Translations under genes and position numbers: made by a program | Source: Nitrospiraceae bacterium | GTDB taxonomy: Bacteria; Nitrospirota; Nitrospiria; Nitrospirales; Nitrospiraceae | Reading direction: 5' to 3' | NCBI GenBank assembly: GCA_009692155.1 | Contig: SHZW01000001.1 | Span: 62,001-126,000 of the forward strand | Length of the DNA: 64,000 nucleotides | The notes under the pieces: model-generated | Databases searched by the model: none | What the model saw: only the letters and a program-made list of their open reading frames with translations | Told to the model about the DNA's origin: nothing | Shown here: piece by piece, positions 1-64,000 of the stretch | How the letters are laid out: every line of letters starts with the position of its first letter | How positions within the stretch are numbered: the stretch's first letter is position 1

Positions 1-1222
1 ACGCCGACCAGATTTTTGAACGTGGCGGCCGCTTCATAGGACGCCACGATCGATGGCGTCAACCCGCTGTCATCCGCCTGCGACTCCACCACCCTCAGAA
101 GCCGGCGCTGGAATTTATGCTGGGCTTCCCAGGCAGACGCGGCCTGCTGGTCGTTGGCCTTCTGCGCGGCCGCAAGCTTCTGCTGCGACTGCCCGACGTC
201 GAACAGGATATCCGAGTTGGCCGGCATGTCCGCCCACAAGTAGCTTTCCTGCGCATAGGCCATTTGCGCCTGCCCCAACACGGCCGTCGCGTCCCTGATC
301 TTCTCTTCCAACGCCGCACCTGGGAGTCGAACTGCCCTGTCTTGGTGGCACTCTGAGTCCACCCGCGTTTCTTCTTGATCCGGTTTTGCTCGGCACTCAG
401 GACATCGCGATCCTGTGTCGCACGGGCGAGTGTCTGCTCCACCGCCGTCACCGGTGTGCGCCGCCAGAACAGGTACAACAGAAAACGATCCAGTTGGGCA
501 AATGAGTACAACTGGTCGGGTCCCTGCGTCACCAGGACGTAATGTTTCATGAGCAGCTCGTCGTCCATGGGACTTTCGCCAAAGAGCAGCGGATTGATCA
601 GCACGTGCTCGGACAACGTCCACCGATCGCCATGCAGCGACTGGCGCAAATCGCCCAGCGGGCCGGCCTCGGCCTTGCGGATCTGCTCCAACACCTGGCT
701 GCTGACCGTGTAGTGCAACTTGGCCCGGTTTCGCGTGAACCAGACCGTTTGGTCGGCCACGGCCTGCCGATCGGCGGCCGTGGTCGTGGTCGCCGCTTTG
801 CGCAGCCGTTGTTTGGCCTGCTCCAATGCGACTTGCACATGACTAAGCACGAGCTTCAATGCCGCGGCTTGCGCCATCTCGACCAGCGGCATTGCGCTCT
901 GCTGCTTGGCGCGATGAATCACCGCCTGGATCATCTGGCCATAGGCGCTCTTGAACTCCTCCACATCCGGAGATTTCGCGCCGCCCTGCCCGCGCCAGAG
1001 CTGATACTCCAGAAGGCCGTAGACGAGACGCACCGCCGCGTTCGTAAACGTGGGGCTCAACCGCACGTCCACGTGTACGTTGTCGATGCCCCGCGTGAAT
1101 TTCTCGAGATCGAGATTGACGGGAGTTCCCGCCTGGAGAGGAATGCCCGTATCGGCAGGCGAGATGCGTCCCCTCAGAAGAACGAGGAGTCGCCGAAAGA
1201 TTTTTGCCAGCAGTCTGATCAT
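1..1222 (-). CDS. Hypothetical protein, partial and frameshifted
   Basis: Unknown function. The protein starts at 1222 with a short basic, hydrophobic N-terminus (MIRLLAKIFRRLLVLL) and continues as a mostly helical, Gln/Ala/Arg-rich sequence. The annotated frame turns into an Arg/Ser-rich nonsense tail after about residue 300. Moving to the next frame near position 318 restores a normal sequence (ALEEKIRDATAVLGQAQ onward) that stays open to the window edge. The gene therefore lacks its 3' end and has an apparent one-base deletion. Its ATG overlaps the mltG stop, so it is the last visible gene of the ruvX-mltG operon. A cell-envelope role is only a guess from that context. Confidence 0.7.
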
Positions 1223-2259
1223 GCCGATCGTCGAACGGCCTTTACCACCCGGTGCCGCTGGTATTTATCCACAGCTCGGTTATGCTCTGCAAGCGTTGAT
1301 GAAAATTGGTGCGTGCCGTCATTCCGGGAGACAAAGTAGAGGTGCTTGGTGGGAGCCGGGTACAGGGCGGCCCTGATGGCCCCCAGACCGGGGTTGGCGA
1401 TCGGTCCGGGCGGGAGGACCCGGACACGGTAGGTATTGTAGGGGCTTTTAGAGTCGAGATCTTTCTTCCTCAGGTTTCCATCGAAATAGTCCAGCCCGTA
1501 AATAACCGTTGGGTCGCTTTGCAGTGGAATGCCGAGCCTCAGCCGGTTATGAAACACGGCCGAGATCAATTCCCGCTCCTCCGCCGAACCGGTTTCCTTC
1601 TCAATGACCGAGGCCAGGGTCAGCACTTGATGCGGGGTCATGTGAATCTCCTGGGCCCGCTGACGCAGTTCCGGCGTAAAGACGTGCCAGAGGCCTTCGA
1701 CCATCTCTTTCACAATCTCTTTCGGTTTCGTCCGCCGCGCAAACTTGTAGGTATTCGGGAAGAGATACCCCTCAAGGCTTGCCGTCTCGATGGCGAGGGA
1801 CTGGATGAAGTCCCGGTCATGCGCCAACCCGATCAGCGCTTCCGGGTCGGCGAGGCCCTGCTGCGCAAACACCTGCGCCAGCTCGACGACGGTGTAGCCT
1901 TCAGGAATCGTCACCTGATACAGCACGACGTGCCCGTTCAGGAACTCGGTCAGCATTTCACTCGGCCGCATCCCCGCGTGCACGGCATATTCCCCTGTTT
2001 TGATGTGGCGGTCTGCCGCCATGAGCTTGCCCAGCAGCAGGAAGGCCATCTGGCTTCGGATGAGCTGCTCGCGCTCGAGCCGGACCGCCAACTGGCGGAG
2101 GGTCATGCCTTCGGGAACTTCGATGATCGTGGGTTGAATTGGGCGGGCGAAATCAGACGTCGGCACCGCCGGGCTGAATAGCCACTGGATACTGACATAC
2201 GCGACAAGGGTGCCCATGGCCGCGGCGATAAGCAACCAGGGTATGCGTCCGCGCATCAT
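1219..2259 (-). CDS. mltG: Endolytic peptidoglycan transglycosylase MltG
   Basis: Cuts nascent glycan strands in the periplasm and so limits their length. The 346-residue protein has one N-terminal membrane segment (about residues 7-28), a LysM-like part (about 45-110) and the YceG catalytic domain. The motif LASVIEKETG carries the expected catalytic glutamate (E220), followed by PLQSDPTVIYGL, both typical of the family. The start overlaps the ruvX stop (ATGA) and the stop overlaps the next start, which indicates translational coupling. Confidence 0.95.
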   Translation of the reverse strand: MMRGRIPWLLIAAAMGTLVAYVSIQWLFSPAVPTSDFARPIQPTIIEVPEGMTLRQLAVRLEREQLIRSQMAFLLLGKLMAADRHIKTGEYAVHAGMRPSEMLTEFLNGHVVLYQVTIPEGYTVVELAQVFAQQGLADPEALIGLAHDRDFIQSLAIETASLEGYLFPNTYKFARRTKPKEIVKEMVEGLWHVFTPELRQRAQEIHMTPHQVLTLASVIEKETGSAEERELISAVFHNRLRLGIPLQSDPTVIYGLDYFDGNLRKKDLDSKSPYNTYRVRVLPPGPIANPGLGAIRAALYPAPTKHLYFVSRNDGTHQFSSTLAEHNRAVDKYQRHRVVKAVRRSA

Positions 2260-2717
2260 GCGTCGTCAGAGGTCCGATGATCGTCGGAGAGCGGAGTGGA
2301 GGAGAGATGTTCCAGGTAACTCTTCAGCAGCAAAGCCGCCGCCACGCGATCCACCGCGCCTTTACGTTTTTTCCGGCTCACGTCGGCTTCGATCAACATC
2401 TGCTCCGCGGCTTTCGTCGTCAGCCGTTCATCCCACGCCACGACGGGAACCCCCACGGCTGCCTGCAGCGCTTCCATAAACTGCTGCACGCTCTGCGCAG
2501 CCGGCCCCATGCGGCCATTGAGTTGGATCGGCATGCCGACAACAATTTCCCGAACTTCGTGGCGGCGGACCAATTCGTTGATGTGCGCGATATCGACGCC
2601 CAGCGATTTCCGTTCGAAGGTCTCCAGCGGCTGCGCCGTCCAGCCCAGCTCGTCGCTGAGCGCGACGCCGATGCGTTTTGTGCCGGGGTCCAACGCGAGG
2701 ATGCGTGTGGCTGCCAT
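2256..2717 (-). CDS. ruvX: Putative pre-16S rRNA nuclease / Holliday-junction resolvase-like RuvX (YqgF)
   Basis: YqgF-family protein with an RNase H fold, implicated in processing the 5' end of 16S rRNA. The 153 residues match the family length. The N-terminus ILALDPGTKRIGVAL holds the first catalytic aspartate (D8), EIVVGMPIQLNG holds the conserved Glu/Gly region, and VAWDERLTT holds the later acidic site. It lies 2 bp after alaS and overlaps mltG, the usual alaS-ruvX-mltG neighbourhood. Confidence 0.94.
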   Translation of the reverse strand: MAATRILALDPGTKRIGVALSDELGWTAQPLETFERKSLGVDIAHINELVRRHEVREIVVGMPIQLNGRMGPAAQSVQQFMEALQAAVGVPVVAWDERLTTKAAEQMLIEADVSRKKRKGAVDRVAAALLLKSYLEHLSSTPLSDDHRTSDDA

Positions 2718-2719
2718 CG

Positions 2720-5350
2720 CTACTTCCCCGTTGACTGCTCGACGAGGGCAAAAATCTTCTCTAGTGCCGTCGCAAGCCCTTCCGGATTCTTCCCGCCGGC
2801 TTGCGCCATTTCCGGACGGCCCCCGCCTGTGCCGCCGACCGCTGCAGCCATGACCTTGATCAATTCTCCGGCTTTGAGCGTCGCCGTCAAATCCTTGGTG
2901 ACGACCACCAGCAAGGAGACCTTGTCGTCCTTGACGCCGCCGAGCGCGACGACGCCGCTTTTCAGCCTGTCGCGGATCTGATCGGCTAGCGTGCGCAGTT
3001 CGTCCCCCTCCATGCCGTCCACGCGCTGGGCATGGACTTGAACGCCATTGACCGTACGCACGGTGGCTTCGTCCTTGGCGCCGCTCGCCATCTTAAGCTT
3101 CACCTGCTCCAGCTCGCGCTCCGTATCTTTCAACTGGGCCAGCAGGCGTTTGGTCCTGGCTACCAGCTCGGATGGAGCGGCTTTGAGGAGTTCAGAAAGT
3201 TCTTTAACTTCATGCTCGAGCTGCTTGATTTGCATGAAGGCACCGCTGCCTGTTACGCACTCGATCCGCCGCACGCCGGCCGCCACGCCGGTCTCAGAAA
3301 CCAGGCGAAAAACGCCGATCTCACCGGTTTGCCGGCAGTGGGTCCCCCCGCACAGCTCCCTGCTGAACGTATCCACGCTCACCACGCGCACCTGATCCCC
3401 GTACTTGTCTCCAAAAAAGGCCAGCGCGCCGGCGGCAACCGCTTCCTGGACCCCCATCACATCGGTCCTGACCGCCTGATTCTTCCGGATCTGCGCATTG
3501 ACCATGGACTCGATGTCGTCGGTGTCTCGCGATGAGAGCGGGCGGAAGTGCGCAAAGTCGAATCGCAGCCGGTTGGGCGCCACCAGCGAGCCGTACTGCT
3601 TCACGTGCGGGCCGAGCAATTCGCGCAGAGCTGCATGCACGAGGTGAGTCGCCGTATGGTTTCGCGCCGCATCATGCCGTGTCGTCGCATTGACCGATGC
3701 CCGCACCGTTTCTCCTGTGCCGATCCGGCCAACGGCAACCCGGCCCTTGTGCACGACGACGGTCGGAGCCGGGCGCGTGGTGTCCTTGATGTCTATTCGA
3801 CCTTCCGGTCCGGTCAGCACGCCCTGGTCACCGGCCTGCCCGCCGCCTTCCGCGTAGAACGGCGTCACGTCCAGAACCAGTTCGATCTCATCGCCTTCCG
3901 CCGCTTCACGCACCACCCGATCGCCTTTGAGCATGGCCTGCACCACGGCCTCGGCGTCCAACTGGTCATAGCCGATGAACTTGGGTGCGCGTACGGTCTT
4001 CGCCAACTCCACCACGCCGGGTTTCGCCGCCGCCACTTCGAAGGCCGTCGCCTTGCGGGCGCGCTCGCGCTGTTCATCGAGCGCGCGCTGGAAACCCGCC
4101 TCATCCACCGCCATCCCCTGCTCGCGGCAGGCTTCCGCAATCAAATCCATCGGAAATCCATACGTATCATAGAGCTTGAATGCTTGCTCTCCGGCCAGCA
4201 CGTTGTGCGACGAGCTTTTTGCCTTTGCCACCATGTCGTTGAGAATCGGCAGCCCCTGATCGAGTGTCGCGATAAACCGCTCTTCCTCGCCCTGCGTCAC
4301 TTCAGCCACCGTCGCCGCCGCTTGCCGGAGCTCCGGATAGGCCTTGCCCATCTGCTCGACCACGGCGCCGGTGAGGCCGCCCATGAACGATTCCGAGACG
4401 CCGAGCAAACGCCCGTGCCGGGCTGCACGACGCAGGATGCGCCGCAGGACGTACCCACGGCCTTCGTTGGACGGCAGGATGCCGTCCGTGATCATGAACG
4501 TGATCGCCCGCAAATGATCGGCGATCACACGCATGGAGCGGTCCGCGACGCCTTCTTCTCCATAGCGACGACCGGCCCGCGTGCCGATGGCCGCCAGCAG
4601 CGGCTTGAACAAATCGCTGTCGTAATTGCTATGAACGCCCTGCGCCACGGCGGCCAGCCGCTCGAGTCCCATCCCCGTATCGATGCTCGGCTTCGGCAGG
4701 GGATTGAGCGTGCCCTTCGCATCGCGCTCGAACTGCATGAAGACGAGGTTCCATATCTCGATCACCCGGTCGCCCTCGCCGTTCGGCGTGGCATCGCCCG
4801 GCACGGACGGCCCCTGATCGTAATGGATTTCCGAGCAGGGCCCGCAGGGGCCCGTGTCGGCCATTTGCCAGAAGTTGTCCTTTTCGTCGCACCGCACAAT
4901 GCGGGACACCGGCATTCCAATCTTCTCCCACAATTTGAACGCTTCATCATCATCGCGAAACACCGTGACCCAGAGTCGGTCCTTGGGCAACCCGACGGTC
5001 TTGGTCAGATAGTCCCATCCATAAAAAATGGCGTCGGATTTGAAATAGTCGCCAAAGGAAAAATTGCCGAGCATTTCAAAGAAAGTATGGTGCCGGCGCG
5101 TGTAGCCGACGTTTTCCAGATCGTTGTGCTTGCCGCCGGCCCGCAGGCACTTCTGCGCCGTGACCGCCCGTTTGTACGGGCGCTTTTCTTCGCCCAAAAA
5201 GACCCGCTTGAACTGATTCATGCCGGCATTGGTGAACAGAATGGTCGGGTCCGCCTGGGGAATCAGCGGTGCGCTGGGCACGGCATGATGCTCGTACCCC
5301 TGGAAATATCGGATGAAGCCCTGCCGAAGTGATTCTGCCGTCTGACTCAT
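2720..5350 (-). CDS. alaS: Alanyl-tRNA synthetase
   Basis: Charges tRNA-Ala and edits mischarged products. At 876 residues it is full length. The class II aminoacylation core is N-terminal (F-x-N-A-G-M-N-Q-F-K near residue 38). The editing domain carries the zinc motifs HTATH and CGGTHC, and the C-terminal DHHA1 part ends with the Gly-rich stretch GGTGGGRPEMAQAGG. Its start overlaps the recX stop by 4 bp and its stop is 2 bp from ruvX, so recX-alaS-ruvX-mltG are probably co-transcribed. Confidence 0.98.
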   Translation of the reverse strand: MSQTAESLRQGFIRYFQGYEHHAVPSAPLIPQADPTILFTNAGMNQFKRVFLGEEKRPYKRAVTAQKCLRAGGKHNDLENVGYTRRHHTFFEMLGNFSFGDYFKSDAIFYGWDYLTKTVGLPKDRLWVTVFRDDDEAFKLWEKIGMPVSRIVRCDEKDNFWQMADTGPCGPCSEIHYDQGPSVPGDATPNGEGDRVIEIWNLVFMQFERDAKGTLNPLPKPSIDTGMGLERLAAVAQGVHSNYDSDLFKPLLAAIGTRAGRRYGEEGVADRSMRVIADHLRAITFMITDGILPSNEGRGYVLRRILRRAARHGRLLGVSESFMGGLTGAVVEQMGKAYPELRQAAATVAEVTQGEEERFIATLDQGLPILNDMVAKAKSSSHNVLAGEQAFKLYDTYGFPMDLIAEACREQGMAVDEAGFQRALDEQRERARKATAFEVAAAKPGVVELAKTVRAPKFIGYDQLDAEAVVQAMLKGDRVVREAAEGDEIELVLDVTPFYAEGGGQAGDQGVLTGPEGRIDIKDTTRPAPTVVVHKGRVAVGRIGTGETVRASVNATTRHDAARNHTATHLVHAALRELLGPHVKQYGSLVAPNRLRFDFAHFRPLSSRDTDDIESMVNAQIRKNQAVRTDVMGVQEAVAAGALAFFGDKYGDQVRVVSVDTFSRELCGGTHCRQTGEIGVFRLVSETGVAAGVRRIECVTGSGAFMQIKQLEHEVKELSELLKAAPSELVARTKRLLAQLKDTERELEQVKLKMASGAKDEATVRTVNGVQVHAQRVDGMEGDELRTLADQIRDRLKSGVVALGGVKDDKVSLLVVVTKDLTATLKAGELIKVMAAAVGGTGGGRPEMAQAGGKNPEGLATALEKIFALVEQSTGK

Positions 5351-5871
5351 AGCGATTCACTCACGCCGAACAACTCCTCGACGACGCTCTCGTCGAATCC
5401 GTATCGCCGTAACAAACCCGCGCCTCTCCGGCGATCCCCGGCCGCCGCCCGCCCCAACCGTTGCATGAGCAGCGCCCGGGCAAGCGTCCGCTGGGTCGTA
5501 TTGCCATAGGCCTGCCGCAGGGCCTTTGCGACAGTCGCCCGCTCGAACCCTTTGGCGAGCAGCTCCGCTTCCAGTCGAGCCTGACCCATCGGACACCTGG
5601 CCAGCCTGGCCCGCGCCCACCGCGCGGCATAGGCGTCATCATTCAGATAGCCCTGTTCGCGAAATCGTGAGAGGAGCGACCGGATGCGGACGGCTGAGGC
5701 GCCGGCACGACTGAGGCAGGCTGCAACTTGCGCTTCGGTTCGCTCTCGTCTCGCCAGATAGCGAACGGCGGCCAGTTCATATCCATCAGCCGCGGAACGT
5801 GGCGATGTCGTGCGGGCAGGCATGTGCGCACTCAATGCTGAATGATGCATGCTGAATGATGAATTGACCAT
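5347..5871 (-). CDS. recX: Regulatory protein RecX
   Basis: RecX binds RecA filaments and modulates their activity. The protein shows the triple three-helix repeat layout (A-x-R-Y-L-A-R-R-E-R-T-E, then FREQGYLNDDAYAARWARAR). It follows recA directly, the standard arrangement. The long start at 5871 would read the first 16 residues through a low-complexity repeat, so the ATG at 5823 (MPARTTSPRS) is a reasonable alternative start. Confidence 0.9.
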   Translation of the reverse strand: MVNSSFSMHHSALSAHMPARTTSPRSAADGYELAAVRYLARRERTEAQVAACLSRAGASAVRIRSLLSRFREQGYLNDDAYAARWARARLARCPMGQARLEAELLAKGFERATVAKALRQAYGNTTQRTLARALLMQRLGRAAAGDRRRGAGLLRRYGFDESVVEELFGVSESL

Positions 5872-5913
5872 TCCCTATTCATCGTTCAACGTTCAGCCTT
5901 CATCGTTCGTCGC
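5824..5913. repeat. Low-complexity inverted repeat between recA and recX
   Basis: The words TGAATGATGAAT and ATTCATCGTTCA form an inverted pair with 11 of 12 matches. The flanks repeat ATGCTGAATGATG and TTCAACGTTCAGC-like words. It is one of a family of similar intergenic stretches in this window. Confidence 0.6.
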
Positions 5914-6996
5914 TCACGCCCCTTTTCCAGCGTGAGACCGCTTGTCGTCGGGACGCTTCTCCTCCGTCTTGCTCTCAGCCCGCTTCTCCGGTCCCTGCGC
6001 AGGCATGCCGGCCAACTCACGCAGCTTGGCTTCGATCTCGCGGGCGACGGGAGGGTTGGCCTCCAGATAATCACGTACCGCCTCCCGTCCCTGCCCCAGA
6101 CGCTCGCCTTTATACGAATACCAGGCGCCGGACTTCTCCATCACTTTCCGCTCGACGCCGAGGTCTACCAGTTCACCGGCTTTCGAGATGCCTTTTGCAA
6201 AGAGGATATCGAACTCCGCCTGCTTGAACGGCGGCGCCATCTTGTTCTTGACGACCTTCACGCGCACCCGGTTGCCGGTCACATCATTGCCATCTTTGAT
6301 CGATTCGATGCGACGGATGTCGAGCCGCACAGAGGAATAAAACTTGAGCGCGTTGCCGCCGGTCGTCGTTTCCGGATTGCCGAACATAATGCCGAGTTTC
6401 ATGCGGATCTGGTTGATGAAGATCACGGTCGTATGCGACTTGGCGATGGCCGCCGTCAGCTTGCGGAGCGCCTGCGACATCAGCCGTGCCTGCAAGCCCA
6501 TGTGCGCATCGCCCATTTCGCCTTCGATTTCGGCTCGCGGCACCAGCGCCGCCACCGAGTCGATCACGACCAGATCGAGGGCGCCGCTCCGAACCAGCGT
6601 CTCGGTGATCTCCAGTGCCTGCTCGCCGGTATCCGGCTGCGACACGAGCAAGTCGTCCGCATTGACACCCAGTTTCTTGGCATAGGTCAGATCCAGCGCG
6701 TGCTCAGCATCCACGAAAGCCGCCGTGCCGCCTGTTTTTTGCACTTCGGCGATGGCGTGCAGGGTCAGCGTCGTTTTTCCGGATGATTCCGGCCCGAAGA
6801 TCTCCACCACGCGACCGCGGGGGAGTCCACCGACGCCCAGCGCGAGGTCCAATCCCAGCGATCCCGTCGAAATGGCGGGCACGTTCGTCGGCACCTCGGC
6901 CGTACCCAGCCGCATAATGGCGCCCTTGCCGTACTGTTTTTCGATTTGCGCTAGCGCCAGATCCAGCGCCCGCTTCTTCTCGTCCTTTTCGGCCAT
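5914..6996 (-). CDS. recA: Recombinase RecA
   Basis: DNA strand exchange and co-protease for SOS induction. The Walker A motif is GPESSGKTT and the core carries [22 protein letters not shown]. The C-terminus is rich in Lys/Glu. I place the start at the ATG at 6996 ([17 protein letters not shown]), because AAGGGGGG lies just upstream as a strong ribosome site. The upstream ATG at 7032 would translate a tandem DNA repeat. From 6996 the protein has 360 residues, a normal size. Confidence 0.97.
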
Positions 6997-7005
6997 CGGT
7001 CCCCC

Positions 7006-7041
7006 CTTAATCAGCTTCAGACTGCTAATCAACTTCAGACT
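7006..7041 (-). promoter_or_regulatory. 18-bp tandem repeat in the recA leader, operator candidate
   Basis: Two adjacent 18-bp copies share 15 of 18 bases (core AATCA(G/A)CTTCAGACT on the plus strand). They sit between a TATAAT box (7048-7053, minus strand) and the recA ribosome site, where an SOS-type repressor could act. No repressor identity is visible. Confidence 0.5.
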
Positions 7042-7047
7042 GTGCCC

Positions 7048-7053
7048 ATTATA
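7048..7053 (-). promoter_or_regulatory. Candidate recA -10 box
   Basis: A perfect TATAAT on the minus strand lies about 52 bp before the recA start. No convincing -35 is present 16-18 bp upstream, so the promoter may need an activator or be weak. Confidence 0.5.
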
Positions 7054-7073
7054 CTCAACTACTTTCGCAGGCG

Positions 7074-7667
7074 CTACGCTTCTTTCAGCGGAACGGCGCA
7101 GAGACGCGTATAGACCGAACCGGACCGCTGCAAGTCGCTTTTTATCAGCGACACAGCCGCCACCGTCAGCGCCCCCAGTTTCGTGTCTTGTGCCAGCATG
7201 CTCTCATCCGACAAGGCCCGTCCGACATCGCGCGATCGCTCTTTGATTCTGGCCAGCGTCAGGTGCGGATTGTACGGCTTCGACTCCGGCGCAAAACCGA
7301 TCGCGCCCAGCGCAGCCTCGATGTCGGCCGCCAACCGCTTCAACGCGTCAACGTGAGCCGTCAGACCGACCCACAGGACACGCGGTGCACGGGCATCGGG
7401 AAAGACGCCCAGGCCCTCAACGTCCACCGTGAACCGGCTATGCCCGCCAGCAACGCGAGCCAGCGCAGCCTGCACGTCAGGCACACGGTCTTCCGGAATG
7501 TCGCCAAGAAATTTCAACGTCTGGTGAATTGATTCAGGCTTGACCCATTGGATGCGGATATCGGAACCGGCCGACTGCTCAAGCCGGCTTCTCAGCGCCA
7601 TCTGAACCTGCGCCAGCGCCTGGCGCAGAGACGCCTCCAGTTCGACTGCCACAAAGGTTCGGATCAT
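7074..7667 (-). CDS. thpR: RNA 2',3'-cyclic phosphodiesterase (2H family, ThpR/LigT)
   Basis: Opens 2',3'-cyclic phosphates on RNA ends. The 197-residue protein has both H-x-T-L catalytic motifs of the 2H superfamily: IHQTLKFLG near residue 47 and [11 protein letters not shown] near residue 134. It lies between cinA and recA on the same strand, 3 bp after the cinA stop, so it is probably co-transcribed with cinA. Confidence 0.93.
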
Positions 7668-7670
7668 GTC

Positions 7671-8927
7671 TTACTTGGATTGCGCCACCGGCAGCCATTG
7701 CCGCAATAAATTGAGAGCCGCCTGCGACGCACGCAGTTTAATGGTGTCCCGAGGGCCGTGAAAGCGAAATTCCTTCGCCAGCGCGCCCATCCCCTTGGCA
7801 TCGAACCCGACATAGACCAAGCCGATGGGTTTCTGCGCGGTGCTGCCGCCGGGGCCTGCAATCCCGGTCACGCTGAGTCCCACATCTGTCTTGCTGCGCT
7901 CGCGGACTCCCCGCGCCATGGCCGCCGCGACTTCCGAGCTGACCGCGCCATGCCGCGCAAGGACGATCTTCGGCACATCCAGCAACTCCATCTTCGCTTC
8001 ATTGCTGTAGCAGACGAGGACGCGGTCCAGATACGTCGAGCTGCCGGGCACTTGCGTGAGCCGGTGACCGATCAGACCCCCAGTGCAGGATTCCGCAACC
8101 GCGATCGTCATCTTGCGTGTGGTCAGGGCGCGACCGACGACTTCCTCCATCGTCGTCGTACCCTCGGCATACACCAGCCCGCCGAGATCCTGCTGCACGG
8201 CGTGCGTCGCCTGATCGAGCGCGGCAATTTCGGACGCCCCGCCGCAGACGGTCAACGACACGGTCACCCCGAGCGGCGAGGCCAACAGGCCGAATCGGAC
8301 TCCGCGGCGCGGCGCGACCAACGGCCCCAACCGCGCATCCAGCTCGGCCTCCAGTATCCCGAACGTATGGAGCACGCGGCGCTCGATCCGTGTCTGCGCG
8401 CGCGCCTGAAGCGGCTCCGCCACGAACCGTATCGCTTCCCTGGCAAACATCGCTTTCGCTTCCGCCGGCACGCCGGGCAGCGCAATCAGCTGACAGCCTT
8501 TCCATGAAAGGCAAAACCCGGGCGCCGAACCGACCGGATTGGCCAGCACAGCCGCGCTGGACGGAATGAAGGCTTGCTTCATTTGGGCGGCGGTGGGCGT
8601 TCGGCCCCAGGCGGCCAGACGCTGCGTCATCCCTTTCACCGCGTCGGCATGCCGGCGCAACGGCCGGTTCGTCACACGCGCCACGGCTTCTCTCGTCAGG
8701 TCATCCCCCGTCGGGCCGAGCCCGCCGGTCATCACCACGAGGTCGGCGCGTTGAGCCGCCACGCGAATGGCCGCCACGATATCCGCCTCATCGTCTCCGA
8801 CGACGGTTTTCCATCGCACCTCGATGCCGAGCGCCGCGAGTTCGTCCGTCAGAAACAGTGAATTGGTATCCAGCCGTCCGCCCAGCAGTAATTCCGATCC
8901 GATGGCAAGAATTTCCGCCCGTCGCAT
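7671..8927 (-). CDS. cinA: CinA-family nicotinamide-nucleotide amidohydrolase
   Basis: Two-domain protein of 418 residues. The N-terminal half is MoCF/COG1058-like (MTGGLGPTGDDLTREAV near residue 65). The C-terminal half is the PncC deamidase domain (AESCTGGLIGHRLTQVPGSS near 275), which recycles pyridine nucleotides by deamidating NMN. Such genes commonly neighbour recA. Confidence 0.95.
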   Translation of the reverse strand: MRRAEILAIGSELLLGGRLDTNSLFLTDELAALGIEVRWKTVVGDDEADIVAAIRVAAQRADLVVMTGGLGPTGDDLTREAVARVTNRPLRRHADAVKGMTQRLAAWGRTPTAAQMKQAFIPSSAAVLANPVGSAPGFCLSWKGCQLIALPGVPAEAKAMFAREAIRFVAEPLQARAQTRIERRVLHTFGILEAELDARLGPLVAPRRGVRFGLLASPLGVTVSLTVCGGASEIAALDQATHAVQQDLGGLVYAEGTTTMEEVVGRALTTRKMTIAVAESCTGGLIGHRLTQVPGSSTYLDRVLVCYSNEAKMELLDVPKIVLARHGAVSSEVAAAMARGVRERSKTDVGLSVTGIAGPGGSTAQKPIGLVYVGFDAKGMGALAKEFRFHGPRDTIKLRASQAALNLLRQWLPVAQSK

Positions 8928-9031
8928 GTCCGCCCGACCTCACGAGTAAGGATACGCCCACTAGTCCCGGAGCACGTAAAAGGAGCCGATAGCAGATCAT
9001 GCCATCCCTGTCAACGGCTTCTGACGGTCGG

Positions 9032-9060
9032 TTGACAACCTCCGCACCCTAGTGATAGAA
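9032..9060 (+). promoter_or_regulatory. Candidate promoter of the ChdC/HemQ-like gene
   Basis: A perfect TTGACA (9032-9037) is followed after 17 bp by ATAGAA. It lies 54 bp before the start of the heme protein gene, in the divergent gap with cinA. Confidence 0.45.
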
Positions 9061-9113
9061 ATTCGTGTTCGCGCGCGGCAAACATCCGGCGCGCAAGTCT
9101 CAAGGAGAACCAC

Positions 9114-9824
9114 ATGGGCGGCGAGCAAGCACAACCTCCAAAACGCCAATACGTCAACTTCGCTTTTTACAAGATCGATCCGGCCTGGCGGCGGCTTCCT
9201 GCCGATGAACGGAGCCGTGGCAAGCAGGAATTCCTCCGCGTCATCGAGGAATACAGCGGGAAGGTTCTTGTCATCCCCTACACCCTGGTTGGCATCCGTG
9301 GTGAGGCCGACATGATGCTCTGGCGCATCAGCTACGAGCTGGAACTGTTCCAGGAAATGACCACCAAGCTGCTGGCGACCGGCCTTGGCAAGTACATCAC
9401 GACTCCCTATTCGTATCTCTCGATGACCAAGCGGTCTATTTATGTGGATCATCACACGCACGAAAACCAGGAGAGCAAGCGGCTGACCATCGTGCCCGGC
9501 AAATGCAAATACATCTTCGTGTACCCATTCCTGAAAACGCGCGACTGGTTCCTGCTCACCAAAGCAGCCCGCCAGGGTATGATGGATGAGCACATTGAAA
9601 TCGGCCACCGCTTCCCGTCGGTCAAACTGAACACGACCTATTCGTTCGGCTTGGACGATCAGGAGTGGGTCGTGGCGTTCGAATCCGATAAGCCGGAGGA
9701 TTTCCTGGACCTCGTGATGGCCCTGCGGGAAACCGAAGGCAGCCGGTATACGCTCCGCGATACGCCGATCTTTACATGCCTGCATAAGAGTCTCAAAGAG
9801 GTTCTCGACACGCTGGGCGGTTGA
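9114..9824 (+). CDS. Chlorite-dismutase-family heme protein, ChdC/HemQ-like
   Basis: Member of the Cld/HemQ superfamily, 236 residues, with an AAGGAG ribosome site upstream. The heme-ligand histidine aligns with H160 (MMDEHIEIGHRF). The segment FVYPFLKTRDWF puts a tyrosine (Y137) where coproheme decarboxylases have their catalytic tyrosine. The distal arginine of true chlorite dismutases, just before the GLDD motif, is a leucine here (L172, SVKLNTTYSFGLDD). The C-terminal SRYTLRDTPIFTC is typical of the ChdC/HemQ branch as I recall it. The likely role is decarboxylation of coproheme to heme b rather than chlorite detoxification. Confidence 0.85.
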   Translation: MGGEQAQPPKRQYVNFAFYKIDPAWRRLPADERSRGKQEFLRVIEEYSGKVLVIPYTLVGIRGEADMMLWRISYELELFQEMTTKLLATGLGKYITTPYSYLSMTKRSIYVDHHTHENQESKRLTIVPGKCKYIFVYPFLKTRDWFLLTKAARQGMMDEHIEIGHRFPSVKLNTTYSFGLDDQEWVVAFESDKPEDFLDLVMALRETEGSRYTLRDTPIFTCLHKSLKEVLDTLGG

Positions 9825-9875
9825 GCATCGCGCTTCCGCGCACGGTGCGGCACAACTTCACTGAAGGCACCACCG

Positions 9876-10118
9876 ATGAAATGCCCCAAATGCACCGGGC
9901 TCCTGATTCAGGAAGATATCCGCGAGCAGAGCGGACGCTTCCAGGGCTGGCGGTGTATCCAGTGCGGATTTCGGTTGGATCATCTGATCGCCCAGAATCG
10001 CATCTCAACCCCTCCGGATCCGGCCGACGACGACACCGTGGGGACGTCGCCGCGCGCCGGCTCCGCGTCCCAACGACGAACCACGAGCCGAAGCAAACGC
10101 GCCGCCAGCAAAGCCTGA
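9876..10118 (+). CDS. Small zinc-ribbon protein
   Basis: An 80-residue protein with two CxxC pairs (C3/C6 and C27/C30), which would bind one zinc. The tail is basic and rich in Ser/Arg/Lys. It follows the heme protein on the same strand. Function unknown. Confidence 0.7.
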   Translation: MKCPKCTGLLIQEDIREQSGRFQGWRCIQCGFRLDHLIAQNRISTPPDPADDDTVGTSPRAGSASQRRTTSRSKRAASKA

Positions 10119-10136
10119 CCCCTCATTCTCTTCTTC

Positions 10137-10811
10137 ATGCCCGCTGACGTTCCTATTCCGGGTGGCCTCCGCCGGCAGGCGATTGCATGCTCCGCGCTGC
10201 TTCCGGGACTCGGCCAGGCCATCCGCGGATACCGTGCGCACGCGGCCGGCATCGCCATCATCACGGCAGGACTCCTGGGATGCGCGACCCTCCTCGCGCG
10301 AACGAGCGGCGGCGAGGCCGCCGCGTTTTTTCTCATGCTGCTGGTGTTGCCATGGTGGGTCATCCAAAGCTACGGCGCGTCGCTTCCCGACCCGCTCGGC
10401 TGGAGACTCACCGTACAGGCCGTCCGGACGCATGGCCACGACATTCGATACCTGGGGGCGTTGTTCCTGCTGACTGCCGTCACGGATTTCTACATTATTC
10501 TGGCGCGCCCCGACTATGCCCTGACGGTTTTTTGCCTGAAACCCGGGGGCCTCTGGGGCATGCTGGCCAAGGCCCAATCGCCGACCTTGCACCTCTTGAT
10601 CGGCTATGGTTTTCTGCGTCTGCGTCGATGGGGACTGATGCTCTACCTGGCTTATGCCGCATTCGGCATGACGAACGCCTCCGCGAATTACGCCTGTTTC
10701 GGCTACGGACGGATCCGCACCGTGTTTCTGCTGTCACTCATCGCGTTCACACTCTATATCGTATGGCGCAGACGCTGTTTCGTGTCGGCACCCATGAAAC
10801 CGGCGCTTTGA
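10137..10811 (+). CDS. Hypothetical integral membrane protein
   Basis: A 224-residue protein with about five to six hydrophobic segments (around residues 35-55, 62-80, 105-122, 145-165, 168-190 and 193-212) and a basic C-terminus. The N-terminus SALLPGLGQAIRGYRAHAAG resembles small TM2-like proteins. I recognise no family. Confidence 0.65.
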   Translation: MPADVPIPGGLRRQAIACSALLPGLGQAIRGYRAHAAGIAIITAGLLGCATLLARTSGGEAAAFFLMLLVLPWWVIQSYGASLPDPLGWRLTVQAVRTHGHDIRYLGALFLLTAVTDFYIILARPDYALTVFCLKPGGLWGMLAKAQSPTLHLLIGYGFLRLRRWGLMLYLAYAAFGMTNASANYACFGYGRIRTVFLLSLIAFTLYIVWRRRCFVSAPMKPAL

Positions 10812-10827
10812 CAGCGTTGCGACGGCT

Positions 10828-11097
10828 GTGTTATTCAACAGCCAGACACACATCACCTGGCGCGGCTTGCAGGTCAGCATGGACGACAAAAACTACCTGT
10901 TCGCCCTCCGCCACCGGGACGGCGGAGTGACCTTATATGTGGATGAAGCCTACGCCCAAGAACGAGGTGCCGACCTCTCCCAACTCGTGCGGGTCGAGAT
11001 CCCCAAGGATCTTTATACCAGCGGCACCGTCCAGCAAATTCGCGAGTACGTCGCCGGTTACCTGGAATCGCAGGGAACAGGCTCCACCCACGCGTAA
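10828..11097 (+). CDS. Hypothetical protein
   Basis: An 89-residue protein from a GTG. The ATG at 10879 (MDDKNYLFALRHRDGG) would give a 72-residue protein and looks more natural. The sequence alternates short beta-like stretches with a C-terminal helix. Function unknown. Confidence 0.6.
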   Translation: MLFNSQTHITWRGLQVSMDDKNYLFALRHRDGGVTLYVDEAYAQERGADLSQLVRVEIPKDLYTSGTVQQIREYVAGYLESQGTGSTHA

Positions 11098-11106
11098 CCG
11101 CTGTCG

Positions 11107-12282
11107 ATGACCGAATCGCACCCCATGACCACTCCATTGACCGCTGACACAATCGCATCGGTGATCAATGCGCTGCCGATCCAGGGCCGGATCATGCTGC
11201 GCCTCCTGCTCCTGCAGTATCTGAACGCGACGGCCGAAGACGTTGAATTTATCGCGGTGGATCGCCCCGACCCACGCTTCCAGGCCGGCGGGAAACCGTT
11301 TGTGCAAGTGATCGCACGCGAGACCCTCCAGGGCATCACCGATCGCATCGCGCAGTATCGCAACCGCGCTCTCCAAAGACGCGAGCAGACATGGCTGCAG
11401 ATTGACTGCCTGCGGAAACAGATCTCCTACGGCGAAGCACTGTGCGCTCACGCCGAGCGGCTCCTGCGTGAACGGTTCGGCCTGGATGCCGACGCCACGA
11501 ACACGTTGCGCACGCAAGCCCGTGCGGCCATCCCGAAGCCGGCGATTCGCGAGCTGGACCGGCAATGGGAGAAGAGCGAAATCGAGGAAAACGACTACCG
11601 CCGCAAGCGGCTGGCGATCGAATACCAGACGGAGTTGCGGAAACTTGACCGGGAACGGAAACGGCTGGAAACCGCTTTGCGCGACTATAGCATCGCCGGC
11701 CACGCCCCCTTGCAGGATCACGAGCTCGGACACATCTGGGGAATCCCGGCCGGTACGCTGGCTGCGCGGAAGGCCAAGTTTCTACACCAATACCTGCAAG
11801 GGCTTCAGAGCGCCCTTCCGCCAACCGGCCAGCCTTCCATCGATCTGTGGAAAGAAACGTTCAGGGTCCTGGCCGATCTGCCGGTTGAGCGTTCAACCGT
11901 GCCGTACGACGGCCTGGATCGGACGGAAGCCTCCTTGATGGAGCGGCTGACAACGTTTGCCACAAAAGCCACGCCAGAAGGTTTTGAAAGCCAAGCCTGG
12001 CTCGCCATCTCCCTCTCGCTATTTGCGCTCCAACGCCTCTCCGCCGTCCAAAACGAGCGGGATACGGATAGCGCGACGCTGGAACAGATATTACTCCAGC
12101 GTAGTGCGCCGACTCCGAAAGAATCCGATGGGAAGCCTGAAACGGAAACCGTGGCAGCGCCACTTGAGCTCAATGCAATGGGCGAGCACGTGTTGCACAG
12201 TATGAAGGGCGAACCGCATCGGCATCTCACCAGCTTGCTATTTCTTGTTCTCGCGGACATAATTGCCGCATGCATGGCCTGA
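11107..12282 (+). CDS. Hypothetical helical protein
   Basis: A 391-residue protein without signal peptide. The middle (about residues 75-200) is rich in Arg/Glu/Gln and probably coiled coil (ELDRQWEKSEIEENDYRRK). A segment near 215-235 (DHELGHIWGIPAGTLAARKAK) looks like a compact helical unit. The end is hydrophobic (LTSLLFLVLADIIAACMA) and could reach a membrane. No family recognised. It overlaps the next start by 13 bp. Confidence 0.65.
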   Translation: MTESHPMTTPLTADTIASVINALPIQGRIMLRLLLLQYLNATAEDVEFIAVDRPDPRFQAGGKPFVQVIARETLQGITDRIAQYRNRALQRREQTWLQIDCLRKQISYGEALCAHAERLLRERFGLDADATNTLRTQARAAIPKPAIRELDRQWEKSEIEENDYRRKRLAIEYQTELRKLDRERKRLETALRDYSIAGHAPLQDHELGHIWGIPAGTLAARKAKFLHQYLQGLQSALPPTGQPSIDLWKETFRVLADLPVERSTVPYDGLDRTEASLMERLTTFATKATPEGFESQAWLAISLSLFALQRLSAVQNERDTDSATLEQILLQRSAPTPKESDGKPETETVAAPLELNAMGEHVLHSMKGEPHRHLTSLLFLVLADIIAACMA

Positions 12283-12701
12283 CACGTTTACTCGCTCCAC
12301 CTGTCCACCACTCACTGCTTGTACTCGCTCTCAGCACCCTCCTCGCCTGCCTGGGATCACCAACAAGCCTCCAGGCGGGCGGCATCGTGGAGCTCGCCGA
12401 CCTGCTTGCCCATCCGGATCAATACGATAAACAAGCTGTGGCTGTGACTGGAGAAGTCTCAAATCTTCAACTGGCCACAAACCGGGAAGGGCAATCCGCC
12501 TATGGGTTTCTATTAAAAGCTTCCAGCGGAACGGTAAAGGTGATCGGCTTGGGCAGGACGATCGTCCAAGAAGGCGAGCAGGTCGTCGTCGAAGGGACTT
12601 TCAACCGCCTTCGGCAAGGCGGACGGACCGTGGTGCTCAACGAAATCAAGGCCGATATCGTCCGTCCCCTCGCGCGGCTGACTCCGGATCTCATCGGATG
12701 A
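12270..12701 (+). CDS. Secreted OB-fold-like protein
   Basis: A 143-residue protein with an N-terminal signal peptide (hydrophobic residues about 17-35). The rest fits a small nucleic-acid- or ligand-binding OB fold: LADLLAHPDQYDKQAVAVTGEV, then GTVKVIGLGR and EGEQVVVEGTF. Similar periplasmic cytochrome-maturation-like OB proteins exist, but the exact role is unknown. Confidence 0.7.
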   Translation: MHGLTRLLAPPVHHSLLVLALSTLLACLGSPTSLQAGGIVELADLLAHPDQYDKQAVAVTGEVSNLQLATNREGQSAYGFLLKASSGTVKVIGLGRTIVQEGEQVVVEGTFNRLRQGGRTVVLNEIKADIVRPLARLTPDLIG

Positions 12702-12740
12702 TTTCCGCCTTCCATCCCCTCAGAGCAATGTCCAACACAC

Positions 12741-12769
12741 TTGACGGACCGCCACGCGGCTGGTAAATA
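12741..12769 (+). promoter_or_regulatory. tRNA promoter
   Basis: TTGACG (12741-12746), a 17-bp spacer and TAAATA (12764-12769) place a transcription start a few bases before the tRNA. Confidence 0.65.
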
Positions 12770-12778
12770 CGATCTCGT

Positions 12779-12854
12779 GGCGGTGTAGCTCAGTTGGTAG
12801 AGCAGCGGACTCATAAGCCGCTGGTCACCCGTTCAATCCGGGTCACCGCCACCA
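12779..12854 (+). tRNA. tRNA-Met (anticodon CAT), elongator type
   Basis: A 76-nt cloverleaf: acceptor GGCGGTG pairs with CACCGCC, the D arm is GCTC/GAGC, the anticodon loop is CTCATAA, the T arm is ACCCG/CGGGT with loop TTCAATC, and CCA is encoded. G1-C72 pairing excludes an initiator. The closing anticodon-stem pair 31-39 is an A/G mismatch. A CAT anticodon could also be tRNA-Ile modified to lysidine, but the acceptor and D-arm sequence favour Met. Confidence 0.93.
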
Positions 12855-12992
12855 TACCTCGCTTGGTCTATCCACTACATATCAGACAGTATCGCAAGAA
12901 ATGCCAGCAGCGGGACCCCGCCAATGTTTTACTGCTTCGATGCTCCCGAGTCACTGAGTACGTTTTTTCATAATTTTTATAAGCTATTGTTA

Positions 12993-13011
12993 TTTAATGA
13001 TAATCATTTAA
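12993..13011. promoter_or_regulatory. Fur-box-like palindrome
   Basis: The 14 bases TAATGATAATCATT (12995-13008) match the centre of the classical 19-bp Fur box; 14 of 19 positions agree overall. It lies in an AT-rich stretch 11 bp before the -35 box of the first barrel gene. Confidence 0.6.
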
Positions 13012-13022
13012 GTAACTTATAG

Positions 13023-13052
13023 TTGACAAACTTACTTGTTTTTATGTATAAA
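13023..13052 (+). promoter_or_regulatory. Sigma-70-type promoter of barrel gene A
   Basis: TTGACA (13023-13028), an 18-bp spacer and TATAAA (13047-13052). The expected start lies near 13059, followed by a GGAAGG ribosome site before the GTG at 13086. Confidence 0.7.
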
Positions 13053-13085
13053 CAGTGCGCCCAGTCTTTGCCGGAAGGATAATTC

Positions 13086-14132
13086 GTGTTCAGCGACTCA
13101 AAACTCTATGATGTGTTCGGAAAACTTTCACTCGCACTGATGGGTGTGGCCGTGATCGCCATCGGCACCGCACAGGCGTTCGAGTGGGTTCCGTCTGACG
13201 AGGAAATCCAGAAATACCGCCAGAGCTGGAATCCATTCTCGGAAGGCCCCCTGCTCATTCAATCCGTGGACATTCACCCTAAAGGGCAGCTGTCAGTTCG
13301 CCCGTTTCTCTTTTCCCAGATCGCCGAAAAGAGTTATGGGAACACGCTCTCACTCCCGAACAACAGGAAGGATGGCTCTGTTCACACCTACGCCGTTTCT
13401 CCTCTTATCACTATGACCTATGGTCTCACGGACCATGTGGAGCTGGGAGTCGCCACGTCGTGGCAGGCCTTTTGGGCCAAGGACACATCATCCGGCTCTT
13501 GGACAACGAATACCGGAATGGGCGACTCCTCCCTCATCATGAAATATCGCCCGGTCGTCCAGGACCCGGACAGCGCCAGGCCCTCCTTCACCTTGTATCA
13601 ACAAATTGTACTGCCGACCAGCCGATGGGCTGGAACCGAACGGCCTCCAGGAGGATTTGCTCCTCTTGGCCGTCTCCCAGCTACTCGATTCGGCGAATGG
13701 GGATTCACGGAAGGCTTCACGTTCAGAAAGAACAGCCAACCGTATCGCATCAGCGGCGGCGTGTATTACACCTACGCAGCTCCTGGCAGCGGCGCGGCCG
13801 GTCAGACCACCTATACCGGCGACGTCATCAATACCCGGCTAATTTTCGAACATTTTCTCGATGACAAAAAAGGATTGGCCTACAACCTCGAATTTGTCAC
13901 GGTGCATACCACGACCTGGCGGGCAGATGGACATTCGATCAACCGCGGACAACTCAGCGGATCCACCGTCGTCGGTATCGAGCCGGCCCTCCAATACAAG
14001 TTTTCCGATGCCTGGGTCGGCGCCGCAGGCGTGCTGTTCACTGTCGCCGGGCAGAATACCGCAGATGCGATCTATCCCAACTTTGCAATCCAATGGTATT
14101 GGAACCAGGGCAAGAAGGTCATCATGCGGTAA
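13086..14132 (+). CDS. Predicted outer-membrane beta-barrel protein, paralogue A
   Basis: A 348-residue protein from a GTG, with signal peptide (cleavage likely after AQA near residue 37). The mature part begins FEWVPSDEEIQKYRQSWNP, a motif shared by all three paralogues in this region. The rest alternates aromatic and polar residues as in outer-membrane barrels, with the shared block GGFAPLGRLPATRFG. It is closer to paralogue B (16682-17725) than to C. It has its own promoter with a Fur-like site and overlaps the convergent modC end by 11 bp. A channel or substrate-uptake role is inferred only. Confidence 0.75.
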   Translation: MFSDSKLYDVFGKLSLALMGVAVIAIGTAQAFEWVPSDEEIQKYRQSWNPFSEGPLLIQSVDIHPKGQLSVRPFLFSQIAEKSYGNTLSLPNNRKDGSVHTYAVSPLITMTYGLTDHVELGVATSWQAFWAKDTSSGSWTTNTGMGDSSLIMKYRPVVQDPDSARPSFTLYQQIVLPTSRWAGTERPPGGFAPLGRLPATRFGEWGFTEGFTFRKNSQPYRISGGVYYTYAAPGSGAAGQTTYTGDVINTRLIFEHFLDDKKGLAYNLEFVTVHTTTWRADGHSINRGQLSGSTVVGIEPALQYKFSDAWVGAAGVLFTVAGQNTADAIYPNFAIQWYWNQGKKVIMR

Positions 14133-15222
14133 CGGTTGCGCCAGCATCCCGCCGGGGCACGAGATGCACGGCTCCGGCTTTCATCGACGCCGATACGCGC
14201 ATCCCTACCGCCAGATGCAAGTCGCCCACGGCTGCACGAGTCACCACCGCCATGAGCGGAAACCCACAATCGAGGCTCACTTTCACCAGAGCCCCCGCCG
14301 CTGTCACGCCCCTGACCGTTCCGCTTAGACGGTTCCTCGCACTCGTCGTTCCGGTCTCCCCTTTTTCCAACACGACATCCTCGGCGCGAATACAGACGAA
14401 CACATCTGTTCCAACGTCATCAGCTGCCAACGCATGCAGCATCACACCGTTAACATCAACGGTTGCCAAACCACCGGATAACTCACGCACCCGACCGATC
14501 AGCGCTGTCTCCATCCCGACAATACGCGCAACGTCGGCCGTCACGGGCCGGTTGAAAATTTCCTGCGGGGTTCCTGCTTGAAGAACACGTCCCTCGTGCA
14601 TCACGATCATGCGATCTCCCAACGCCAGCGCTTCCCCCCAGTCATGAGTCACGACGATCGACGGGATCGCGAGTTGCTTCAAAAGATGCCGAAGCTCGCC
14701 TTGCAGACGCAGACGAGTCGGCACATCCAACGCGGACAGCGGCTCGTCGAGAAGCAGTACTCGTGGCCGGCGCGCAATCGCTCGCGCCAACGCCACGCGC
14801 TGCTGCTGACCACCCGATAGCTGCGCCGGCTTCCTCCGCTCAAGCCCCTGCAGTTGCAGCAGCGCCAGTGCCTCTGCCACGCGCCGCGACCGTTCTACTG
14901 CGGACAACTCGCCGAGCCCGAACACAATATTGCCTTCCACGGAGTAGGTCGGAAAGAGCGCATAGTCCTGCGAGAGACAGCCGAGCCGCCGCTGTTGCGG
15001 TGGCATGTGGATACCGGCCGCAGCGTCGAACCATGGTTCCTGGCCGCAACGGATCACTCCGCGATCCGGCCTTTCCAGCCCAGCCAGGCATCGAAGCACG
15101 GTCGTTTTACCAGAGCCGGACGGCCCGAAGAGAATCAGCACCGTCGGCGGATCCATGGGCAATTGCAGGCAGACGTCTAGCGTGAAACCGCTGTCATACG
15201 CCTTCGAAATTTCCGCAATCAT
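14122..15222 (-). CDS. modC: Molybdate ABC transporter ATP-binding protein ModC
   Basis: Powers molybdate import through ModB. Walker A is GPSGSGKT, the signature is LSGGQQQR and Walker B is VLLLDEP followed by the H-loop VTHDW. The last 80 residues form a TOBE/Mop domain (SGTVRGVTAAGALVKVSL). I choose the ATG at 15222 (MIAEISKAYDSG), which overlaps the modB stop as ATGA; an earlier start at 15243 is possible. Confidence 0.94.
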   Translation of the reverse strand: MIAEISKAYDSGFTLDVCLQLPMDPPTVLILFGPSGSGKTTVLRCLAGLERPDRGVIRCGQEPWFDAAAGIHMPPQQRRLGCLSQDYALFPTYSVEGNIVFGLGELSAVERSRRVAEALALLQLQGLERRKPAQLSGGQQQRVALARAIARRPRVLLLDEPLSALDVPTRLRLQGELRHLLKQLAIPSIVVTHDWGEALALGDRMIVMHEGRVLQAGTPQEIFNRPVTADVARIVGMETALIGRVRELSGGLATVDVNGVMLHALAADDVGTDVFVCIRAEDVVLEKGETGTTSARNRLSGTVRGVTAAGALVKVSLDCGFPLMAVVTRAAVGDLHLAVGMRVSASMKAGAVHLVPRRDAGATVTA

Positions 15223-15893
15223 TTCTGCGGCCATACCGCCCACACCTTGCGATTCATCGCATACACGCTGAGCAGAATCAGATACGAAACTGCCAGCAGA
15301 AGCAACGACGTCCTGGCCGCACCCACGTAGTTCAGCGCCTGCACTTCATCGTAAATATCGATGGACACCGTGCGCGTCACGCCTTCAATATTCCCACCGA
15401 CCATCAGCACGACGCCAAACTCTCCCAGCGTGTGTGCAAAGCTCAGCACGAACCCCGTCACGACCCCCGCCACAGACATCGGAAGAATAAGCTTAAAGAA
15501 CGTGCCAACGCGGGATACGCCGAGCGTCCAAGCGGCCTCAATGAGCTTTCGGTCCACATGATCAAAGGCCGCAGCAAACGGTTGGACCGCAAACGGCAGA
15601 CTGTACAACACTGAGGCGATCAGCAGTCCTTCGAATGTGAACGGGAGAGGATGGCCGACGAGGTCTGTGTAGAGCCGCCCGAACGGACTGTGCGGCCCGA
15701 TCGCGACCAGGATATAAAACCCCAGCACGGTCGGTGGCAGCACCAGAGGCAGCGCGACCACCGATTCGACCAGAAACTTCCATCGCCAGCGTGAGAAGCT
15801 CACCCAATATGCGATGGGCAGCCCGATGACGACCAGGAGCAGCGCCGTCATTGTCGCCAGTTGCAGTGTGACTCCGATCGCAATCCAGTTCAT
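15219..15893 (-). CDS. modB: Molybdate ABC transporter permease ModB
   Basis: Inner-membrane channel, 224 residues, about five membrane segments. The EAA-loop is LIEAAWTLGVSRVGTFFKLI and the C-terminal part has TLGEFGVVLMVGGNI, both typical of ModB. Four-base overlaps with modA and modC show a coupled operon. Confidence 0.94.
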   Translation of the reverse strand: MNWIAIGVTLQLATMTALLLVVIGLPIAYWVSFSRWRWKFLVESVVALPLVLPPTVLGFYILVAIGPHSPFGRLYTDLVGHPLPFTFEGLLIASVLYSLPFAVQPFAAAFDHVDRKLIEAAWTLGVSRVGTFFKLILPMSVAGVVTGFVLSFAHTLGEFGVVLMVGGNIEGVTRTVSIDIYDEVQALNYVGAARTSLLLLAVSYLILLSVYAMNRKVWAVWPQK

Positions 15894-16672
15894 GGTTGAG
15901 CTGCACCCGGAAGAACAAATCCGTACCGGCGAAGGATCTCCCGCCCCTCACGCTGTTGAAGAAACGAGAGAAACGCCTGCGCACCCTCGCGATTCCGTCC
16001 GTTCTTCAACACCACGGCTCCCTGTTCAATCGGCGAATGGGCTTCCTGCGAAATCTCCCAATACCGACCGGCCTGCTGCATCGCCGGGACCACGGCCAGC
16101 GACAGCGCAAGCAACCCGGCGTCAGCCGCGCCGGACTCGACAAACTGCGCCGCCTGCGAAATGTTTTCGCCCAGGACCAGCTTGTCCTTGACCGCTTCGT
16201 AGACGCCGGCATGGCGCATGGCCTCCGCAGCTGCCCGACCATACGGCGCATGCTTCGGATTGGCGATGGCGATTTTTCTGACGGCGGGATCGCGCAACGC
16301 CTGCAGACCCTGCTGAGGGGACGGCAATCCATGCCGGTTCGGAACCCAGAGCACGAGCCGGCCAATGGCATATCGATACAACGAACCGGGCACCGCCTGA
16401 CCGGACTCTTCAAGTTTTTGAGGATAGCGCACGTCTGCGGAAAAATACGCGTCGAACGGCGCCCCGTTCTGGATCTGCGAAAAGAGATTGCCCGATGAGC
16501 CCAGCGTGATCTTCGCGCGGGTTCCGGTTTGACGCTCGAACCGGCTCGCAGCTTCTTTGAGCGCAAAGCTTAGATCGGACGCGGCAGCGACTGTGATCTC
16601 CCCCGCCTGAGCAAATCCGCTCCCGCACGCAGCCGCAAGTACTATGGCACAGCCGAACCACTTCATGATCAC
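15890..16672 (-). CDS. modA: Molybdate-binding periplasmic protein ModA
   Basis: Captures molybdate or tungstate in the periplasm. It has 260 residues with a signal peptide (about 1-23). The mature start AGEITVAAASDLSFALKEA and the LGSSGNLFSQIQNGAPFDAY block are characteristic of ModA. It starts 10 bp after barrel gene B on the same strand. Confidence 0.94.
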   Translation of the reverse strand: MIMKWFGCAIVLAAACGSGFAQAGEITVAAASDLSFALKEAASRFERQTGTRAKITLGSSGNLFSQIQNGAPFDAYFSADVRYPQKLEESGQAVPGSLYRYAIGRLVLWVPNRHGLPSPQQGLQALRDPAVRKIAIANPKHAPYGRAAAEAMRHAGVYEAVKDKLVLGENISQAAQFVESGAADAGLLALSLAVVPAMQQAGRYWEISQEAHSPIEQGAVVLKNGRNREGAQAFLSFLQQREGREILRRYGFVLPGAAQP

Positions 16673-16681
16673 GATGTACTC

Positions 16682-17725
16682 CTACGGCATCTGGGCCTTT
16701 TTCCCCTGGTTCCAAAACCACCGAAAGGCAAGATTCGGATAGAACGCATCGGCGGCGTTCTGCCCCGCGACGGTGAACAGCACGCCTGCGGCCGCGACCC
16801 AGGTGTCAGAAATTCGCCATTGAATGGCCGGCTCGATACCGATCACGGTGGAGCCATTGAGCGAACCACGGTTGACGGCATGTCCGTCGGCCCGCCAGGT
16901 GGCAGTACTGACGGTGGTCAGCTCGAGGTTGTATGCAAAGCCCTGCCGATCATCCAGAAAATGCTCGAACGACAATCGGCTATTAATGACGTCGCCTGTG
17001 TAGGTCGTCTGTCCGGCATCGCTACCGGGAGTGGCAAAGCTGTAAAACAGCCCGCCGCTGATCCGGAACGGCTGAAAATTTTTCCTGAATGTCATGCCTT
17101 CGGTCAAACTCAATTCTCCGAATCGGGTCGCCGGCAAACGGCCGAGCGGGGCAAATCCGCCGGGCGGCCGCTCGGTGCCGGCCCACCGGCTGGTCGGCAG
17201 CACGAGTTGCTGATACAGGGTGATGGACGGCCGGGCACTATCCGGATCCTGGACGATCGGGCGATATTTCATTTGGAGGGACACGTCGCCCATCCCGGTA
17301 TCCGTCGTCCAAGGGCCACCCTTGCCCTTGTTGAATGAGTCTGAATCCTTGGTCCAAAAGGCCTGCCATGACGCCGCCACTCCCAATTCCACGTGATTGG
17401 TGAGCCCATAGGTCAACACGACGAGAGGCGACACTGCATAGGTGTGGACCGGACCGTCTTTCCGGTTGTTCGGCAGCGAGAGCGTGTTGCCATAACTTTT
17501 TTCGCTGACCAGGGAAAAGACAAACGGTCGAACGGACAACTGGCCCTTCGGATGAATGTCCACGGATTGAATCAAGAGTGGGCCTTCTGAGAGAGGGTTC
17601 CAGCTCTTGCGATATTTTTGAATCTCTTCGTCGCTGGGCACCCATTCCCACGCACTGGCCACTCCCGCCGAATACAGACATATGAGCGCCACACTGATGA
17701 TGAACAGGCCCTTCTGCATGTTCAC
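16682..17725 (-). CDS. Predicted outer-membrane beta-barrel protein, paralogue B (mod operon)
   Basis: A 347-residue protein with signal peptide (cleavage after VASA near residue 25) and mature start WEWVPSDEEIQKYRKSWNP. It shares long stretches with paralogue A, including RPIVQDPDSARPS and GGFAPLGRLPATRFG. The sequence has the alternating pattern of an outer-membrane barrel but no TonB box or plug domain that I can see. It starts inside the regulator's stop (ATGA) and ends 10 bp before modA, so it is part of the operon. This suggests an outer-membrane route for molybdate or tungstate; the substrate is inference. Confidence 0.78.
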   Translation of the reverse strand: MNMQKGLFIISVALICLYSAGVASAWEWVPSDEEIQKYRKSWNPLSEGPLLIQSVDIHPKGQLSVRPFVFSLVSEKSYGNTLSLPNNRKDGPVHTYAVSPLVVLTYGLTNHVELGVAASWQAFWTKDSDSFNKGKGGPWTTDTGMGDVSLQMKYRPIVQDPDSARPSITLYQQLVLPTSRWAGTERPPGGFAPLGRLPATRFGELSLTEGMTFRKNFQPFRISGGLFYSFATPGSDAGQTTYTGDVINSRLSFEHFLDDRQGFAYNLELTTVSTATWRADGHAVNRGSLNGSTVIGIEPAIQWRISDTWVAAAGVLFTVAGQNAADAFYPNLAFRWFWNQGKKAQMP

Positions 17726-18903
17726 ACCGCCTGCACCTTGCCGGTCTCGCGCATGTCATACCCGCCCAGCGCTTCGACTTCCGCGCGAAATGTCCGGCTC
17801 GTCATCATGTCGAGCAAATCCGCCACGCCACGATGGAGGGACACATAGGGCGTGGGAATCACGAGATCGTAGCGTTCCGTTTGGAGCTCGATGAAATCCA
17901 ATCCTCGCGATTGCGCCACCGCCGGCGTGCCGATGCCCGCATCCGCTTGGCCTTCGGCGATCAGCCGCGCCACCTCCAGATGCGAGCCGGCCACTCGCTG
18001 ATACCCGTTGACCTGCCTGCCGATCAGGCCGGCGGCGGTCAGTTTCTGATCGAGTAGCAGCCGGGCCCCCGCGCCTGTTTCACGGTTGACGATCGTAATG
18101 TCCTTGCGAGCCAACTCCTCGATGCCTCGAAGGTGTTTCGGATTGCCTTTTTTCACCATCAATCCTTGCTGCCAGGAGGCGAAGGTGACCACCGTCACGT
18201 CCTGTCCTTTCAAGTTCCGCCGCACGTAGGGCAGATTACTTTCGCCCGTTCGCGCATCGACGACATGGAGCCCGGCCACGTGCACCTCTCGTCGTTTCAA
18301 TGCCTCGATCGCCGCCGCGCTGCCCATCGACCAGCCCACCAGCATGCCGGCAGCCGGACGGCGGCGCAGATAATCCCCGGCCAGATAAATGGCGGGATCG
18401 CACCCGGCGATCACCACCTGCGATTCAATCTCACGCCGGTCCCGCAGCAACTGCACGCGAACACGCGAGGATGTTCGCCTCGGACCGGACTTCGCTGCGC
18501 CCATCAGCAGCCCATCGGCGCCCACGGAAAAGTTCAGCGTCTCGCCCAGCGACGCCACCGGCAGCACGACCATCCGGTCGCCCACACGGGCCACTTTGAC
18601 GCGAATGGGACCGGTCGCCTGAACGTCGGTCCCGATCAGATGTCCCTCCAGGACATCGCTGGTCGATCCAAGGCTGAACAGATCTTCCACCCGACAGCCG
18701 AGTGCCGACGCCAGACGCAGCGCGACCATCGTCGTCGGCAAATACTGATTATCTTCAATGGCGTAGATGGCCTGCCGCGTGACGCCTGCCGAGTCGGCCA
18801 GCTGGCCTTGCGACAATCCCCTGCCCACGCGCAGGCTTTTCAGGCGGTTTTCAAAGCGACTGAGTGGTTCAGCCTGATGTTGAATTCCCATGGCAGTTGA
18901 CAT
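17722..18903 (-). CDS. HTH (XRE) regulator with periplasmic-binding-like sensor domain
   Basis: Likely the one-component regulator of the mod operon. Residues about 15-75 form an XRE helix-turn-helix (LSQGQLADSAGVTRQAIYAIEDN). The C-terminal about 200 residues resemble the PBP-like domain found with molybdate and molybdopterin proteins (GCDPAIYLAGDYL, then VNRETGAGARLLLDQKL and ADAGIGTPAVAQ). It lacks a signal peptide, so sensing is cytoplasmic. The start may be 18903 or 18891 (MGIQHQAEPLSRF). It is the first gene of the operon with barrel B and modABC. Confidence 0.85.
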   Translation of the reverse strand: MSTAMGIQHQAEPLSRFENRLKSLRVGRGLSQGQLADSAGVTRQAIYAIEDNQYLPTTMVALRLASALGCRVEDLFSLGSTSDVLEGHLIGTDVQATGPIRVKVARVGDRMVVLPVASLGETLNFSVGADGLLMGAAKSGPRRTSSRVRVQLLRDRREIESQVVIAGCDPAIYLAGDYLRRRPAAGMLVGWSMGSAAAIEALKRREVHVAGLHVVDARTGESNLPYVRRNLKGQDVTVVTFASWQQGLMVKKGNPKHLRGIEELARKDITIVNRETGAGARLLLDQKLTAAGLIGRQVNGYQRVAGSHLEVARLIAEGQADAGIGTPAVAQSRGLDFIELQTERYDLVIPTPYVSLHRGVADLLDMMTSRTFRAEVEALGGYDMRETGKVQAV

Positions 18904-18904
18904 G

Positions 18905-18937
18905 GGATATCAGAATAGATTACATACTGTCAAGTAT
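18905..18937 (-). promoter_or_regulatory. Regulator promoter with overlapping inverted repeat
   Basis: On the minus strand TTGACA (18928-18933) lies about 15-17 bp from a weak -10 (TGATAT/ATATCC). The perfect inverted repeat ATACT-GTCA-AGTAT (18924-18937) covers the -35, a good place for autorepression. The -10 nearly touches the start codon, so the mRNA may be leaderless. Confidence 0.45.
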
Positions 18938-18996
18938 TATGTCTTCACCGTAAAGGATCCAGAATCCATGGTGGAATAAATTAACGAATCCGTAAC

Positions 18997-19023
18997 TTGC
19001 CTTCGACATCTCCGTGCTATAAC
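18997..19023 (+). promoter_or_regulatory. Candidate promoter of barrel gene C
   Basis: TTGCCT, a 15-bp spacer and TATAAC (19018-19023). The ATG at 19032 is only 8 bases after the -10, which would give a leaderless transcript; no ribosome site is visible. Confidence 0.4.
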
Positions 19024-19031
19024 TGCCGCCC

Positions 19032-20117
19032 ATGAACACCGACGCCAGCATATCTCCGCTGCACACCGTCCACCGCGCATTGCGTCGCCCCCTCATCGGC
19101 TCCCTCCTTGCCGTTTCATTGCTCTCGCTTGGCGCTCCCATGGCAAGCGACGCCTGGGAGTGGGTGCCGTCGGAGGAGGAAATCCAGAACTATCGCCGAA
19201 GCTGGAATCCCATGTCGAATGGACCAATCCTGATCTCGGGCGTCGACATTTCACCAAAAGGTCAGTTCCATGCCCATCCGTTTATTTTTGCCCAAATCAG
19301 CGAGAGCAGATATGGCAATCAGCTGTCCGCGAATCGGCAGCCAACCAATGCGCACCTCTACCAGATTGCGCCCCAAGTGAATTTTGCGTACGGCTGGACA
19401 GATCACATCGAAACAGAATTGAGCCTGAAGTGGCTGGCCTTTTGGGAGAAGGACAGCGGCAAGTTCAATAGCGGGGAAGGCGGACCATGGACGACGAACA
19501 CCGGACTCGCCGATGTATCGATCTTTATCAAGTACCGCCCGATCGTCCAGGACCCGAACGGTTGGAGACCGTCTGTCACGATATTCAATCAAATCGTGTT
19601 ACCAACGGAAAAATGGTATGGCACGGAGAAGCCGTCTGGCGGGTTTGCTCCACTCGGCCGACTACCGGCTACGCGCTTTGGTTCCATCACCTGGACAGAA
19701 GGCATCGAATTCAGAAAAAATCTTCGCCCGTTCCGGATCAGCGGCGGCATATTCTATTCCTACTCACTACCTGGCAACGAAGGAGGAGAGAATAAGTACC
19801 CCGGTGATCTCGTGAATACGAGACTGATCATTGAGCATATTCTCGATGACAAGAATGGGTTTGGCTACAATCTAGAATTTGTTGGACTGCATGGGCTGAC
19901 GTTTCGGGCCGACGGGCATCCGGTCAACGCTGGAGGAATAAACGGTTTCACTACTTTGGGGGTTCAGCCCACCATTCAATTCAAATTCACAGATGCCATC
20001 GTGGGGGCTGCAGGCGTGCTAGTGCCCATCGCCGGCCAGAACAGTCTTGCTGGCATATTTCCGAATTTCTCGATTTATTTCTTTGGAAGCACGACCGGCA
20101 AACCGAGGATGCGCTAG
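19032..20117 (+). CDS. Predicted outer-membrane beta-barrel protein, paralogue C
   Basis: A 361-residue protein, the most diverged of the three barrel paralogues. Signal peptide with likely cleavage near residue 41 (ASDA), mature start WEWVPSEEEIQNYRRSWNP. It keeps the family blocks RPIVQDPNGWRPS and GGFAPLGRLPATRFG but differs in most loop regions (for example GENKYPGDLVNTRL). It is divergent from the regulator across a 128-bp gap, so both may be controlled by the same protein. Confidence 0.72.
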   Translation: MNTDASISPLHTVHRALRRPLIGSLLAVSLLSLGAPMASDAWEWVPSEEEIQNYRRSWNPMSNGPILISGVDISPKGQFHAHPFIFAQISESRYGNQLSANRQPTNAHLYQIAPQVNFAYGWTDHIETELSLKWLAFWEKDSGKFNSGEGGPWTTNTGLADVSIFIKYRPIVQDPNGWRPSVTIFNQIVLPTEKWYGTEKPSGGFAPLGRLPATRFGSITWTEGIEFRKNLRPFRISGGIFYSYSLPGNEGGENKYPGDLVNTRLIIEHILDDKNGFGYNLEFVGLHGLTFRADGHPVNAGGINGFTTLGVQPTIQFKFTDAIVGAAGVLVPIAGQNSLAGIFPNFSIYFFGSTTGKPRMR

Positions 20118-20122
20118 GCACT

Positions 20123-20836
20123 TCACGGCAGGAACGAGGCAACCGATTTGGCGGGACGCAGCTTGTTCAGGTCGATCACCACGTCGTCCTTTTCAAGCCC
20201 CCAGATTACGTCCCACAAGCTGAAGTTCCTCGGCACGACGGCGTGCCCGGGATCGAAGAAAACTTCGAAGTCCTTGGGGGCAATCGGCAGGACCGGATAC
20301 CGGCGATCATAGACCATCCCGTGGGCCGGGATCCCGTATATCTCGCGGTGATTGCTCAGCGTGAAGTGCAACTCGCTGCCCTGCATGTACAGACCGCCGG
20401 ACGTGATCTGCCGCTTCACCGAGGTTTGCGGCGTGCTCAGATAGTATGTGACCCTCTCTTCCGGTGTTGCTTTGGCCAGCGCATCCGCCAGTTTTTCCGC
20501 CAGCAGCTCGATTTCCGCCTCCGTAAACGCCGGTTCAAAATCCGCCTCTCCGGAAATCCATGTGTGAACCCTCAAACGGTAATTGCGGACACTGAGTCCC
20601 TTGAGAATCGCCGTCATTTCATCGGCGCCGATCGCCACCGGATGCGCATGTCTGGTTTCCAGACGATCTGGCAAAACGCGATGGTCGAATTCCAAACGTA
20701 CGAAGTTGGTCGGATCTTCGTATACGACCCGCGAAGAGACATGCGGCACGGCGCAAGCAACAAGCGCCAATGTAAAATTTAAAATTAAAAATGTAAACAC
20801 TCCTCGCACCACAATTTTGCACTTTTCATTTTTCAT
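20123..20836 (-). CDS. Hypothetical lipoprotein
   Basis: From the ATG at 20836 the protein has 237 residues. The hydrophobic N-terminus ends in LALVAC, a lipobox. The remainder includes VRLEFDHRVLPDRLETRHAHPVAIGADEM and AEIELLAEKLADALAKATPEER; no family recognised. The open frame runs further upstream to 20980 but that part is antisense to the end of the cyclophilin gene. The first codons are supplied by an AT-rich low-complexity repeat. Confidence 0.7.
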   Translation of the reverse strand: MKNEKCKIVVRGVFTFLILNFTLALVACAVPHVSSRVVYEDPTNFVRLEFDHRVLPDRLETRHAHPVAIGADEMTAILKGLSVRNYRLRVHTWISGEADFEPAFTEAEIELLAEKLADALAKATPEERVTYYLSTPQTSVKRQITSGGLYMQGSELHFTLSNHREIYGIPAHGMVYDRRYPVLPIAPKDFEVFFDPGHAVVPRNFSLWDVIWGLEKDDVVIDLNKLRPAKSVASFLP

Positions 20837-20850
20837 TTGAAATTGCACCG
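20770..20850. repeat. AT-rich low-complexity repeat at a lipoprotein start
   Basis: TTTAAAATTAAAAATGTAAA and TTTTGCACTTTTCATTTTTC flank CTCCTCGCACCACAA in roughly inverted order. The stretch encodes the peptide MKNEKCKI and the signal sequence of the lipoprotein. Confidence 0.5.
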
Positions 20851-21360
20851 TCACTCCGTGACGGTGACGGAAATCTCGATCCGTTCCAGGGGATTGTCCC
20901 GCCCATCCCGCTTGGCCGAGACAATCCTGTCGGCCACTTCCATTCCGCTCACCACTTCGCCAAACGCCGTGTATTGCCAATCCAGGAAATGCGCATCCGC
21001 CATGCAGATAAAAAATTGCGATCCGGCGCTGTCCGGATCGTTCGAACGAGCCATGGAGAGCACACCCCGCGTATGCGGCTTGCTGTTGAATTCGGCCTTG
21101 ACCCGGTGACCGGGTCCGCCCATCCCATGGGACGCACGATCGGGATTTTTACTGTTCGGATCCCCGCCCTGGATCATGAATCCCGGAATCACCCGGTGGA
21201 ACGTCGTCCCGTCGTAAAGCTTTTTCCCGGCCAGATCGAGAAAATTCTTCACATGATTCGGGGCGACATCCGGATAGAACTTCAGGACAATGCTCCCCCA
21301 CGTCTCCCCCTTGCTGGCGACCGTGATCGATGCGCGTGCTTTCTCTCCTCCGTCTGCCAT
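20851..21360 (-). CDS. Peptidyl-prolyl cis-trans isomerase, cyclophilin type
   Basis: Speeds proline isomerisation during protein folding; no signal peptide, so cytoplasmic. The cyclophilin core shows FHRVIPGFMIQGGDP and SAGSQFFICMADAHFLDWQYTAFG. The start at 21360 (MADGGEKARASITVA) has an AAAGGA ribosome site 7 bp upstream; 14 further residues are possible but unlikely. It follows the beta-propeller gene closely. Confidence 0.93.
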   Translation of the reverse strand: MADGGEKARASITVASKGETWGSIVLKFYPDVAPNHVKNFLDLAGKKLYDGTTFHRVIPGFMIQGGDPNSKNPDRASHGMGGPGHRVKAEFNSKPHTRGVLSMARSNDPDSAGSQFFICMADAHFLDWQYTAFGEVVSGMEVADRIVSAKRDGRDNPLERIEISVTVTE

Positions 21361-21373
21361 GTGCGTCCTTTCG

Positions 21374-22441
21374 TTACTTGTCCGTAGCGGATGGTGGTTC
21401 AAACATCCCGTCGCTGATATTCACCCAGTGCCGGCCGTCATCCTCGCTGCGGAACGCGCCCACGCTGGTCCCGGCATAGAAGACCCCGTCGCCCGCCGGT
21501 GTCAGCGTCTGAATCGACAGCTCCGTCAAGCCCGCATTCAGCGGCACCCACTGCTGGCCGTCATTCAGGCTCTTGAAAATCCCGCGGCCTGTCGCAACAA
21601 CGAGGCCGCCCTGACCGACGATGATGCCCCGGATGGAATCGTTCGGCAACACCCGGCTGATCGGCCGCCATGTTTCGCCGCCGTCGCCGCTCCTAAACAC
21701 CCCGCCGTCGAAGGTCCCCGCATACAACGTGCGGTCCCTGTCGGCCACCAGGACCCGGATAAAATTTTCGATGAGTCCTTCGTGATCCTTCAAGCCATGC
21801 GAGGGCATCCGGGCCCACTCCGAGCCGTGCGCCTTGAACCGCTGCACGCCTTTCGCGGCCGTCCCCGCAAAGAGCGTGCTGTCGTCCGTCATGACCAGCG
21901 CCTGCACCACCGTTTCATCCAGTCCTTTGGTGAGCAGCGTCCAGACACCGCCCTCCGCAAGACGGTAGACGCCTCCGCCTGTGCCGGCATAAATGGCGCC
22001 GTATGCAATCAGGAGCGTTTTGACCTGCCCACGGAACAGCCCGTCATTGATCGCCTGCCAGCTCCGGCCTCCGTCTTTCGTCCGAAAGACACCGCCACGC
22101 AACGTGCCGGCATACAGGGTACCGTCGGCGGCAACGGCCAGGCAGAGAACGAACCGATCGCGCAACCCCGCATTCACCGGAACCCAGGATTTTCCATGAC
22201 TGTCGCTTCGGAATATGCCCATTCCAAACGATCCGGCATAGATCGTTTTATCCTGTGCAACCGCCAACGCCTGGATGCTGGGAGCCGGACGCAACTCGGA
22301 ACCGGACGATAATCCAGCATGCGGCCCGGCAGCCGGCGGAGCCGCCGCCAGAGCCGGGATCGCAAACACGGCGACTACCACTAGGCACAAGACAATCACG
22401 CGAACGCCGCTTGATTTTACTGCCATTCTTTCTCGTCGCAC
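21374..22441 (-). CDS. Secreted beta-propeller protein with BNR/Asp-box-like repeats
   Basis: A 355-residue protein, signal peptide ending near ALAA. It has about seven repeats of the type (L/I)YAGT-x-G-G-(V/I)-(F/Y)-R-(S/T)-x-D-G-G-x-(S/T)-W, as in sialidase-like or Ycf48-like propellers. The open frame starts at 22441; the ATG at 22426 (MAVKSSGVRVIVL) is the better start. Its surface role is unknown. Confidence 0.8.
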   Translation of the reverse strand: MRRERMAVKSSGVRVIVLCLVVVAVFAIPALAAAPPAAGPHAGLSSGSELRPAPSIQALAVAQDKTIYAGSFGMGIFRSDSHGKSWVPVNAGLRDRFVLCLAVAADGTLYAGTLRGGVFRTKDGGRSWQAINDGLFRGQVKTLLIAYGAIYAGTGGGVYRLAEGGVWTLLTKGLDETVVQALVMTDDSTLFAGTAAKGVQRFKAHGSEWARMPSHGLKDHEGLIENFIRVLVADRDRTLYAGTFDGGVFRSGDGGETWRPISRVLPNDSIRGIIVGQGGLVVATGRGIFKSLNDGQQWVPLNAGLTELSIQTLTPAGDGVFYAGTSVGAFRSEDDGRHWVNISDGMFEPPSATDK

Positions 22442-22490
22442 TTCTTACTTCTCACTTTTTACTTTTCACTTCTCATTTGATCCGTTTCCC
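22431..22490. repeat. Low-complexity repeat between tatC and the propeller gene
   Basis: A pyrimidine-rich stretch on the plus strand repeats TTCTCACTT, TTTACTTTTCAC and TTCTCATTTG, resembling the other low-complexity gene-border repeats. Confidence 0.45.
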
Positions 22491-23258
22491 TGCCGTCCCG
22501 GATGGAACCAGGCCCTCAAGATGGCCGTCGCCCTCCTCGGCCTCCCCCGGCAACGGCTTTCTGCCGAAGATCCGGGCCCCTAGAATCCCGACCTCATAGA
22601 GAATAATGAGCGGGACCGCCATGAGCAGCATCGTAAACAATGTCGCATCCGGCGTGATCACCGCCGACAGGATCACCGCCGCCATGATGGCATGCCGGCG
22701 ATACAGGCTGAGCGCGTCCACGGAGACCATCCCGGCCCTGGCCAGCAGGGTCAGGACAAGCGGCAATTCGAACGCAAATCCGAAGATGAGCAGAAATTTT
22801 ACATTGAAATCCACGTACGTACCGACTGCCATCTGAGGCGTCAACGCGCGGTCCATCCCGAAACTGACGAAAAATTTGATCACCAGCGGCAGGATCACCA
22901 GATTGCAAAACGTCAGGCCCAACGCAAAAAACGCCGTGGCCAGGCAGAAGAGCGGGATCGCCCACCGTTGTTCGCGGGGCAACAGGGCCGGCTCGACGAA
23001 TTTCCAAAATTGATAGAGGATGACCGGAAGGCTCAACACCACCCCGGCCAGGAGCGAAATTTTGATCGACGCGAACAACGCTTCGGTGGGTCCGTAAAAA
23101 ATCAGGTCGTCGGTGAAGGGCCGCTTGAACCATTCGATCAATGGGGCGGAATAGGCGAACGCGACTGCAAACGCGCCTGTCACCGTCAATGCAACAACGA
23201 TTAGGCGATGCTTGAGCGCGCTGATATGCCCGGCCAGCGGGGGCAGTATCACAGCCAT
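22473..23258 (-). CDS. tatC: Sec-independent protein translocase TatC
   Basis: Receptor for twin-arginine signal peptides in the inner membrane. It has 261 residues with six hydrophobic segments, N-terminal GHISALKHRLIVVALT, and the family blocks LPVILYQFWKFVEPALLP and FGFAFELPLVL. No tatA or tatB is seen nearby. Confidence 0.95.
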   Translation of the reverse strand: MAVILPPLAGHISALKHRLIVVALTVTGAFAVAFAYSAPLIEWFKRPFTDDLIFYGPTEALFASIKISLLAGVVLSLPVILYQFWKFVEPALLPREQRWAIPLFCLATAFFALGLTFCNLVILPLVIKFFVSFGMDRALTPQMAVGTYVDFNVKFLLIFGFAFELPLVLTLLARAGMVSVDALSLYRRHAIMAAVILSAVITPDATLFTMLLMAVPLIILYEVGILGARIFGRKPLPGEAEEGDGHLEGLVPSGTAGKRIK

Positions 23259-23288
23259 CCTGTCGCCACACCGTCGGACATCGGCTGC

Positions 23289-23531
23289 TCAGCGGGCGGC
23301 CGAATGTTCCTGCTGATCCCGGTAAGCGCGAATCAACGCGGCCATCGCATCCTTCTTGACCAGCTTTTCCTTGTGCATCTGCTTCACTTGCACTTCTTCC
23401 TGCGGCGTCAGCACGTGCCGCTTGTGCAGATCGGCCAGCTCCGCATCCAGGTGATGGTGAGCCGCTTCGACCTGCTGAAATTCAAAACTGGAGGCGCGCA
23501 AGAGCTCTGCAATCCGCTCATCGTTCAGCAT
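23289..23531 (-). CDS. DUF465 (YdcH-family) small protein
   Basis: An 80-residue helical hairpin protein. HHHLDAELADLHKRHVLTPQEE and QMHKEKLVKKDAMAALI fit the DUF465 pattern. Family function unknown. A GGAGGG ribosome site precedes the ATG. Confidence 0.85.
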   Translation of the reverse strand: MLNDERIAELLRASSFEFQQVEAAHHHLDAELADLHKRHVLTPQEEVQVKQMHKEKLVKKDAMAALIRAYRDQQEHSAAR

Positions 23532-23621
23532 AGGTCCCTCCTTTTTAAAAAGCCGTTCGGAGTTATCAATTGCGAGTCGCCGATGTTCCCCATTCGATGC
23601 TCGTAATTCATGGCTCTCTCG

Positions 23622-24116
23622 TCAGGGCATCGGTTCCAGTTCCATCAACACGGCGTCTTCCACCGGATTCGTATAATAGCGCATCCGGACGGCTCCCTGT
23701 TGGAACCCTTCCTGCACGTAGAGTCTTAGCGCCGCTGCATTCGAAGCGCGCACTTCCAATAACGCGCGCGTGGCGCCCTGCGCCCTCCCCTGCGCCATGG
23801 CGTGACGCAGCAGCGCGCGCCCGAATCCCCGTCGGCGCGCCGAGGGCTCCACGGCCAGCGTCATCAGCCGAAATTCTTCGAACACCACCCAAAAGCACAC
23901 GTACCCGATAAAGCCGCCCTCTTGTTCGTGGCCTCCAGACGGCCTGGCCACGTACATATGCCCGAACGGATTCTGGTTCAACTCGACTTCGAACATCTTT
24001 CGTGTCCACGGCACCGAAAAGGATTCCTGCTCGATCCGCAGGATGCGATCGAGATCCTGCGCCGTCGCGCGCTCGATGAGCAGGCCGCCTGCTTGCGACG
24101 TATCGGCCACCATCAC
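23622..24116 (-). CDS. rimI: Ribosomal-protein-alanine N-acetyltransferase RimI
   Basis: GNAT acetyltransferase that acetylates the N-terminus of ribosomal protein S18 or related targets. Acetyl-CoA motif RRRGFGRALLRHAM, followed by LLEVRASNAAALRLYVQEGF. The protein has 164 residues. It overlaps the tsaB stop, the common tsaB-rimI pair. Confidence 0.93.
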   Translation of the reverse strand: MMVADTSQAGGLLIERATAQDLDRILRIEQESFSVPWTRKMFEVELNQNPFGHMYVARPSGGHEQEGGFIGYVCFWVVFEEFRLMTLAVEPSARRRGFGRALLRHAMAQGRAQGATRALLEVRASNAAALRLYVQEGFQQGAVRMRYYTNPVEDAVLMELEPMP

Positions 24117-24871
24117 GAAGCCCGCGCTTTACGGCGGCCCGGCTGTCTGGCCGCCTTGGTCATCGGCGAGACTGCGCCTCGGCGCTCCCACACAACTTCG
24201 GCTTCCGCGCGCTGCACGTATCGCGGAGACAATCCCTGCCCGGCCACTTCGCCGCAGCGAAGCCGTTCGGCCCCTGCGCGCCCCACACTGACGGCTGACG
24301 GACGCATGGCCCCTGGCGGCGTCTCCCCCGCATCGAGCAGAGGCCTGCCGAGCAGGCGGCGGATGTCCTGCTTATGCAATTCCCAGCCATCGCCGAACAT
24401 CAGCGCCGGACATTTCAACGACTGGACCAGTGCCTCAAGCGTCCCAACCTGCTCCTCCTGCACCTGCTTGAGCGAGCCCGCCGGCAACCACTGATACTGG
24501 GCCCAATAGACTTCGCCTGTCCGCGCCCGGAGCATCGGGCAGAGCAGTTGCTCCGCTCTGCGAAAATTCCACGCCATGGCTTCCAACGTTGGGACCGTGG
24601 CGAGCGGTAAGCCCGTCACCAGGCGAAACCCCAGCATCGTGGCCAGGCCGACGCGTAACCCGGTGAACGAACCGGGCCCTATCGAAACCGCCAGTCCTTC
24701 CATGTCGGTCAGCGCCATCCCGCACGACGCCAGCAGCCGGTCAATCGCCGGCACGAGCCGCCTGGCATGCGACCCTGCCGCGTCCTCATCCAAGCGGGCC
24801 ACGACCGCGTCGCCCTCCACGATGGCCACGCTCTGCCATGACGTCGCGGTCTCAACCGCCAGGATTCTCAT
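24113..24871 (-). CDS. tsaB: tRNA threonylcarbamoyladenosine biosynthesis protein TsaB
   Basis: Partner of TsaD in making t6A37 on tRNAs. Starts MRILAVETATSWQSVAI, has LAVSIGPGSFTGLRVGLA near residue 60, both diagnostic. It is 252 residues, with a basic Arg/Lys-rich tail beyond the usual fold. It overlaps rimI by 4 bp and the upstream lipoprotein gene by 20 bp. Confidence 0.93.
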   Translation of the reverse strand: MRILAVETATSWQSVAIVEGDAVVARLDEDAAGSHARRLVPAIDRLLASCGMALTDMEGLAVSIGPGSFTGLRVGLATMLGFRLVTGLPLATVPTLEAMAWNFRRAEQLLCPMLRARTGEVYWAQYQWLPAGSLKQVQEEQVGTLEALVQSLKCPALMFGDGWELHKQDIRRLLGRPLLDAGETPPGAMRPSAVSVGRAGAERLRCGEVAGQGLSPRYVQRAEAEVVWERRGAVSPMTKAARQPGRRKARAS

Positions 24872-25706
24872 GCGATTTTTTCTCCGCCCGCGCAGCCAGA
24901 CCGAGCTCTTCCGGTTTGAGCACCGGATTCAGCACGATCTCGTGAAACGTCAGGACCATCGAGCCTGAGACAATCCGGTCGACAATGGTGACTTTGAACG
25001 GCATCAGCATGACGCCCGCAGAACCCACGCCCGCTGACGTGACCGAAACAGGCGCCGCAGGCATGACCCGGTAATCCTCGAACGTCATCGAGACCTCCGC
25101 ATCGCCGTTCTCACGCAACCGTTCCTCTTCCACCACCTGCAGCGACCGGCGCTCGAACCAGAGGCGTCGGAGCAGCCGGCCCTCAGGCGCCGACTGAAAC
25201 ACATCCAGCCGGTAGCGGTCGCCGTCTTCTTCCAGTGCCGCCCGCGAACCGCCCGCCGATGAATCACCACCGACCACTCCACCGACCGCCCATCGGCTCA
25301 ATTGCAACAACCGCCCGATTTTCGCCTGCTGCAATTCCTCAAGCAACCCGGCGAACCGCTTCCCCTCGGCCGGCAGATCGAGCCGGTAATGCGTCCTGTT
25401 CTGGCTAAACTCGAACAGTTTGCCACCGAGATGGTTGAATCCCTGAAGCCGTACCGCCTCGGGACGGCGGTAATACATCGCCCCCTCCACCCGTTGTGCG
25501 ATGGGTATCCCGGAGCCTGCAATCTGAGCCCGGAACAGGCCTTTCATCGTCTGTATGGCCGCCTCTCGCTCCTGCAACCGCCCGGTCAGCTGCTCGGCCG
25601 TCGCCTCTTTAAGCGGCTTCGCCTGCCATAGCGTGCAACCAGATGCACTGATGGTAGCTGCAGAGATAGCCATGATATGAAATATAAAACGAAATAAATT
25701 CAACAT
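24852..25706 (-). CDS. Lipoprotein, LolA/DUF4292-like
   Basis: A 284-residue protein with a lipobox at ISASGC (Cys24). The body (TMKGLFRAQIAGSGIP, then AMYYRRPEAVRLQGFNHLGGKLFEF) reads like a LolA/LolB-type half-barrel that binds lipid. The C-terminal part has ITIVDRIVSGS-like strands and a charged end. Exact family assignment is tentative. Confidence 0.75.
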   Translation of the reverse strand: MLNLFRFIFHIMAISAATISASGCTLWQAKPLKEATAEQLTGRLQEREAAIQTMKGLFRAQIAGSGIPIAQRVEGAMYYRRPEAVRLQGFNHLGGKLFEFSQNRTHYRLDLPAEGKRFAGLLEELQQAKIGRLLQLSRWAVGGVVGGDSSAGGSRAALEEDGDRYRLDVFQSAPEGRLLRRLWFERRSLQVVEEERLRENGDAEVSMTFEDYRVMPAAPVSVTSAGVGSAGVMLMPFKVTIVDRIVSGSMVLTFHEIVLNPVLKPEELGLAARAEKKSHENPGG

Positions 25707-25732
25707 CTTATATAGCTAATATCATGTGTCAA

Positions 25733-27094
25733 TTAAATAAATATGGAGTCCAAGGCTTCACCCACCTCACGGATTCCGATTAGTTCGACGCCCTTCACCG
25801 GATCCAGCTTCGCCAGGTTCCGCTCGGGCAGCAGACAGCGGCGGAACCCCATTTTCACGGCTTCCTTCAGCCGCAACTCCACCTGACTGATCGCCCGGAC
25901 TTCCCCCCCCAACCCCACTTCACCGAACACAATGGTCTGGCGATCGATCGGCCGTTCGCGCAGGCTCGACGTCACCGCCGCTACAATACCAAGGTCAATC
26001 GCCGGCTCGTCGATCGTCATCCCGCCCACGACATTGATGTAGACATCCTGACCGGAGAGATGCATGCCCAACCGTTTTTCCATCACTGCGAGCAGGAGCG
26101 AGACGCGATTCAGTTCGACTCCGTTCGCCATCCGCTTCGGCATCGCGTAGTTGGTCGGCGACACCAGCGCCTGCAATTCCACCAGAATCGGCCGCGTGCC
26201 CTCCAGACTCGACACCACCACCGACCCGGTGCTTTTCTGCGGGCGCTCCGCCAGAAACAACTCGGACGGATTGGCCACCTCTTCCAGCCCCGTGTCCTTC
26301 ATCTCGAATACACCGATCTCGTTGGTCGAACCGAACCGGTTTTTCACCGCGCGTAGAATGCGATAGGAATGGCCCTTGTCGCCCTCAAAATACAACACCG
26401 TGTCCACGATGTGCTCGAGGAGCCGTGGACCGGCAATGGCCCCCTCTTTCGTCACATGGCCGATGATGAAGACCGGTAAACCTGTTCGCTTTGCGAGCCA
26501 CATGAGCTGGCCGGCCACTTCCTGCACCTGGCTGATGCTCCCAGGCGCCGAGGTCAGCTGATCCGTATAGACCGTCTGAATCGAATCCACGACCATCGCA
26601 GTCGGCTGGAGTTCCTGCACGGCCTTGAGAATTTCCTGCAGCGACGTTTCGGCCAGGATCAACAGCCCGGTGCTTGCAATTCCAAGCCGCTGGCTTCGCA
26701 TCTTGATCTGTCGGGGTGACTCTTCGCCCGACACATACAGCACATGATCCCCATTCGTCGCTAACCGGGGGAGAGCCTGGAGCAGCAAGGTGGTCTTGCC
26801 GATGCCGGGATCGCCTCCGATGAGTACGACCGAGCCAGGGACGACTCCACCGCCCAGCACACGGTCGAATTCACCGATGCCGGTCCAGATCCGAGGTTCC
26901 CCGACCATCTCGATGTCATCGAGTGGAGTCGCTTTGGAAGTCAATCCGCCGATGGCGAGAGGGCGGCCCTTGCCGGTTGCCGAAAGCCGCTCTTCTTTCA
27001 TGCTGTTCCAGCCGCCGCAGTCCGGGCAGCGGCCGACCCACCGAGGCGAGGAATACCCGCAGGATTGGCAGTGAAACGTGGTTTTGGCCTTCAC
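25733..27094 (-). CDS. radA: DNA repair protein RadA
   Basis: RecA-like branch-migration ATPase. N-terminal C4 zinc finger (CQSCGY and CPDCGGW), Walker A GGDPGIGKTTLLLQ, the RadA signature KNRFGSTNEIGVFEM, and a C-terminal Lon-like domain (VYINVVGGMTIDEPAIDLGIV). It has 453 residues, the usual length. Confidence 0.96.
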   Translation of the reverse strand: MKAKTTFHCQSCGYSSPRWVGRCPDCGGWNSMKEERLSATGKGRPLAIGGLTSKATPLDDIEMVGEPRIWTGIGEFDRVLGGGVVPGSVVLIGGDPGIGKTTLLLQALPRLATNGDHVLYVSGEESPRQIKMRSQRLGIASTGLLILAETSLQEILKAVQELQPTAMVVDSIQTVYTDQLTSAPGSISQVQEVAGQLMWLAKRTGLPVFIIGHVTKEGAIAGPRLLEHIVDTVLYFEGDKGHSYRILRAVKNRFGSTNEIGVFEMKDTGLEEVANPSELFLAERPQKSTGSVVVSSLEGTRPILVELQALVSPTNYAMPKRMANGVELNRVSLLLAVMEKRLGMHLSGQDVYINVVGGMTIDEPAIDLGIVAAVTSSLRERPIDRQTIVFGEVGLGGEVRAISQVELRLKEAVKMGFRRCLLPERNLAKLDPVKGVELIGIREVGEALDSIFI

Positions 27095-27178
27095 TGGCCA
27101 GAGCCTCTAATTAAGGAAGGATGACTGACCACATTCTAAAGTAAGCGCAGACAAAACTCAAAGGACGATGGGGAAGTA

Positions 27179-27247
27179 AGCTGGCGCCCCGGTCTCCCTT
27201 CGTGCTCGCGCAACGCGCGAGCACGGGAGAAGACCAACCCGCCAGCT
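27179..27247. repeat. Long imperfect hairpin element
   Basis: Outer arms AGCTGGC/GCCAGCT (27179-27185 and 27241-27247), middle arms GGTCT/AGACC, and a perfect inner stem CGTGCTCGCG/CGCGAGCACG (27201-27210, 27216-27225) around the loop CAACG. There is no T-run, so it is not a standard terminator. It sits between radA and the next gene. Confidence 0.6.
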
Positions 27248-27276
27248 CGTCCTCCCTTTATTATCCGAGGATTCCT

Positions 27277-28167
27277 CTAGAGTTTCTTCCTGACCTCTTT
27301 CCACTCCTTGACCGCCTTCGCTTTCTTCGGCACCTCGCCCTTGTCCGGTTCCGGCACAAGAACCACCTCCATCCGATGGGTCACGAGCACTTCGGCGAAT
27401 GCCCGGCTCTTGCCGATACCTGCTTTGACGTTGGTCCAGCCATCGGCCCGTAACTGATCGATCTTGGCGGCCAGGGCCTGTTCGCCCGGACGAACTGTCA
27501 TCGAGAGACCGGTCGGAAACTTATGCTGTGCGAGCCATTCACGCACATCGGTTTTGTCGCTGAACGGACCAGTCGCCTCCTTGGGAGACCATGACACATA
27601 GATTACGTTATAAAAAAACTGCGCCAGCCGCTTCAACTCATCGGCTGCGTCCGGCGCGGGTGCGGAGTCCTCCCGTTGACCCAACGGAATCGGCATGGAG
27701 GGAACCGGCAACGGAGACATCTTCTGCGGCTGCATCAAGGCCGTGACCTCAACAAGAAGGATCGGGCGCCGGCGCTCCCAGGCACCTAGTAGAGCCCTGG
27801 CATCCGGACTCACCACTCTGGGATTCGGCGCCAGCTTGACGACGATTGCATGATTGCCACGAACCTTCGGCACGTAGTCCAGAAACGCGCGTCCATCCCC
27901 GCCCGTCATGGCTTTCCCCACGGGCTTGCCCTCGACCACGACTTCGATTTGCTCCCCTCCCAAACCCTGTTTCCCCGCCAAGCTGCTTCGGGTCAGCGCC
28001 GCTTCAATCCGGGCCGGCTGTCCCGGCAAGGCCAGCACATCCCGCACTGATAACTGTCCATCGATTTTTTCAGCGGCGTAGGTATTTGAACCAGCGAGCA
28101 AAACAACAGCGCAGCCTGCAACGCAGAATCGGCGAAACCTAACGCCTCTCAACGAGTCACGTTTCAC
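27277..28167 (-). CDS. Hypothetical secreted protein
   Basis: Secreted protein with an Ig-like N-terminal half (about residues 45-140) and a C-terminal alpha/beta part (GLSMTVRPGEQALAAKIDQL, then GWTNVKAGIGKSRAFAEVL) that recalls LNS2/App1-type phosphatase sequences without their catalytic motif. The long start at 28233 overlaps the upstream gene by 62 bp. I prefer the GTG at 28167, 5 bp after the upstream stop, giving 296 residues and a signal peptide ending near AA. Confidence 0.65.
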   Translation of the reverse strand: MKRDSLRGVRFRRFCVAGCAVVLLAGSNTYAAEKIDGQLSVRDVLALPGQPARIEAALTRSSLAGKQGLGGEQIEVVVEGKPVGKAMTGGDGRAFLDYVPKVRGNHAIVVKLAPNPRVVSPDARALLGAWERRRPILLVEVTALMQPQKMSPLPVPSMPIPLGQREDSAPAPDAADELKRLAQFFYNVIYVSWSPKEATGPFSDKTDVREWLAQHKFPTGLSMTVRPGEQALAAKIDQLRADGWTNVKAGIGKSRAFAEVLVTHRMEVVLVPEPDKGEVPKKAKAVKEWKEVRKKL

Positions 28168-28171
28168 GCGT

Positions 28172-28411
28172 TTACACAAGCCCGTGACCACGCTTCGCGA
28201 TCGCAAACGCATCCGCGGAGGAGTAGATGGCAAAGCTGAGATAGAGTAATTCCGCAGGAGGCCAGAATGTGCGTGAAATCAGAAACAGCGCGAGACCGAA
28301 CGCCAGGAAGGTGTATCCGCTCTTCTCACCCAGGTAGAGATGGCCGAGACCGGCGATGATCGAGAGCGACGCAGCGCGAATACCATGCCAAGTCTTTTCC
28401 CTGCCATCCAT
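28172..28411 (-). CDS. Small membrane protein
   Basis: A 79-residue protein with two hydrophobic segments (about residues 12-26 and 32-47) and a third around 52-66. LSIIAGLGHLYLGEKSG resembles the start of TM2-type proteins. Function unknown. Confidence 0.65.
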   Translation of the reverse strand: MDGREKTWHGIRAASLSIIAGLGHLYLGEKSGYTFLAFGLALFLISRTFWPPAELLYLSFAIYSSADAFAIAKRGHGLV

Positions 28412-28424
28412 CGTTAGCCTGAGC

Positions 28425-28525
28425 GTGAAGCGTGACGAGTAGTGAGTGATGAGTCAGGAATAAACAGCGTTGAATCTATCAGACCGCGCACCAACCCATT
28501 ACTCATCACTGATCACGGTTCACTG
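28425..28525. repeat. Inverted low-complexity repeat after the peroxiredoxin gene
   Basis: GTGAAGCGTGACGAGTAGTG and the reverse complement of CACTGATCACGGTTCAC form an imperfect inverted pair about 100 bp long. The second arm encodes the last residues and stop of the peroxiredoxin gene. Confidence 0.55.
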
Positions 28526-28988
28526 CTTTAAGCGCGACCAGCACTTCCTTGGCGTGACCGTCGACCTTGACCTTGCGAAACGCCACCGTGATCACGCCGG
28601 CGCCGTCGATGACAAACGTGCTGCGCTCGATGCCCCAATATTTCCGGCCATACATGTTTTTTTCTTTGTAGACCGCATAGGCCTTGGAGACTTTGGCACC
28701 CTCGTCGCACAGCAGCGAAAACGGGAGTTTGTACTTGGCAATAAACTTCTGATGCGCGGTTTCGCCGTCCAGGCTTACGCCCAGAATCACCGCGCCGGTT
28801 TTCTTGATCGCGGCTTCGGCATCGCGAAAATCGCAGGCTTCTTTCGTGCACCCGGGTGTGTCGTCTTTGGGATAGAAATACAGGACGACCGGCTGACCTT
28901 TGAAATCCTTGAGGCGGACGGCCGTGCCCGCCTGGTCCATCAAAGAAACGTCAGGAGCCTTGTCGCCCGCATCGACAATCTTAGCCAT
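28506..28988 (-). CDS. bcp: Thioredoxin-dependent thiol peroxidase (Bcp/PrxQ)
   Basis: Reduces peroxides with electrons from thioredoxin. The peroxidatic cysteine lies in YPKDDTPGCTKEACDFRD near residue 47, and the same motif gives the likely resolving cysteine five residues later. ERSTFVIDGAGVI is typical of the family. It has 160 residues, cytoplasmic. Confidence 0.94.
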   Translation of the reverse strand: MAKIVDAGDKAPDVSLMDQAGTAVRLKDFKGQPVVLYFYPKDDTPGCTKEACDFRDAEAAIKKTGAVILGVSLDGETAHQKFIAKYKLPFSLLCDEGAKVSKAYAVYKEKNMYGRKYWGIERSTFVIDGAGVITVAFRKVKVDGHAKEVLVALKAVNRDQ

Positions 28989-29018
28989 TGCGCTCAGCTA
29001 TCGCCGCTCGGACTTCCG

Positions 29019-29477
29019 CTACCTCGGCCCGCCGCCGAAGGTCGGCTTTGAATTGGCATAAGGATGCTCTTTGGTCTTTTTGGGAAGGTTGGCATCCGGC
29101 GAACCATAGGGACTGTGCGCGGGCGAATCCCAAATGACTTTGTTGCCAGGCGCCAGAACACCCGCCTGCATGAACTGCTCCCGCGCCGCATCCGTATCCC
29201 CCAGCTTGAACAAGGCAAGCCCGAGATTGTAGTGCGCTTCTCCGGAATTGGGCGCGGCCGATACCGCCTGCGCGAACAGCGACTTTGCCTGGTCGTACTG
29301 CCCCGTCTGATACGCGCTGCTGCCTTGCGAGGTGTATTGCTGCGCGGTCGGCGGGACACTTGACGAAAGCGTCAAGGGTTCACGAGCCTTGACCTTTGAC
29401 TCACTTGCACAGGCGGATAAGCTCCATACAGGCAACAACGCCAGCATCATCACGGCACTGACTCGTCTTATGTTCAT
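29019..29477 (-). CDS. TPR-repeat lipoprotein
   Basis: From the ATG at 29477 (MNIRRVSAVMMLALLP) the lipobox SLSAC follows. Residues about 45-115 contain two TPR units (GSSAYQTGQYDQAKSLFAQA and AHYNLGLALFKLGDTDAARE). The tail is Pro/Gly-rich. The longer start at 29534 would overlap the upstream gene by 61 bp. Confidence 0.75.
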   Translation of the reverse strand: MNIRRVSAVMMLALLPVWSLSACASESKVKAREPLTLSSSVPPTAQQYTSQGSSAYQTGQYDQAKSLFAQAVSAAPNSGEAHYNLGLALFKLGDTDAAREQFMQAGVLAPGNKVIWDSPAHSPYGSPDANLPKKTKEHPYANSKPTFGGGPR

Positions 29478-29755
29478 GGGTGCAACCTCTTTCGGTTTTC
29501 CTCTTCGAACGTTTTCCGATACAGGATATCCCACTCCTGACTGCCTTCCACGATCGGCCGTGCATAGGAGGCCAGGCGGGTCCGGACGGCACGATCGACC
29601 GCCTCCTCCTGAGCCAATTCGGACGCCAGCACGCGCTTGATTTCGCGCAACGCCAGGGTTTCATCCCCGATGAGCTTCACGGCCATGCTCTTCTTGACCG
29701 CGCCAAGAATGACGTGCGACAGATGACTGATTTTATCCTCGCTCAACAGTGGCAC
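29474..29755 (-). CDS. DUF507 protein, copy 1
   Basis: A 93-residue helical protein of the DUF507 family (ILYRKTFEEENRKRLHP at the end; LALREIKRVLASELAQEE in the middle). Function unknown. A second DUF507 gene is 70 bp away on the same strand, an arrangement I associate with this family. Confidence 0.8.
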   Translation of the reverse strand: MPLLSEDKISHLSHVILGAVKKSMAVKLIGDETLALREIKRVLASELAQEEAVDRAVRTRLASYARPIVEGSQEWDILYRKTFEEENRKRLHP

Positions 29756-29825
29756 GTTTGTCGTTACTCGTTAGACATTACCCGCAAGAGATTCGAAAAT
29801 TCCAGTCCTGTGTCCGGTGCATGCC

Positions 29826-30107
29826 CTACAAGATAATGCCCCGGTCCTTGGCCAGCTGCTTTTTCACCATGAGGAACATCTTCTGGTAATCGACCTGCCC
29901 CCGGTCGATTTCGGCTTCATACTTCTTCATGAGCGTCCGCACGTCGGCATTCAGCTTATCCTCAACCGCCAGTTCTTCCGTGATGGCATGCCCCAATGTC
30001 TCCACCATCGCCTGATGGGAACCGGCCGGTACCGCCACTTTCTGCTGCGTCAACCGCTGCGTGAGCGACTCAGCCATGTGTGCGATCCGTTCCTTGGAGA
30101 GCTTCAT
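29826..30107 (-). CDS. DUF507 protein, copy 2
   Basis: A 93-residue helical protein (HAITEELAVEDKLNADVRTLM, VDYQKMFLMVKKQLAKDRGI). It overlaps the upstream cyclophilin-like gene by 4 bp. Function unknown. Confidence 0.8.
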   Translation of the reverse strand: MKLSKERIAHMAESLTQRLTQQKVAVPAGSHQAMVETLGHAITEELAVEDKLNADVRTLMKKYEAEIDRGQVDYQKMFLMVKKQLAKDRGIIL

Positions 30108-30490
30108 GCCCGTTCGACCTTGATGCGGGTGGACCCCATCGCCTGCCGCAGAACGGTGGCGTCTCCGACAATGCGCCCGATGACGTTGACCCGGTCGGCG
30201 GGAACTGGATCGGGCCCCATGCTCATGGGCGTCCGCCCGAAAAACACGGCCAGCACCTCCCCTGCCCCCCAGAAGGCCACGTCGCCCACCTTCACCTGCG
30301 TGGTCGCCGTTTCCCGATGATCCTTCACGCCTGGAATTTTACAATAAAATTCCTCGCCCCACATGTTGACGGGCGCCTCGACCGGCAAGGCGGCATAGAC
30401 ACCGTCCGCAGTCTTGTTCGACTTCAGCTCGGCTTCCAGCTTGATCGGCCCGACGATGATGCGAATACGTTGCGGTGTTTGATCTGCCAT
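30104..30490 (-). CDS. Cyclophilin-like-fold protein (DUF369/PF04126-like)
   Basis: A 128-residue protein. RIIVGPIKLEAELKSNKTAD, MWGEEFYCKIPG and KVGDVAFWGAGEVLAVFFGR are typical of the small cyclophilin-like fold group with no demonstrated isomerase activity. It precedes and overlaps the second DUF507 gene. Confidence 0.75.
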   Translation of the reverse strand: MADQTPQRIRIIVGPIKLEAELKSNKTADGVYAALPVEAPVNMWGEEFYCKIPGVKDHRETATTQVKVGDVAFWGAGEVLAVFFGRTPMSMGPDPVPADRVNVIGRIVGDATVLRQAMGSTRIKVERA

Positions 30491-30598
30491 AGGGGGTGAG
30501 TGGGCGGCGCATCATCACAAAATGACGTGCTGACTCGCGGGATGCTAACTTGTTTCCCAGGTGAAATCAAGGCTAGACTCCCTCCCACGGTCGCACAC

Positions 30599-31372
30599 AT
30601 GCTGGAATCCACGTTCATTTTCCTCAAAGGCATCGGTGAATACACCGAGCGACGTCTCTGGGACGAGGGCGTCACCACGTGGGACGCATTTCTCGCCTCC
30701 CCGACGCTTCCCGGCATTTCCCGCACCAGAAAATCGCTGTACGACGCGGACGTGGTGGCGGCGCGTGAGCATCTCGGCCGGCGCAATGCGCGCTATTTTT
30801 CCCGCTGCCTCAAACCACGCGACCAGTGGCGGCTGTTCGACGTCTTCCGATCCCGAACGGTGTTTCTCGACATTGAAACCACCGGAACCGCTCCGCACGA
30901 AGGCGATGTCACGATGGTCGGCCTCTATAGCACCGGCCGCATGACGACCCTGATTCGAAACGAGTCGCTGACCGGCCAGCGGCTGGCGGATGAATTGGAT
31001 CGCTATGATCTGATCGTCACTTTTTTCGGCAGCGCCTTCGACCTGCCGTTCCTGAAAGCCAAATACCCGCGTCTGCAACTCGACCAGCCGCATTTCGACC
31101 TGTGCTTTGCCGCCCGGCGGTTGGGATACAGCGGCGGCTTGAAACAGATCGAGTCGACGCTCGGCATCGCGCGCCATGCCTCCGTTCAGGGCATGGACGG
31201 CCGGGAAGCTGTCCGCCTGTGGTATCAGTGGCAAGCCGGCGACGAGCAGGCGCTGTCCCGACTCGTCACCTATAATGCCGCGGATGCCAAAAATCTCGAA
31301 CCGCTCGCGGAGCATCTCTACCGTGAGCTGGTATCGCGTTCCGGCCTGTCCGCTCAACACCGCTCCATATAA
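30599..31372 (+). CDS. YprB-type ribonuclease-H-like nuclease
   Basis: Predicted exonuclease of the RNase H/DEDD fold, 257 residues from the ATG at 30599. FLDIETTGTAPHEGDVTMVG carries the first two acidic residues, IVTFFGSAFDLPFLK a later aspartate, and VTYNAADAKNLEPLAEHLY the last one. An N-terminal helix-hairpin-helix-like stretch (FIFLKGIGEYTERRLW) may bind DNA. The open frame extends upstream through GTG 30500 and ATG 30542, so the start is not certain. Confidence 0.8.
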   Translation: MLESTFIFLKGIGEYTERRLWDEGVTTWDAFLASPTLPGISRTRKSLYDADVVAAREHLGRRNARYFSRCLKPRDQWRLFDVFRSRTVFLDIETTGTAPHEGDVTMVGLYSTGRMTTLIRNESLTGQRLADELDRYDLIVTFFGSAFDLPFLKAKYPRLQLDQPHFDLCFAARRLGYSGGLKQIESTLGIARHASVQGMDGREAVRLWYQWQAGDEQALSRLVTYNAADAKNLEPLAEHLYRELVSRSGLSAQHRSI

Positions 31373-31387
31373 AGTAAGCAAGAACGA

Positions 31388-31417
31388 TTGACAATCAGGC
31401 GGACGCACAGGTATCTT
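31388..31417 (+). promoter_or_regulatory. Candidate promoter
   Basis: TTGACA (31388-31393) and, after 18 bp, TATCTT (31412-31417), just before the gene at 31428. The start codon lies about 11 bp after the -10, so the transcript would have almost no leader unless the ATG at 31470 is used. Confidence 0.45.
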
Positions 31418-31427
31418 TATATTCTGC

Positions 31428-32315
31428 ATGCTCACAATCGATCACCAATCGACATGGCGGCCCTCTTTCATGGGCAGCCTTATGCTGCTGCTCGTACTGG
31501 CGGCGTCGTGTTGGATTGCCCCTGCCTACGCCGCCGATCCGAACACTCCTGAAGCCATTATCCGTCTGATCGTCCGCGCCAACGCCGAGAAGGACATGAC
31601 GACCCTCTCGAAGTACATGGCTCACGATGCCGATGTCATCGGGTATACCATCGGCGGACGGAAATATGTCGGGTGGCCGGCCGTCGAGCGGGAAATGAAG
31701 GATGAATTCGAAGCCGTCATCAAGCTGGAAATCCCGATTTTAGAATTGAACGTGTGGCAAAGGGGCGATATCGCCTGGTTTACAATGGAACTGGACTATA
31801 TCAGCCATGTCGGCACCGGCGCCAATCTCACAAGCCTCTCGCTCCCCCTGCGCGAGACCGGAGTCCTCGAACGTCGCAATGGTCAGTGGCTCCTCCATGT
31901 CTGGCACGAATCCTCTCGCGCCAAACCGTTTTTGACAACCGCGCAAACCAATGGCGTTGCGTCTGCCCAAAAAAATTCCGTCACGTCCGAGACGCCGGAT
32001 TTAAGCGGCGGCTGGGAGATCGAAGAAGAAGATAAAGCCTATCGGGCGACGCTGGATAAGGCGGGCAACGGCACTTACACGCACAAGGGCGGGATGCTCA
32101 AAACCGCCAACTATGCGAACCGCCTCTGGCAAGGCACGTGGCAACAGCCCGAGAACGACCGCGAAGGAGGCTTTGAAGTCCTGCTGTCTGAAGATGGGAA
32201 TGAAGCAAAGGGAATCTGGTGGTACACTCGTGTTGGTACACGCAAGAACATTCCTCCTCGTGAGCACGGAGGGACTTATACCTGGAAGCGGCTGACGCCG
32301 CCGCCAGCCCATTAA
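31428..32315 (+). CDS. Secreted SnoaL-like/ketosteroid-isomerase-fold protein
   Basis: Signal peptide (MGSLMLLLVLAASCWIAPAYA, if started at 31470). Residues about 40-165 form a cone-shaped SnoaL_3-type domain (AIIRLIVRANAEKDMTTLSKYM, then GQWLLHVWHESSR). The C-terminal about 100 residues (DLSGGWEIEEEDKAYRATLD onward) form a beta-rich domain that ends in a Thr/Trp-rich strand. Substrate unknown. It lies 33 bp upstream of the copper-protein-like gene and may be co-transcribed. Confidence 0.72.
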   Translation: MLTIDHQSTWRPSFMGSLMLLLVLAASCWIAPAYAADPNTPEAIIRLIVRANAEKDMTTLSKYMAHDADVIGYTIGGRKYVGWPAVEREMKDEFEAVIKLEIPILELNVWQRGDIAWFTMELDYISHVGTGANLTSLSLPLRETGVLERRNGQWLLHVWHESSRAKPFLTTAQTNGVASAQKNSVTSETPDLSGGWEIEEEDKAYRATLDKAGNGTYTHKGGMLKTANYANRLWQGTWQQPENDREGGFEVLLSEDGNEAKGIWWYTRVGTRKNIPPREHGGTYTWKRLTPPPAH

Positions 32316-32348
32316 CACGGATTCGGCCGGATTGTTTCTGGAGAAAAC

Positions 32349-33359
32349 ATGAACCGCTTATTGCTCGTAACCGTATTTTCGATACTGCCAGTGGGAACAG
32401 CGCTGGCCGACGGCGGCCATCAGCACGGCGCCGCCCCGGCCGTGCCAACCTTGAAAAACCAGGTCACGACGAGGATTGCCATCACCGACGACACCGTCAC
32501 GCTGACCTTTGGTCCAATCGATCTTCCGTCTCCCCACGAAGGAGACCTGGCCGCCAGCCTGCCGAAGCATGTCTTCCAACTGCCCGAGGACACATACATG
32601 ACCGGGTACAAGTCGGAGGTCTTCACGAAAGATGGCAAAGCGCTCCCTCAGAACTACCTGCACCATATTCTGATGCTGAACAACGACAAACCCAGCGTGT
32701 CCTGCGACGGCGAGCCGTTGTTTTTCGCCGGGGCCGGGCTGGAGATGACGGAGGCCCGCTTCCCGGATGGCTATGGCGTGAAACTCGCGAAGGGCACGCA
32801 CCTCATGTCAGTCGTCGCTTTCTACCACAAGGCACCGCCAACGAAGGACGTGCTGGCCCGGTTCACCATGTACACGACCAAGAAGAACAAGTCCGTCAAG
32901 GAAATGGACGTGTACCAGGTCGGCATCAATATCGTCTGCTACAGCAAATTCGCCCAGCGCGGACCGAACCAGACGGATGAAGGCATTGAAATCAAGCCGG
33001 GCGTGTCCATCCATTCTGCGCCGCTCAAATTCAACATGGACGGCTGCGTGAAGTTCGCCTATCCCCACGGACATGACGAACTGCTGTTGATCACGCTGGA
33101 TAACAAGACAACGCAGCAGACGCTGCTGCGAACCGTGCCCGATGTCGGCAGCGATGGAACGTTCCTCGCGTTCCAGCCGCATCAGGTCTACAAAAATGCG
33201 CAGGGCTTTTCAGTCAACACGAAAGACGAGTATGAGATGACGATGGTCCATCACCATCCGATCCACAATCCCAATGTGCAGCACGGCATGGGCAATTATT
33301 TACTCTATATGACACCGGGCGAATGCCCCTCGGCCAAGGTGGTTTCCTCCGTTCAGTAA
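32349..33359 (+). CDS. Secreted protein with PHM-type copper ligand pattern
   Basis: A 336-residue protein with signal peptide (after ALA, residue 20) and a GGAG ribosome site. Its histidine/methionine layout matches the two copper sites of peptidylglycine alpha-hydroxylating monooxygenase: H105-H106 (NYLHHILML), H160 (VVAFYHK), H240-x-H242 (AYPHGHDE) and M314 (HGMGNYLLYM). In PHM the sites are H107-H108, H172, H242-x-H244 and M314. The spacing is similar. Fold and ligands are inferred from sequence; the bacterial substrate is unknown. A copper oxidoreductase, or a copper-binding relative that lost activity, both fit. Confidence 0.7.
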   Translation: MNRLLLVTVFSILPVGTALADGGHQHGAAPAVPTLKNQVTTRIAITDDTVTLTFGPIDLPSPHEGDLAASLPKHVFQLPEDTYMTGYKSEVFTKDGKALPQNYLHHILMLNNDKPSVSCDGEPLFFAGAGLEMTEARFPDGYGVKLAKGTHLMSVVAFYHKAPPTKDVLARFTMYTTKKNKSVKEMDVYQVGINIVCYSKFAQRGPNQTDEGIEIKPGVSIHSAPLKFNMDGCVKFAYPHGHDELLLITLDNKTTQQTLLRTVPDVGSDGTFLAFQPHQVYKNAQGFSVNTKDEYEMTMVHHHPIHNPNVQHGMGNYLLYMTPGECPSAKVVSSVQ

Positions 33360-33382
33360 TCTCCCCTTCAGTCTGCGCGAGC

Positions 33383-33422
33383 AAGAGCCCTGATTTCGAA
33401 ATGGAGCCAGGGTTCTTTTTTT
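33383..33422 (+). terminator. Rho-independent terminator
   Basis: Stem AAGAGCCCTG/CAGGGTTCTT with one G-T pair, then seven T. It closes the copper-protein gene. Confidence 0.85.
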
Positions 33423-33572
33423 CATCCCAACCCATTTTCACCCTATATAACGTAGCGCCGCCCACGCGTGGATGCAATTGCGTGACCGATTTCCCGTCCC
33501 CTCATCGATGCACCCCGTTCCGCCGTTTCCGGGACTGCGCAATGCCGGCGACGCCCCCCCCTGATCGCAGGC

Positions 33573-34118
33573 TTGCTGGAGGCGTCCGATCACCTGCTGC
33601 TCTCCCATGCAAACCGGGTCCGCAGCTATGCCGCCCTGCTGGCCGCGCCATTGAATTTAAGCCCGGAGGATCAGCACGCCCTGGCACTCGGTGCATTTCT
33701 TCACGATATCGGCTATGTCGCATTGAATCGCTGGGACGCTGGTACGCAGGAAACAGATGGCGGATCAGACAGGGCCGACGACCTGCACTCGATGCTCGGC
33801 GTTCGAATGACGGCTCCGCTCGGAATTCCAGAGCCCGCGTCGCACATTATCGCCCATCACCACAAACGCTACGATGGTGCCGGCCATCCGAACGGGCTTG
33901 CCGGGAATCAGATCCCGCTGCTCGCCAGGATTGTCGGCGTCGCGCAAACATTCGATCATCTGACGGCGCAAACCGGACAGGCCGCCATGCCGTTCGTCGA
34001 AGCCTGCGAACACCTCGGCAACCAGGCCGGAACAGCCCTCGACCCCGACCTCGTCGAATTGTTTCTTGAGCGGGCCGGCGAATCCCTCTCCGCGCATTCG
34101 GCCCCAACACGCGCCTAG
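33573..34118 (+). CDS. HD-GYP domain protein, probably frameshifted at its start
   Basis: Cyclic-di-GMP phosphodiesterase-type domain. HD is seen in GAFLHDIGYVALNRW, and the HHHKRYDGAGHPNGLAGNQIP block is the HHExxDGxGYP-like part, then ARIVGVAQTFDHLT. The frame begins at a weak TTG. With seven instead of eight C in the run at 33554-33561, the ATG at 33542 would give MPATPPLIAGLLEASDHLLLSHANRVRS, a natural helical start. The DGxGYP motif reads DGAGHP, and the partner domain usual in signalling proteins is absent. Confidence 0.8.
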   Translation: MLEASDHLLLSHANRVRSYAALLAAPLNLSPEDQHALALGAFLHDIGYVALNRWDAGTQETDGGSDRADDLHSMLGVRMTAPLGIPEPASHIIAHHHKRYDGAGHPNGLAGNQIPLLARIVGVAQTFDHLTAQTGQAAMPFVEACEHLGNQAGTALDPDLVELFLERAGESLSAHSAPTRA

Positions 34119-35800
34119 GAATTGCTCTCCGCTTCCACGATCATTTCAGCCGCTGTTTTCCGCGCCGCAGTGGTGACGGCCACGCCGCCGAGCATGCGCG
34201 CAACCTCCTCCTGACGGTCGGCCTGGTTGAGCTTCCGCGCATGCGTGACGGTTCGTTTTTTCGACACGCTTTTCTCGATCACGTAGTGCACGTCTGCATA
34301 CGACGCGATTTGCGGCAAATGCGTGATGCAAAACACCTGGCGATGCCTGGCTAGGGCACGCAGGCGTTTCCCCATCACCGCCGCCACACCCCCTCCGACA
34401 CCCGCATCGATCTCGTCGAAGATTACAATCGGAACCCCGTCCGCCTCGGCCAGCACTGTTTTCATCGCCAGCATGACACGCGAGAGTTCTCCACCGGACG
34501 CCGCGCGAGCCAGCGGCTGGAGCGGCTCCCCTTCATTCGCCGAGAACCGGTATTCAGCCCGGTCACGCCCCAGAGGGCCGAGGCCGGCATCGGTACGGTC
34601 CGTGTCCACCATCACTTCAATGCGGGTCCGCTCCATCCGTAGCGCCGCCAATTCGTCCGCCACCCTGGTGGCCAGTTTCTTTCCCGCTTTGGTCCGCTCG
34701 CGTGTGAGACGCTCGGCACGCGCGTCCGCCTGCTGCCGCGCATCGGCCAGCTGACGCTCCAACTCTGCGAGGCGCGTCTCGCCGGAATCCAGCGCATCGA
34801 TGTCGCGCTGCAGTTGTTCCCGCTTTGCCAGCAGGGCTTCCTCACTTCCACCGTACTTCTTTTTCAGTCGCTGAATCCGATCCAGCCGCTCCTCCGCCCG
34901 GGCCAGTTGTGCGGGATCCTGATCCAGCCCGTCACGGTAGCTCCTGAGATGATGGGCCAGCTCACGCAACTGCGCAGTCGCCCCGTCGCACAGCGTCTCC
35001 CAGTCCTTCCCCTGCGAATCGATGGCCGCTACTTCCTTCAACTGATCCCGCATTTTGCCCAGCGAACCCAGAATCGATCCGTCATCGCCATACAACGCGT
35101 CATAGCTTCCCTGCGACAATTCATTGAGCCGATTCGTGTGCGCCAACCGATTGCGTTCGGCTTGCAAGGCCGCTTCCTCCCCCGCCTTCACGTCGGCGTC
35201 CTGTAACTCTCGAAACTGATACCGGAGCAACTCCTCACGCTGGCTCCGCTCGGATAGCAGCGCGACCATCTCCTCCCGGTCGCGCTGGCAGGCGCGCCAG
35301 CGCTCGTAGGCATGCGCATACTCCTCACGCTCCTCCTTCAGATGGCCGAACGCATCGAGCGCATCCATCTGGGACTGGGCCGACAGGAGCGACTGCTGTT
35401 CATGCTGGCCATGAATGTCGATCAACGTGCCGGCGAGGCTCTGGAGAGTCCGCAGCGGGGTGAGATTGCCGTTGACATACAGCTTATGCCGCCCCGAGCG
35501 TGACAGCACCCGCCGGATGATCAACTCCGTGTCACCGTCGCCGAGCAGGCCATCTCCACGCAGACGGGTCAGCAGCGGGCTCGCCGCCGGCAGCACGATC
35601 GCCGCTTCAAGCACCGCTTCCTCCGCGTCGGCGCGGATCAGGCTTTCATCAGCCCTTCCGCCCACCAACAGGGCGATCGCATCGATGATGATGGATTTTC
35701 CGGCTCCGGTTTCGCCGGTCAGGACATGCAGCCCGCGCGCGCATTCGAGGCTCAGCTGATCGATGATTGCAAAATTGGCGATGCGCAGCTCAGTGAGCAT
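34115..35800 (-). CDS. recN: DNA repair protein RecN
   Basis: SMC-like ATPase for double-strand-break repair, 561 residues. Walker A is LTGETGAGKSIIIDAIALLVGG; the middle is coiled coil; Walker B/signature blocks ASGGELSRVMLAMKTVL and VIFDEIDAGVGGGVAAVMG follow. The stop overlaps the convergent HD-GYP gene by 4 bp. Confidence 0.96.
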   Translation of the reverse strand: MLTELRIANFAIIDQLSLECARGLHVLTGETGAGKSIIIDAIALLVGGRADESLIRADAEEAVLEAAIVLPAASPLLTRLRGDGLLGDGDTELIIRRVLSRSGRHKLYVNGNLTPLRTLQSLAGTLIDIHGQHEQQSLLSAQSQMDALDAFGHLKEEREEYAHAYERWRACQRDREEMVALLSERSQREELLRYQFRELQDADVKAGEEAALQAERNRLAHTNRLNELSQGSYDALYGDDGSILGSLGKMRDQLKEVAAIDSQGKDWETLCDGATAQLRELAHHLRSYRDGLDQDPAQLARAEERLDRIQRLKKKYGGSEEALLAKREQLQRDIDALDSGETRLAELERQLADARQQADARAERLTRERTKAGKKLATRVADELAALRMERTRIEVMVDTDRTDAGLGPLGRDRAEYRFSANEGEPLQPLARAASGGELSRVMLAMKTVLAEADGVPIVIFDEIDAGVGGGVAAVMGKRLRALARHRQVFCITHLPQIASYADVHYVIEKSVSKKRTVTHARKLNQADRQEEVARMLGGVAVTTAARKTAAEMIVEAESNS

Positions 35801-35812
35801 ACACGCTGGCTA

Positions 35813-36025
35813 GCCCGCATTCTTCATGAGGGTTCGTGACGAAACCGCTGCGACGCCTTGCGAGACGGGCGCGTGGAGCCACGAGGAAGGGAGGCAGCTT
35901 TGAACAGGATGTCGACCGACCACCGAGCGGCGAGCCCGCCCACCTGGCCGCGCTCAGCCAGCGGCCAGGCTTGTCGTAGCGGCATCTCGGCGGTTGCAGT
36001 AGAAGCCGTCATGAATAATGCGGGC
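35813..36025. mobile_element. MITE-like element with 20-bp inverted ends
   Basis: A 213-bp stretch bounded by GCCCGCATTCTTCATGAGGG (35813-35832) and the inverted copy at 36006-36025, 18 of 20 matching. There is no transposase. The interior encodes only a 62-residue Arg/Ser/Ala-rich frame on the minus strand. The termini resemble those of some IS1380-type insertion sequences as I recall them. No target duplication is visible. Confidence 0.6.
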
Positions 36026-36039
36026 CAGGGAGGGGTAAC

Positions 36040-36384
36040 CTACGCCGTCTTGGATGTTTGCGCCAGCAAGGAATCGAGGACTTCCTTGAATTTCCGCTTC
36101 GGCATCGCTCCGACCAGGCGCTCGACCGGCTGGCCGTTCTGAAAGATCAAAATCGTCGGAATGCTCATCACTTGATATTTGCCGGCAATCTCGGGGTTTT
36201 CATCCGTATTGAGCTTCATCACCTTGACCTTGCCGGCATATTCCGTCGCTAATTCTTCGATGACCGGCGCCACCATCTGGCAGGGCCCGCACCAGACCGC
36301 CCAGAAATCAACCAGGACCAACTCCTTCGACTTCATCACCTGGGCATCCCAGCTTGTCTCATCCGCCTTCAACGCATTTCCCAC
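36040..36384 (-). CDS. trxA: Thioredoxin
   Basis: General protein disulphide reductase. Active site WCGPC in [22 protein letters not shown], the cis-proline in [13 protein letters not shown]. From the GTG at 36384, which has a GGAGGCGG ribosome site, it has 114 residues, the normal size; the open frame extends to 36447. It may reduce the peroxiredoxin encoded at 28506. Confidence 0.93.
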
Positions 36385-36515
36385 GGACCCGCCTCCTTGC
36401 ATCCCGCACGTTTTTTCCGTACCGACATCGACACGCGCATCGTACACGACGCTCTTTCAGACTGTCAACGCCTCCACTACCAGCTCCATTCGGGCGGCGG
36501 TCCGGCCCACCAGGA

Positions 36516-37010
36516 CTACGGTTTGGCAACCCGCCATGCTGCCTGCTGTTTCCACAGACGCGCCGTCGAAGCCTCATTGAGCCGCGCCGCCATGGCGGCG
36601 CTGACGTCCGCCTGCCGGCCGGCGCTCTCGTGAATGATCTCCTTGGCCATTCTCGCCAGAATATCCGGCGGATTGGTCAGCGCATCGAGGTCGCGAAAGG
36701 CAAGATTCACGTAGAGCTGCTCGACTTTGACCCACTGCTCGGTCTTGGCCAAATGATCCAGATAGCCGTTTAGCGCATGATAGGCATACGTGAGATACAC
36801 ATAACTATCCGCGGAAGGCGCCTCCTCCACCTCTTTCTGGCACATCTCGATCGCGTGCCGGTAATCGCCTGCTGCCAGGAACACCTTCGCCCGACTGAGA
36901 TTGCTCCGGCCCTGTTCAGCGTCAACCGGTACACTAGTGATGAATGTGAGCACTACCAGACCCACGACTACGCCAAGACACCTGTGAATTCTTTGTGAAA
37001 ATGTTCTCAT
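36516..37010 (-). CDS. Secreted TPR-like protein
   Basis: From the ATG at 37010 (MRTFSQRIHRCLGVVVG) the protein has 164 residues, signal peptide cleaved near VDA. A helical pair follows (RAKVFLAAGDYRHAIEMCQKE, then VYLTYAYHALNGYLDHLAKT). The long open frame to 37193 lies antisense to the lptD tail. Function unknown. Confidence 0.72.
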   Translation of the reverse strand: MRTFSQRIHRCLGVVVGLVVLTFITSVPVDAEQGRSNLSRAKVFLAAGDYRHAIEMCQKEVEEAPSADSYVYLTYAYHALNGYLDHLAKTEQWVKVEQLYVNLAFRDLDALTNPPDILARMAKEIIHESAGRQADVSAAMAARLNEASTARLWKQQAAWRVAKP

Positions 37011-37033
37011 GCGGCTACCCTGTTGCGCACTCG

Positions 37034-39493
37034 TCACGGCCTGACCGGGCCACCGGCCGCCCCCGCGGCCGGCGAAGTAATCCGCGTCCTCCCGTACGGA
37101 CCACCCGGCGCAGCCCACGGCAGCCCCCGCTCGCCGATCAAGAGAGGGCTGAGGATTGATCTCAGCACGGCCGTGCCGAAATTCTCCGTCCAACCGATAC
37201 CGGTCAGGCTGACCATAAAACTGTACTGTTGCCGATCAGGAAACTGCAGAAAATAGAGGCCTGCCGACCAGCACTTGCACGCATTTTGATACAAGCCGAC
37301 CAGATCTAGTTCGGGACTCTGTCCGTTTTTGATGTCGTAATACATCTTGGCGCCGACCGTCCAGCCAAACGGAAGTTTTGTAGCCGCTGTGATCGTCGTG
37401 AAATTCAGTTTCGGAGTCGGAGCGAACACTTCATTGAAGGAAATAGGATTCCAGATGTCTCCGCGCCTCACCCGGTTTCCATCGCGAGTGAACCGCTGCC
37501 CGATTTCAACATACCAGTTGTTCTCCTGCTGTAACCGAAGATCGGTGTTCCATTGGCTGAGCCCTCCCCCATACGGATCAAAGAACACATCCATGGTGAG
37601 GGTGTTATTGATCGTCGGCAGGAGGCTGCGCTGCTGCCCCAGAACCGTCACCGGCGGCAATGCCGGATCTCCGATCACGGCCCGCAACCAGACATCAGAG
37701 AACTTCTTGCCGGCCACAGCGGTCATCGCCGGCTGCACCGGCTGCGTGGCATTACCGAATTCCGCACTGCCGGGATACGCAAACTTCCTGGCTTCAGTTT
37801 GCACGCCGCCCAGGTGGTAGCTTTGGGCGAGCGTCAGATCAAGCCAGCTCCGAGACATTCCTTTCTCGTTCTGTCCCAACAGCCGGTTTTGGAGGGAATA
37901 GGTCATCAGATTTTTCTTCGTCAGATTATCCACGTCGTCGATCTGAACAATTTCTGACTGGTCTGTCGGCGGCACATATTCATAGACGATCTTCGGCTCG
38001 ATGGTATGCAGCACGCTTCGGCCGCCCTCCCGGTCAAACCGGCGTGCCAGGCTCGACGCGGCCTCCAGACTGGCCCAGAGCGTTTCCCGATGCGTGGATT
38101 TGGCCGATGTCACACTGTGCGTATAAAAGGTTTCTCGGAGCTTTACCTGCGGCGTGAATCCGATGACGTGCCCAATCTGCCACTGCTCCGTCGAGAATGA
38201 CGGTAGCAGGTCTGCACGGCTGATCTGGAATCCTTGTTCACGGTAAAAATGTGCCACTCGCGAGTCCATCCCCAGCTGGGCCGGCCCGCCGAACGGCGCA
38301 TAATTGGCGAACCCGTGGCCCAGCTCAGGCACTCGTTGAAACGTCTCCTTGCCGCCGGCGTTGAGTGGCTGCAGGTACAGCCCGACGAGGTACAGGTTGC
38401 CGTTGGCCAATCGCTGGTTGACCAGCAGGCTGGAATCCGAGCTCGGCATGGCACGCTGTGTGCCCGAATTGCTGAGTTGGCTCAGATATTCCGGATCGGA
38501 GACCAAGAAGACCGACCCCAATACGCGCAAATTGGGATTGACCTGCTGTATGTGGGTGCCGCTGATCAGCGCGCGCGTCCGCTTCGCATCGCCGCTGTTT
38601 TGATCAACGCCTGAAACTTGCGGCAGTTGTTGCTGCTTCAGCACACTTAGCAGCCACTGCCCTTTTGACTTCGGATCCAATACGTAGCGGTATTCGAAAT
38701 CGCTCCCATATCCGAGTTCGCTGTAATACTGCGGCGATATCGTCAAGTCCTTGCTTGGACTGATCGCCCAGAAGAGGCTCTGCCTATAGGTCAAGCCGAA
38801 CCGGGTATCATAGCCCGGCGCCGGTATCAGCAGCCCGCTTTTTCGAGCCGTGGCGAGAGGATAGGAAAAATCAGGGATCGGCACGATCGGCACGTCATTC
38901 ACACAGAGCCACGCATCTTTGAGATGCACGCGGTCGCCCGCCATCAGGTCCGCATCTTTGAAGGTCAGGCGCCAGGCCGGCACCTCTCCCTTTTGCGCGT
39001 CGCAATTGGTGAACATCCCTTCCTTCGCGCGATAATGATCCTCCGAAAACCGTTGCATGAGGCGGCCGGTGAAGAGGGTATTCGTCAAATTGATATAGAG
39101 CTGGCCGTGGGTGAGCACCCCGGCCTCCGTGTTCACATTCAGTTCCAACCGCTCGGCATCCACATCCGACACACGATCTTTCAGATGCACGTGTCCTTCG
39201 GCAATCAGCGTCCCGGACAGCGCGAAGAGGGTGGCGTGATCGGAAGTCAGCCGCATCGGCCCCTGCACGATCACGACGGATCCGTCTGCTTCATACACAT
39301 CGGTGACTTGAAAATGCTCAATGCGATCGGCGGTGATTACGACTTGTTGCGCAGCGGCAGGAGGAGTCACGACGGTTGTTTGCTGGGACGACTCCGCGGC
39401 AAGGGCTAAAGACGCGGCGGGGAACGGCAAGAACCCCAGGACCATTCCCGCGCACAGTACCACGAACGAAATCGCCCAGGGGCGGTCAGCCAT
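37034..39493 (-). CDS. lptD: LPS-assembly outer-membrane protein LptD
   Basis: Inserts lipopolysaccharide into the outer leaflet with LptE. It has 819 residues, a signal peptide (about 1-33), an N-terminal OstA/LptA-like domain (VVITADRIEHFQVTDVYEADG to about 150) and a long C-terminal barrel. The C-terminus (GGPYGRTRITSPAAGAAGG) is Gly/Ala-rich, unlike the usual aromatic last strand. Starts 1 bp after the folC stop. It confirms an LPS-bearing outer membrane. Confidence 0.92.
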   Translation of the reverse strand: MADRPWAISFVVLCAGMVLGFLPFPAASLALAAESSQQTTVVTPPAAAQQVVITADRIEHFQVTDVYEADGSVVIVQGPMRLTSDHATLFALSGTLIAEGHVHLKDRVSDVDAERLELNVNTEAGVLTHGQLYINLTNTLFTGRLMQRFSEDHYRAKEGMFTNCDAQKGEVPAWRLTFKDADLMAGDRVHLKDAWLCVNDVPIVPIPDFSYPLATARKSGLLIPAPGYDTRFGLTYRQSLFWAISPSKDLTISPQYYSELGYGSDFEYRYVLDPKSKGQWLLSVLKQQQLPQVSGVDQNSGDAKRTRALISGTHIQQVNPNLRVLGSVFLVSDPEYLSQLSNSGTQRAMPSSDSSLLVNQRLANGNLYLVGLYLQPLNAGGKETFQRVPELGHGFANYAPFGGPAQLGMDSRVAHFYREQGFQISRADLLPSFSTEQWQIGHVIGFTPQVKLRETFYTHSVTSAKSTHRETLWASLEAASSLARRFDREGGRSVLHTIEPKIVYEYVPPTDQSEIVQIDDVDNLTKKNLMTYSLQNRLLGQNEKGMSRSWLDLTLAQSYHLGGVQTEARKFAYPGSAEFGNATQPVQPAMTAVAGKKFSDVWLRAVIGDPALPPVTVLGQQRSLLPTINNTLTMDVFFDPYGGGLSQWNTDLRLQQENNWYVEIGQRFTRDGNRVRRGDIWNPISFNEVFAPTPKLNFTTITAATKLPFGWTVGAKMYYDIKNGQSPELDLVGLYQNACKCWSAGLYFLQFPDRQQYSFMVSLTGIGWTENFGTAVLRSILSPLLIGERGLPWAAPGGPYGRTRITSPAAGAAGGPVRP

Positions 39494-39494
39494 G

Positions 39495-40796
39495 TCAGCC
39501 CCTTAGAGGGGACAGCCCGCAGCCGAGCAGGATGGCTTTGGCCTCCCCCACCAGCATCAGTGAACCGGTCACCAGGATCAGATCGTCGGGAGCGGCCATC
39601 CGTCGAGCGAGACTGATCGCATCGGCAGGGTCGGGAACCACGCGCGTCGCTCGTCCCTGTGCTCGCAATGAGATCTCCAGTTCCCGTGCCGTTGCCGAGC
39701 GGGGAATGTGCGCCTGCGTCACAATGACCTCATCCACGTGCGGGAGCAGATGATCGAGGAATCCTTCGCGGTCCTTATCCTTCATCATCCCCAACACCAT
39801 AATGACGCGCGATCCGGAATGCTGGCGACGGAAATCATCCAGGTAGATCGCCACGGCCGCCGCCGCATCCGGGTTGTGTGCGCCATCCAACACGAGCGCA
39901 GGGCGGGATTCAACCGTTTCAAGCCGCCCTTCCCAACGGACGGTCCGCAGTCCCTCACGCACCGCCCCTTCCGAAACCGGCAGGCCTCGTTCCGACACCG
40001 CCTCCAGCAAAGCAAGCGCGCAGGCCGCATTGTCCAATTGATGCCGACCGGCCAGAGGACAGGCCAATTCGTCGTACGATTCGTTCATCCCCTCGTACCG
40101 GAATCGGGCAGGCGACGTGCCCGAAACGTTAAAGTCATCATGCAATCGGCTCAACGGTGCGCCGCGCTCACCGGCCACGCGCGAGAGCACTGCCGCCGCT
40201 TCGCTGGAGACCCGCCCGACCACCACCGGCACTCCGGGCTTGATAATCCCGGCCTTCTCGTAGGCGATGTCGCCGATCGTCTCCCCTAAATATTCCTGGT
40301 GGTCGAGTGCCACAGTGATGATGGCGGCCGCCGCCGGCGTCAGGACATTGGTCGCATCGAATCGCCCGCCAAGCCCGACTTCGACCACGGCCACGTCGAC
40401 TGCTGCATCCGCAAATTGCTGAAACGCCATGGCGGTGGTGAACTCGAAGAACGTCGGCTCGCGCGGTTCTCCGGCAGCCGCACACGCGCAATCGGTCAGG
40501 GCCGCCACGCGTGCTTCAGAAATGACCTCTCCATTAATCCGGATCCGTTCCCGGAAGTCCACCAGGTGCGGAGACGTGTACAGCCCCACCCGGTACCCGG
40601 CCGCCTGCAGCATGGACGCGGCCATGGTCGCGGTCGAGCCTTTGCCGTTTGTCCCTCCAATGTGAAGCGACGGATACCGGCGTTCAGGATGATCGAGCCG
40701 ATCCAACAGCGACTGGATCGTCCCAAGGCCCGGCTGAATGCCGTGCTTCTGCAGGCCGTACAGAAATTCGACCGACTGAAGATAGGACATGGGCAT
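39495..40796 (-). CDS. folC: Folylpolyglutamate / dihydrofolate synthase FolC
   Basis: Adds glutamate to folates. Walker-like ATP loop HIGGTNGKGSTATMAASML near residue 45, then VAVVEVGLGGRFDATNVL and LVLDGAHNPDAAAAVAIYL. It has 433 residues. It is followed by lptD at 1 bp and preceded by accD, a common folC neighbour. Confidence 0.95.
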   Translation of the reverse strand: MPMSYLQSVEFLYGLQKHGIQPGLGTIQSLLDRLDHPERRYPSLHIGGTNGKGSTATMAASMLQAAGYRVGLYTSPHLVDFRERIRINGEVISEARVAALTDCACAAAGEPREPTFFEFTTAMAFQQFADAAVDVAVVEVGLGGRFDATNVLTPAAAAIITVALDHQEYLGETIGDIAYEKAGIIKPGVPVVVGRVSSEAAAVLSRVAGERGAPLSRLHDDFNVSGTSPARFRYEGMNESYDELACPLAGRHQLDNAACALALLEAVSERGLPVSEGAVREGLRTVRWEGRLETVESRPALVLDGAHNPDAAAAVAIYLDDFRRQHSGSRVIMVLGMMKDKDREGFLDHLLPHVDEVIVTQAHIPRSATARELEISLRAQGRATRVVPDPADAISLARRMAAPDDLILVTGSLMLVGEAKAILLGCGLSPLRG

Positions 40797-40820
40797 GCAG
40801 TTGACGCGGCCCGACAGGCC

Positions 40821-41660
40821 CTACATGTGCGACAGGAGGGTACTCAACGTTTCCTTCAGGTGTTTCCGTTCGACGATCGCATCGATCATGCCGTGCTCCA
40901 GAAGGAATTCCGCCCGCTGAAACCCCTCCGGCAACTGCTGCTTGATCGTCTGCTCGATCACGCGGGGCCCGGCAAAACCGATCAAGGCCTTGGGTTCGGA
41001 GATGATCACGTCACCAAGCATGGCGACGCTGGCCGTGACACCGCCGAATGTCGGGTCTGCCAGAATGGCGATAAACGGCACCTTCGCCTCGCTGAGGCGA
41101 GCCACAGCGGCCGATGTCTTCGCCATTTGCATGAGCGACAGGATGCCTTCCTGCATCCGGGCTCCTCCCGACGTCGTCACGAGCACCAGCGGCAGGCGTG
41201 CGGCCAGCGCCCGGTCCGCGGCACGGCAGATTTTTTCCCCGACCACCGACCCCATGCTGCCCCCCATGAATCCGAAGTCGAACACGCTGAGAACGATCCG
41301 GCAGCCGTTGATCGCGCCCTCACCGATCACCATCGCGTCCTTGCGGCCCGTCTTCTCCTGTTGAGCTGCCAGACGGTCGGTGTACGAGCGACTATCGGTA
41401 AACACAAGCGGGTCCTGCGGAGCGAGATCGGTTTCCCATTCCTTGAACGACCCGAGGTCCAGCAGCAGCGCGATGCGCTCCTGCACCGAGATCGGAAAGT
41501 GGTAGTCGCACTTGGGGCAGACCTTGTTGTTCCGGTCCACTTCCTTGCGATAAATGATCTCCCGGCAATGGTTGCATTTCAGCCACAGGCCTTCGGATAC
41601 CTTGGGCCGCTTGCGGCTTTCCTCGGAACCGGGCGATTCGCTTTTCTTGAACCACGCCAT
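40821..41660 (-). CDS. accD: Acetyl-CoA carboxylase carboxyltransferase subunit beta AccD
   Basis: Carboxyl transfer to acetyl-CoA with AccA in fatty acid synthesis. N-terminal C4 zinc finger (CNHC and CPKC), then the crotonase-like core ([19 protein letters not shown] and [18 protein letters not shown]). It has 279 residues. Confidence 0.96.
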
Positions 41661-41671
41661 GGGAGTCGCGT

Positions 41672-42469
41672 TCAGACCTGAACTTCCTGGCCTTCTTCCA
41701 AAACCGTCAGATTGCGTATGTTGAGCTGCGACAATTCCTTGGTGATTTCCTGACGGAACCGGGGCTTCACGTGATAAATGTAAACGGGAAGGTCCGGCCG
41801 GCCGAGCTTTTGAAACTCGCGCGCAAAGAGGGTCGGCGTCAAATGTTTGCTGACTTTGGCAAGTCCCAGCAGTCGATTCGGAAACGACGTTTCGATGAAC
41901 GCCGCCTTCAGGGTCGGCTCCTTGGCTGCCACCTTCCAGATCTCCTCCGTCTCATGCGTGTCGCCGCTGTAGAGCACCGAAGAGGCACCATCCCGGATCA
42001 GAAACCCGACGGTCGGCACCTGATGGTTCACCCGGATCGCCCGTACATGCAGACCGGACACTTCGCTTTCCTTCCCCACTTCGAGGGCGTGGCCTACAAA
42101 TATCGGATGCTCGGGCTCAGGCAGCGAGAAAAAATCTGGATAGACGTCGCCGTTGAACAGGTGCGCGCGCAGCCCGTCCAGGACCGATGCGGTGCTGGTA
42201 AGCACCACCGGTTCGATGGCATCCGCTTCTTCTTCCACAAGATTGTCCGCCAGCGTCGGAAGGCCCTGGACATGATCAAAATGGAGATGCGAGAGCAGAA
42301 CATGACGAATCTGCTTTTGCTCATCAAGACGAAGCGCCGCCCCGATCGTCCCGGCATCAATCATCACCGTCCCGTTGACCAGGAACCCGCAGGTCCGGCA
42401 TTGCCTGGCCTTGCCATCACGCTCCTCAAGCTGGTCGGAGCCATGACATCCGAGCACACGAATCTTCAC
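41672..42469 (-). CDS. MBL-fold metallohydrolase, class II cyclic-nucleotide phosphodiesterase-like
   Basis: A 265-residue protein with the metal motif [13 protein letters not shown] near residue 60 and [15 protein letters not shown] near 165. N-terminus [19 protein letters not shown]. It resembles the class II cAMP phosphodiesterase/RNase Z-like branch. Substrate unknown. It is followed 11 bp later by accD. Confidence 0.85.
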
Positions 42470-42656
42470 CGGCCTCTCCCTTCTCGCACCGTCACACTCC
42501 TACCTGCCGCCCCGCATTGGGGGGCAGAATAGCACAAGCCTTCTCTGCCCGCACGTAGAATTAACTTCATGTCTCTCGGAGAAGAGACGGAATGTACTCA
42601 TGTTTTTTCGACATTCATGGGCCGCACAAGAAAATGAGGCCAACAAAGAAAATAGC

Positions 42657-43340
42657 TTAGCGGAACAGGATGGCGAGCCCGAAACCGATGCTGCCTACGC
42701 TGGCAAGCCCCCGCACCGCCACATGAACAGACCGCCCAAACGGCACAGAGAACAGGAACGGGAGACTGATGATCACCCCCAGCACCACCATGCCGAGAAT
42801 CGAACCGATGCCGAAGAGCAGAATGTACGCGATACCTTCCCATAGCGTGTGCGCCGCGGAGAGCACCACCAGCATGAGCGCGGCAGAACCGGCCAACCCG
42901 TGCACCATGCCGACCAGCAACGGCGGCAGCGAATCGCGCCACATATGCCGGTGCACATGGTCTTCGCCGAGACGATGACTGTGCAGATGCACGTGACGCG
43001 CACCATCATGCTCATGGGCATGCAGATGCCACTGCTCGCGATACAGCGTCACCGCCAGGGCAAGCCCCAGCGCGACCAGCATCACGCCGACGACCGATTC
43101 AAACGCCTGGGCCACGGCGTCGGGAATCGTGATCTTAAGAGCGAGCACCGCCAATCCGACGATCAGCAGGACTGCCGTGTGGCCGCACCCCCAGCACAAT
43201 CCGATGAATCCGGATCGGCGAAGATCGGGGCGCTGCGCGAGCATGGTGGAGACCGCCGCGACATGATCGGCATCGAGCGCATGGCGCATCCCAAGCAGGA
43301 ATCCCAGGCCGAGCATGGTCATGAACTGCAGATCTGGCAT
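42657..43340 (-). CDS. Nickel/cobalt transporter (NiCoT/HoxN-like)
   Basis: Membrane permease of 227 residues with about six hydrophobic segments. The motif HALDADH (residues 20-26) in GLGFLLGMRHALDADHVAAV is the HX4DH metal signature. A cytoplasmic or periplasmic loop is histidine-rich (HLHAHEHDGARHVHLHSH). Cobalt import would fit the B12-dependent nrdJ in the window, but nickel is possible too. Confidence 0.85.
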   Translation of the reverse strand: MPDLQFMTMLGLGFLLGMRHALDADHVAAVSTMLAQRPDLRRSGFIGLCWGCGHTAVLLIVGLAVLALKITIPDAVAQAFESVVGVMLVALGLALAVTLYREQWHLHAHEHDGARHVHLHSHRLGEDHVHRHMWRDSLPPLLVGMVHGLAGSAALMLVVLSAAHTLWEGIAYILLFGIGSILGMVVLGVIISLPFLFSVPFGRSVHVAVRGLASVGSIGFGLAILFR

Positions 43341-43398
43341 GAGGGAGATAAACGAATCGACGTTTCGTCAACCGACGGTCAGGACACTGTCCGTACGC

Positions 43399-44466
43399 TC
43401 ATCCGCCGCGCGCATGCATTTCGAGGTGCGGATCGTCCCGGAGTTTCTTGACCTCGATCAGCCGCTCTTCCCGGACGCCGGCCTTCTCCAACGCCTTGCG
43501 GTCCTCCGCGCCACGATCCATGCGACCCTGCCAGACCGAACGGATCAACGCCCGGATCGAATCCGGCGACGCGCCGGCCCGCAGCGGCCCGCGCAAATCC
43601 GTTCCATCCTTGGCATAGAGACAGAGATACCACATGCCGTCCGCCGTCACTCGGCTCCGATCGCAGGTGGCGCAAAACGGCGTGGTCGTCGAGGGGATGA
43701 TGCCGAAACTCGTTCCATCAGGCAGCAGAAAGCGCTGAGCCGGAGCGGAACTGATCTCGTTCACCGGTTCGATTCGTCCGTACCGGCGGCTCAACGTGTC
43801 CAGAATCGCCTCGCGCGACAGGACCTGATTCATGGACCAGTCGGTCGCGCCGCCGACGTCCATATATTCGATGAATCGCACTTCCGCCCGGACGCGCTTG
43901 CCGAATTCGATCAGGTCCGCAAGCTCGTCGTCGTTGAACCCGCGAATCGCCACCGTGTCCAGCTTGAGGCCGGTAAAGCCGACCCTCATCACCGTCTGGA
44001 TCCCTTCAAGCACGCGGACATGCTCGTCACGACGGGTCAGGGCGCGAAAGCGGTCCGGACGCAGGGTGTCCAGGCTGACGGTGACGCGATGCACGCCGGC
44101 GTCATAGAGAGCCTGCGCTTGATCGCCGAGGAGAATGCCGTTGGTCGTCAGGGCCAGGTCCGTGATCCGCCGGTTCTGAAACAGCAGGCGGACCAGTTGC
44201 GGCAGGTCACGCCGCAGCAGCGGCTCACCGCCGGTCAGCCGCACCTTGTCCACGCCCAGATCGGTGAAATACCCCGTCAACGTGGCCATCTCCTCGAACG
44301 TAAGCACGTTATCGCGAGGCAGCCAGGCATACTCCTCCTCCGGCATGCAGTACTTGCACCGAAGGTTGCACCGGTCCGTCACGGACAGGCGCAGACTCTT
44401 GAGCGGCCGCCCGAACGTGTCCGCAATATCGGAGGTTTTGTGATTCACAGATGCTCCAAGATGCAC
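43399..44466 (-). CDS. moaA: GTP 3',8-cyclase MoaA
   Basis: Radical SAM enzyme that makes the first molybdopterin intermediate. N-terminal cluster motif CNLRCKYC (TDRCNLRCKYCMPEEEY), C-terminal second cluster FCATCDRSRVTADGMWYLCL, and the conserved Gly-Gly end. It has 355 residues. The related moaC/moaD-moaE genes lie upstream on the same strand, separated by a palindromic repeat. Confidence 0.96.
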   Translation of the reverse strand: MHLGASVNHKTSDIADTFGRPLKSLRLSVTDRCNLRCKYCMPEEEYAWLPRDNVLTFEEMATLTGYFTDLGVDKVRLTGGEPLLRRDLPQLVRLLFQNRRITDLALTTNGILLGDQAQALYDAGVHRVTVSLDTLRPDRFRALTRRDEHVRVLEGIQTVMRVGFTGLKLDTVAIRGFNDDELADLIEFGKRVRAEVRFIEYMDVGGATDWSMNQVLSREAILDTLSRRYGRIEPVNEISSAPAQRFLLPDGTSFGIIPSTTTPFCATCDRSRVTADGMWYLCLYAKDGTDLRGPLRAGASPDSIRALIRSVWQGRMDRGAEDRKALEKAGVREERLIEVKKLRDDPHLEMHARGG

Positions 44467-44501
44467 TTTGATTTAACCTTGGCCGTCATCTTTTTCTGCC
44501 C

Positions 44502-44625
44502 AGGATGTTCAAAAATGCTGTTCAGCGAGGCCGCAGGGAGTCCGGCGACTGATACGTATGTTTTTCAGTACGTCGCAGGGAGACGGGCGACCGAGAACAA
44601 AGCTGGCAGCCTTTTTCAACATCCT
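44502..44625. repeat. Palindromic intergenic repeat with AGGATGTTCAAAAA ends
   Basis: A 124-bp element with inverted ends AGGATGTTCAAAAA (44502-44515) and TTTTTCAACATCCT (44612-44625), 13 of 14 matching. Inner parts also pair (TGCTG/CAGC). It supplies the stop codon of the moaD-moaE gene, whose TAG lies at 44624-44626. I recall similar repeats in Nitrospira genomes, which is memory, not a search. It could end transcription through the poly-U side. Confidence 0.6.
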
Positions 44626-45328
44626 ACGGATGTTCCTCCACCCAGACCTCGCCGGCCGGCGTATGCTCCAGTTTCCAGATCGGAGTGATCTGCTTCAATT
44701 CGTCGATGCACCACCGGCAAGCCTTGAAGGCCTCCGCCCGGTGCTCCGCGCCGACGACGATGAGCACGATATTCTCCCCGACTTCGATTTCCCCATACCG
44801 GTGTAAAATCGCGACTTCGAGCACGTCGAACTGCTTCAAGGCCCGCTCGCGGATCTCGCGCAGCTTCTTCTGCGCCATCCCCTCGTAGTGCTCAAAGGTG
44901 ATGGAGCTGACATCGTGGCCCTTGGAATGGTCCCGCGCCGTTCCCAGAAAGATCGAGATTCCACCGATGCGCGTGGACCGGGCGCGGACCCGGTCAATCT
45001 CGGCGTCCACGGAGAAGTTCTCCCGCTGAACACGCACGAACATCGCTTCATCCGGCCCGGTGATTCCTCCCGGAACCGCTCCGCCGGCAAAGGGCGGAAG
45101 CAACGCCACCTCGTCGCCATCGCGAATCTCGGTTTCGCCGTGGGCGATGTCCTGATTGACGGAGATCAACACCCGCTTCTGATGAATCAACTCACCGATT
45201 TTTGGAAACTGCGCATTCAGCGTCACAATCAGATCCTGCACGCGCCGCCCACCATCGAGCGTGACCGCCAGCTCAGCCTGGTTATTCGCGAGAGTTTTGA
45301 TCAAACCGAACAGCTTGACGGTAATCAT
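44624..45328 (-). CDS. MoaD-MoaE fusion, molybdopterin synthase
   Basis: Converts cyclic pyranopterin monophosphate to molybdopterin. Residues 1-83 are MoaD-like ([20 protein letters not shown]) and end in FAGG (G82-G83), the site that must become a thiocarboxylate. Residues about 97-234 are MoaE ([46 protein letters not shown]) with two lysines (K212, K219) matching MoaE active-site lysines. The start at 45328 overlaps moaC by 4 bp; an open frame runs upstream into moaC but is a shadow. Cleavage after GG would be needed, as in the mycobacterial MoaX fusion. Confidence 0.9.
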
Positions 45329-45816
45329 GGCCGCGTATAGGTTCCTGACTTTCCCCCCGACTTGGACAGCAGCGCGATCTCGCCGAAGCTCATCCCCCTG
45401 TCCACCGCTTTGCACATATCGTAAATGGTGAGCGCCGCTACCGACACTGCCGTCAGGGCTTCCATTTCTACACCGGTTTGGCCCGTCGTCTTGACCGTCG
45501 CCGTGACAGTGATGGCGCACTGCCCTTCCCGGTCCGGTTGCGACTCCTCCTTAAACGTCAGATCCACGCTGCTAAGCAGCAACGGATGGCACATGGGAAT
45601 GAGATCGGGAGTCCGTTTGGCGCCCATGACTCCGGCCACCTGGGCCACTGCCAGCACGTCGCCCTTTACAATCTTTCCCTTTTGAATCTGCGCCAGAGTC
45701 TCCGGCCGCATGAAGACGCGGGCTTGGGCCACAGCCGTCCGTTCAGTCAAAGCCTTCTGCGAGACATCGACCATCCGCGCCCGTCCGGATTTATTGAAAT
45801 GCGTCAGGTCGCCCAT
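45325..45816 (-). CDS. moaC: Cyclic pyranopterin monophosphate synthase MoaC
   Basis: Second step of molybdopterin synthesis. The family blocks [17 protein letters not shown] and [20 protein letters not shown] are present, with the Lys-Ala-Val-Asp-Arg-Gly end region. I choose the ATG at 45816 ([11 protein letters not shown]) because GAGG lies just before it; a TTG at 45852 gives an unnatural extension. Confidence 0.95.
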
Positions 45817-45862
45817 TTTCCTCGAAAAATTACCATCTTCGTTGTGGCGCAAATTGTGAACG

Positions 45863-45892
45863 ATTATAGGAGTCGTCCTGAATCGTAGTCAA
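45863..45892 (-). promoter_or_regulatory. Sigma-70 promoter of moaC-moaDE
   Basis: On the minus strand, TTGACT (45887-45892), an 18-bp spacer and TATAAT (45863-45868). The transcript would start near 45856, giving a leader of about 40 bases before the moaC ATG. Confidence 0.75.
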
Positions 45893-45943
45893 GCAAGCAC
45901 GGGCTTTCTTGACGGATGACCGGCTCATCAACGACAATGCCTC

Positions 45944-46864
45944 ATGGCCGACCATCTGATGATTGAACGCCTTGAATTCCAAGGACATTGCGGCGTCACC
46001 ACCGCCGAGCGTCAGACGCTTCAGCCCATCGCGGTTGATCTGGAACTCGAGTATGCGTCCGATGCCTTTGCCCTCGCCGCCTCCACACACGACATTGGCA
46101 ACGCGGTCGACTATGCAGCCGTGGCCGCTCGGGTCCTGGAAGTCGGACGCAAGCAGCCCTATGTCCTCCTGGAGACGCTGGGCGAAGCCGTGACCGCCAT
46201 GCTGTTTCACGAATTCCCGGTCACCAGAGCCAGGCTGTGGATTCGGAAGGTCATCCCGCCGGTGGACGGCGTGCAGGGGTCCGTCGGCGTCAGACTCGAT
46301 CGCACCAGGCCGGCGGCGCTTCTCGATCCTGCCCCCGCGCAGTTCCTGAAAGACTCTCTCGCGATGCTCCCGCGTGGACAGGCCCTGGATGTCGCCTGCG
46401 GGCGGGGTCGAAACACGCTCTACCTGGCTGCTCAGGGTTTTACGGTTGATGCGGTCGATCGGGACGAGCAGGCGCTGGCTGACCTGGCCTCCGTCGCCGT
46501 GCAGCAGGGTTTGACATCGGTCACCATCCACGCCATGGAACTTGAAGATCCCGCCAGGCCGGCCGGGATCCTAGCTGCCCGTTACGATGTCATACTCGGA
46601 TTTTGCTACCTCCATCGGCCACTCTTTCCTCTGCTGCTTCGGGCCCTGAGGCCAGGCGGCGTCCTGGTCTATGAAACTTTTCTCATTGACAGTCATCTCC
46701 GTTACCAACATCCGCGACGGAGAGAATTCTGCCTCGAACACAATGAGTTGCTGGACCTCGTGCGCGGCCTTCGGATTCTCCATTATGACGAAGGCGGGCG
46801 CCAGGACAGCCACGGAACAGAACCTGTCTTCACGGCCCGGCTGCTCGCGCAGCGAGAAGCGTGA
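45944..46864 (+). CDS. Fusion of dihydroneopterin aldolase (FolB) and SAM methyltransferase
   Basis: Residues 1-117 are FolB-like: GHCGVTTAERQTLQPIAVDL (with conserved E22 and Q25), VDYAAV (Tyr57), and LWIRKVIPPVDG with the active-site lysine K102. Residues about 130-300 are a class I methyltransferase, SAM loop LDVACGRGRNTLYLAAQG (148-165) and LRPGGVLVYETFLID. FolB makes 6-hydroxymethyl-dihydropterin in folate synthesis. The methyltransferase target is unknown. It starts on the opposite strand to moaC, 127 bp away. Confidence 0.85.
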   Translation: MADHLMIERLEFQGHCGVTTAERQTLQPIAVDLELEYASDAFALAASTHDIGNAVDYAAVAARVLEVGRKQPYVLLETLGEAVTAMLFHEFPVTRARLWIRKVIPPVDGVQGSVGVRLDRTRPAALLDPAPAQFLKDSLAMLPRGQALDVACGRGRNTLYLAAQGFTVDAVDRDEQALADLASVAVQQGLTSVTIHAMELEDPARPAGILAARYDVILGFCYLHRPLFPLLLRALRPGGVLVYETFLIDSHLRYQHPRRREFCLEHNELLDLVRGLRILHYDEGGRQDSHGTEPVFTARLLAQREA

Positions 46865-46945
46865 TGAGTGGAAAACCTTGGAACTCTGACAAAAACGGTG
46901 CTCTCCCAAGCCCGTCACGCATGACACATCACGCATACCGCTATG
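46855..46945. repeat. Low-complexity inverted repeat between folB fusion and PHP gene
   Basis: GAAGCGTGATGAGTG on one side and CGTCACGCATGACACATCACGCAT on the other, imperfect inverted arms. It overlaps the stop of the folB fusion and reaches the PHP gene start. Confidence 0.5.
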
Positions 46946-47788
46946 TCCCGGATTGACCTCCATCTCCATACCACCCATTCGGACGGCAGCCTACCGCCGG
47001 CCGCGGTGCTCGCGCTTGCACACAAAGCCGGCGTGACCGCGCTGGCCATCACTGATCACGACATCACCACCGGCATCCCCGAAGCCCTGCAGGCCGGCGC
47101 AAGCCTCGGCATTGAAGTCATCCCCGGCGTGGAGATCAGCTCCCGGTTCGGCGAAAGCGAATTGCATATCCTCGGGTATTTTCTGGATTGGCAGGACCCG
47201 GCATTGCACGCCAGACTGGCCGGGCTCCGCGCCAGCCGCCACAGCCGTAACCCACTGATCATCGAGCGGCTACGCGCGTTGGGGCAGGACATCACCTACG
47301 ACGAAGTGAGGGAACTGGCCGGGACCGAATCGGTGGGACGCCCGCACATCGCGCGCGTCTTGATGAACAAAGGCTACGTCAAGTCGGCCAAGGAAGCCTT
47401 CGACCGTTTCCTTGCGCAGGGCAAACCGGCATACGTGCCGCGCGAGCTGCCGGACCCGGCGGAAGCGATGGCCTGGATCAGAGCGGCGAAAGGCGTCCCC
47501 GTGCTGGCCCATCCCCTCTGGGCCAAACAAAACGGCGAAGGACTTTTCGCTTTGTGCGGACGATTAAAGACGGAAGGCCTGGGCGGGATGGAAGTGCACT
47601 ACAGCACGCACAACCCCAAGCAGACCGCCGAGTTGCTCGACATCGCGAAGCGGCTGGATCTGCTTGTGACCGGCGGCAGCGACTTCCATGGACTCACCAA
47701 GCCGGATATCGAAGTCGGAGTCGGCCGCGGCGGTCTGACTGTCCCTACTAAGTTGTTGGAACCGTTGAAGCACGCCGCGTCTGCGTAA
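46943..47788 (+). CDS. PHP-domain phosphoesterase (RNase AM / TrpH-like)
   Basis: Probable 3',5'-nucleoside bisphosphate phosphatase or 5'-3' exonuclease. Metal motifs: DLHLHTTHSDGSLPP at the N-terminus, ITDHDITTGIPEAL, PGVEISSRF and HPLWAK, and the last TGGSDFHG. It has 281 residues, full length. Confidence 0.9.
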   Translation: MSRIDLHLHTTHSDGSLPPAAVLALAHKAGVTALAITDHDITTGIPEALQAGASLGIEVIPGVEISSRFGESELHILGYFLDWQDPALHARLAGLRASRHSRNPLIIERLRALGQDITYDEVRELAGTESVGRPHIARVLMNKGYVKSAKEAFDRFLAQGKPAYVPRELPDPAEAMAWIRAAKGVPVLAHPLWAKQNGEGLFALCGRLKTEGLGGMEVHYSTHNPKQTAELLDIAKRLDLLVTGGSDFHGLTKPDIEVGVGRGGLTVPTKLLEPLKHAASA

Positions 47789-47883
47789 CTCGCTTTCCCG
47801 CCCCCCCCCACACAACGCTTGGGACCTGTTAAACTGAACATATGATCGAGAGCCATTGGTCTCCAACATAGGGAGGCACTCCC

Positions 47884-48315
47884 ATGAGAAGGCTGCTGAA
47901 TCTGTGCACGACTGTCGTGCTGTTATTCGCAGGAACGGCACATGCCCAGGAAATCAGTATAATTCAAGGCAGCGACGGGACGAGCGGTACCGTGATGGAG
48001 CTTGGCAATGGGTTCCGGACCTATTCTGACTCTCACGGAAACATGGGAACGATCATGGACCTGGGAGGCGGGTACCAGACCTATCAGTTCACGTCGCCGC
48101 ATGGAGGCACGCAGTCCGGCACGATTTTGACCCTGCCTGCCCCCCGTTCCAGCTTCGACAGACCGCCGGCCGGCCTCACGCCCGCGCCGGTTCTTCCCTT
48201 CACGCCACGAGGGCCTCTCATGCCACGCGAGCAGATGGCGCCGGTGGTACCGCTGACACCAAACACGGGAACGTTCAATACATTTGGAAACGGTGGCGGT
48301 CGAATAGGTCGTTAA
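47884..48315 (+). CDS. Secreted Gly/Pro-rich repeat protein
   Basis: A 143-residue protein with signal peptide (after AHA, residue 21) and a GGGAGG ribosome site. Two imperfect repeats (GTVMELGNGFRTYSDSHG and GTIMDLGGGYQTYQFTSPHG) are followed by a Pro-rich tail. Function unknown. Confidence 0.7.
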   Translation: MRRLLNLCTTVVLLFAGTAHAQEISIIQGSDGTSGTVMELGNGFRTYSDSHGNMGTIMDLGGGYQTYQFTSPHGGTQSGTILTLPAPRSSFDRPPAGLTPAPVLPFTPRGPLMPREQMAPVVPLTPNTGTFNTFGNGGGRIGR

Positions 48316-48394
48316 GAGAGCGGCACAGTCACGATCCGACGCGATGTAAGCGAACGCGCGGTTGCACACGTAATGCGGTCTGCGGAGTCTCTAT

Positions 48395-48640
48395 CTACTC
48401 GGTGGCTCCGCGCCGCCTGCGGCGCACTGTCTTTCCAACATGAAGGACTGCCGGCAAAGCCCGCGTACCGGGCTTCATCCCCCGACTGGCCAGCTTCAAT
48501 ACCTCCCGCCGGATCTCTTCAATGGGTGTGGGGAGTTTCTCCGGCATCATCATGTCCGGCCCAAACCGTTCCCATCTGATCCGGGGCTGCCGTTTCATGC
48601 GCTTGGCTTTGAATCCTTTTTTGACGATGCGCCAGGCCAT
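48395..48640 (-). CDS. Hypothetical small basic protein
   Basis: An 81-residue protein with many Lys/Arg (VKKGFKAKRMKRQPRIRW, end TVRRRRRG). AAGGAG lies upstream of the ATG. Such proteins often bind nucleic acid, but no motif supports it. Confidence 0.55.
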   Translation of the reverse strand: MAWRIVKKGFKAKRMKRQPRIRWERFGPDMMMPEKLPTPIEEIRREVLKLASRGMKPGTRALPAVLHVGKTVRRRRRGATE

Positions 48641-48673
48641 ATCCGACTCCTTGTTCTCTTCAGTGAGGTGCGC

Positions 48674-49009
48674 CTATCCGCGACGCCGATGAGTACTCTG
48701 CGTCCGTGTCTCCGGCTCAACCGACGGCAGCGACGGTCCCGCCCAGATGAGATACGGAGGTTCCTTCATTCCTTCCGCCATGCCAGGATAGAGGTGTCGC
48801 GCCTGGGCATAGGCGCTGGCCTGGGCCTGGAGACAGGTCGGCGCTTCGGGCAGGCTCGAGACGACCCGTAAATCCATCCGGTCCTTCTGCCCCACGCCTG
48901 CCTTGTACAGCTCACAGACAAAATGCCCCTCTCCGAAATAGGTCGTGCTCACCAGCAACTTTTCACCGTCCGAAAAGGTCACGATCGGATCCGCGTTGAG
49001 TCTTCCCAT
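48674..49009 (-). CDS. Hypothetical protein
   Basis: A 111-residue protein (VTFSDGEKLLVSTTYFGEGHFVCELYK) with an AGGAAG ribosome site. The C-terminus is disordered and basic. It lies 33 bp upstream of the 81-residue gene on the same strand, so they may be co-transcribed. Confidence 0.6.
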   Translation of the reverse strand: MGRLNADPIVTFSDGEKLLVSTTYFGEGHFVCELYKAGVGQKDRMDLRVVSSLPEAPTCLQAQASAYAQARHLYPGMAEGMKEPPYLIWAGPSLPSVEPETRTQSTHRRRG

Positions 49010-49309
49010 ATTCTTCCTGCTTCACTCCTGAAAACACACGAACTGGGCTGCGTGATGACCCGCCCTGATCCCGCATATACGGGACCCGTGGCATACAGAG
49101 CTGTGCCGTACGAGCAGCGTGCCCGGAGAATCGATCGCGCGGGAACGGGGTGAATAAGAAGGGGGCGCGAGGGATGGGATTGTCACCGTGGCTCTACGGT
49201 AGTGCAGTGTACCCTACGCCGAGGGGATATACAAATGGCGGTTTCGGAGACACACGGAACACCACGCATGTGGGGAGGGTCTTCAGGCGCAAGGCCGACG
49301 GTCAGGAGG
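49010..49309. other. Intergenic stretch without recognised gene
   Basis: 300 bp between the broken signalling gene and the small hypothetical genes. It holds a short hairpin (CCCG-CATATA-CGGG, 49066-49081 region) and Gly-rich open frames on the plus strand that have no natural start. I see no RNA gene. Confidence 0.4.
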
Positions 49310-50200
49310 TCAGATCATCCGGCGGTTCATGTCCAGATCGGCTTCGCGCAACAGTTCTTCGGCAGATTCCGGCGGAACCGGACTGACAGCGATCCCGATG
49401 CTGCATTCCACCTTGCGAGGCAGGGCTCGCCGCTGCACCAAGTCGGCCAGCTTATTCGTGACACGGTCGACAATCACCTCCAGCTGGTCGTGCCCGGCGT
49501 CGACCAACAGCACGGCGAATTCATCCGACCCATACCGGGAGACGAGATCGGTGGTGCGGGTGGACTCCACCAACGCATCCGCCACGGCGCGCAACACCTC
49601 GTCGCCCATCGAATACCCGAAATGGTCGTTGATCTCTTTCAGATGGTGCACATCCAGACTCAGTAAAATCACGCTGCTGCGCCGACGGCGGGCTCCGGCG
49701 GCCAGGCGCCGGTACTGGTCATGAAACGTCCGCCGTCCGGCCAGGACTGTGAGCGGATCGGGAGCGGTTCTGGACAACAGGCGATTCACGTTCTGCATAC
49801 GCGCCGCCAGTAAGCGCAGAAGCCCCATCGCGAGCGGCGGAGACTGCTCCAACGCCTGCGTGAAATCGTCCTGGGGAATCATCAGGCACCGCGTCCGCTC
49901 CACCGCCATCACCGTGGCGGTCCGCGAGTGATCAAGCAGCAGGCCCATCTCGCCGACGATCTCGCCTTGCCCCAACTCGCCGACAAACCGATCCACCAGC
50001 GGCGCTTCCGGCGTCGATTCGACAATGCGGACCTGTCCTCCGAGAATCACATAGACATGCGCGCCGGATTCGCCCTGCCGAAACATCGCCTGTCCCGGCA
50101 AGTACACCCGCTCAACCGCCTTCGCGACCAGCCGCGCCACCTGATCCTGGGATAACGATTGAAAGAGTGGCGCCGAGGCGAGCAGGCTGGCATAGGCCCC
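49310..50200 (-). CDS. cNMP-binding plus GGDEF part of a broken signalling gene
   Basis: Cyclic-nucleotide-binding-like domain (YLPGQAMFRQGESGAHVYVI, GEIVGEMGLLLDHSRTATVMA) followed by a diguanylate-cyclase-like GGDEF domain (DHFGYSMGDEVLRAVADALVE, RYGSDEFAVLL). The signature reads GSDEF instead of GGDEF. The open frame begins at 50284, but the part before about 50200 is nonsense that continues from the upstream frame. A one-base deletion in the G-run at 50199-50204 would join it to the receiver domain of the upstream part. Confidence 0.8.
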   Translation of the reverse strand, partial: GAYASLLASAPLFQSLSQDQVARLVAKAVERVYLPGQAMFRQGESGAHVYVILGGQVRIVESTPEAPLVDRFVGELGQGEIVGEMGLLLDHSRTATVMAVERTRCLMIPQDDFTQALEQSPPLAMGLLRLLAARMQNVNRLLSRTAPDPLTVLAGRRTFHDQYRRLAAGARRRRSSVILLSLDVHHLKEINDHFGYSMGDEVLRAVADALVESTRTTDLVSRYGSDEFAVLLVDAGHDQLEVIVDRVTNKLADLVQRRALPRKVECSIGIAVSPVPPESAEELLREADLDMNRRMI

Positions 50201-51326
50201 CCAGCGTCTTGCCAACCGGCTCAAAACTGGCGGGCGGCTCACCGGACGCCTCGCCGTGCACTCCCGCATCAGCCCGTTGCTCATCGAACGCCGTCAACGC
50301 GCGTGTCAGCCAGGCCCGCACGCGCGCGCGCAGCATGGGGGACACAATTGGCCGCGCCAGATAATCGTCGGCAGGCCCGATCAGGACCCGCCCACTCGGC
50401 GCATCCGACTCATCCGTCAACATCAGCGCCGGCAGGTTGGGACGGCCGAGCTTGGTCCGGATTTGTCTGATCAACCCGACCCCGTCGCCCTGCGGCAACT
50501 CCTTGTTCACGATCATCAAGCTGGGAGGCACTTCGCTGGCCTGAATGAGCGCCGTCTGCTGATCCGGAGCCGCGAGAAACACCAGCCCGTCTTCCGCCAT
50601 GACCTGCCCGATCATCGCCACTTCGGCATCCGTGGCGCCGACCACCAGGACGCGTTCGCCGACGATTGAACGCCGCCGCAAGGCCGAGGCTTCGTCAGGC
50701 AGTTGGGCCTGACGAGTGCCCTGCACCTCCAGGGTCAGCCCCTCCGCCGCCGCGACCACGTCCAGGACCGCGCCACGTTCCTTCACCAGATGCCTGGCCA
50801 CGCCTTCCATCCGCGCGATCTCGGCATCATCGTGCAACGGATCATGATGAAACAACACCAGTTGCTTGACACCGGCTGCCATCGCAACTTCTGTCGCGTA
50901 GTCGACCGTGCTATGCCCCCACCCAATCTTGCTGGGGTATTCTTCCAGGCTGTATTGCGCATCATGAATCACGAGGTCGGCCCCGTTGAGAAACGCGATG
51001 TGCCGCTGATCCCCCGGGTGCTTGAACTGCGAGCCGGATGAGTTCCAGAACGGCTCATGGTCCGTCACATAGGCAACCGTCGCGCCGCCGCTCGAGATGC
51101 GGAACGAAATCGTCGGTGCCGTATGGTTCAAGTACTGCGTTTCGATCATCGTGTCACCCAACCGCAAAAATCCCTCCTCCAACTCCGTAAAGTGAATGCG
51201 GCTGCGTAAATCGCGAAGCGTCACCCGGAAATAGGAATACTGCATCTGCCCGGTCAACGCATCTTCGACGGTCCGCTGCAAGCCGGCCGGCGCAAACACG
51301 TTCAACTCGGTATCGGGCATGAACAC
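50112..51326 (-). CDS. MBL second half plus degenerate receiver domain
   Basis: Residues 1-200 continue a metallo-beta-lactamase fold (AYVTDHEPF, IHDAQYSLEEY, GWGHSTVDYA, LVLFHHDPLHDD). Residues about 215-340 look like a response-regulator receiver, but the phosphoacceptor position reads N (MIVNKELPQGDGVGLI) and the Lys-Pro signature reads ARPI. The last about 35 residues are frameshifted. The start ATG is only three codons after an in-frame TAG that ends the first MBL piece. Confidence 0.8.
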   Translation of the reverse strand: MFMPDTELNVFAPAGLQRTVEDALTGQMQYSYFRVTLRDLRSRIHFTELEEGFLRLGDTMIETQYLNHTAPTISFRISSGGATVAYVTDHEPFWNSSGSQFKHPGDQRHIAFLNGADLVIHDAQYSLEEYPSKIGWGHSTVDYATEVAMAAGVKQLVLFHHDPLHDDAEIARMEGVARHLVKERGAVLDVVAAAEGLTLEVQGTRQAQLPDEASALRRRSIVGERVLVVGATDAEVAMIGQVMAEDGLVFLAAPDQQTALIQASEVPPSLMIVNKELPQGDGVGLIRQIRTKLGRPNLPALMLTDESDAPSGRVLIGPADDYLARPIVSPMLRARVRAWLTRALTAFDEQRADAGVHGEASGEPPASFEPVGKTLGGLCQPARLGATLSIVIPGSGGAAGREGG

Positions 51327-51329
51327 CGG

Positions 51330-51593
51330 CTAGAAAAATGGAAAACCCTGAATGTGATCCCAATGCGTATGGCCGATGAACAGATTGATCCGCAAAGGAC
51401 GGGAGGCCGACTTCAAGAGATCGAGTCCCAACAACCGCGCGCCGGTTCCGCAATCCAGCACGATGATCGTGCCGTCCTGGGTGCGCACCTCGACGCACGA
51501 CGTGTTGCCGCCGTACTTCGCGGTCTGCGGCCCCGGCGTGGGAACCGACCCGTGCGTGCCCCAGAACCGTACTTTTAAAGGATCCTGCGCCAT
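51330..51593 (-). CDS. MBL N-terminal fragment, ended by an in-frame TAG
   Basis: An 87-residue metallo-beta-lactamase start (VRFWGTHGSVPTPGPQTAKY) with the HTHWDH metal motif. After GFPFF a TAG codon occurs, and the next codons (PVFMPDTELNVFAPAG) continue the same reading frame into the 51326 gene, exactly where an intact MBL would continue. Upstream it begins 3 bp after the 51597 gene. Confidence 0.8.
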   Translation of the reverse strand: MAQDPLKVRFWGTHGSVPTPGPQTAKYGGNTSCVEVRTQDGTIIVLDCGTGARLLGLDLLKSASRPLRINLFIGHTHWDHIQGFPFF

Positions 51594-51596
51594 CGT

Positions 51597-52610
51597 TTAG
51601 TTGTCGGGCGTTTCTACGATGTGGTTTTCGAACCGGGTACAGCCCTCGGCTAACAGCCGGTTGGTCAGCATCTCCCCCGGCCATTCGATCGGCAGATCGG
51701 CGGTGAACACCCAGACATCCGGAGATGTCCACACCGGCCCGTGATCGTCCGGCAATTCCGGATCGAAGAGGTCCGTCCACACCGGCATGTACACGCCATT
51801 ACCGCATTGCGTATGGAGATGCACGATCGTCCGGCTCCGCACGGTCGGGTCGAGGTCTCGCCAGACCTCCACCGTTTCATCGGCCAGCCGGTGCAACCGC
51901 ACGGCGTTTTGCGCGTCGAACATCGCATAACTGGAAAACACGGGCGCCTCCAGCATGTGGGGCGCCGACGCCAGTTCAGGACATTGGGCGACGAGACCGG
52001 CCAGCAACGCCTGCCGGCTATGCTCCTCGATCGAGTCCGGCAGCCCGGGTTCCGGCGATCCCAGCAGCTCAAACAACAAAAAGGCCGTGGATTCCATGGG
52101 TGGATGCAACCGGGCGGCAAGCAACTGGCGGCGCTGCCCCTCCGTCATCCCAGCCAGATGCTGATGGAGTTCCTGCAACGTCAACCGCTCGATCGTCGAG
52201 TCCGTCAGGAGTCGTGGTTCGACCATCACGACGGTGCCTGGCGTCAGATGTAAATGCTCCCGCAGCAAGTCGGCTATAGCCAGGGGATCAATTTTCAAGT
52301 GCAGGGGCGTGCGCACATCAGCCTGCAAGGGCAACTCGAGCGCTCCGAGAATGGCGTACCGCGGCTTGTCATCTGGCCCCTCGCCCATCGAGATCGAGCA
52401 GGCCGCCTCAGCCAGCAAGTCGAACAACCATTCGGCCATTTCTTCGTCCAGCGCCGCCAGGATCGTGAGCACATCCTGCTCGCGATCCTGCTCCAGCAAC
52501 GCCTGAAGGGTGTCAATCGCGGCATCGGCATCACCATGGTCATGCCGCCGGGCATTGATGAGATGAATCAGGTCGCGGGTCAGCGGATCAGGACGGTACC
52601 AACTCGACAT
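51597..52610 (-). CDS. Hypothetical protein
   Basis: A 337-residue protein from the ATG at 52610 (MSSWYRPDPLTRDLIHLINA), which has a GAGGAG ribosome site. N-terminal helical segment ALLEQDREQDVLTILAALDEEMAEWL, C-terminal WTDLFDPELPDDHGPVWTSPDVWVF. No known family. It immediately precedes the broken MBL-REC-cNBD-GGDEF gene. Confidence 0.7.
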   Translation of the reverse strand: MSSWYRPDPLTRDLIHLINARRHDHGDADAAIDTLQALLEQDREQDVLTILAALDEEMAEWLFDLLAEAACSISMGEGPDDKPRYAILGALELPLQADVRTPLHLKIDPLAIADLLREHLHLTPGTVVMVEPRLLTDSTIERLTLQELHQHLAGMTEGQRRQLLAARLHPPMESTAFLLFELLGSPEPGLPDSIEEHSRQALLAGLVAQCPELASAPHMLEAPVFSSYAMFDAQNAVRLHRLADETVEVWRDLDPTVRSRTIVHLHTQCGNGVYMPVWTDLFDPELPDDHGPVWTSPDVWVFTADLPIEWPGEMLTNRLLAEGCTRFENHIVETPDN

Positions 52611-52716
52611 AGGCACTCCTCGAAGCAACACAGGGGGCATATCCCCCAAGCCGTATTCGTATGTTGCCAAAGTTCGAACCGTGAAGCAAGAGCGCAGTTT
52701 CACTTTATGTTTTTGC

Positions 52717-53130
52717 CTATTCTCCGATCACCTTCACCAGCACCCGCTTCTTGCGGCGGCCATCGAACTCGCCGTAGAATATTTGCTCCCAGGGGCCGAA
52801 GTCCAATTTGCCCTTCGTGATCGCCACCACCACCTCGCGTCCCATCAGTTGCCGCTTGATGTGCGCATCGCCGTTGTCCTCGCCGGTCAGATTATGCCGA
52901 TAGTCGGCTTCGTGCGGAGCCAGCCGCTCCAGAAACTGATCGTAATCCTTCAAGAGTCCCGGCTCGTCATCATTGATATAGACACTGGCGGTGATGTGCA
53001 TGGCATTGACCAGCACCATCCCCTCGCAAATGCCGCTCGTGTGCACAGCCGCTTCCACCTGCGGCGTGATGTTGAGATACGCCCGGCGTGTGTCGGTCTG
53101 AAACCAGAGCTCTTCACGGTAGGTTTTCAT
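52717..53130 (-). CDS. yjbQ: YjbQ-family protein (UPF0047)
   Basis: A 137-residue protein starting [24 protein letters not shown] with the family blocks [20 protein letters not shown] and [21 protein letters not shown], and [19 protein letters not shown] at the end. YjbQ proteins have been linked to thiamine phosphate synthase activity and to metal-bound phosphoesterase folds. The long open frame to 53607 is a shadow of nrdJ. Confidence 0.9.
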
Positions 53131-53153
53131 GGTTGCAGGGAACTCCCATCCAC

Positions 53154-53182
53154 TTGGTGTGACCGCGAGTTTACCATATAAT
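53154..53182 (+). promoter_or_regulatory. Candidate nrdJ promoter
   Basis: Perfect TATAAT (53177-53182), 17-bp spacer to a weak TTGGTG. The ATG lies 30 bp after the -10 with GGGAG as ribosome site. Confidence 0.5.
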
Positions 53183-53211
53183 AAGCGACCGACAGGAAAT
53201 CGGGAGTCTCG

Positions 53212-54960
53212 ATGGCACGCATATCCTCGCGCACGCTCCGCCTCTCCTCCAACGCGCTGACCGTCCTGCGCCGACGGTACCTGGACAAGAACATCGAAGG
53301 CAAGCCGGTGGAAACGCCGTCGCAGCTTTTCCGCCGCGTGGCAAACAACGTGGCGCAGGCGGAGCGGCTCCACGGCGGGTCCCGACGGACCGTCGCGCGC
53401 ACAAGCGACACCTTCAACGGCATGATGACCCGTCTGGAATTTCTTCCGAACTCGCCGACGCTCATGAACGCCGGCCGCGACCTTCAGCAACTCTCTGCCT
53501 GCTTTGTGCTGCCCGTGGAAGACTCTCTGGAATCCATCTTCGATTCGGTCAAGCACCAGGCGCTCATTCACCAGTCCGGCGGCGGCACTGGTTTTTCCTT
53601 CAGTCATCTGCGCCCGAAGAACGACCGCGTGGCGTCAACCAGCGGCGTGGCGTCAGGACCGATCTCATTCATGCGCGTTTTCAACATGGCCACCGAAGTC
53701 ATCAAACAGGGTGGCGCCCGCAGAGGCGCCAACATGGGCATCCTGCGCGTGGACCACCCGGATATTCTCGACTTCATTGCGGCCAAGCAGAATCAAGCCG
53801 AGCTGACCAATTTCAACATCTCCGTAGGCATCACGGACGCCTTCATGCGCGCGCTGGAGCGGAAGCAGGACTACGCGCTGATCAATCCCAGGACCGGCCG
53901 GACCGCCGGACGCCTCGCCGCTGCTTCCGTCTTCGATCGCATCGTGGAGGCGGCCTGGAGCACCGGAGAGCCCGGCGTGATCTTCCTGGATACCATCAAT
54001 GCCCATAATCCGACGCCGCACATCGGCCGCATCGAATCCACGAATCCCTGCGGTGAACAGCCCCTGCTCGCCTATGAATCCTGCACACTGGGATCTCTCA
54101 ACCTGGAGAAATTCGTCGCTGGCGCACCGAAAAAACCGGCCATCGCCTTTGAGCGACTTGCAGAGGCCACTGCCCACGCCGTCCGCTTCCTGGATAATGT
54201 TCTAGACATGAACCAGTATCCGCTACCCTCGATCGCCGCCATCACGAAAGGCAATCGGAAAATCGGCCTCGGCGTGATGGGCTTTGCCGATCTCCTGATC
54301 AAGCTGGGCATTCCCTACGACAGCGCCGAGGCGTTGGCGGTCGGCGAACAGGTGATGCAGTTCATCCAGGAACATGGCCACCAGGCCTCCGCCGAGTTGG
54401 CGAGGACGCGGGGCACATTCCCGAACTTCAAAGGAAGCCGCCTGGAATCGGACGGTCAGCGCCTGCGTAACGCAACCGTGACCACGGTCGCCCCGACCGG
54501 CACCATCAGCATCATCGCCGACTGCTCGCCCGGCATCGAACCCCTCTATGGCGTCAGTTACGCCCGCACGGTCATGGACGACGTGCGGCTGACGGCCCTC
54601 CATCAGGAATTCGTCCGTCGGGCGCGGGCCGCCGGCATCTACACTCCGCAATTGACGGCGAAGGTCGCCGCGAACGAATCGATTCAGGACCTGACGGAGG
54701 TTCCGGACAACCTGCGCCGGCTCTTTGTCACGGCACACGACATTGCGCCGGAGCACCACGTCCGTATGCAAGCCGCCTTTCAACGGTACAGCGACAGCGG
54801 CGTCTCCAAGACGATCAACCTGCCGGCTAAAGCCACCAAGGCCGACGTGGCTGCCGCTTTCACGCTGGCCTATCAATTGGGCTGCAAGGGGCTCACGGTT
54901 TTTCGGACCGGCAGCCGGGAACACCAGGTGCTGTCCTGTACCAACGTGCAATATTGCTAG
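53212..54960 (+). CDS. nrdJ: Adenosylcobalamin-dependent (class II) ribonucleotide reductase
   Basis: Makes deoxyribonucleotides without oxygen. It has 582 residues. NPCGEQ (N278-Q283) holds the thiyl cysteine C280 and E282; C97 ([14 protein letters not shown]) and C291 (AYESC) fit the redox pair, with the same 11-residue spacing as in known class II enzymes. [18 protein letters not shown] binds substrate phosphate. The tail ends in CTNVQYC, two cysteines for re-reduction. It needs B12, consistent with the BtuF-like gene and the Ni/Co transporter. Confidence 0.94.
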
Positions 54961-55053
54961 AAACCGTGACGCGTGATCCGTGATCCATGACGGGAATACT
55001 CAGATGACGGACCTCAACTCGTTACGCATCACGCATTACGGATCACGTCTGTT
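54961..55053. repeat. Inverted low-complexity repeat between nrdJ and the MEMO1-like gene
   Basis: GTGACGCGTGATCCGTGATCC and CGCATCACGCATTACGGATCAC form inverted arms around a 35-bp centre. It is the clearest member of the GTGA/TCAC word family. Confidence 0.6.
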
Positions 55054-55875
55054 ATGATCCGCCCTCCCGCCGTTGCCGGTCCATTCTATAGCGCATCCGC
55101 CGCGACGCTCGAGGCCGAGGTGGCCGGCTACCTGGACAGCTCGGCGCAACCCGCACCGGTGATCGCCGCCATCAGCCCTCATGCCGGGCTGATGTACTCG
55201 GGCCCTGTTGCCGGATCGGTATACAGCCGGGTGGCTGTGCCCACAACCGTGATCCTCATCGGTCCCAATCACACCGGCATCGGCCCGTCCGTGTCCGTGT
55301 ATCCGGAGGGTACCTGGCAGATGCCGGGCGGCGAGGTGTCCGTCGACCGGGACCTCGCAGAGAAAATTCTCGCGCACTGCCCGCACGCTGAGGCCGATAT
55401 CTCCGCACACCGGCGGGAACATTGCCTGGAAGTCCAACTGCCCTTCCTGCAACATCGACGACGGCACGTCCGGATCGTTCCGATCGTGCTCGGAATCAGA
55501 GACCCTGCCCTGTGCCTGGCAATTGGGAAATGCCTGGCGGCGATCATTGCGCAAAGTGCCGGCCCAGCCGCCACTGCCGGCGGGCAACCTCTCCTTGTCG
55601 CCAGCACTGATATGAACCACTACGAATCAGACGCAATCACACGAGAAAAAGACCGCCATGCGATTGAAGCCATCACACGGCTGGACCCGGACGGGCTCGA
55701 TGCAGCCGTGACAACCCATTGTATTTCCATGTGCGGCATCGCTCCGACACTTGCCGTTCTGCACGCCGCCCGCGCGCTGGGTGCAACCGGCGCGACTCTT
55801 GTCCGCTATGCCACCTCTGGAGACCGAAACGGAGAACGAACTCGGGTGGTCGGCTATGCCGGCTTTACCATCTAA
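55054..55875 (+). CDS. amrB: MEMO1-family protein (AmmeMemoRadiSam system protein B)
   Basis: A 273-residue protein. IRPPAVAGPFYSASAATLEAEV, SPHAGLMYSGPVAGSVYS, LIGPNHTGIGP and STDMNHYES with the final HCISMCGIAPTLAVL match the MEMO1 extradiol-dioxygenase-like fold. The partner AMMECR1 and radical SAM genes are not in the window. Confidence 0.9.
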   Translation: MIRPPAVAGPFYSASAATLEAEVAGYLDSSAQPAPVIAAISPHAGLMYSGPVAGSVYSRVAVPTTVILIGPNHTGIGPSVSVYPEGTWQMPGGEVSVDRDLAEKILAHCPHAEADISAHRREHCLEVQLPFLQHRRRHVRIVPIVLGIRDPALCLAIGKCLAAIIAQSAGPAATAGGQPLLVASTDMNHYESDAITREKDRHAIEAITRLDPDGLDAAVTTHCISMCGIAPTLAVLHAARALGATGATLVRYATSGDRNGERTRVVGYAGFTI

Positions 55876-55924
55876 ACGCTTCACGCTTCACACGGGCATC
55901 ATGCTCCCTAACCCATGAGAATGT

Positions 55925-55953
55925 TTGACAGAACAGGCGGATAGTGATAGTTA
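55925..55953 (+). promoter_or_regulatory. Candidate promoter
   Basis: Perfect TTGACA (55925-55930) with a poor -10 (TAGTTA) after 17 bp, before the gene at 55991, whose AAGGAGG lies at 55979-55986. Confidence 0.35.
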
Positions 55954-55990
55954 GACGCCCATCGGGGTACCGATAGGCCAAGGAGGATCC

Positions 55991-56821
55991 GTGATGAGTG
56001 TCGCGTCGAGCATTGCGCTTTCTGTGGATGCACTGCCCGGGTTGAACATCTTCTTCGCCAAGGAACCGGCCCCCGCTGCCGATCCAAACCAATCGGACAT
56101 GGATAAAACCGTCGTCCTCGGCCCTCCCGGGAAAAAAGGCCCCACGCCGCCAAGCACGAAAGAGCGTATTCTTTTTCTGGTGTTGATCCTCATCATCGTC
56201 GGTGGTGGTGGATACCTCGCAGTCAATCCAGAAACACTAATGGGCCTGCTCGGCGATGCGCCGGGAGATGCGCCACCACCTCCTCCAAAGCCAAAAGTCG
56301 CCAAACCGGTCGCTCCTGCGCCCGCACCGGCTCAGCCGGCTGCACCGGGAGTCGTTCCGATCCCGGCCCCATCCCAGCCGACAGCGATGGCGCCTGCTGC
56401 GGCTCCAGCAGCACTTGCACTGGCTCCTGCGGCAGTGCCTGTTGCGCCAACTGTACCAGTGGCAGTCCCCACTGCGGCTGCACCGAATCTGGCGACTCCT
56501 GCGCCTGCGCCAGCAGTCGTGGCGAGCGTTCCTGCTCCAACTCCGGCCATGCCTGCAGCCGCACCGAAACCTGCGGCGGCTTCAGCCATTCCAACCATAT
56601 CAACACCAAAATTTGGCGAAGGTGAAAAGGTCTCTGTGTCTGCTCCGACTCCTTTGACCGCCGATTCAGCCGGCAAGAAGCCAGCAACGGCATCTGCCGT
56701 ACCCGGTTCGACCTTGGTCGTGCTGGATGCAGATCTGCAAAACTACGCGTGGGTCTACTCCGTCCGTACGGAACAGGGCGCGACGGGCTGGGTTGCGGAA
56801 AAAAGCCTCGTCGCCAAGTAA
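55991..56821 (+). CDS. Pro/Ala-rich membrane protein with C-terminal SH3-like domain
   Basis: Residues about 58-75 form one membrane segment (RILFLVLILIIVGGGGYLA). Residues about 90-205 are Pro/Ala/Val-rich and likely span the periplasm. The last 50 residues (STLVVLDADLQNYAWVYSV, then GATGWVAEKSLVAK) look like a bacterial SH3 domain binding peptidoglycan or peptide. Starts at GTG 55991 or ATG 55994. The exact role is unknown. Confidence 0.72.
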   Translation: MMSVASSIALSVDALPGLNIFFAKEPAPAADPNQSDMDKTVVLGPPGKKGPTPPSTKERILFLVLILIIVGGGGYLAVNPETLMGLLGDAPGDAPPPPPKPKVAKPVAPAPAPAQPAAPGVVPIPAPSQPTAMAPAAAPAALALAPAAVPVAPTVPVAVPTAAAPNLATPAPAPAVVASVPAPTPAMPAAAPKPAAASAIPTISTPKFGEGEKVSVSAPTPLTADSAGKKPATASAVPGSTLVVLDADLQNYAWVYSVRTEQGATGWVAEKSLVAK

Positions 56822-56874
56822 CCGTTCCTGTTGTCTGCTAGAACCTGTCTCGCTGCCCGGGGAAATCCCCGTGC

Positions 56875-56880
56875 TATAAT
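56875..56880 (+). promoter_or_regulatory. Candidate -10 box upstream of HAD gene
   Basis: Perfect TATAAT with no -35. A GGGG-AAAT-CCCC hairpin lies just upstream (56859-56870), so the element could also act as a weak terminator of the previous gene. Confidence 0.4.
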
Positions 56881-56919
56881 GCCGCTCCATGACACGTGGG
56901 CCTAGTCTGGCGAGGGCGC

Positions 56920-57636
56920 ATGCTGCGTGCAATCATCTTCGATTTCGACGGCGTGGTGGCGGACAGCGAGCCCATCCATCTGGCCGTGTTCCAACGAGTC
57001 CTGGGTGAGGCGGGATTCTTTCTGAGCCCGGAGGAATACTACGCCGACTATCTCGGATACGACGATAAGGGCTGCTTCCGGGCCTTTTTAATAGCCCACA
57101 GCCAATCCCCTTCGAACGAGATGATCGACGATCTCGTGGCCAGGAAAGCCCAGGCCTACCTCGACAACATTAAACAGAATTTGATCATCTTCCCGGGCGT
57201 GCGAGAACTGGTCCGCGACGCCGCCACCCGCCATCGACTGGCCATCGCCTCCGGTGCGTTGCGGCACGAGATCGAATATATCCTCGACTGCGCGGACATC
57301 CGCAAGGAATTCGAGCACATTACGAGCGCAGAAGACGTGGGTCACGGTAAGCCGAATCCTGAACCATTCATGCATGCCCTCGCATCGCTGAACCGGGCCT
57401 CGCGGTCCGGACAGACCCGGCTGGCACCGGACGACTGCCTGGTCATCGAAGATTCCATCCCCGGCATTCGAGCGGCACATGCAGCCGGCATGAAGGTCCT
57501 GGCTGTCTCAAACACGCACACCGTCCAGGACCTTCACGAAGCCGATGCGCTGACAGGTTCCCTGGCCGACGTGAAATTGCCGGAACTGGAAAACAGGCTC
57601 TGGCCGGCAGACTTGGCGCGGCACGGACCACGATGA
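56920..57636 (+). CDS. HAD-family hydrolase (beta-phosphoglucomutase/phosphatase type)
   Basis: Motif I FDFDGVVADSEPIH, the motif II/III region IASGALRHEIEY and KPNPEPFMHAL, and motif IV VIEDSIPGIRAAHAAGM. From the ATG at 56920 it has 238 residues. It overlaps the next gene by 4 bp. Substrate unknown. Confidence 0.9.
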   Translation: MLRAIIFDFDGVVADSEPIHLAVFQRVLGEAGFFLSPEEYYADYLGYDDKGCFRAFLIAHSQSPSNEMIDDLVARKAQAYLDNIKQNLIIFPGVRELVRDAATRHRLAIASGALRHEIEYILDCADIRKEFEHITSAEDVGHGKPNPEPFMHALASLNRASRSGQTRLAPDDCLVIEDSIPGIRAAHAAGMKVLAVSNTHTVQDLHEADALTGSLADVKLPELENRLWPADLARHGPR

Positions 57637-58583
57637 GAATCTGCTCTTTACTTCCCGGTGCCACCGAAGTGGTGGCGGCATTGGGGCGCACCAGATACCT
57701 GGTCGGCATCAGCCACGAATGCGACTACCCATCTGAAATCCGGGCCAAACCGGTGCTGATCCGCTCAACGGTGGCTGCCGGACTGTCCAGCCCTGAAATT
57801 GATCGCCATGTGCGCACGATGCTGCATGCTGGCCAGCCGCTCTATGAATTGGACGAAACCATGCTCACCCGCGTGCGGCCCGATATCGTCATTGCTCAGG
57901 ACTTGTGCCACGTGTGCGCGATCACACCGGCGCAGTTGCAACATGCCCTCCGCGTGCTGCCTTCCCCTCCACGCGTGTTGTCGCTAAACCCCTCGACGCT
58001 CGACGACGTGCTCGCCGATATTGGACGGATCGGCGAGGCGATCGGACGGTCGCTGGAAGCCGCGAATCTGGCCGATCAGCTGCGGGCCAGACTGCAGGCC
58101 GTTCTACTCCAGGTCGCGCACGCGGACAAACATCCGCGCGTAGCCTGCCTCGAATGGCTCGACCCGCTGTTTTCTGCCGGACATTGGGTACCTGAAATGG
58201 TCGCCTGCGCCGGAGGCGTCGATGTGCTGGGAACTCCCGGCTCCCCGTCCGCGCAGATTACATGGGAACAGGTACAGGCGGCGAAGCCGGACGTACTGAT
58301 TATCATGCCTTGCGGATTCTCGATCGCCCGCACGAAGCAGGAAATGAACCGCCTCACGAAGCGCACAGCCTGGAAGAAACTGCCGGCCGTCAAAAACGGC
58401 GCCGTCTTTCTGGTGGATGGGGCGTCCTATTTCAATCGCCCGGGACCCCGACTGATCGACGGCATCGAAATGCTGGCCGCCTGTCTCCATCCCTCGCTTG
58501 AGCAAACGGCCAGACCCGATGCCGTGGAGCGCTTCGAAAAACCGTCTCCGCCAGCCCGCAAACGCTCCGTTTCGACGCGATGA
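57633..58583 (+). CDS. BtuF-like cobalamin-binding protein
   Basis: Helical-backbone substrate-binding fold: CSLLPGATEVVAALGRTRYL, GISHECDYPSE, PDIVIAQDLCHVC, LSLNPSTLDDVLADI and WEQVQAAKPDVLIIMPCGFS. It lacks a signal peptide, unlike a normal periplasmic BtuF, and may act as a cytosolic corrinoid protein. It precedes hpnD by a 4-bp overlap. B12 ligation is inferred from the family. Confidence 0.82.
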   Translation: MRICSLLPGATEVVAALGRTRYLVGISHECDYPSEIRAKPVLIRSTVAAGLSSPEIDRHVRTMLHAGQPLYELDETMLTRVRPDIVIAQDLCHVCAITPAQLQHALRVLPSPPRVLSLNPSTLDDVLADIGRIGEAIGRSLEAANLADQLRARLQAVLLQVAHADKHPRVACLEWLDPLFSAGHWVPEMVACAGGVDVLGTPGSPSAQITWEQVQAAKPDVLIIMPCGFSIARTKQEMNRLTKRTAWKKLPAVKNGAVFLVDGASYFNRPGPRLIDGIEMLAACLHPSLEQTARPDAVERFEKPSPPARKRSVSTR

Positions 58584-59440
58584 CATCCTCCGAAGCTCAG
58601 GCCTACTGCAACGCCGTCACAAAACGCAGCGGCAGCAATTTTTACTATTCGTTTTTCTTCCTGCCGGCGGCTCGGCGCGCGGCCATGTATACCGTCTACG
58701 CATTTTGTAAGGAAGTGGATAACGCCGTGGACGAGGCGCTACCCGGCAGCGATCCGAAAGAGGCAATCCGCCGGTGGCGCGCCGAGGTCGCCGCGGTCTA
58801 CGGCGGCACCCCTACGCATCCTGTCGCCATCAGCCTGGCCGGCCACGTCCGGCACTTGGGCATTCCCAGGGAGTATTTCGACGAATTGATCAACGGTGTC
58901 GAAATGGATCTCTCGACGACGCGCTACATCACATTCGACGAACTCTCCCGCTACTGCTACCGCGTCGCCTGCGTCGTTGGACTCATCTGTCTGCACATCT
59001 TCGGCACCCGGGACCCGCGAGCGAAGGACTATGCCGTCAACCTCGGGATGGCTTTCCAGCTCACCAATATCCTGCGCGACCTGGGCACGGACGCGGATCG
59101 CGGCCGCATTTATCTGCCCTTGGAAGACCTGACACGATTCGGCTACACCAAAGAACTGCTGCTTCAACGCCGCTACTCGCCCCGCTTCGACAGTCTGATG
59201 GCCTTTCAATGCAAGCGTGCACATGAGTTTTACGACAAAGCCCGCACGATTTTGGAAAGCCTGCCGCGCGCCGATCGGAAAGCCTTGACCCCTGCCGAAA
59301 TGATGCGCGGAGTCTACGAGCGCATCCTGCTCCGCATCGAACAGGCCGGCTACCGCGTGTTCGACTTGCGCATCAGCATACCGCCTGTTTCCCGCCTGGC
59401 CATTGCCGCCAACGTGTGGCTGCGCTCACGCCTCGCCTGA
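58580..59440 (+). CDS. hpnD: Presqualene diphosphate synthase HpnD
   Basis: Joins two farnesyl diphosphates on the way to squalene and hopanoids. It has 286 residues. Asp-rich motifs VYAFCKEVDNAVDEA near residue 40 and NILRDLGTDADRGRIYLP near 165 bind the substrate diphosphates; FYYSFFFLPAARRAAM is typical of the family. The hpnC gene is not visible here. Confidence 0.93.
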   Translation: MTSSEAQAYCNAVTKRSGSNFYYSFFFLPAARRAAMYTVYAFCKEVDNAVDEALPGSDPKEAIRRWRAEVAAVYGGTPTHPVAISLAGHVRHLGIPREYFDELINGVEMDLSTTRYITFDELSRYCYRVACVVGLICLHIFGTRDPRAKDYAVNLGMAFQLTNILRDLGTDADRGRIYLPLEDLTRFGYTKELLLQRRYSPRFDSLMAFQCKRAHEFYDKARTILESLPRADRKALTPAEMMRGVYERILLRIEQAGYRVFDLRISIPPVSRLAIAANVWLRSRLA

Positions 59441-60773
59441 CCGTGCCACCCACCGTGCTGGTCATCGGCGGTGGCCTAGCAGGACTCGCCGCGGCCGTGC
59501 GGCTCTCCGCACAGAATTACGCCGTCACCCTAGTTGAGCGGAGCGAACGGCTGGGTGGGCGCTTGTTGTGCAGCGGGACCGACGCCAATCATTTTGATGC
59601 CATCCCGCCGGTACTCATGGGACATCACAGGGCAACGCTAGCCCTGCTGAAAGAGCTGGGCACGGCGGACCGTGCGTCCTGTCGAATGATCTCCGCTTCG
59701 AGTTTCTATTGCCCGGCGGGCATCTCGTCAGCCTGATGCAGCCCTGGCTTCCAGCACCACTTCAGACCGTCATCGGCCTGCTGCTGTTCGGCGGGTTGCC
59801 GTTGAGAGACCGCTGGCAACTCCTCGACGCAATCGAACGAAGCTGGGAAGGCGATCCCGCCCTGCCGCAGAATCTCGACCAACGGACCGCGGAAGAATGG
59901 CTGGCAGAACGAAAGCAATCGGAGCGGGCACGTGCCGATGTCTGGACACCGCTTGCCCGTTTTCTGATTGGAGACGATGTCACCACGATTTCGGCCGCGG
60001 CTCTTGTCAGCGTCTTTACGCGCTGCTTACTGACCGCCCGCCGCCACGCGCGTCTTGCCGTTCCGACCGACACGCTGCACGACCTCCTGTTGTCACCACT
60101 CGCCGCCCGTCTCGCTCGGACCGGCGCGACCATCAGGTTCAATACCGCTACAGTCCTGCTCCAGATCGAGAACGACCGGGTGACGGGCGTGCGGCTGCGC
60201 GACGGCACCACCCTCACCGCCGACTACTACATCATGGCGCTGCCGCACAGACAGCTCACGGCGATTCTGCCGGAGCGTGTACTCACGCATTATTCCTATT
60301 TCCAGCAGCTCACGCAGCTCTCGGACTCGCCGGCGCTGACCGTCCATCTGCGGATCGACACCGCCCTCCAGGCACCGCGTGTGGTGCTCTTCGCGCGACG
60401 GACCTTTCACTGGCTGGTGAGCCGGCCCGGACCGCGTCGCAGCGGAACCGTCATTTCCGTGGTCGCGACAGGCAAACCGGAACTGTTCGAACGGACAGAC
60501 CAGGATCTCATCGCGCTGGCTCTCGATGAACTGGCCTATGCCTATCCCGGCTCGGAGGCCATCAAACTGCTCGACAGTCAGGTGGTCCGGGAGCCCCGCG
60601 CCTTTCTCACCATGAGCCCCGGCACCAGGGTCCTCCGTCCCCTCCCACAAAGCCCTTTCCGCAACCTGTTGATCGGAGGCGATTGGACTGACACCGGCCT
60701 GCCAGCCACATTGGAAAGCGCGATCATCAGCGGCACCCGCTGCGCGGAGATGATTCTGGCGAAGAAAGAATAA
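59416..60773 (+). CDS. hpnE: Hydroxysqualene dehydroxylase HpnE, frameshifted
   Basis: FAD-dependent amine-oxidase-fold enzyme that completes squalene synthesis. N-terminal nucleotide loop VLVIGGGLAGLAAAVRLSAQNYAV, then LVERSERLGGRLL. The first frame ends at 59736 after ASSFYCPAGISSA. The true sequence (SNDLRFEFLLPGGHLVSLMQP) continues in another frame from about 59680, and 59709-60773 codes the rest, including GDWTDTGLPATLESAIISG. A one-base shift near 59670-59690 breaks the gene. GTG 59416 overlaps the hpnD end by 25 bp; GTG 59443 is an alternative start. Confidence 0.85.
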
Positions 60774-60813
60774 GCGGACAGGATAAGCGAGCAGGCGGCT
60801 TGGTCTCCTCCGT

Positions 60814-61165
60814 TTAGGTTCTCCCTTGCGCGGCGCCGCTTGGCGGCGCTGCCCCATGAGTGTCTGCTGCAGTTGCTGTTGCAGCCGCCCGAGCGCGTCC
60901 AGCGGCAGCGCAATGCGTGCCCTGCGCGTGCCGCGTACGCCCTTGGGAATCGGTTTGTTTTGCCGAATGGCCTGCCCTAATGCGCTAAAGAGCGCAGGCT
61001 CGATGAATCCAAAATCCACGTGGGCGATCCCTTGTGCCACGCTCACGGCAGTATAGTTGGCCATCAGGGGCAGCTCGGTGGAATTTCCCGGCGAGAGCTG
61101 GACTTTTAAGGTGATGGCTTTCTCGGACTGTTCATATTTCTCTGGCTTGTCAGACTGCTCGGCAT
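60814..61165 (-). CDS. DUF3467-like protein with frame problems at both ends
   Basis: A strong AAGGAGG ribosome site precedes the ATG at 61165, but the ATG frame stops after 19 residues. The next frame reads AEQSDKPEKYEQSEKAITLK then LMANYTAVSVAQGIAHVDFG and FIEPALFSALGQAIRQNKP, a DUF3467-type sequence. One missing base after the ATG would fix it. The same frame then runs on antisense to hpnE, while another frame ends at a TAA at 60814, so the natural C-terminus is unclear. Function unknown. Confidence 0.5.
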
Positions 61166-61288
61166 GGCTCCTCCTTGTGAGTCGCTAATATAGTTAGGAG
61201 TCAGAATATGAAATGGGAAGCGAAGCCTACGCTCGTCCCTCTACCCTGTCAAGCCTACCGTGCTGTGACGTCCCTGGACGGAGGATCG

Positions 61289-62320
<1,032 letters not shown>

Positions 62321-62328
62321 GTTGCCCC

Positions 62329-62433
62329 CTACGACCGCCGGCCCTGATGCTCCAGAATCGTAATCATGATAAGGATCAAGGCGGCCTGCGCCAGGAGCAT
62401 GATCGCTTCGGCTGTCCCCGCTTTGCGCAGCAC
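62329..62433 (-). CDS. Possible small membrane peptide
   Basis: A 34-residue frame from GTG 62433 ([19 protein letters not shown] then [11 protein letters not shown]) between glmM and mtnA with one hydrophobic segment. The ribosome site is weak. An unannotated small membrane protein is possible; so is chance. Confidence 0.25.
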
Positions 62434-62463
62434 GGCGCCGGTAAAAAAAAGAAACAACCGCCG

Positions 62464-63861
62464 TTACCCCAAACGCGTGCGAACGACGCCGGCCAACTCT
62501 TCAGCGACAGAACGAATGAGCGCCTCGCCCTCTCCCTCGACCATGATGCGAAGGAGCGGCTCCGTACCCGAATAGCGGACGAGGACCCGCCCGCGGCCGT
62601 CGAGCTTCGCCTCGCCCTTTCGGAGCGCCTGCTGAAAGCCCGGCACACCGCTCAAATCCGGTTTTTCCTTCACCAAAATATTCACCAGTATCTGCGGAAC
62701 CGGCTTCATGCATCCGACCAGATCCGACAAGGACCGACCGGATCGCTTCATGAGCGACAGGATCTGGAGCCCGGAAATCAGGCCGTCGCCTGTCGTATTG
62801 TAATCGAGAAAGATCAGATGCCCCGATTGCTCGCCGCCGAAGTTGTATCCGCCGGCCATCATTTTCTCCAGCAGGTAACGGTCGCCGACCGCCGTGCGGA
62901 CCAGTGCGATCCCGGCCTTCGCCAGCGCCCGCTCAAGGCCGAAGTTGCTCATCACGGTCCCCACCACGGTATTGCCTTTCAGTTCGCCTCGCGCCTTCAG
63001 ATCGATCGCCAGCGCCGCCACCGCGTGATCGCCGTCCACCACCGTGCCGCGCGCGTCAACGAATATCGCCCGGTCGGCATCCCCGTCATGGGCGATCCCG
63101 AGGTCGGCCTTGTGCGTCCGCACCGCATCTTGCAATCGCTGCGGGTGCATCGCGCCGCATCCGTCGTTGATGTTGGTGCCGTCCGGCTCATCACCGATGA
63201 CCCATACCGTCGCACCGAGCTCGCGAAATACTTTTGGAGACACCTTGTACGCCGCGCCATGCGCGCAATCGATCACGACCTTGAGACCCTGGAAATCCAT
63301 GTCGCGCGGCACGGATCGTTTGACAAACTCGATGTACCGCCCCTCGGCATCGTCGATCCGATAGGCTTTTCCGACCGCGCCGGCGGTCGGACGGTGATGT
63401 TCGATCTCGTTCGATGTGATCAGCGCTTCCATCCTGGACTCGAACTCGTCCGGCAGCTTCAATCCGTCGCTGGAAAAAAACTTGATGCCGTTGTCCTGGT
63501 AGGGATTGTGCGACGCGGAGAGCATCACCCCGGCGTCCGCCCGAAGGCTGCGGGTCAGGAACGCGATGCCGGGCGTCGGTATGGGACCGATCAAGTAGAC
63601 ATCCACCCCCATCGAGCAGATGCCGGACGTGAGCGCCGACTCCAGCATATAGCCCGACAGGCGGGTATCCTTGCCGATGACGATCTGGTGCCGGCCCGCC
63701 CGGCGCTTGAACAAATAGGCGGCCGCCCGGCCCAGCTTCATCGCCGTTTCGCTGGTCATCGGCTCGAGGTTGGCGACGCCCCGCACCCCGTCCGTGCCGA
63801 ACAATTTTACGGCTTTCACTGGCTTCGCCGTTTTAACGGGACGCACGGCTTTGGATCGCAT
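62464..63861 (-). CDS. glmM: Phosphoglucosamine mutase GlmM
   Basis: Converts glucosamine-6-P to glucosamine-1-P for peptidoglycan and LPS. Phosphoserine loop [18 protein letters not shown] near residue 105 and metal loop DGDADRAIF near 245; C-terminal [16 protein letters not shown]. From 63861 it has 465 residues; GTG 63819 ([14 protein letters not shown]) fits the usual family start better. It overlaps the upstream folP end. Confidence 0.95.
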
Positions 63862-64000
63862 AGACCATCCTTACGACATCCTGCATCGCGTTGACATCAT
63901 GCACACGGACCACCCCGGCTCCTCGAAGCACGGCGACGGCTACCGCCGCGGCCGTTCCCATGAGCCGGTCATCGGTCCGACGGCCCAACACCTCGCCGAT
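63833..64000 (-). CDS. folP: Dihydropteroate synthase FolP, C-terminal part
   Basis: The gene runs off the window end. The visible 55 residues ([20 protein letters not shown], then [19 protein letters not shown]) are the classic end of FolP with the R-V-H-D motif that binds the pterin/phosphate. It overlaps glmM by 29 bp. Together with folC and the folB fusion it shows local folate synthesis. Confidence 0.88.

Follow-up and report, generated by a model that had tools for sequence, protein, structure and literature searches.

A predicted outer-membrane barrel between regulator and modA as a candidate molybdate entry channel in Nitrospiraceae

A predicted outer-membrane beta-barrel protein, here called B, is encoded inside the molybdate transport operon of a Nitrospiraceae bacterium, between the gene of a regulator (Reg) and modA, and it probably (at a rough probability of 0.6) serves the molybdate (or tungstate) ABC importer as a dedicated channel for entry across the outer membrane. 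This reading is built on the gene order in the window (the whole 64,000-nucleotide stretch of DNA analysed), the predicted barrel fold of B, the recurrence of a barrel gene at the same operon position in relatives (hereafter the slot), and a palindrome that precedes Reg and some of the barrel genes; the substrate, direction and selectivity of the barrels we infer. General porins are usually credited with the passage of molybdate across the outer membrane, and molybdate might already pass through these, which speaks against a dedicated channel. The outer-membrane step of molybdenum uptake is still poorly known. Nitrite oxidisers rely on an enzyme that contains molybdenum, and their waters are often molybdenum-poor.

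Three paralogous genes, A, B and C, surround modABC (Table 1), as an earlier note on this DNA had observed; B and C are 77% and 54% identical to A, and the block GGFAPLGRLPATRFG reported there is indeed common to the three proteins. The mature start WEWVPS, which the note ascribed to all of them, does not apply to A, which has FEWVPS. The position of B between the regulator and modA also stands, with a gap to modA of 9 bp (16673-16681) in place of the 10 bp first given, and with a 4-bp overlap with Reg that assumes the GTG start at 17725 and would be abolished by the ATG at 17719. A, B and C are the sole three family matches in their own genome (G000, 89.6% complete), and in a second genome (G002) the gene behind modC is 96% identical to A over 334 columns. 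ModA and ModB score above the NCBIfam equivalog cut-offs (TIGR01256, 210.8 bits vs 62.5; TIGR02141, 228.5 bits vs 182.6). ModC reaches 263 bits with TIGR02142 (cut-off 285) and a higher 283 bits with the WtpC model, yet the latter is far below that model's cut-off of 440. The presence of Reg beside modABC is conserved among relatives. Lip2 is a distant relative (22-32% identity) of a lipoprotein-like protein adjoining Porin_O_P in other mod operons; the Cys in the other 30 rows of its alignment proves nothing, because those rows were selected for a lipobox, and a search for its fold gave no PDB match with E of 0.001 or better.

Table 1. Genes and operator-like sites around modABC in the window.
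Feature	Position	Strand	Remarks
Reg-operator-like weak site before A	13011..13028	+	15.9 bits, second best in 64 kb; 3/500 shuffles
A: family barrel, 348 aa	13086..14132	+	convergent with modC, 11-bp overlap of ends
modC: ABC ATPase with TOBE domain	14122..15243	-	TIGR02142 below cut-off
modB: permease	15219..15893	-	TIGR02141 above cut-off
modA: molybdate-binding protein	15890..16672	-	TIGR01256 above cut-off
B: family barrel, slot between Reg and modA	16682..17725	-	PF13557, AlphaFold2 fold, slot comparison
Reg: XRE-type HTH + PBP_like (PF12727) regulator, presumed molybdate sensor	17722..18903	-	PF12727 209 bits
Putative operator of Reg	18928..18945	.	19.6 bits, best in 64 kb; 0/500 shuffles
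C: family barrel, 361 aa	19032..20117	+	divergent from Reg
Lip2: lipoprotein-like protein	20123..20836	-	start chosen = ATG at 20836

The beta-barrel that had been supposed for these proteins is borne out by structure prediction for B, the one member modelled, as AlphaFold2 gives a 12-stranded barrel with a pLDDT of 89.7. B also matches PF13557 (27 bits, cut-off 22), a family matched at E 0.01 or better by 5 of 61 family members; A and C have no Pfam family match on their own, and a sequence search of the PDB gave no credible match for the barrel (best E 0.29). TonB-dependent transporters combine a plug domain with a 22-stranded barrel. Identity as a TonB-dependent receptor was rejected, since A, B and C show no plug match in a scan up to E 1 and B has 12 strands; the earlier note was right to see no plug, although in B's presumed mature form strand 1 is preceded by a conserved segment of about 37 residues. 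Membership of Porin_O_P was likewise rejected by sequence, as a scan up to E 1 matched none of the three proteins to PF07396. The lumen was described by strand alternation, a rough method by which the invariant Lys K213 falls on the lipid side. The strands have a polar side with conserved Arg/Lys, and lumen positions conserved in at least 85% comprise 6 basic vs 3 acidic residues. However, the lumen charge is near zero on average (+0.6, from 7.5 basic and 6.9 acidic) and gives no evident sign of anion selectivity, and a cationic lumen as proof of such selectivity was set aside as unsupported.

The content of the slot was compared across 87 mod loci from the window's taxonomic family, each carrying Reg and modA on a single contig, of which 85 were computed and two (L168, L170) read by eye. 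They derive from 105 places with ModB of type I, which correspond to 100 loci in 98 genomes; the 13 of these loci that do not have both Reg and ModA on the same contig were excluded. A Porin_O_P protein occupies the slot at 60 loci, an Alginate_exp protein at 19 and an A/B/C-family barrel at seven, and at the single locus with an empty slot a family barrel adjoins Reg instead. The Porin_O_P and Alginate_exp assignments were made by tblastn with one query each, and the Pfam check covered one mod-type Porin_O_P and four type-I Alginate_exp slots; 18 slots first classed as another ORF, among them the AlgE query itself, all match that query at 57-100%. At loci with a second ModB type (20 of 30 places sampled), an Alginate_exp relative fills the slot in 15/15 loci with Reg and ModA. 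The slot porins of OprO/OprP type (PF07396) are longer than A, B and C and unrelated to them in sequence, and the mod-linked one matches NCBIfam ExtI, a porin of selenite/tellurite operons, weakly (28.5 bits, cut-off 150). Mod-type Porin_O_P (E 1e-20) was found in 87 of 147 genomes and is absent from all seven genomes with a slot barrel, and B's own genome has no PF07396 match. At one locus (L151, genome G153) the order is Reg-SBP2-Lip2-barrel-ModA, with the barrel, 79% identical to the slot barrel of L056 and 47% to B, exactly at the usual Porin_O_P position. At the mod locus of Nitrospira moscoviensis (L180), a Porin_O_P relative occurs together with a family barrel. The tree (from which the G153 row is absent) places the slot barrels in three clades separated by starred branches, and these clades have entered the slot separately.

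OprO/OprP-type porins are anion-specific partners of importers, and the Porin_O_P and Alginate_exp families pass anions. Because three unrelated barrel families occur at one operon place, an outer-membrane role in molybdate uptake is better founded than it was in the earlier note. In the complete route proposed here, the oxyanion would pass the outer membrane via B, which takes the position of the OprO/P-like porin (or AlgE-like barrel) of the relatives' corresponding operon, ModA would capture it and ModBC would pump it in. Reg would sense the oxyanion and repress the set. The genes A, next to modC, and C, with a promoter region in common with Reg, would be additional copies that probably take the same tetrahedral oxyanion or one like it. 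In a wider form, for which the chances seem about even, Nitrospirota mod operons would hold an outer-membrane socket controlled by a regulator that senses molybdate, and at least three unrelated barrel families (OprO/P-like, AlgE-like and COG4313-fold) would have been swapped into it, the COG4313-fold one carrying a hydrophilic oxyanion as a dedicated passive molybdate route. The outer-membrane uptake of molybdate or tungstate suggested in the earlier note is thus partly supported, through the barrel fold of B, the linkage to mod genes and the slot, and its substrate and inward direction stay putative.

Family members were collected by tblastn, because the gene caller had missed some barrels, and 109 matches gave 91 near-full genes after removal of 18 fragments; the search covered samples of 147 genomes and of 39 from the order's other families, the latter without any A/B/C-family match. 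In total, 38/91 genes have a ModB within 15 kb and 53/91 have none within that distance on their contig. The link to mod genes, which the earlier note had seen in one genome, is strong elsewhere; among the 19 genes that share 65% identity or more with B, a set containing A and B themselves, 17 are within 15 kb of modB. Degraded family copies also exist elsewhere. In a tree of the core regions of 68 of 70 members (two being too short), 14/68 rows come from PiT/HflK loci with genes for ArsS (TIGR04167 450 bits, cut-off 300), arsenite-methyltransferase-like and PHO4-family proteins; some family genes adjoin PiT/arsenic genes or RND pumps. The depth of the clade of the L056 slot barrel and L080 is unsure, as long branches meet L081 (a warning of the tree program). 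These PiT/HflK loci, and the occurrence in N. moscoviensis of one copy at mod and another at PiT/arsenic genes (L209), would suit a family of general small-anion channels (for molybdate, arsenate/phosphate and others) placed beside different importers, with C serving arsenate or phosphate. Such a generalist role is rather unlikely, as B-like genes are nearly all at mod and C adjoins Reg in a common promoter region; moreover, the loose grouping of C with the clade beside PiT permeases and arsenic genes is an open fork and not firmly supported.

The closest solved fold to B is the COG4313 channel 4RL8 (Z 24.4, rmsd 2.6, 249 residues aligned), at 10% sequence identity. COG4313/PF13557 channels (Pput2725 4RL8, TcpY, SphA) are, as B, 12-stranded, of similar size and provided with an extra N-terminal segment; they are linked to aromatic or lipid degradation, whereas the A/B/C family is linked to molybdate and oxyanion genes. 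In passages of the work on these channels, hydrophobic substrates are proposed for the studied members, and the N-terminal segment of the solved channel lies in the lumen and blocks it; the plugged channel conducts hydrophilic solutes poorly (PMC4493636). These properties speak against B as an oxyanion channel and, together with the conserved segment before strand 1 of the family, leave some room for barrels that carry a complexed or amphipathic form, such as a molybdate-catecholate-type chelate or organic ligand, by lateral or plugged-lumen transport, which would preserve the link to mod. However, the slot partners in relatives, as anion-passing families, and the polar, Arg/Lys-bearing strand sides make this improbable, somewhat more so than the general-channel alternative. 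If B is instead an entry channel for free molybdate, the COG4313 fold gains a substrate class beyond the hydrophobic molecules proposed in those passages (PMC4493636). The same 12-strand fold as that of B is found in FapF (5O65, Z 23.2), a channel described as secreting amyloid subunits (PMC5557850). An outer-membrane protein is likewise tied to molybdate capture in the T6SS ModA-IcmP system of Pseudomonas aeruginosa, where IcmP is described as a metalloproteinase of the outer membrane that partners secreted ModA, and not as a mod-operon barrel (PMC8602904).

An outer-membrane barrel of the mod operon was not found in the titles and abstract starts of the top-ranked open-access matches. The main texts of two N. 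moscoviensis papers contain neither "molybd" nor "porin" (PMC6606698, PMC8407350), that of PMC6147048 neither "porin" nor "outer membrane", and passages of PMC545781 and PMC3924187 describe no such barrel. With a conserved slot filled by unrelated barrels, the passage of molybdate across the outer membrane can be put to a direct test, including in the cultivated species Nitrospira moscoviensis.

A palindrome was modelled from 77 upstream regions of Reg, with a log-likelihood of 367.5 vs 27-33 for three base-shuffled sets, these controls having had fewer starts. Its best match in the window lies in the common Reg/C promoter region, itself one of the 77 training sequences, with the half-site TGTCAAGTAT intact and an imperfect second arm; Reg may bind this palindrome. 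The site before A is weak evidence, as it overlaps a -35-like TTGACA. Across 855 kb (61 loci, selected for holding barrels), 12 matches reach at least 18 bits, every one before Reg and/or a family barrel, and the only ones outside the training set precede L055, L056 (slot barrel) and L080; at L055 Reg may lie beyond the contig, which ends just upstream. One match precedes a barrel far from mod genes. No operator precedes the barrels at PiT loci, where the best score is 8.2 bits, and barrels behind modC, with about 9 to 16 bits, also stay below the 18-bit line. With up to three mismatches to the consensus, 60 genomes gave 19 places in 17 genomes, and the reversed control gave 14 places in 12 genomes, so that the number of places by itself is hardly informative; 9/19 of the places are within 10 kb of a ModB, and B's own genome has none at this threshold. 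That the barrels are envelope proteins unrelated to molybdate in a permissive, duplicating region, as three copies together and the degraded ones might hint, is very improbable, given that the slot recurs with barrels of three unrelated families, that clades entered it separately, and that operator matches occur before barrels, the remote one included. A Fur-like site also occurs before A (14/19, 2/300 shuffles), with a weak counterpart in the sister gene (13/19, 25/300).

In the window, a minus-strand operon runs from 18903 down to 14122 in the order Reg (the regulator gene), B, modA, modB and modC. A lies behind modC and points towards it, and C is transcribed away from Reg. Identity to A was 77% for B and 54% for C in pairwise comparison, and these data confirm the earlier note's observation of three paralogous barrel-type genes around modABC, one of them inside the operon; they are the only members of their family in this genome (89.6% complete). 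ModA and ModB score above their NCBIfam cut-offs, and ModC narrowly under its own. Reg combines a Cro-type HTH with a domain of the PBP_like family (209 bits for PF12727), which, together with the position of its gene, suggests a molybdate sensor. The genome yielded three molybdopterin-family matches, including one of 1152 aa related to the type II DMSO reductases (TIGR03479, 273 bits, under the model cut-off), the type to which nitrite oxidoreductase A belongs. A tRNA gene precedes the locus (table); since a similar tRNA end, judged by eye, lies upstream of the A relative of genome G007, the edge of the locus may be a tRNA. Lip2, the gene adjoining C, encodes a distant relative of the lipoprotein-like protein kept beside Porin_O_P in mod operons; this protein matches neither a Pfam family nor, at E 0.001, any PDB fold.

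The place between Reg and modA, here termed the slot, was compared across mod loci from 98 genomes, where 105 ModB places gave 100 loci; the 87 with Reg and ModA on one contig were counted, leaving out 13 incomplete loci. The slot holds a Porin_O_P protein in 60, an Alginate_exp barrel in 19 (four of these proteins were scanned with Pfam) and a barrel of the A/B/C family in seven, and the one locus with an empty slot carries a family barrel divergent from Reg. Of 30 places with a second type of ModB (47-54% identical), 20 were fetched: an Alginate_exp relative lies between Reg and ModA in all 15 loci having both and directly before ModA in two cut loci, and the remaining three lack Reg and gave no match to the barrel queries. 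Outside Nitrospiraceae (20 of 35 other-family genomes with ModB fetched; Pfam on five proteins), Alginate_exp precedes ModA in 9 of 12 loci of family f3, once with another ORF between; among five loci of family f2, a Porin_O_P match and an unclassified 328-aa ORF occur there in one each, and in family f4 a barrel was recognised in none of three loci, two of them cut close to ModA. Alginate_exp relatives precede modA in most fetched loci of the second operon type and of another family (L252-L270, L276-L286). From these counts, an outer-membrane barrel ahead of modA is the rule in Nitrospiraceae and common in its order, with the barrel type varying. This general pattern of one slot and several barrel families is a weightier finding than the reading of the three genes themselves. 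Beside the mod locus of L057 and similar loci stands a second operon, which encodes another large porin-like protein, two binding proteins (one ModA-like, one SsuA-like), a lipoprotein and an ABC transporter.

The slot pattern strengthens, without proving, the earlier idea of outer-membrane molybdate uptake, and B is probably the outer-membrane channel for molybdate of the mod operon (probability about 0.6). Judged from place, fold and regulation, the most likely route is that molybdate would diffuse across the outer membrane via B, be bound by ModA and be imported by ModBC, with Reg keeping the promoter shut when molybdate is plentiful. After 18 fragments were removed from 109 family matches, 91 near-full ones in 51 genomes remained; 38 of these have ModB on their contig at a distance of no more than 15 kb, with a chance expectation of about 1 (estimated by taking a 30-kb window as about 1% of such genomes); of those at least 65% identical to B, counting A and B, 17 of 19 do so.

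AlphaFold2, run on B alone of the three with a 61-row alignment, predicted a 12-stranded barrel (mean pLDDT 89.7, pTM 0.84), bearing out for B the barrel topology proposed earlier. Among solved structures this model is matched best by 4RL8, a COG4313 channel (Z 24.4 over 249 residues, rmsd 2.6), followed by FapF (Z 23.2). B exceeds the PF13557 cut-off (27 bits vs 22), A and C have no Pfam match when scanned alone, and five of 61 family members match PF13557 at E 0.01. The N-terminus of 4RL8 lies inside the lumen, and hydrophobic substrates are favoured by the authors of that structure (PMC4493636). Should the N-terminal segment plug the barrel here too, a narrow path could still let a small oxyanion pass; alternatively, molybdate might travel as a complex. 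Mean net lumen charge is +0.6, with K151, R153, R212, R219, R248 and R302 conserved vs D145, E252 and E266, a count that gives no proof of an anion filter.

De novo search of 77 Reg upstream regions returned an 18-wide palindrome, TGTCAAGTATACTTGACA, with a log-likelihood at width 20 of 367.5 vs 27-33 in three base-shuffled sets. It reaches at least 12 bits in 71 of 78 Reg upstream regions vs 1.6% of random 290-bp pieces from the same loci. At 18 bits, all 12 matches across 855 kb of 61 loci precede Reg and/or a family barrel; three fall outside the training regions, including that of L080, before a barrel without mod genes near. Near-consensus matches were hardly commoner in 60 genomes than in a reversed control (19 places vs 14), but nine of these 19 have a ModB no further than 10 kb away. 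Barrels at PiT loci have no operator-like site, the sites of other barrels behind modC reach about 9 to 16 bits, and B, being inside the operon, needs no site of its own. A Fur-like palindrome also precedes A (table) and is weaker in the sister gene.

Mod-type Porin_O_P (E 1e-20) occurs in 87 of 147 genomes, none of which is among the seven with a slot barrel of this family (G000, the genome studied here, G001, G007, G016, G018, G032 and G153), and G000 has zero PF07396 matches. G153 retains the usual operon's regulator, second binding protein (matched as two tblastn pieces) and lipoprotein, the porin alone being exchanged for a family barrel. In the tree, slot barrels fall at three places: the four-row B clade (support 100/99), an eight-row clade holding one slot-barrel row (100/99), and the L056/L080 clade (100/100, with a program warning of long branches). 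The G153 slot barrel, outside the tree, is 79% identical to that of L056 and 47% to B. The missing porin, the exchange in G153 and the three tree places look like repeated non-orthologous replacement.

The family was present in 36 of 99 genomes, this one included, all from the same taxonomic family, and absent from 39 genomes sampled from the order's other families; a wider sample gave 56 of 147 Nitrospiraceae genomes, own included. A named-genome scan found 73 loci: 67 with Nitrospira-type titles, four Myxococcales, one Elusimicrobia and one titled Nitrosospira. Two members occur in Nitrospira moscoviensis: one diverges from Reg at a mod locus also carrying a Porin_O_P relative, and the other lies at a PiT/ArsS/ArsM locus. 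The members in the Myxococcales and Elusimicrobia MAGs (L236, L237, L238, L239, L240) are distant relatives (38-44%) and have no ModA, ModB or Reg match close by. Several copies have a single stop inside the matched stretch or are fragmentary (G044:C10, G003:C1, G017:C49, G022:C1, G052:C228; fragments in G039, G101, G153), so family copies may often be lost.

A PiT/HflK locus adjoins 14 of 68 tree rows; scans of one protein of each kind identified a PHO4-family permease, an arsenite-methyltransferase-like protein and, at 450 bits against a cut-off of 300, the radical SAM protein ArsS. The tree places C near these rows without firm support, so C may be an oxyanion channel of other specificity that was relocated and now stands under Reg. 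The combination of ArsM-like methyltransferase, ArsS, PiT permease and family barrel recurs (L049, L054, L058, L062, L069, L070, L071, L074, L076 and others), where the barrel is possibly an outer-membrane partner for arsenic or phosphate. In a third context, family barrels stand beside AcrB-type RND pumps and a protein resembling RCC1 repeats by eye.

Coordinates of sites and genes in the window and in compared loci
Feature	Coordinates	Position	Remark
tRNA-Met gene	12779-12854 (+)	window, just ahead of locus	
Fur-like palindrome TTTAATGATAATCATTTAA	12993-13011	window, 93 bp before A	14 of 19; 2/300 shuffles
Operator-like site	13011-13028	window, before A	among two best in window; overlaps -35-like hexamer
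Operator-like site	18928-18945	window, between Reg and C	among two best in window; half-site and imperfect second arm; in training set
Lip2	20123-20836 (-)	window, adjoining C	
Lip2 relative (example)	L044:2343-3068	mod operon	
Second operon	L057:9335-15213	beside mod locus	
Family barrel	L033:15441-16463	RND-pump locus	
Family barrel	L035:6427-7491	RND-pump locus	
Family barrel	L050:14883-15920	RND-pump locus	
Family barrel	L075:7992-9050	RND-pump locus

Follow-up and report, generated by a model that had tools for sequence, protein, structure and literature searches.

The window, by which we mean the whole stretch of 64,000 nucleotides of Nitrospiraceae DNA that was analyzed, carries on its forward strand a gene for a PHM-like secreted protein and, upstream on the same strand and separated from it by a gap of 33 nt, a gene for a SnoaL/beta-domain protein. 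The features of this locus are given below in window coordinates.

31388..31417, + strand: sigma-70-like promoter match (weak), 5′ of the SnoaL gene, TTGACA-18-TATCTT, 10/12
31428..32315, + strand: partner gene, with a signal peptide, SnoaL_3 (residues 43-163; Pfam SnoaL_3 2.4e-14) and a C-terminal beta-domain of ~100 aa
32349..33359, + strand: PHM-like secreted protein, 336 aa, predicted two jelly-roll domains (ORF, AF2 model, Foldseek)
32349..32408, + strand: predicted signal peptide, residues 1-20 (sequence; pattern recurrent in most homologues)
32661..32666, + strand: H105-H106, predicted CuH ligands (PHM H107-H108); 100% conserved, 5/5 MAFFT settings
32826..32828, + strand: H160, predicted third CuH ligand (PHM H172), with a two-residue uncertainty in register; 98% conserved
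33045..33047, + strand: C233, 100% conserved; aligned with PHM C227 in the BLOSUM30 setting
33066..33074, + strand: H240-G-H242, predicted CuM ligands (PHM H242-T-H244); 100% conserved, 5/5 settings
33288..33290, + strand: M314 in GMGNYLLYM, predicted CuM thioether ligand (PHM M314); 100% conserved, 1/5 settings
33324..33326, + strand: C326, near-invariant; aligned with PHM C334 in the BLOSUM30 setting
33383..33423, + strand: stem-loop followed by a T run, probable intrinsic terminator (-17.4 kcal/mol, z -2.89)

The open reading frame at 32349-33359 starts with ATG, ends with TAA and is translated over 336 codons, with a GGAG ribosome-binding site 5′ of the ATG. The initial annotation had described it as a secreted protein, which is borne out by a typical signal peptide ending between ALA and DGGHQHG. 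The mature N-terminus (DGGHQHG) is short and His-rich, a pattern common to most homologues (H24 is 88% and H26 81% conserved), and the whole protein contains 17 His and 12 Met. Because a promoter match precedes the SnoaL gene and a terminator follows the PHM-like gene, the two genes look like one transcription unit and would be co-transcribed; the chance expectation for the promoter match is one such site, and the stem-loop was absent from the output of a simple terminator pattern scan.

Sequence searches gave no match for the PHM-like protein in Pfam, NCBIfam or PHROGs, nor in the PDB by phmmer and hmmsearch, and no similarity to PHM was detectable by BLASTP or hhalign. The search against Cu2-monooxygenase models that the initial annotation had proposed as a check came out negative: none of the homologues (0/46) matched PF01082 or PF03712, the copper type II ascorbate-dependent monooxygenases, even at E<=10, while rat PHM, the positive control for the Pfam library, scored 4.5e-46 and 5.5e-25. 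The silence of these profiles beside such strong scores for rat PHM argues that the protein, as modeled, is a structural relative of PHM lying outside the Pfam family. Also, no canonical Cu2-monooxygenases were found in Nitrospirota, though the control likewise gave no signal.

An AlphaFold2 model was built on alignment A1, which contains 46 homologue sequences with 41-93% identity to the query. This model (pLDDT 80.9, pTM 0.80) is mostly beta and places all predicted ligands in confident stretches; a single-sequence model reached a pLDDT of 29 and was set aside. The 29 best PDB matches found by Foldseek, consisting of 28 PHM structures and human DBH, all extended over the full length with prob 1.00 and E from 5.3e-10 to 2.7e-7, the top one being 6ala_C (E 5.3e-10, prob 1.00, TM 0.50/0.55). 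The absence of two jelly-roll domains had been named beforehand as one refutation test of the initial annotation, and the predicted model does have a two-jelly-roll catalytic core with PHM topology, as in the PHM core of PAM. The superpositions on PHM and DBH gave moderate TM-scores (0.38-0.55) with rmsd of 6-9 A over both domains, values that a different domain angle would presumably give. The likeness to the DBH / MOXD1 type concerns the core fold (4zel, E 1.7e-7), whereas the protein described here is much shorter, lacks a DOMON or dimerisation domain and has no sequence similarity to it.

After PHM and DBH, the next fold in the PDB was PNGase at E 4.9e-5, about five orders of magnitude weaker than the best PHM match, while viral double-jelly-roll capsids appeared at E about 1e-3, and a comparison of the model with viral proteins, among which jelly rolls are numerous, gave 2.2e-5 as its best E. 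This ranking bears on another explanation, namely a glycan-binding or PNGase-like double-jelly-roll protein whose His and Met serve another metal (zinc, iron) or the structure, and which is not a copper protein. Double jelly rolls are common, and H63 and H302 are nearly invariant though they are not ligands in PHM; nevertheless, the distance between the PHM and PNGase matches and the coincidence of the conserved His and Met with the copper ligands of PHM make this explanation improbable. To our knowledge, the copper-ligand pattern of PHM is absent from the PNGase F-like family. What is shared with these enzymes is the architecture at the level of Pfam clan CL0612, in which PNGase F and PHM are clan mates (PMC8812541), and their place as next-best structural matches is the other point in favor of this explanation.

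The residues H105-H106, H160, H240-x-H242 and M314 had been equated in the initial annotation with the full set of copper ligands of peptidylglycine monooxygenase (PHM). All six stand at the positions given, and in A1 (n = 46) H105, H106, H240, H242 and M314 are 100% conserved and H160 98% (45/46), its sole change occurring in the most divergent row, with SFYDH for AFYHK. Of the remaining His and Met, none but H63, M297, M299, H302 and the start Met reaches a similar conservation; H302, C119, C197 and C233 are also invariant, C326 is near-invariant, and many invariant motifs lie outside the predicted ligands. H302, part of an HHH run that precedes M314, might contribute to the CuM-like site or modify it; H63 and H302 are both without PHM counterpart.

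The order and near spacing of the ligands resemble those of PHM. Nevertheless, this spacing pattern was reproduced in 0.4-1.2% of composition-matched shuffles at +/-10 to +/-15 residues, and about 1% is not negligible for a reader scanning many genes, so that the pattern is by itself weak evidence and the argument is carried by conservation and fold. The register was examined in five unconstrained MAFFT settings against the rat PHM sequence, confirmed against the PDB. The HH pair, near the start of one strand, and HxH, at the end of another, were alignable with PHM, and H107/H108 = H105/H106 and H242/H244 = H240/H242 were obtained in 5/5 settings. PHM H172 stood opposite F158 in 4/5 settings and opposite H160 in 1/5, the third CuH ligand being possibly displaced here by two residues; PHM M314 stood opposite M297 in 3/5, M314 in 1/5 and nothing in 1/5. 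BLOSUM30 was the sole setting to pair all six ligands, together with C227/C233, C334/C326 and N316/N316. Thus, the proposed equation is plausible throughout and secure only for HH and HxH, H160 and M314 being provisional, and the full ligand set of PHM is likely, short of proof, to be present.

The six-ligand scheme predicted here is also that of DBH (H262, H263, H333 / H412, H414, M487; PMC4846438). A C233-C326 disulfide probably exists, comparable to C227-C334 in PHM and C390-C503 in DBH (PMC4846438); four Cys are conserved here (C119, C197, C233, C326) versus ten in PHM. Copper binding and the ligand distances are putative, and a PHM-fold copper protein, taken as the narrower claim, appears quite probable to us.

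The substrate-carboxylate R240 of PHM, located two residues before HxH, is not kept, as the query reads Y238-P239-H240 and the counterpart is Y or P instead of Arg, with Y238 invariant in A1. A peptide-amidating PHM, which would hydroxylate the C-terminal glycine of exported peptides, could draw on the PHM-like fold and ligands, on N316, which is retained in nearly all homologues, and on one relative in genome G251 near a TOMM (YcaO/SagBD) peptide-maturation cluster. The missing Arg, and the fact that no peptide substrate or lyase gene was seen in the usual neighbourhood, make it very unlikely.

Rather than with a lyase, this bacterial protein is paired with the SnoaL/beta protein. On the same strand, 77 of the 90 family genes are preceded by the SnoaL/beta gene or by a single module of it, in 73 cases within 150 nt. 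The beta-domain occurs alone upstream in L073 and G009 and the SnoaL domain alone in L028, L078 and L074; each module therefore associates independently with the PHM-like gene. The C-terminal beta-domain (window 31995-32300) gave no Pfam match; it is secreted, with invariant Trp/Tyr/Arg, and further copies, alone or fused, are present in many Nitrospira genomes. A partner dedicated in this way hints at a pathway more than at bulk storage of copper.

The PHM-like family was found in 81/296 Nitrospirota genomes, including nearly all Nitrospiraceae. Almost all carriers belong to the Nitrospiraceae; a few fall into other families of the same order, and a single one lies elsewhere within the class. 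Outside Nitrospirota, a query-peptide scan of 84,980 species revealed no relatives, nor did plasmid or viral contig sets, and the open-licence papers searched gave nothing on this family of Nitrospira. The genome of the window encodes a 1145-aa NxrA which is 72-94% identical to NxrA of its order (G000:C12:35045-38479; L090:271-3708), and it measures only 1.93 Mb at 90% completeness; judged from these sequences, it is a presumptive small-genome nitrite oxidiser. A strict tie of the family to nitrite oxidation was rejected, as NxrA occurs without the PHM-like gene (several near-complete family f2 genomes; G161, G289) and, conversely, the PHM-like gene occurs without detected NxrA, for example in the single-contig G110.

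A paralogous PHM-like clade is monophyletic (8 rows, support 97/98), and the SnoaL/beta partner is absent from its loci. In 7 of its 8 loci the paralogue stands beside a gene for a HalD-like 2OG-Fe(II) oxygenase and a 168-aa ORF, neither of which is seen in L094, and several loci also contain chlorite-dismutase-like, Rieske oxygenase, SMBP metal-binding and FGE-sulfatase genes. This variable cluster (L081:5608-11133; also L076, L080, L091, L092, L093, L095) is, going by its gene content, a putative and uncharacterised oxygenase cluster of Nitrospira, and its genes point to oxygen and redox chemistry. Twin FGE-sulfatase genes occur in L076, L091 and L092. Also, in G251 (L069:3443-15966), two divergent tandem PHM-like genes lie between two TonB-dependent receptor genes and adjoin the TOMM maturation cluster (SagB/SagC/SagD-like, YcaO) and a DyP-like peroxidase gene, a locus possibly concerned with peptide or copper-chelator traffic.

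These neighbourhoods matter for the main rival explanation, in which the protein would carry, store or scavenge copper in the periplasm, binding it through the PHM fold and ligands without oxygen chemistry, and its His-rich N-terminus would help to capture copper for the copper enzymes of Nitrospira. It is a serious rival because the substrate arginine of PHM is missing, while all predicted ligands are conserved, and because the mature N-terminus is His-rich in most homologues; the TonB-dependent receptors flanking the tandem copies of G251 and the SMBP metal-binding gene that often neighbours the paralogue point the same way. Nevertheless, the numerous invariant motifs outside the ligands, the fixed SnoaL/beta partner and the oxygenase-rich setting of the paralogue are not easily accounted for by a pure carrier, and we regard this rival as somewhat less likely than an oxygenase.

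We prefer the reading of an exported PHM-like dicopper protein performing O2-dependent copper redox chemistry, as an oxygenase with its partner, a proposal to which we give slightly less than an even chance. CuM chemistry requires HxH and Met. An oxygenase gains in probability because HxH and Met are invariant, because the setting of the paralogue is one of oxygen chemistry and because the partner is dedicated; the fold match, the near-universal occurrence in Nitrospiraceae and the conserved upstream neighbour also favor the proposal as a whole. The missing R240 and the lack of a lyase (PAL) partner in the usual neighbourhood count against it, as do the absent sequence similarity to PHM, the moderate TM-scores and the pairing of H172 and M314 in only one of the five alignments. 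Following this proposal, the protein would be exported to the periplasm, and its two jelly-roll domains would share the design of the PHM and dopamine beta-hydroxylase catalytic core. One copper, CuH-like, would sit in the N-terminal domain, bound by H105, H106 and probably H160, and a second, CuM-like, in the C-terminal domain, bound by H240, H242 and probably M314. O2 activated at the CuM-like site would attack a C-H bond in a small molecule or a peptide, and the CuH-like site would relay an electron from a periplasmic reductant. The neighbouring SnoaL/beta-domain protein would work alongside and may bind the substrate or the product.

Dicopper monooxygenases of the PHM type have been studied almost only in animals, where they oxygenate hormones by means of two copper atoms. 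According to a structural survey, PHM is widespread among eukaryotes, and its bacterial clan mate is PNGase F (PMC8812541). More tentatively still, we propose that the PHM/DBH dicopper monooxygenases have a bacterial branch, diverged beyond the reach of sequence methods, which forms a near-universal periplasmic enzyme of Nitrospiraceae with a SnoaL/beta partner and a substrate new to the class; another branch would lie in an oxygenase cluster of its own. If true, such a branch, conserved in bacteria, would widen the known history of this enzyme class and would make small, soluble copper proteins available for comparison. For nitrification, our data point to an unstudied, predicted periplasmic copper protein in nearly all Nitrospiraceae, including N. 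defluvii, and these carriers matter for wastewater and drinking water.
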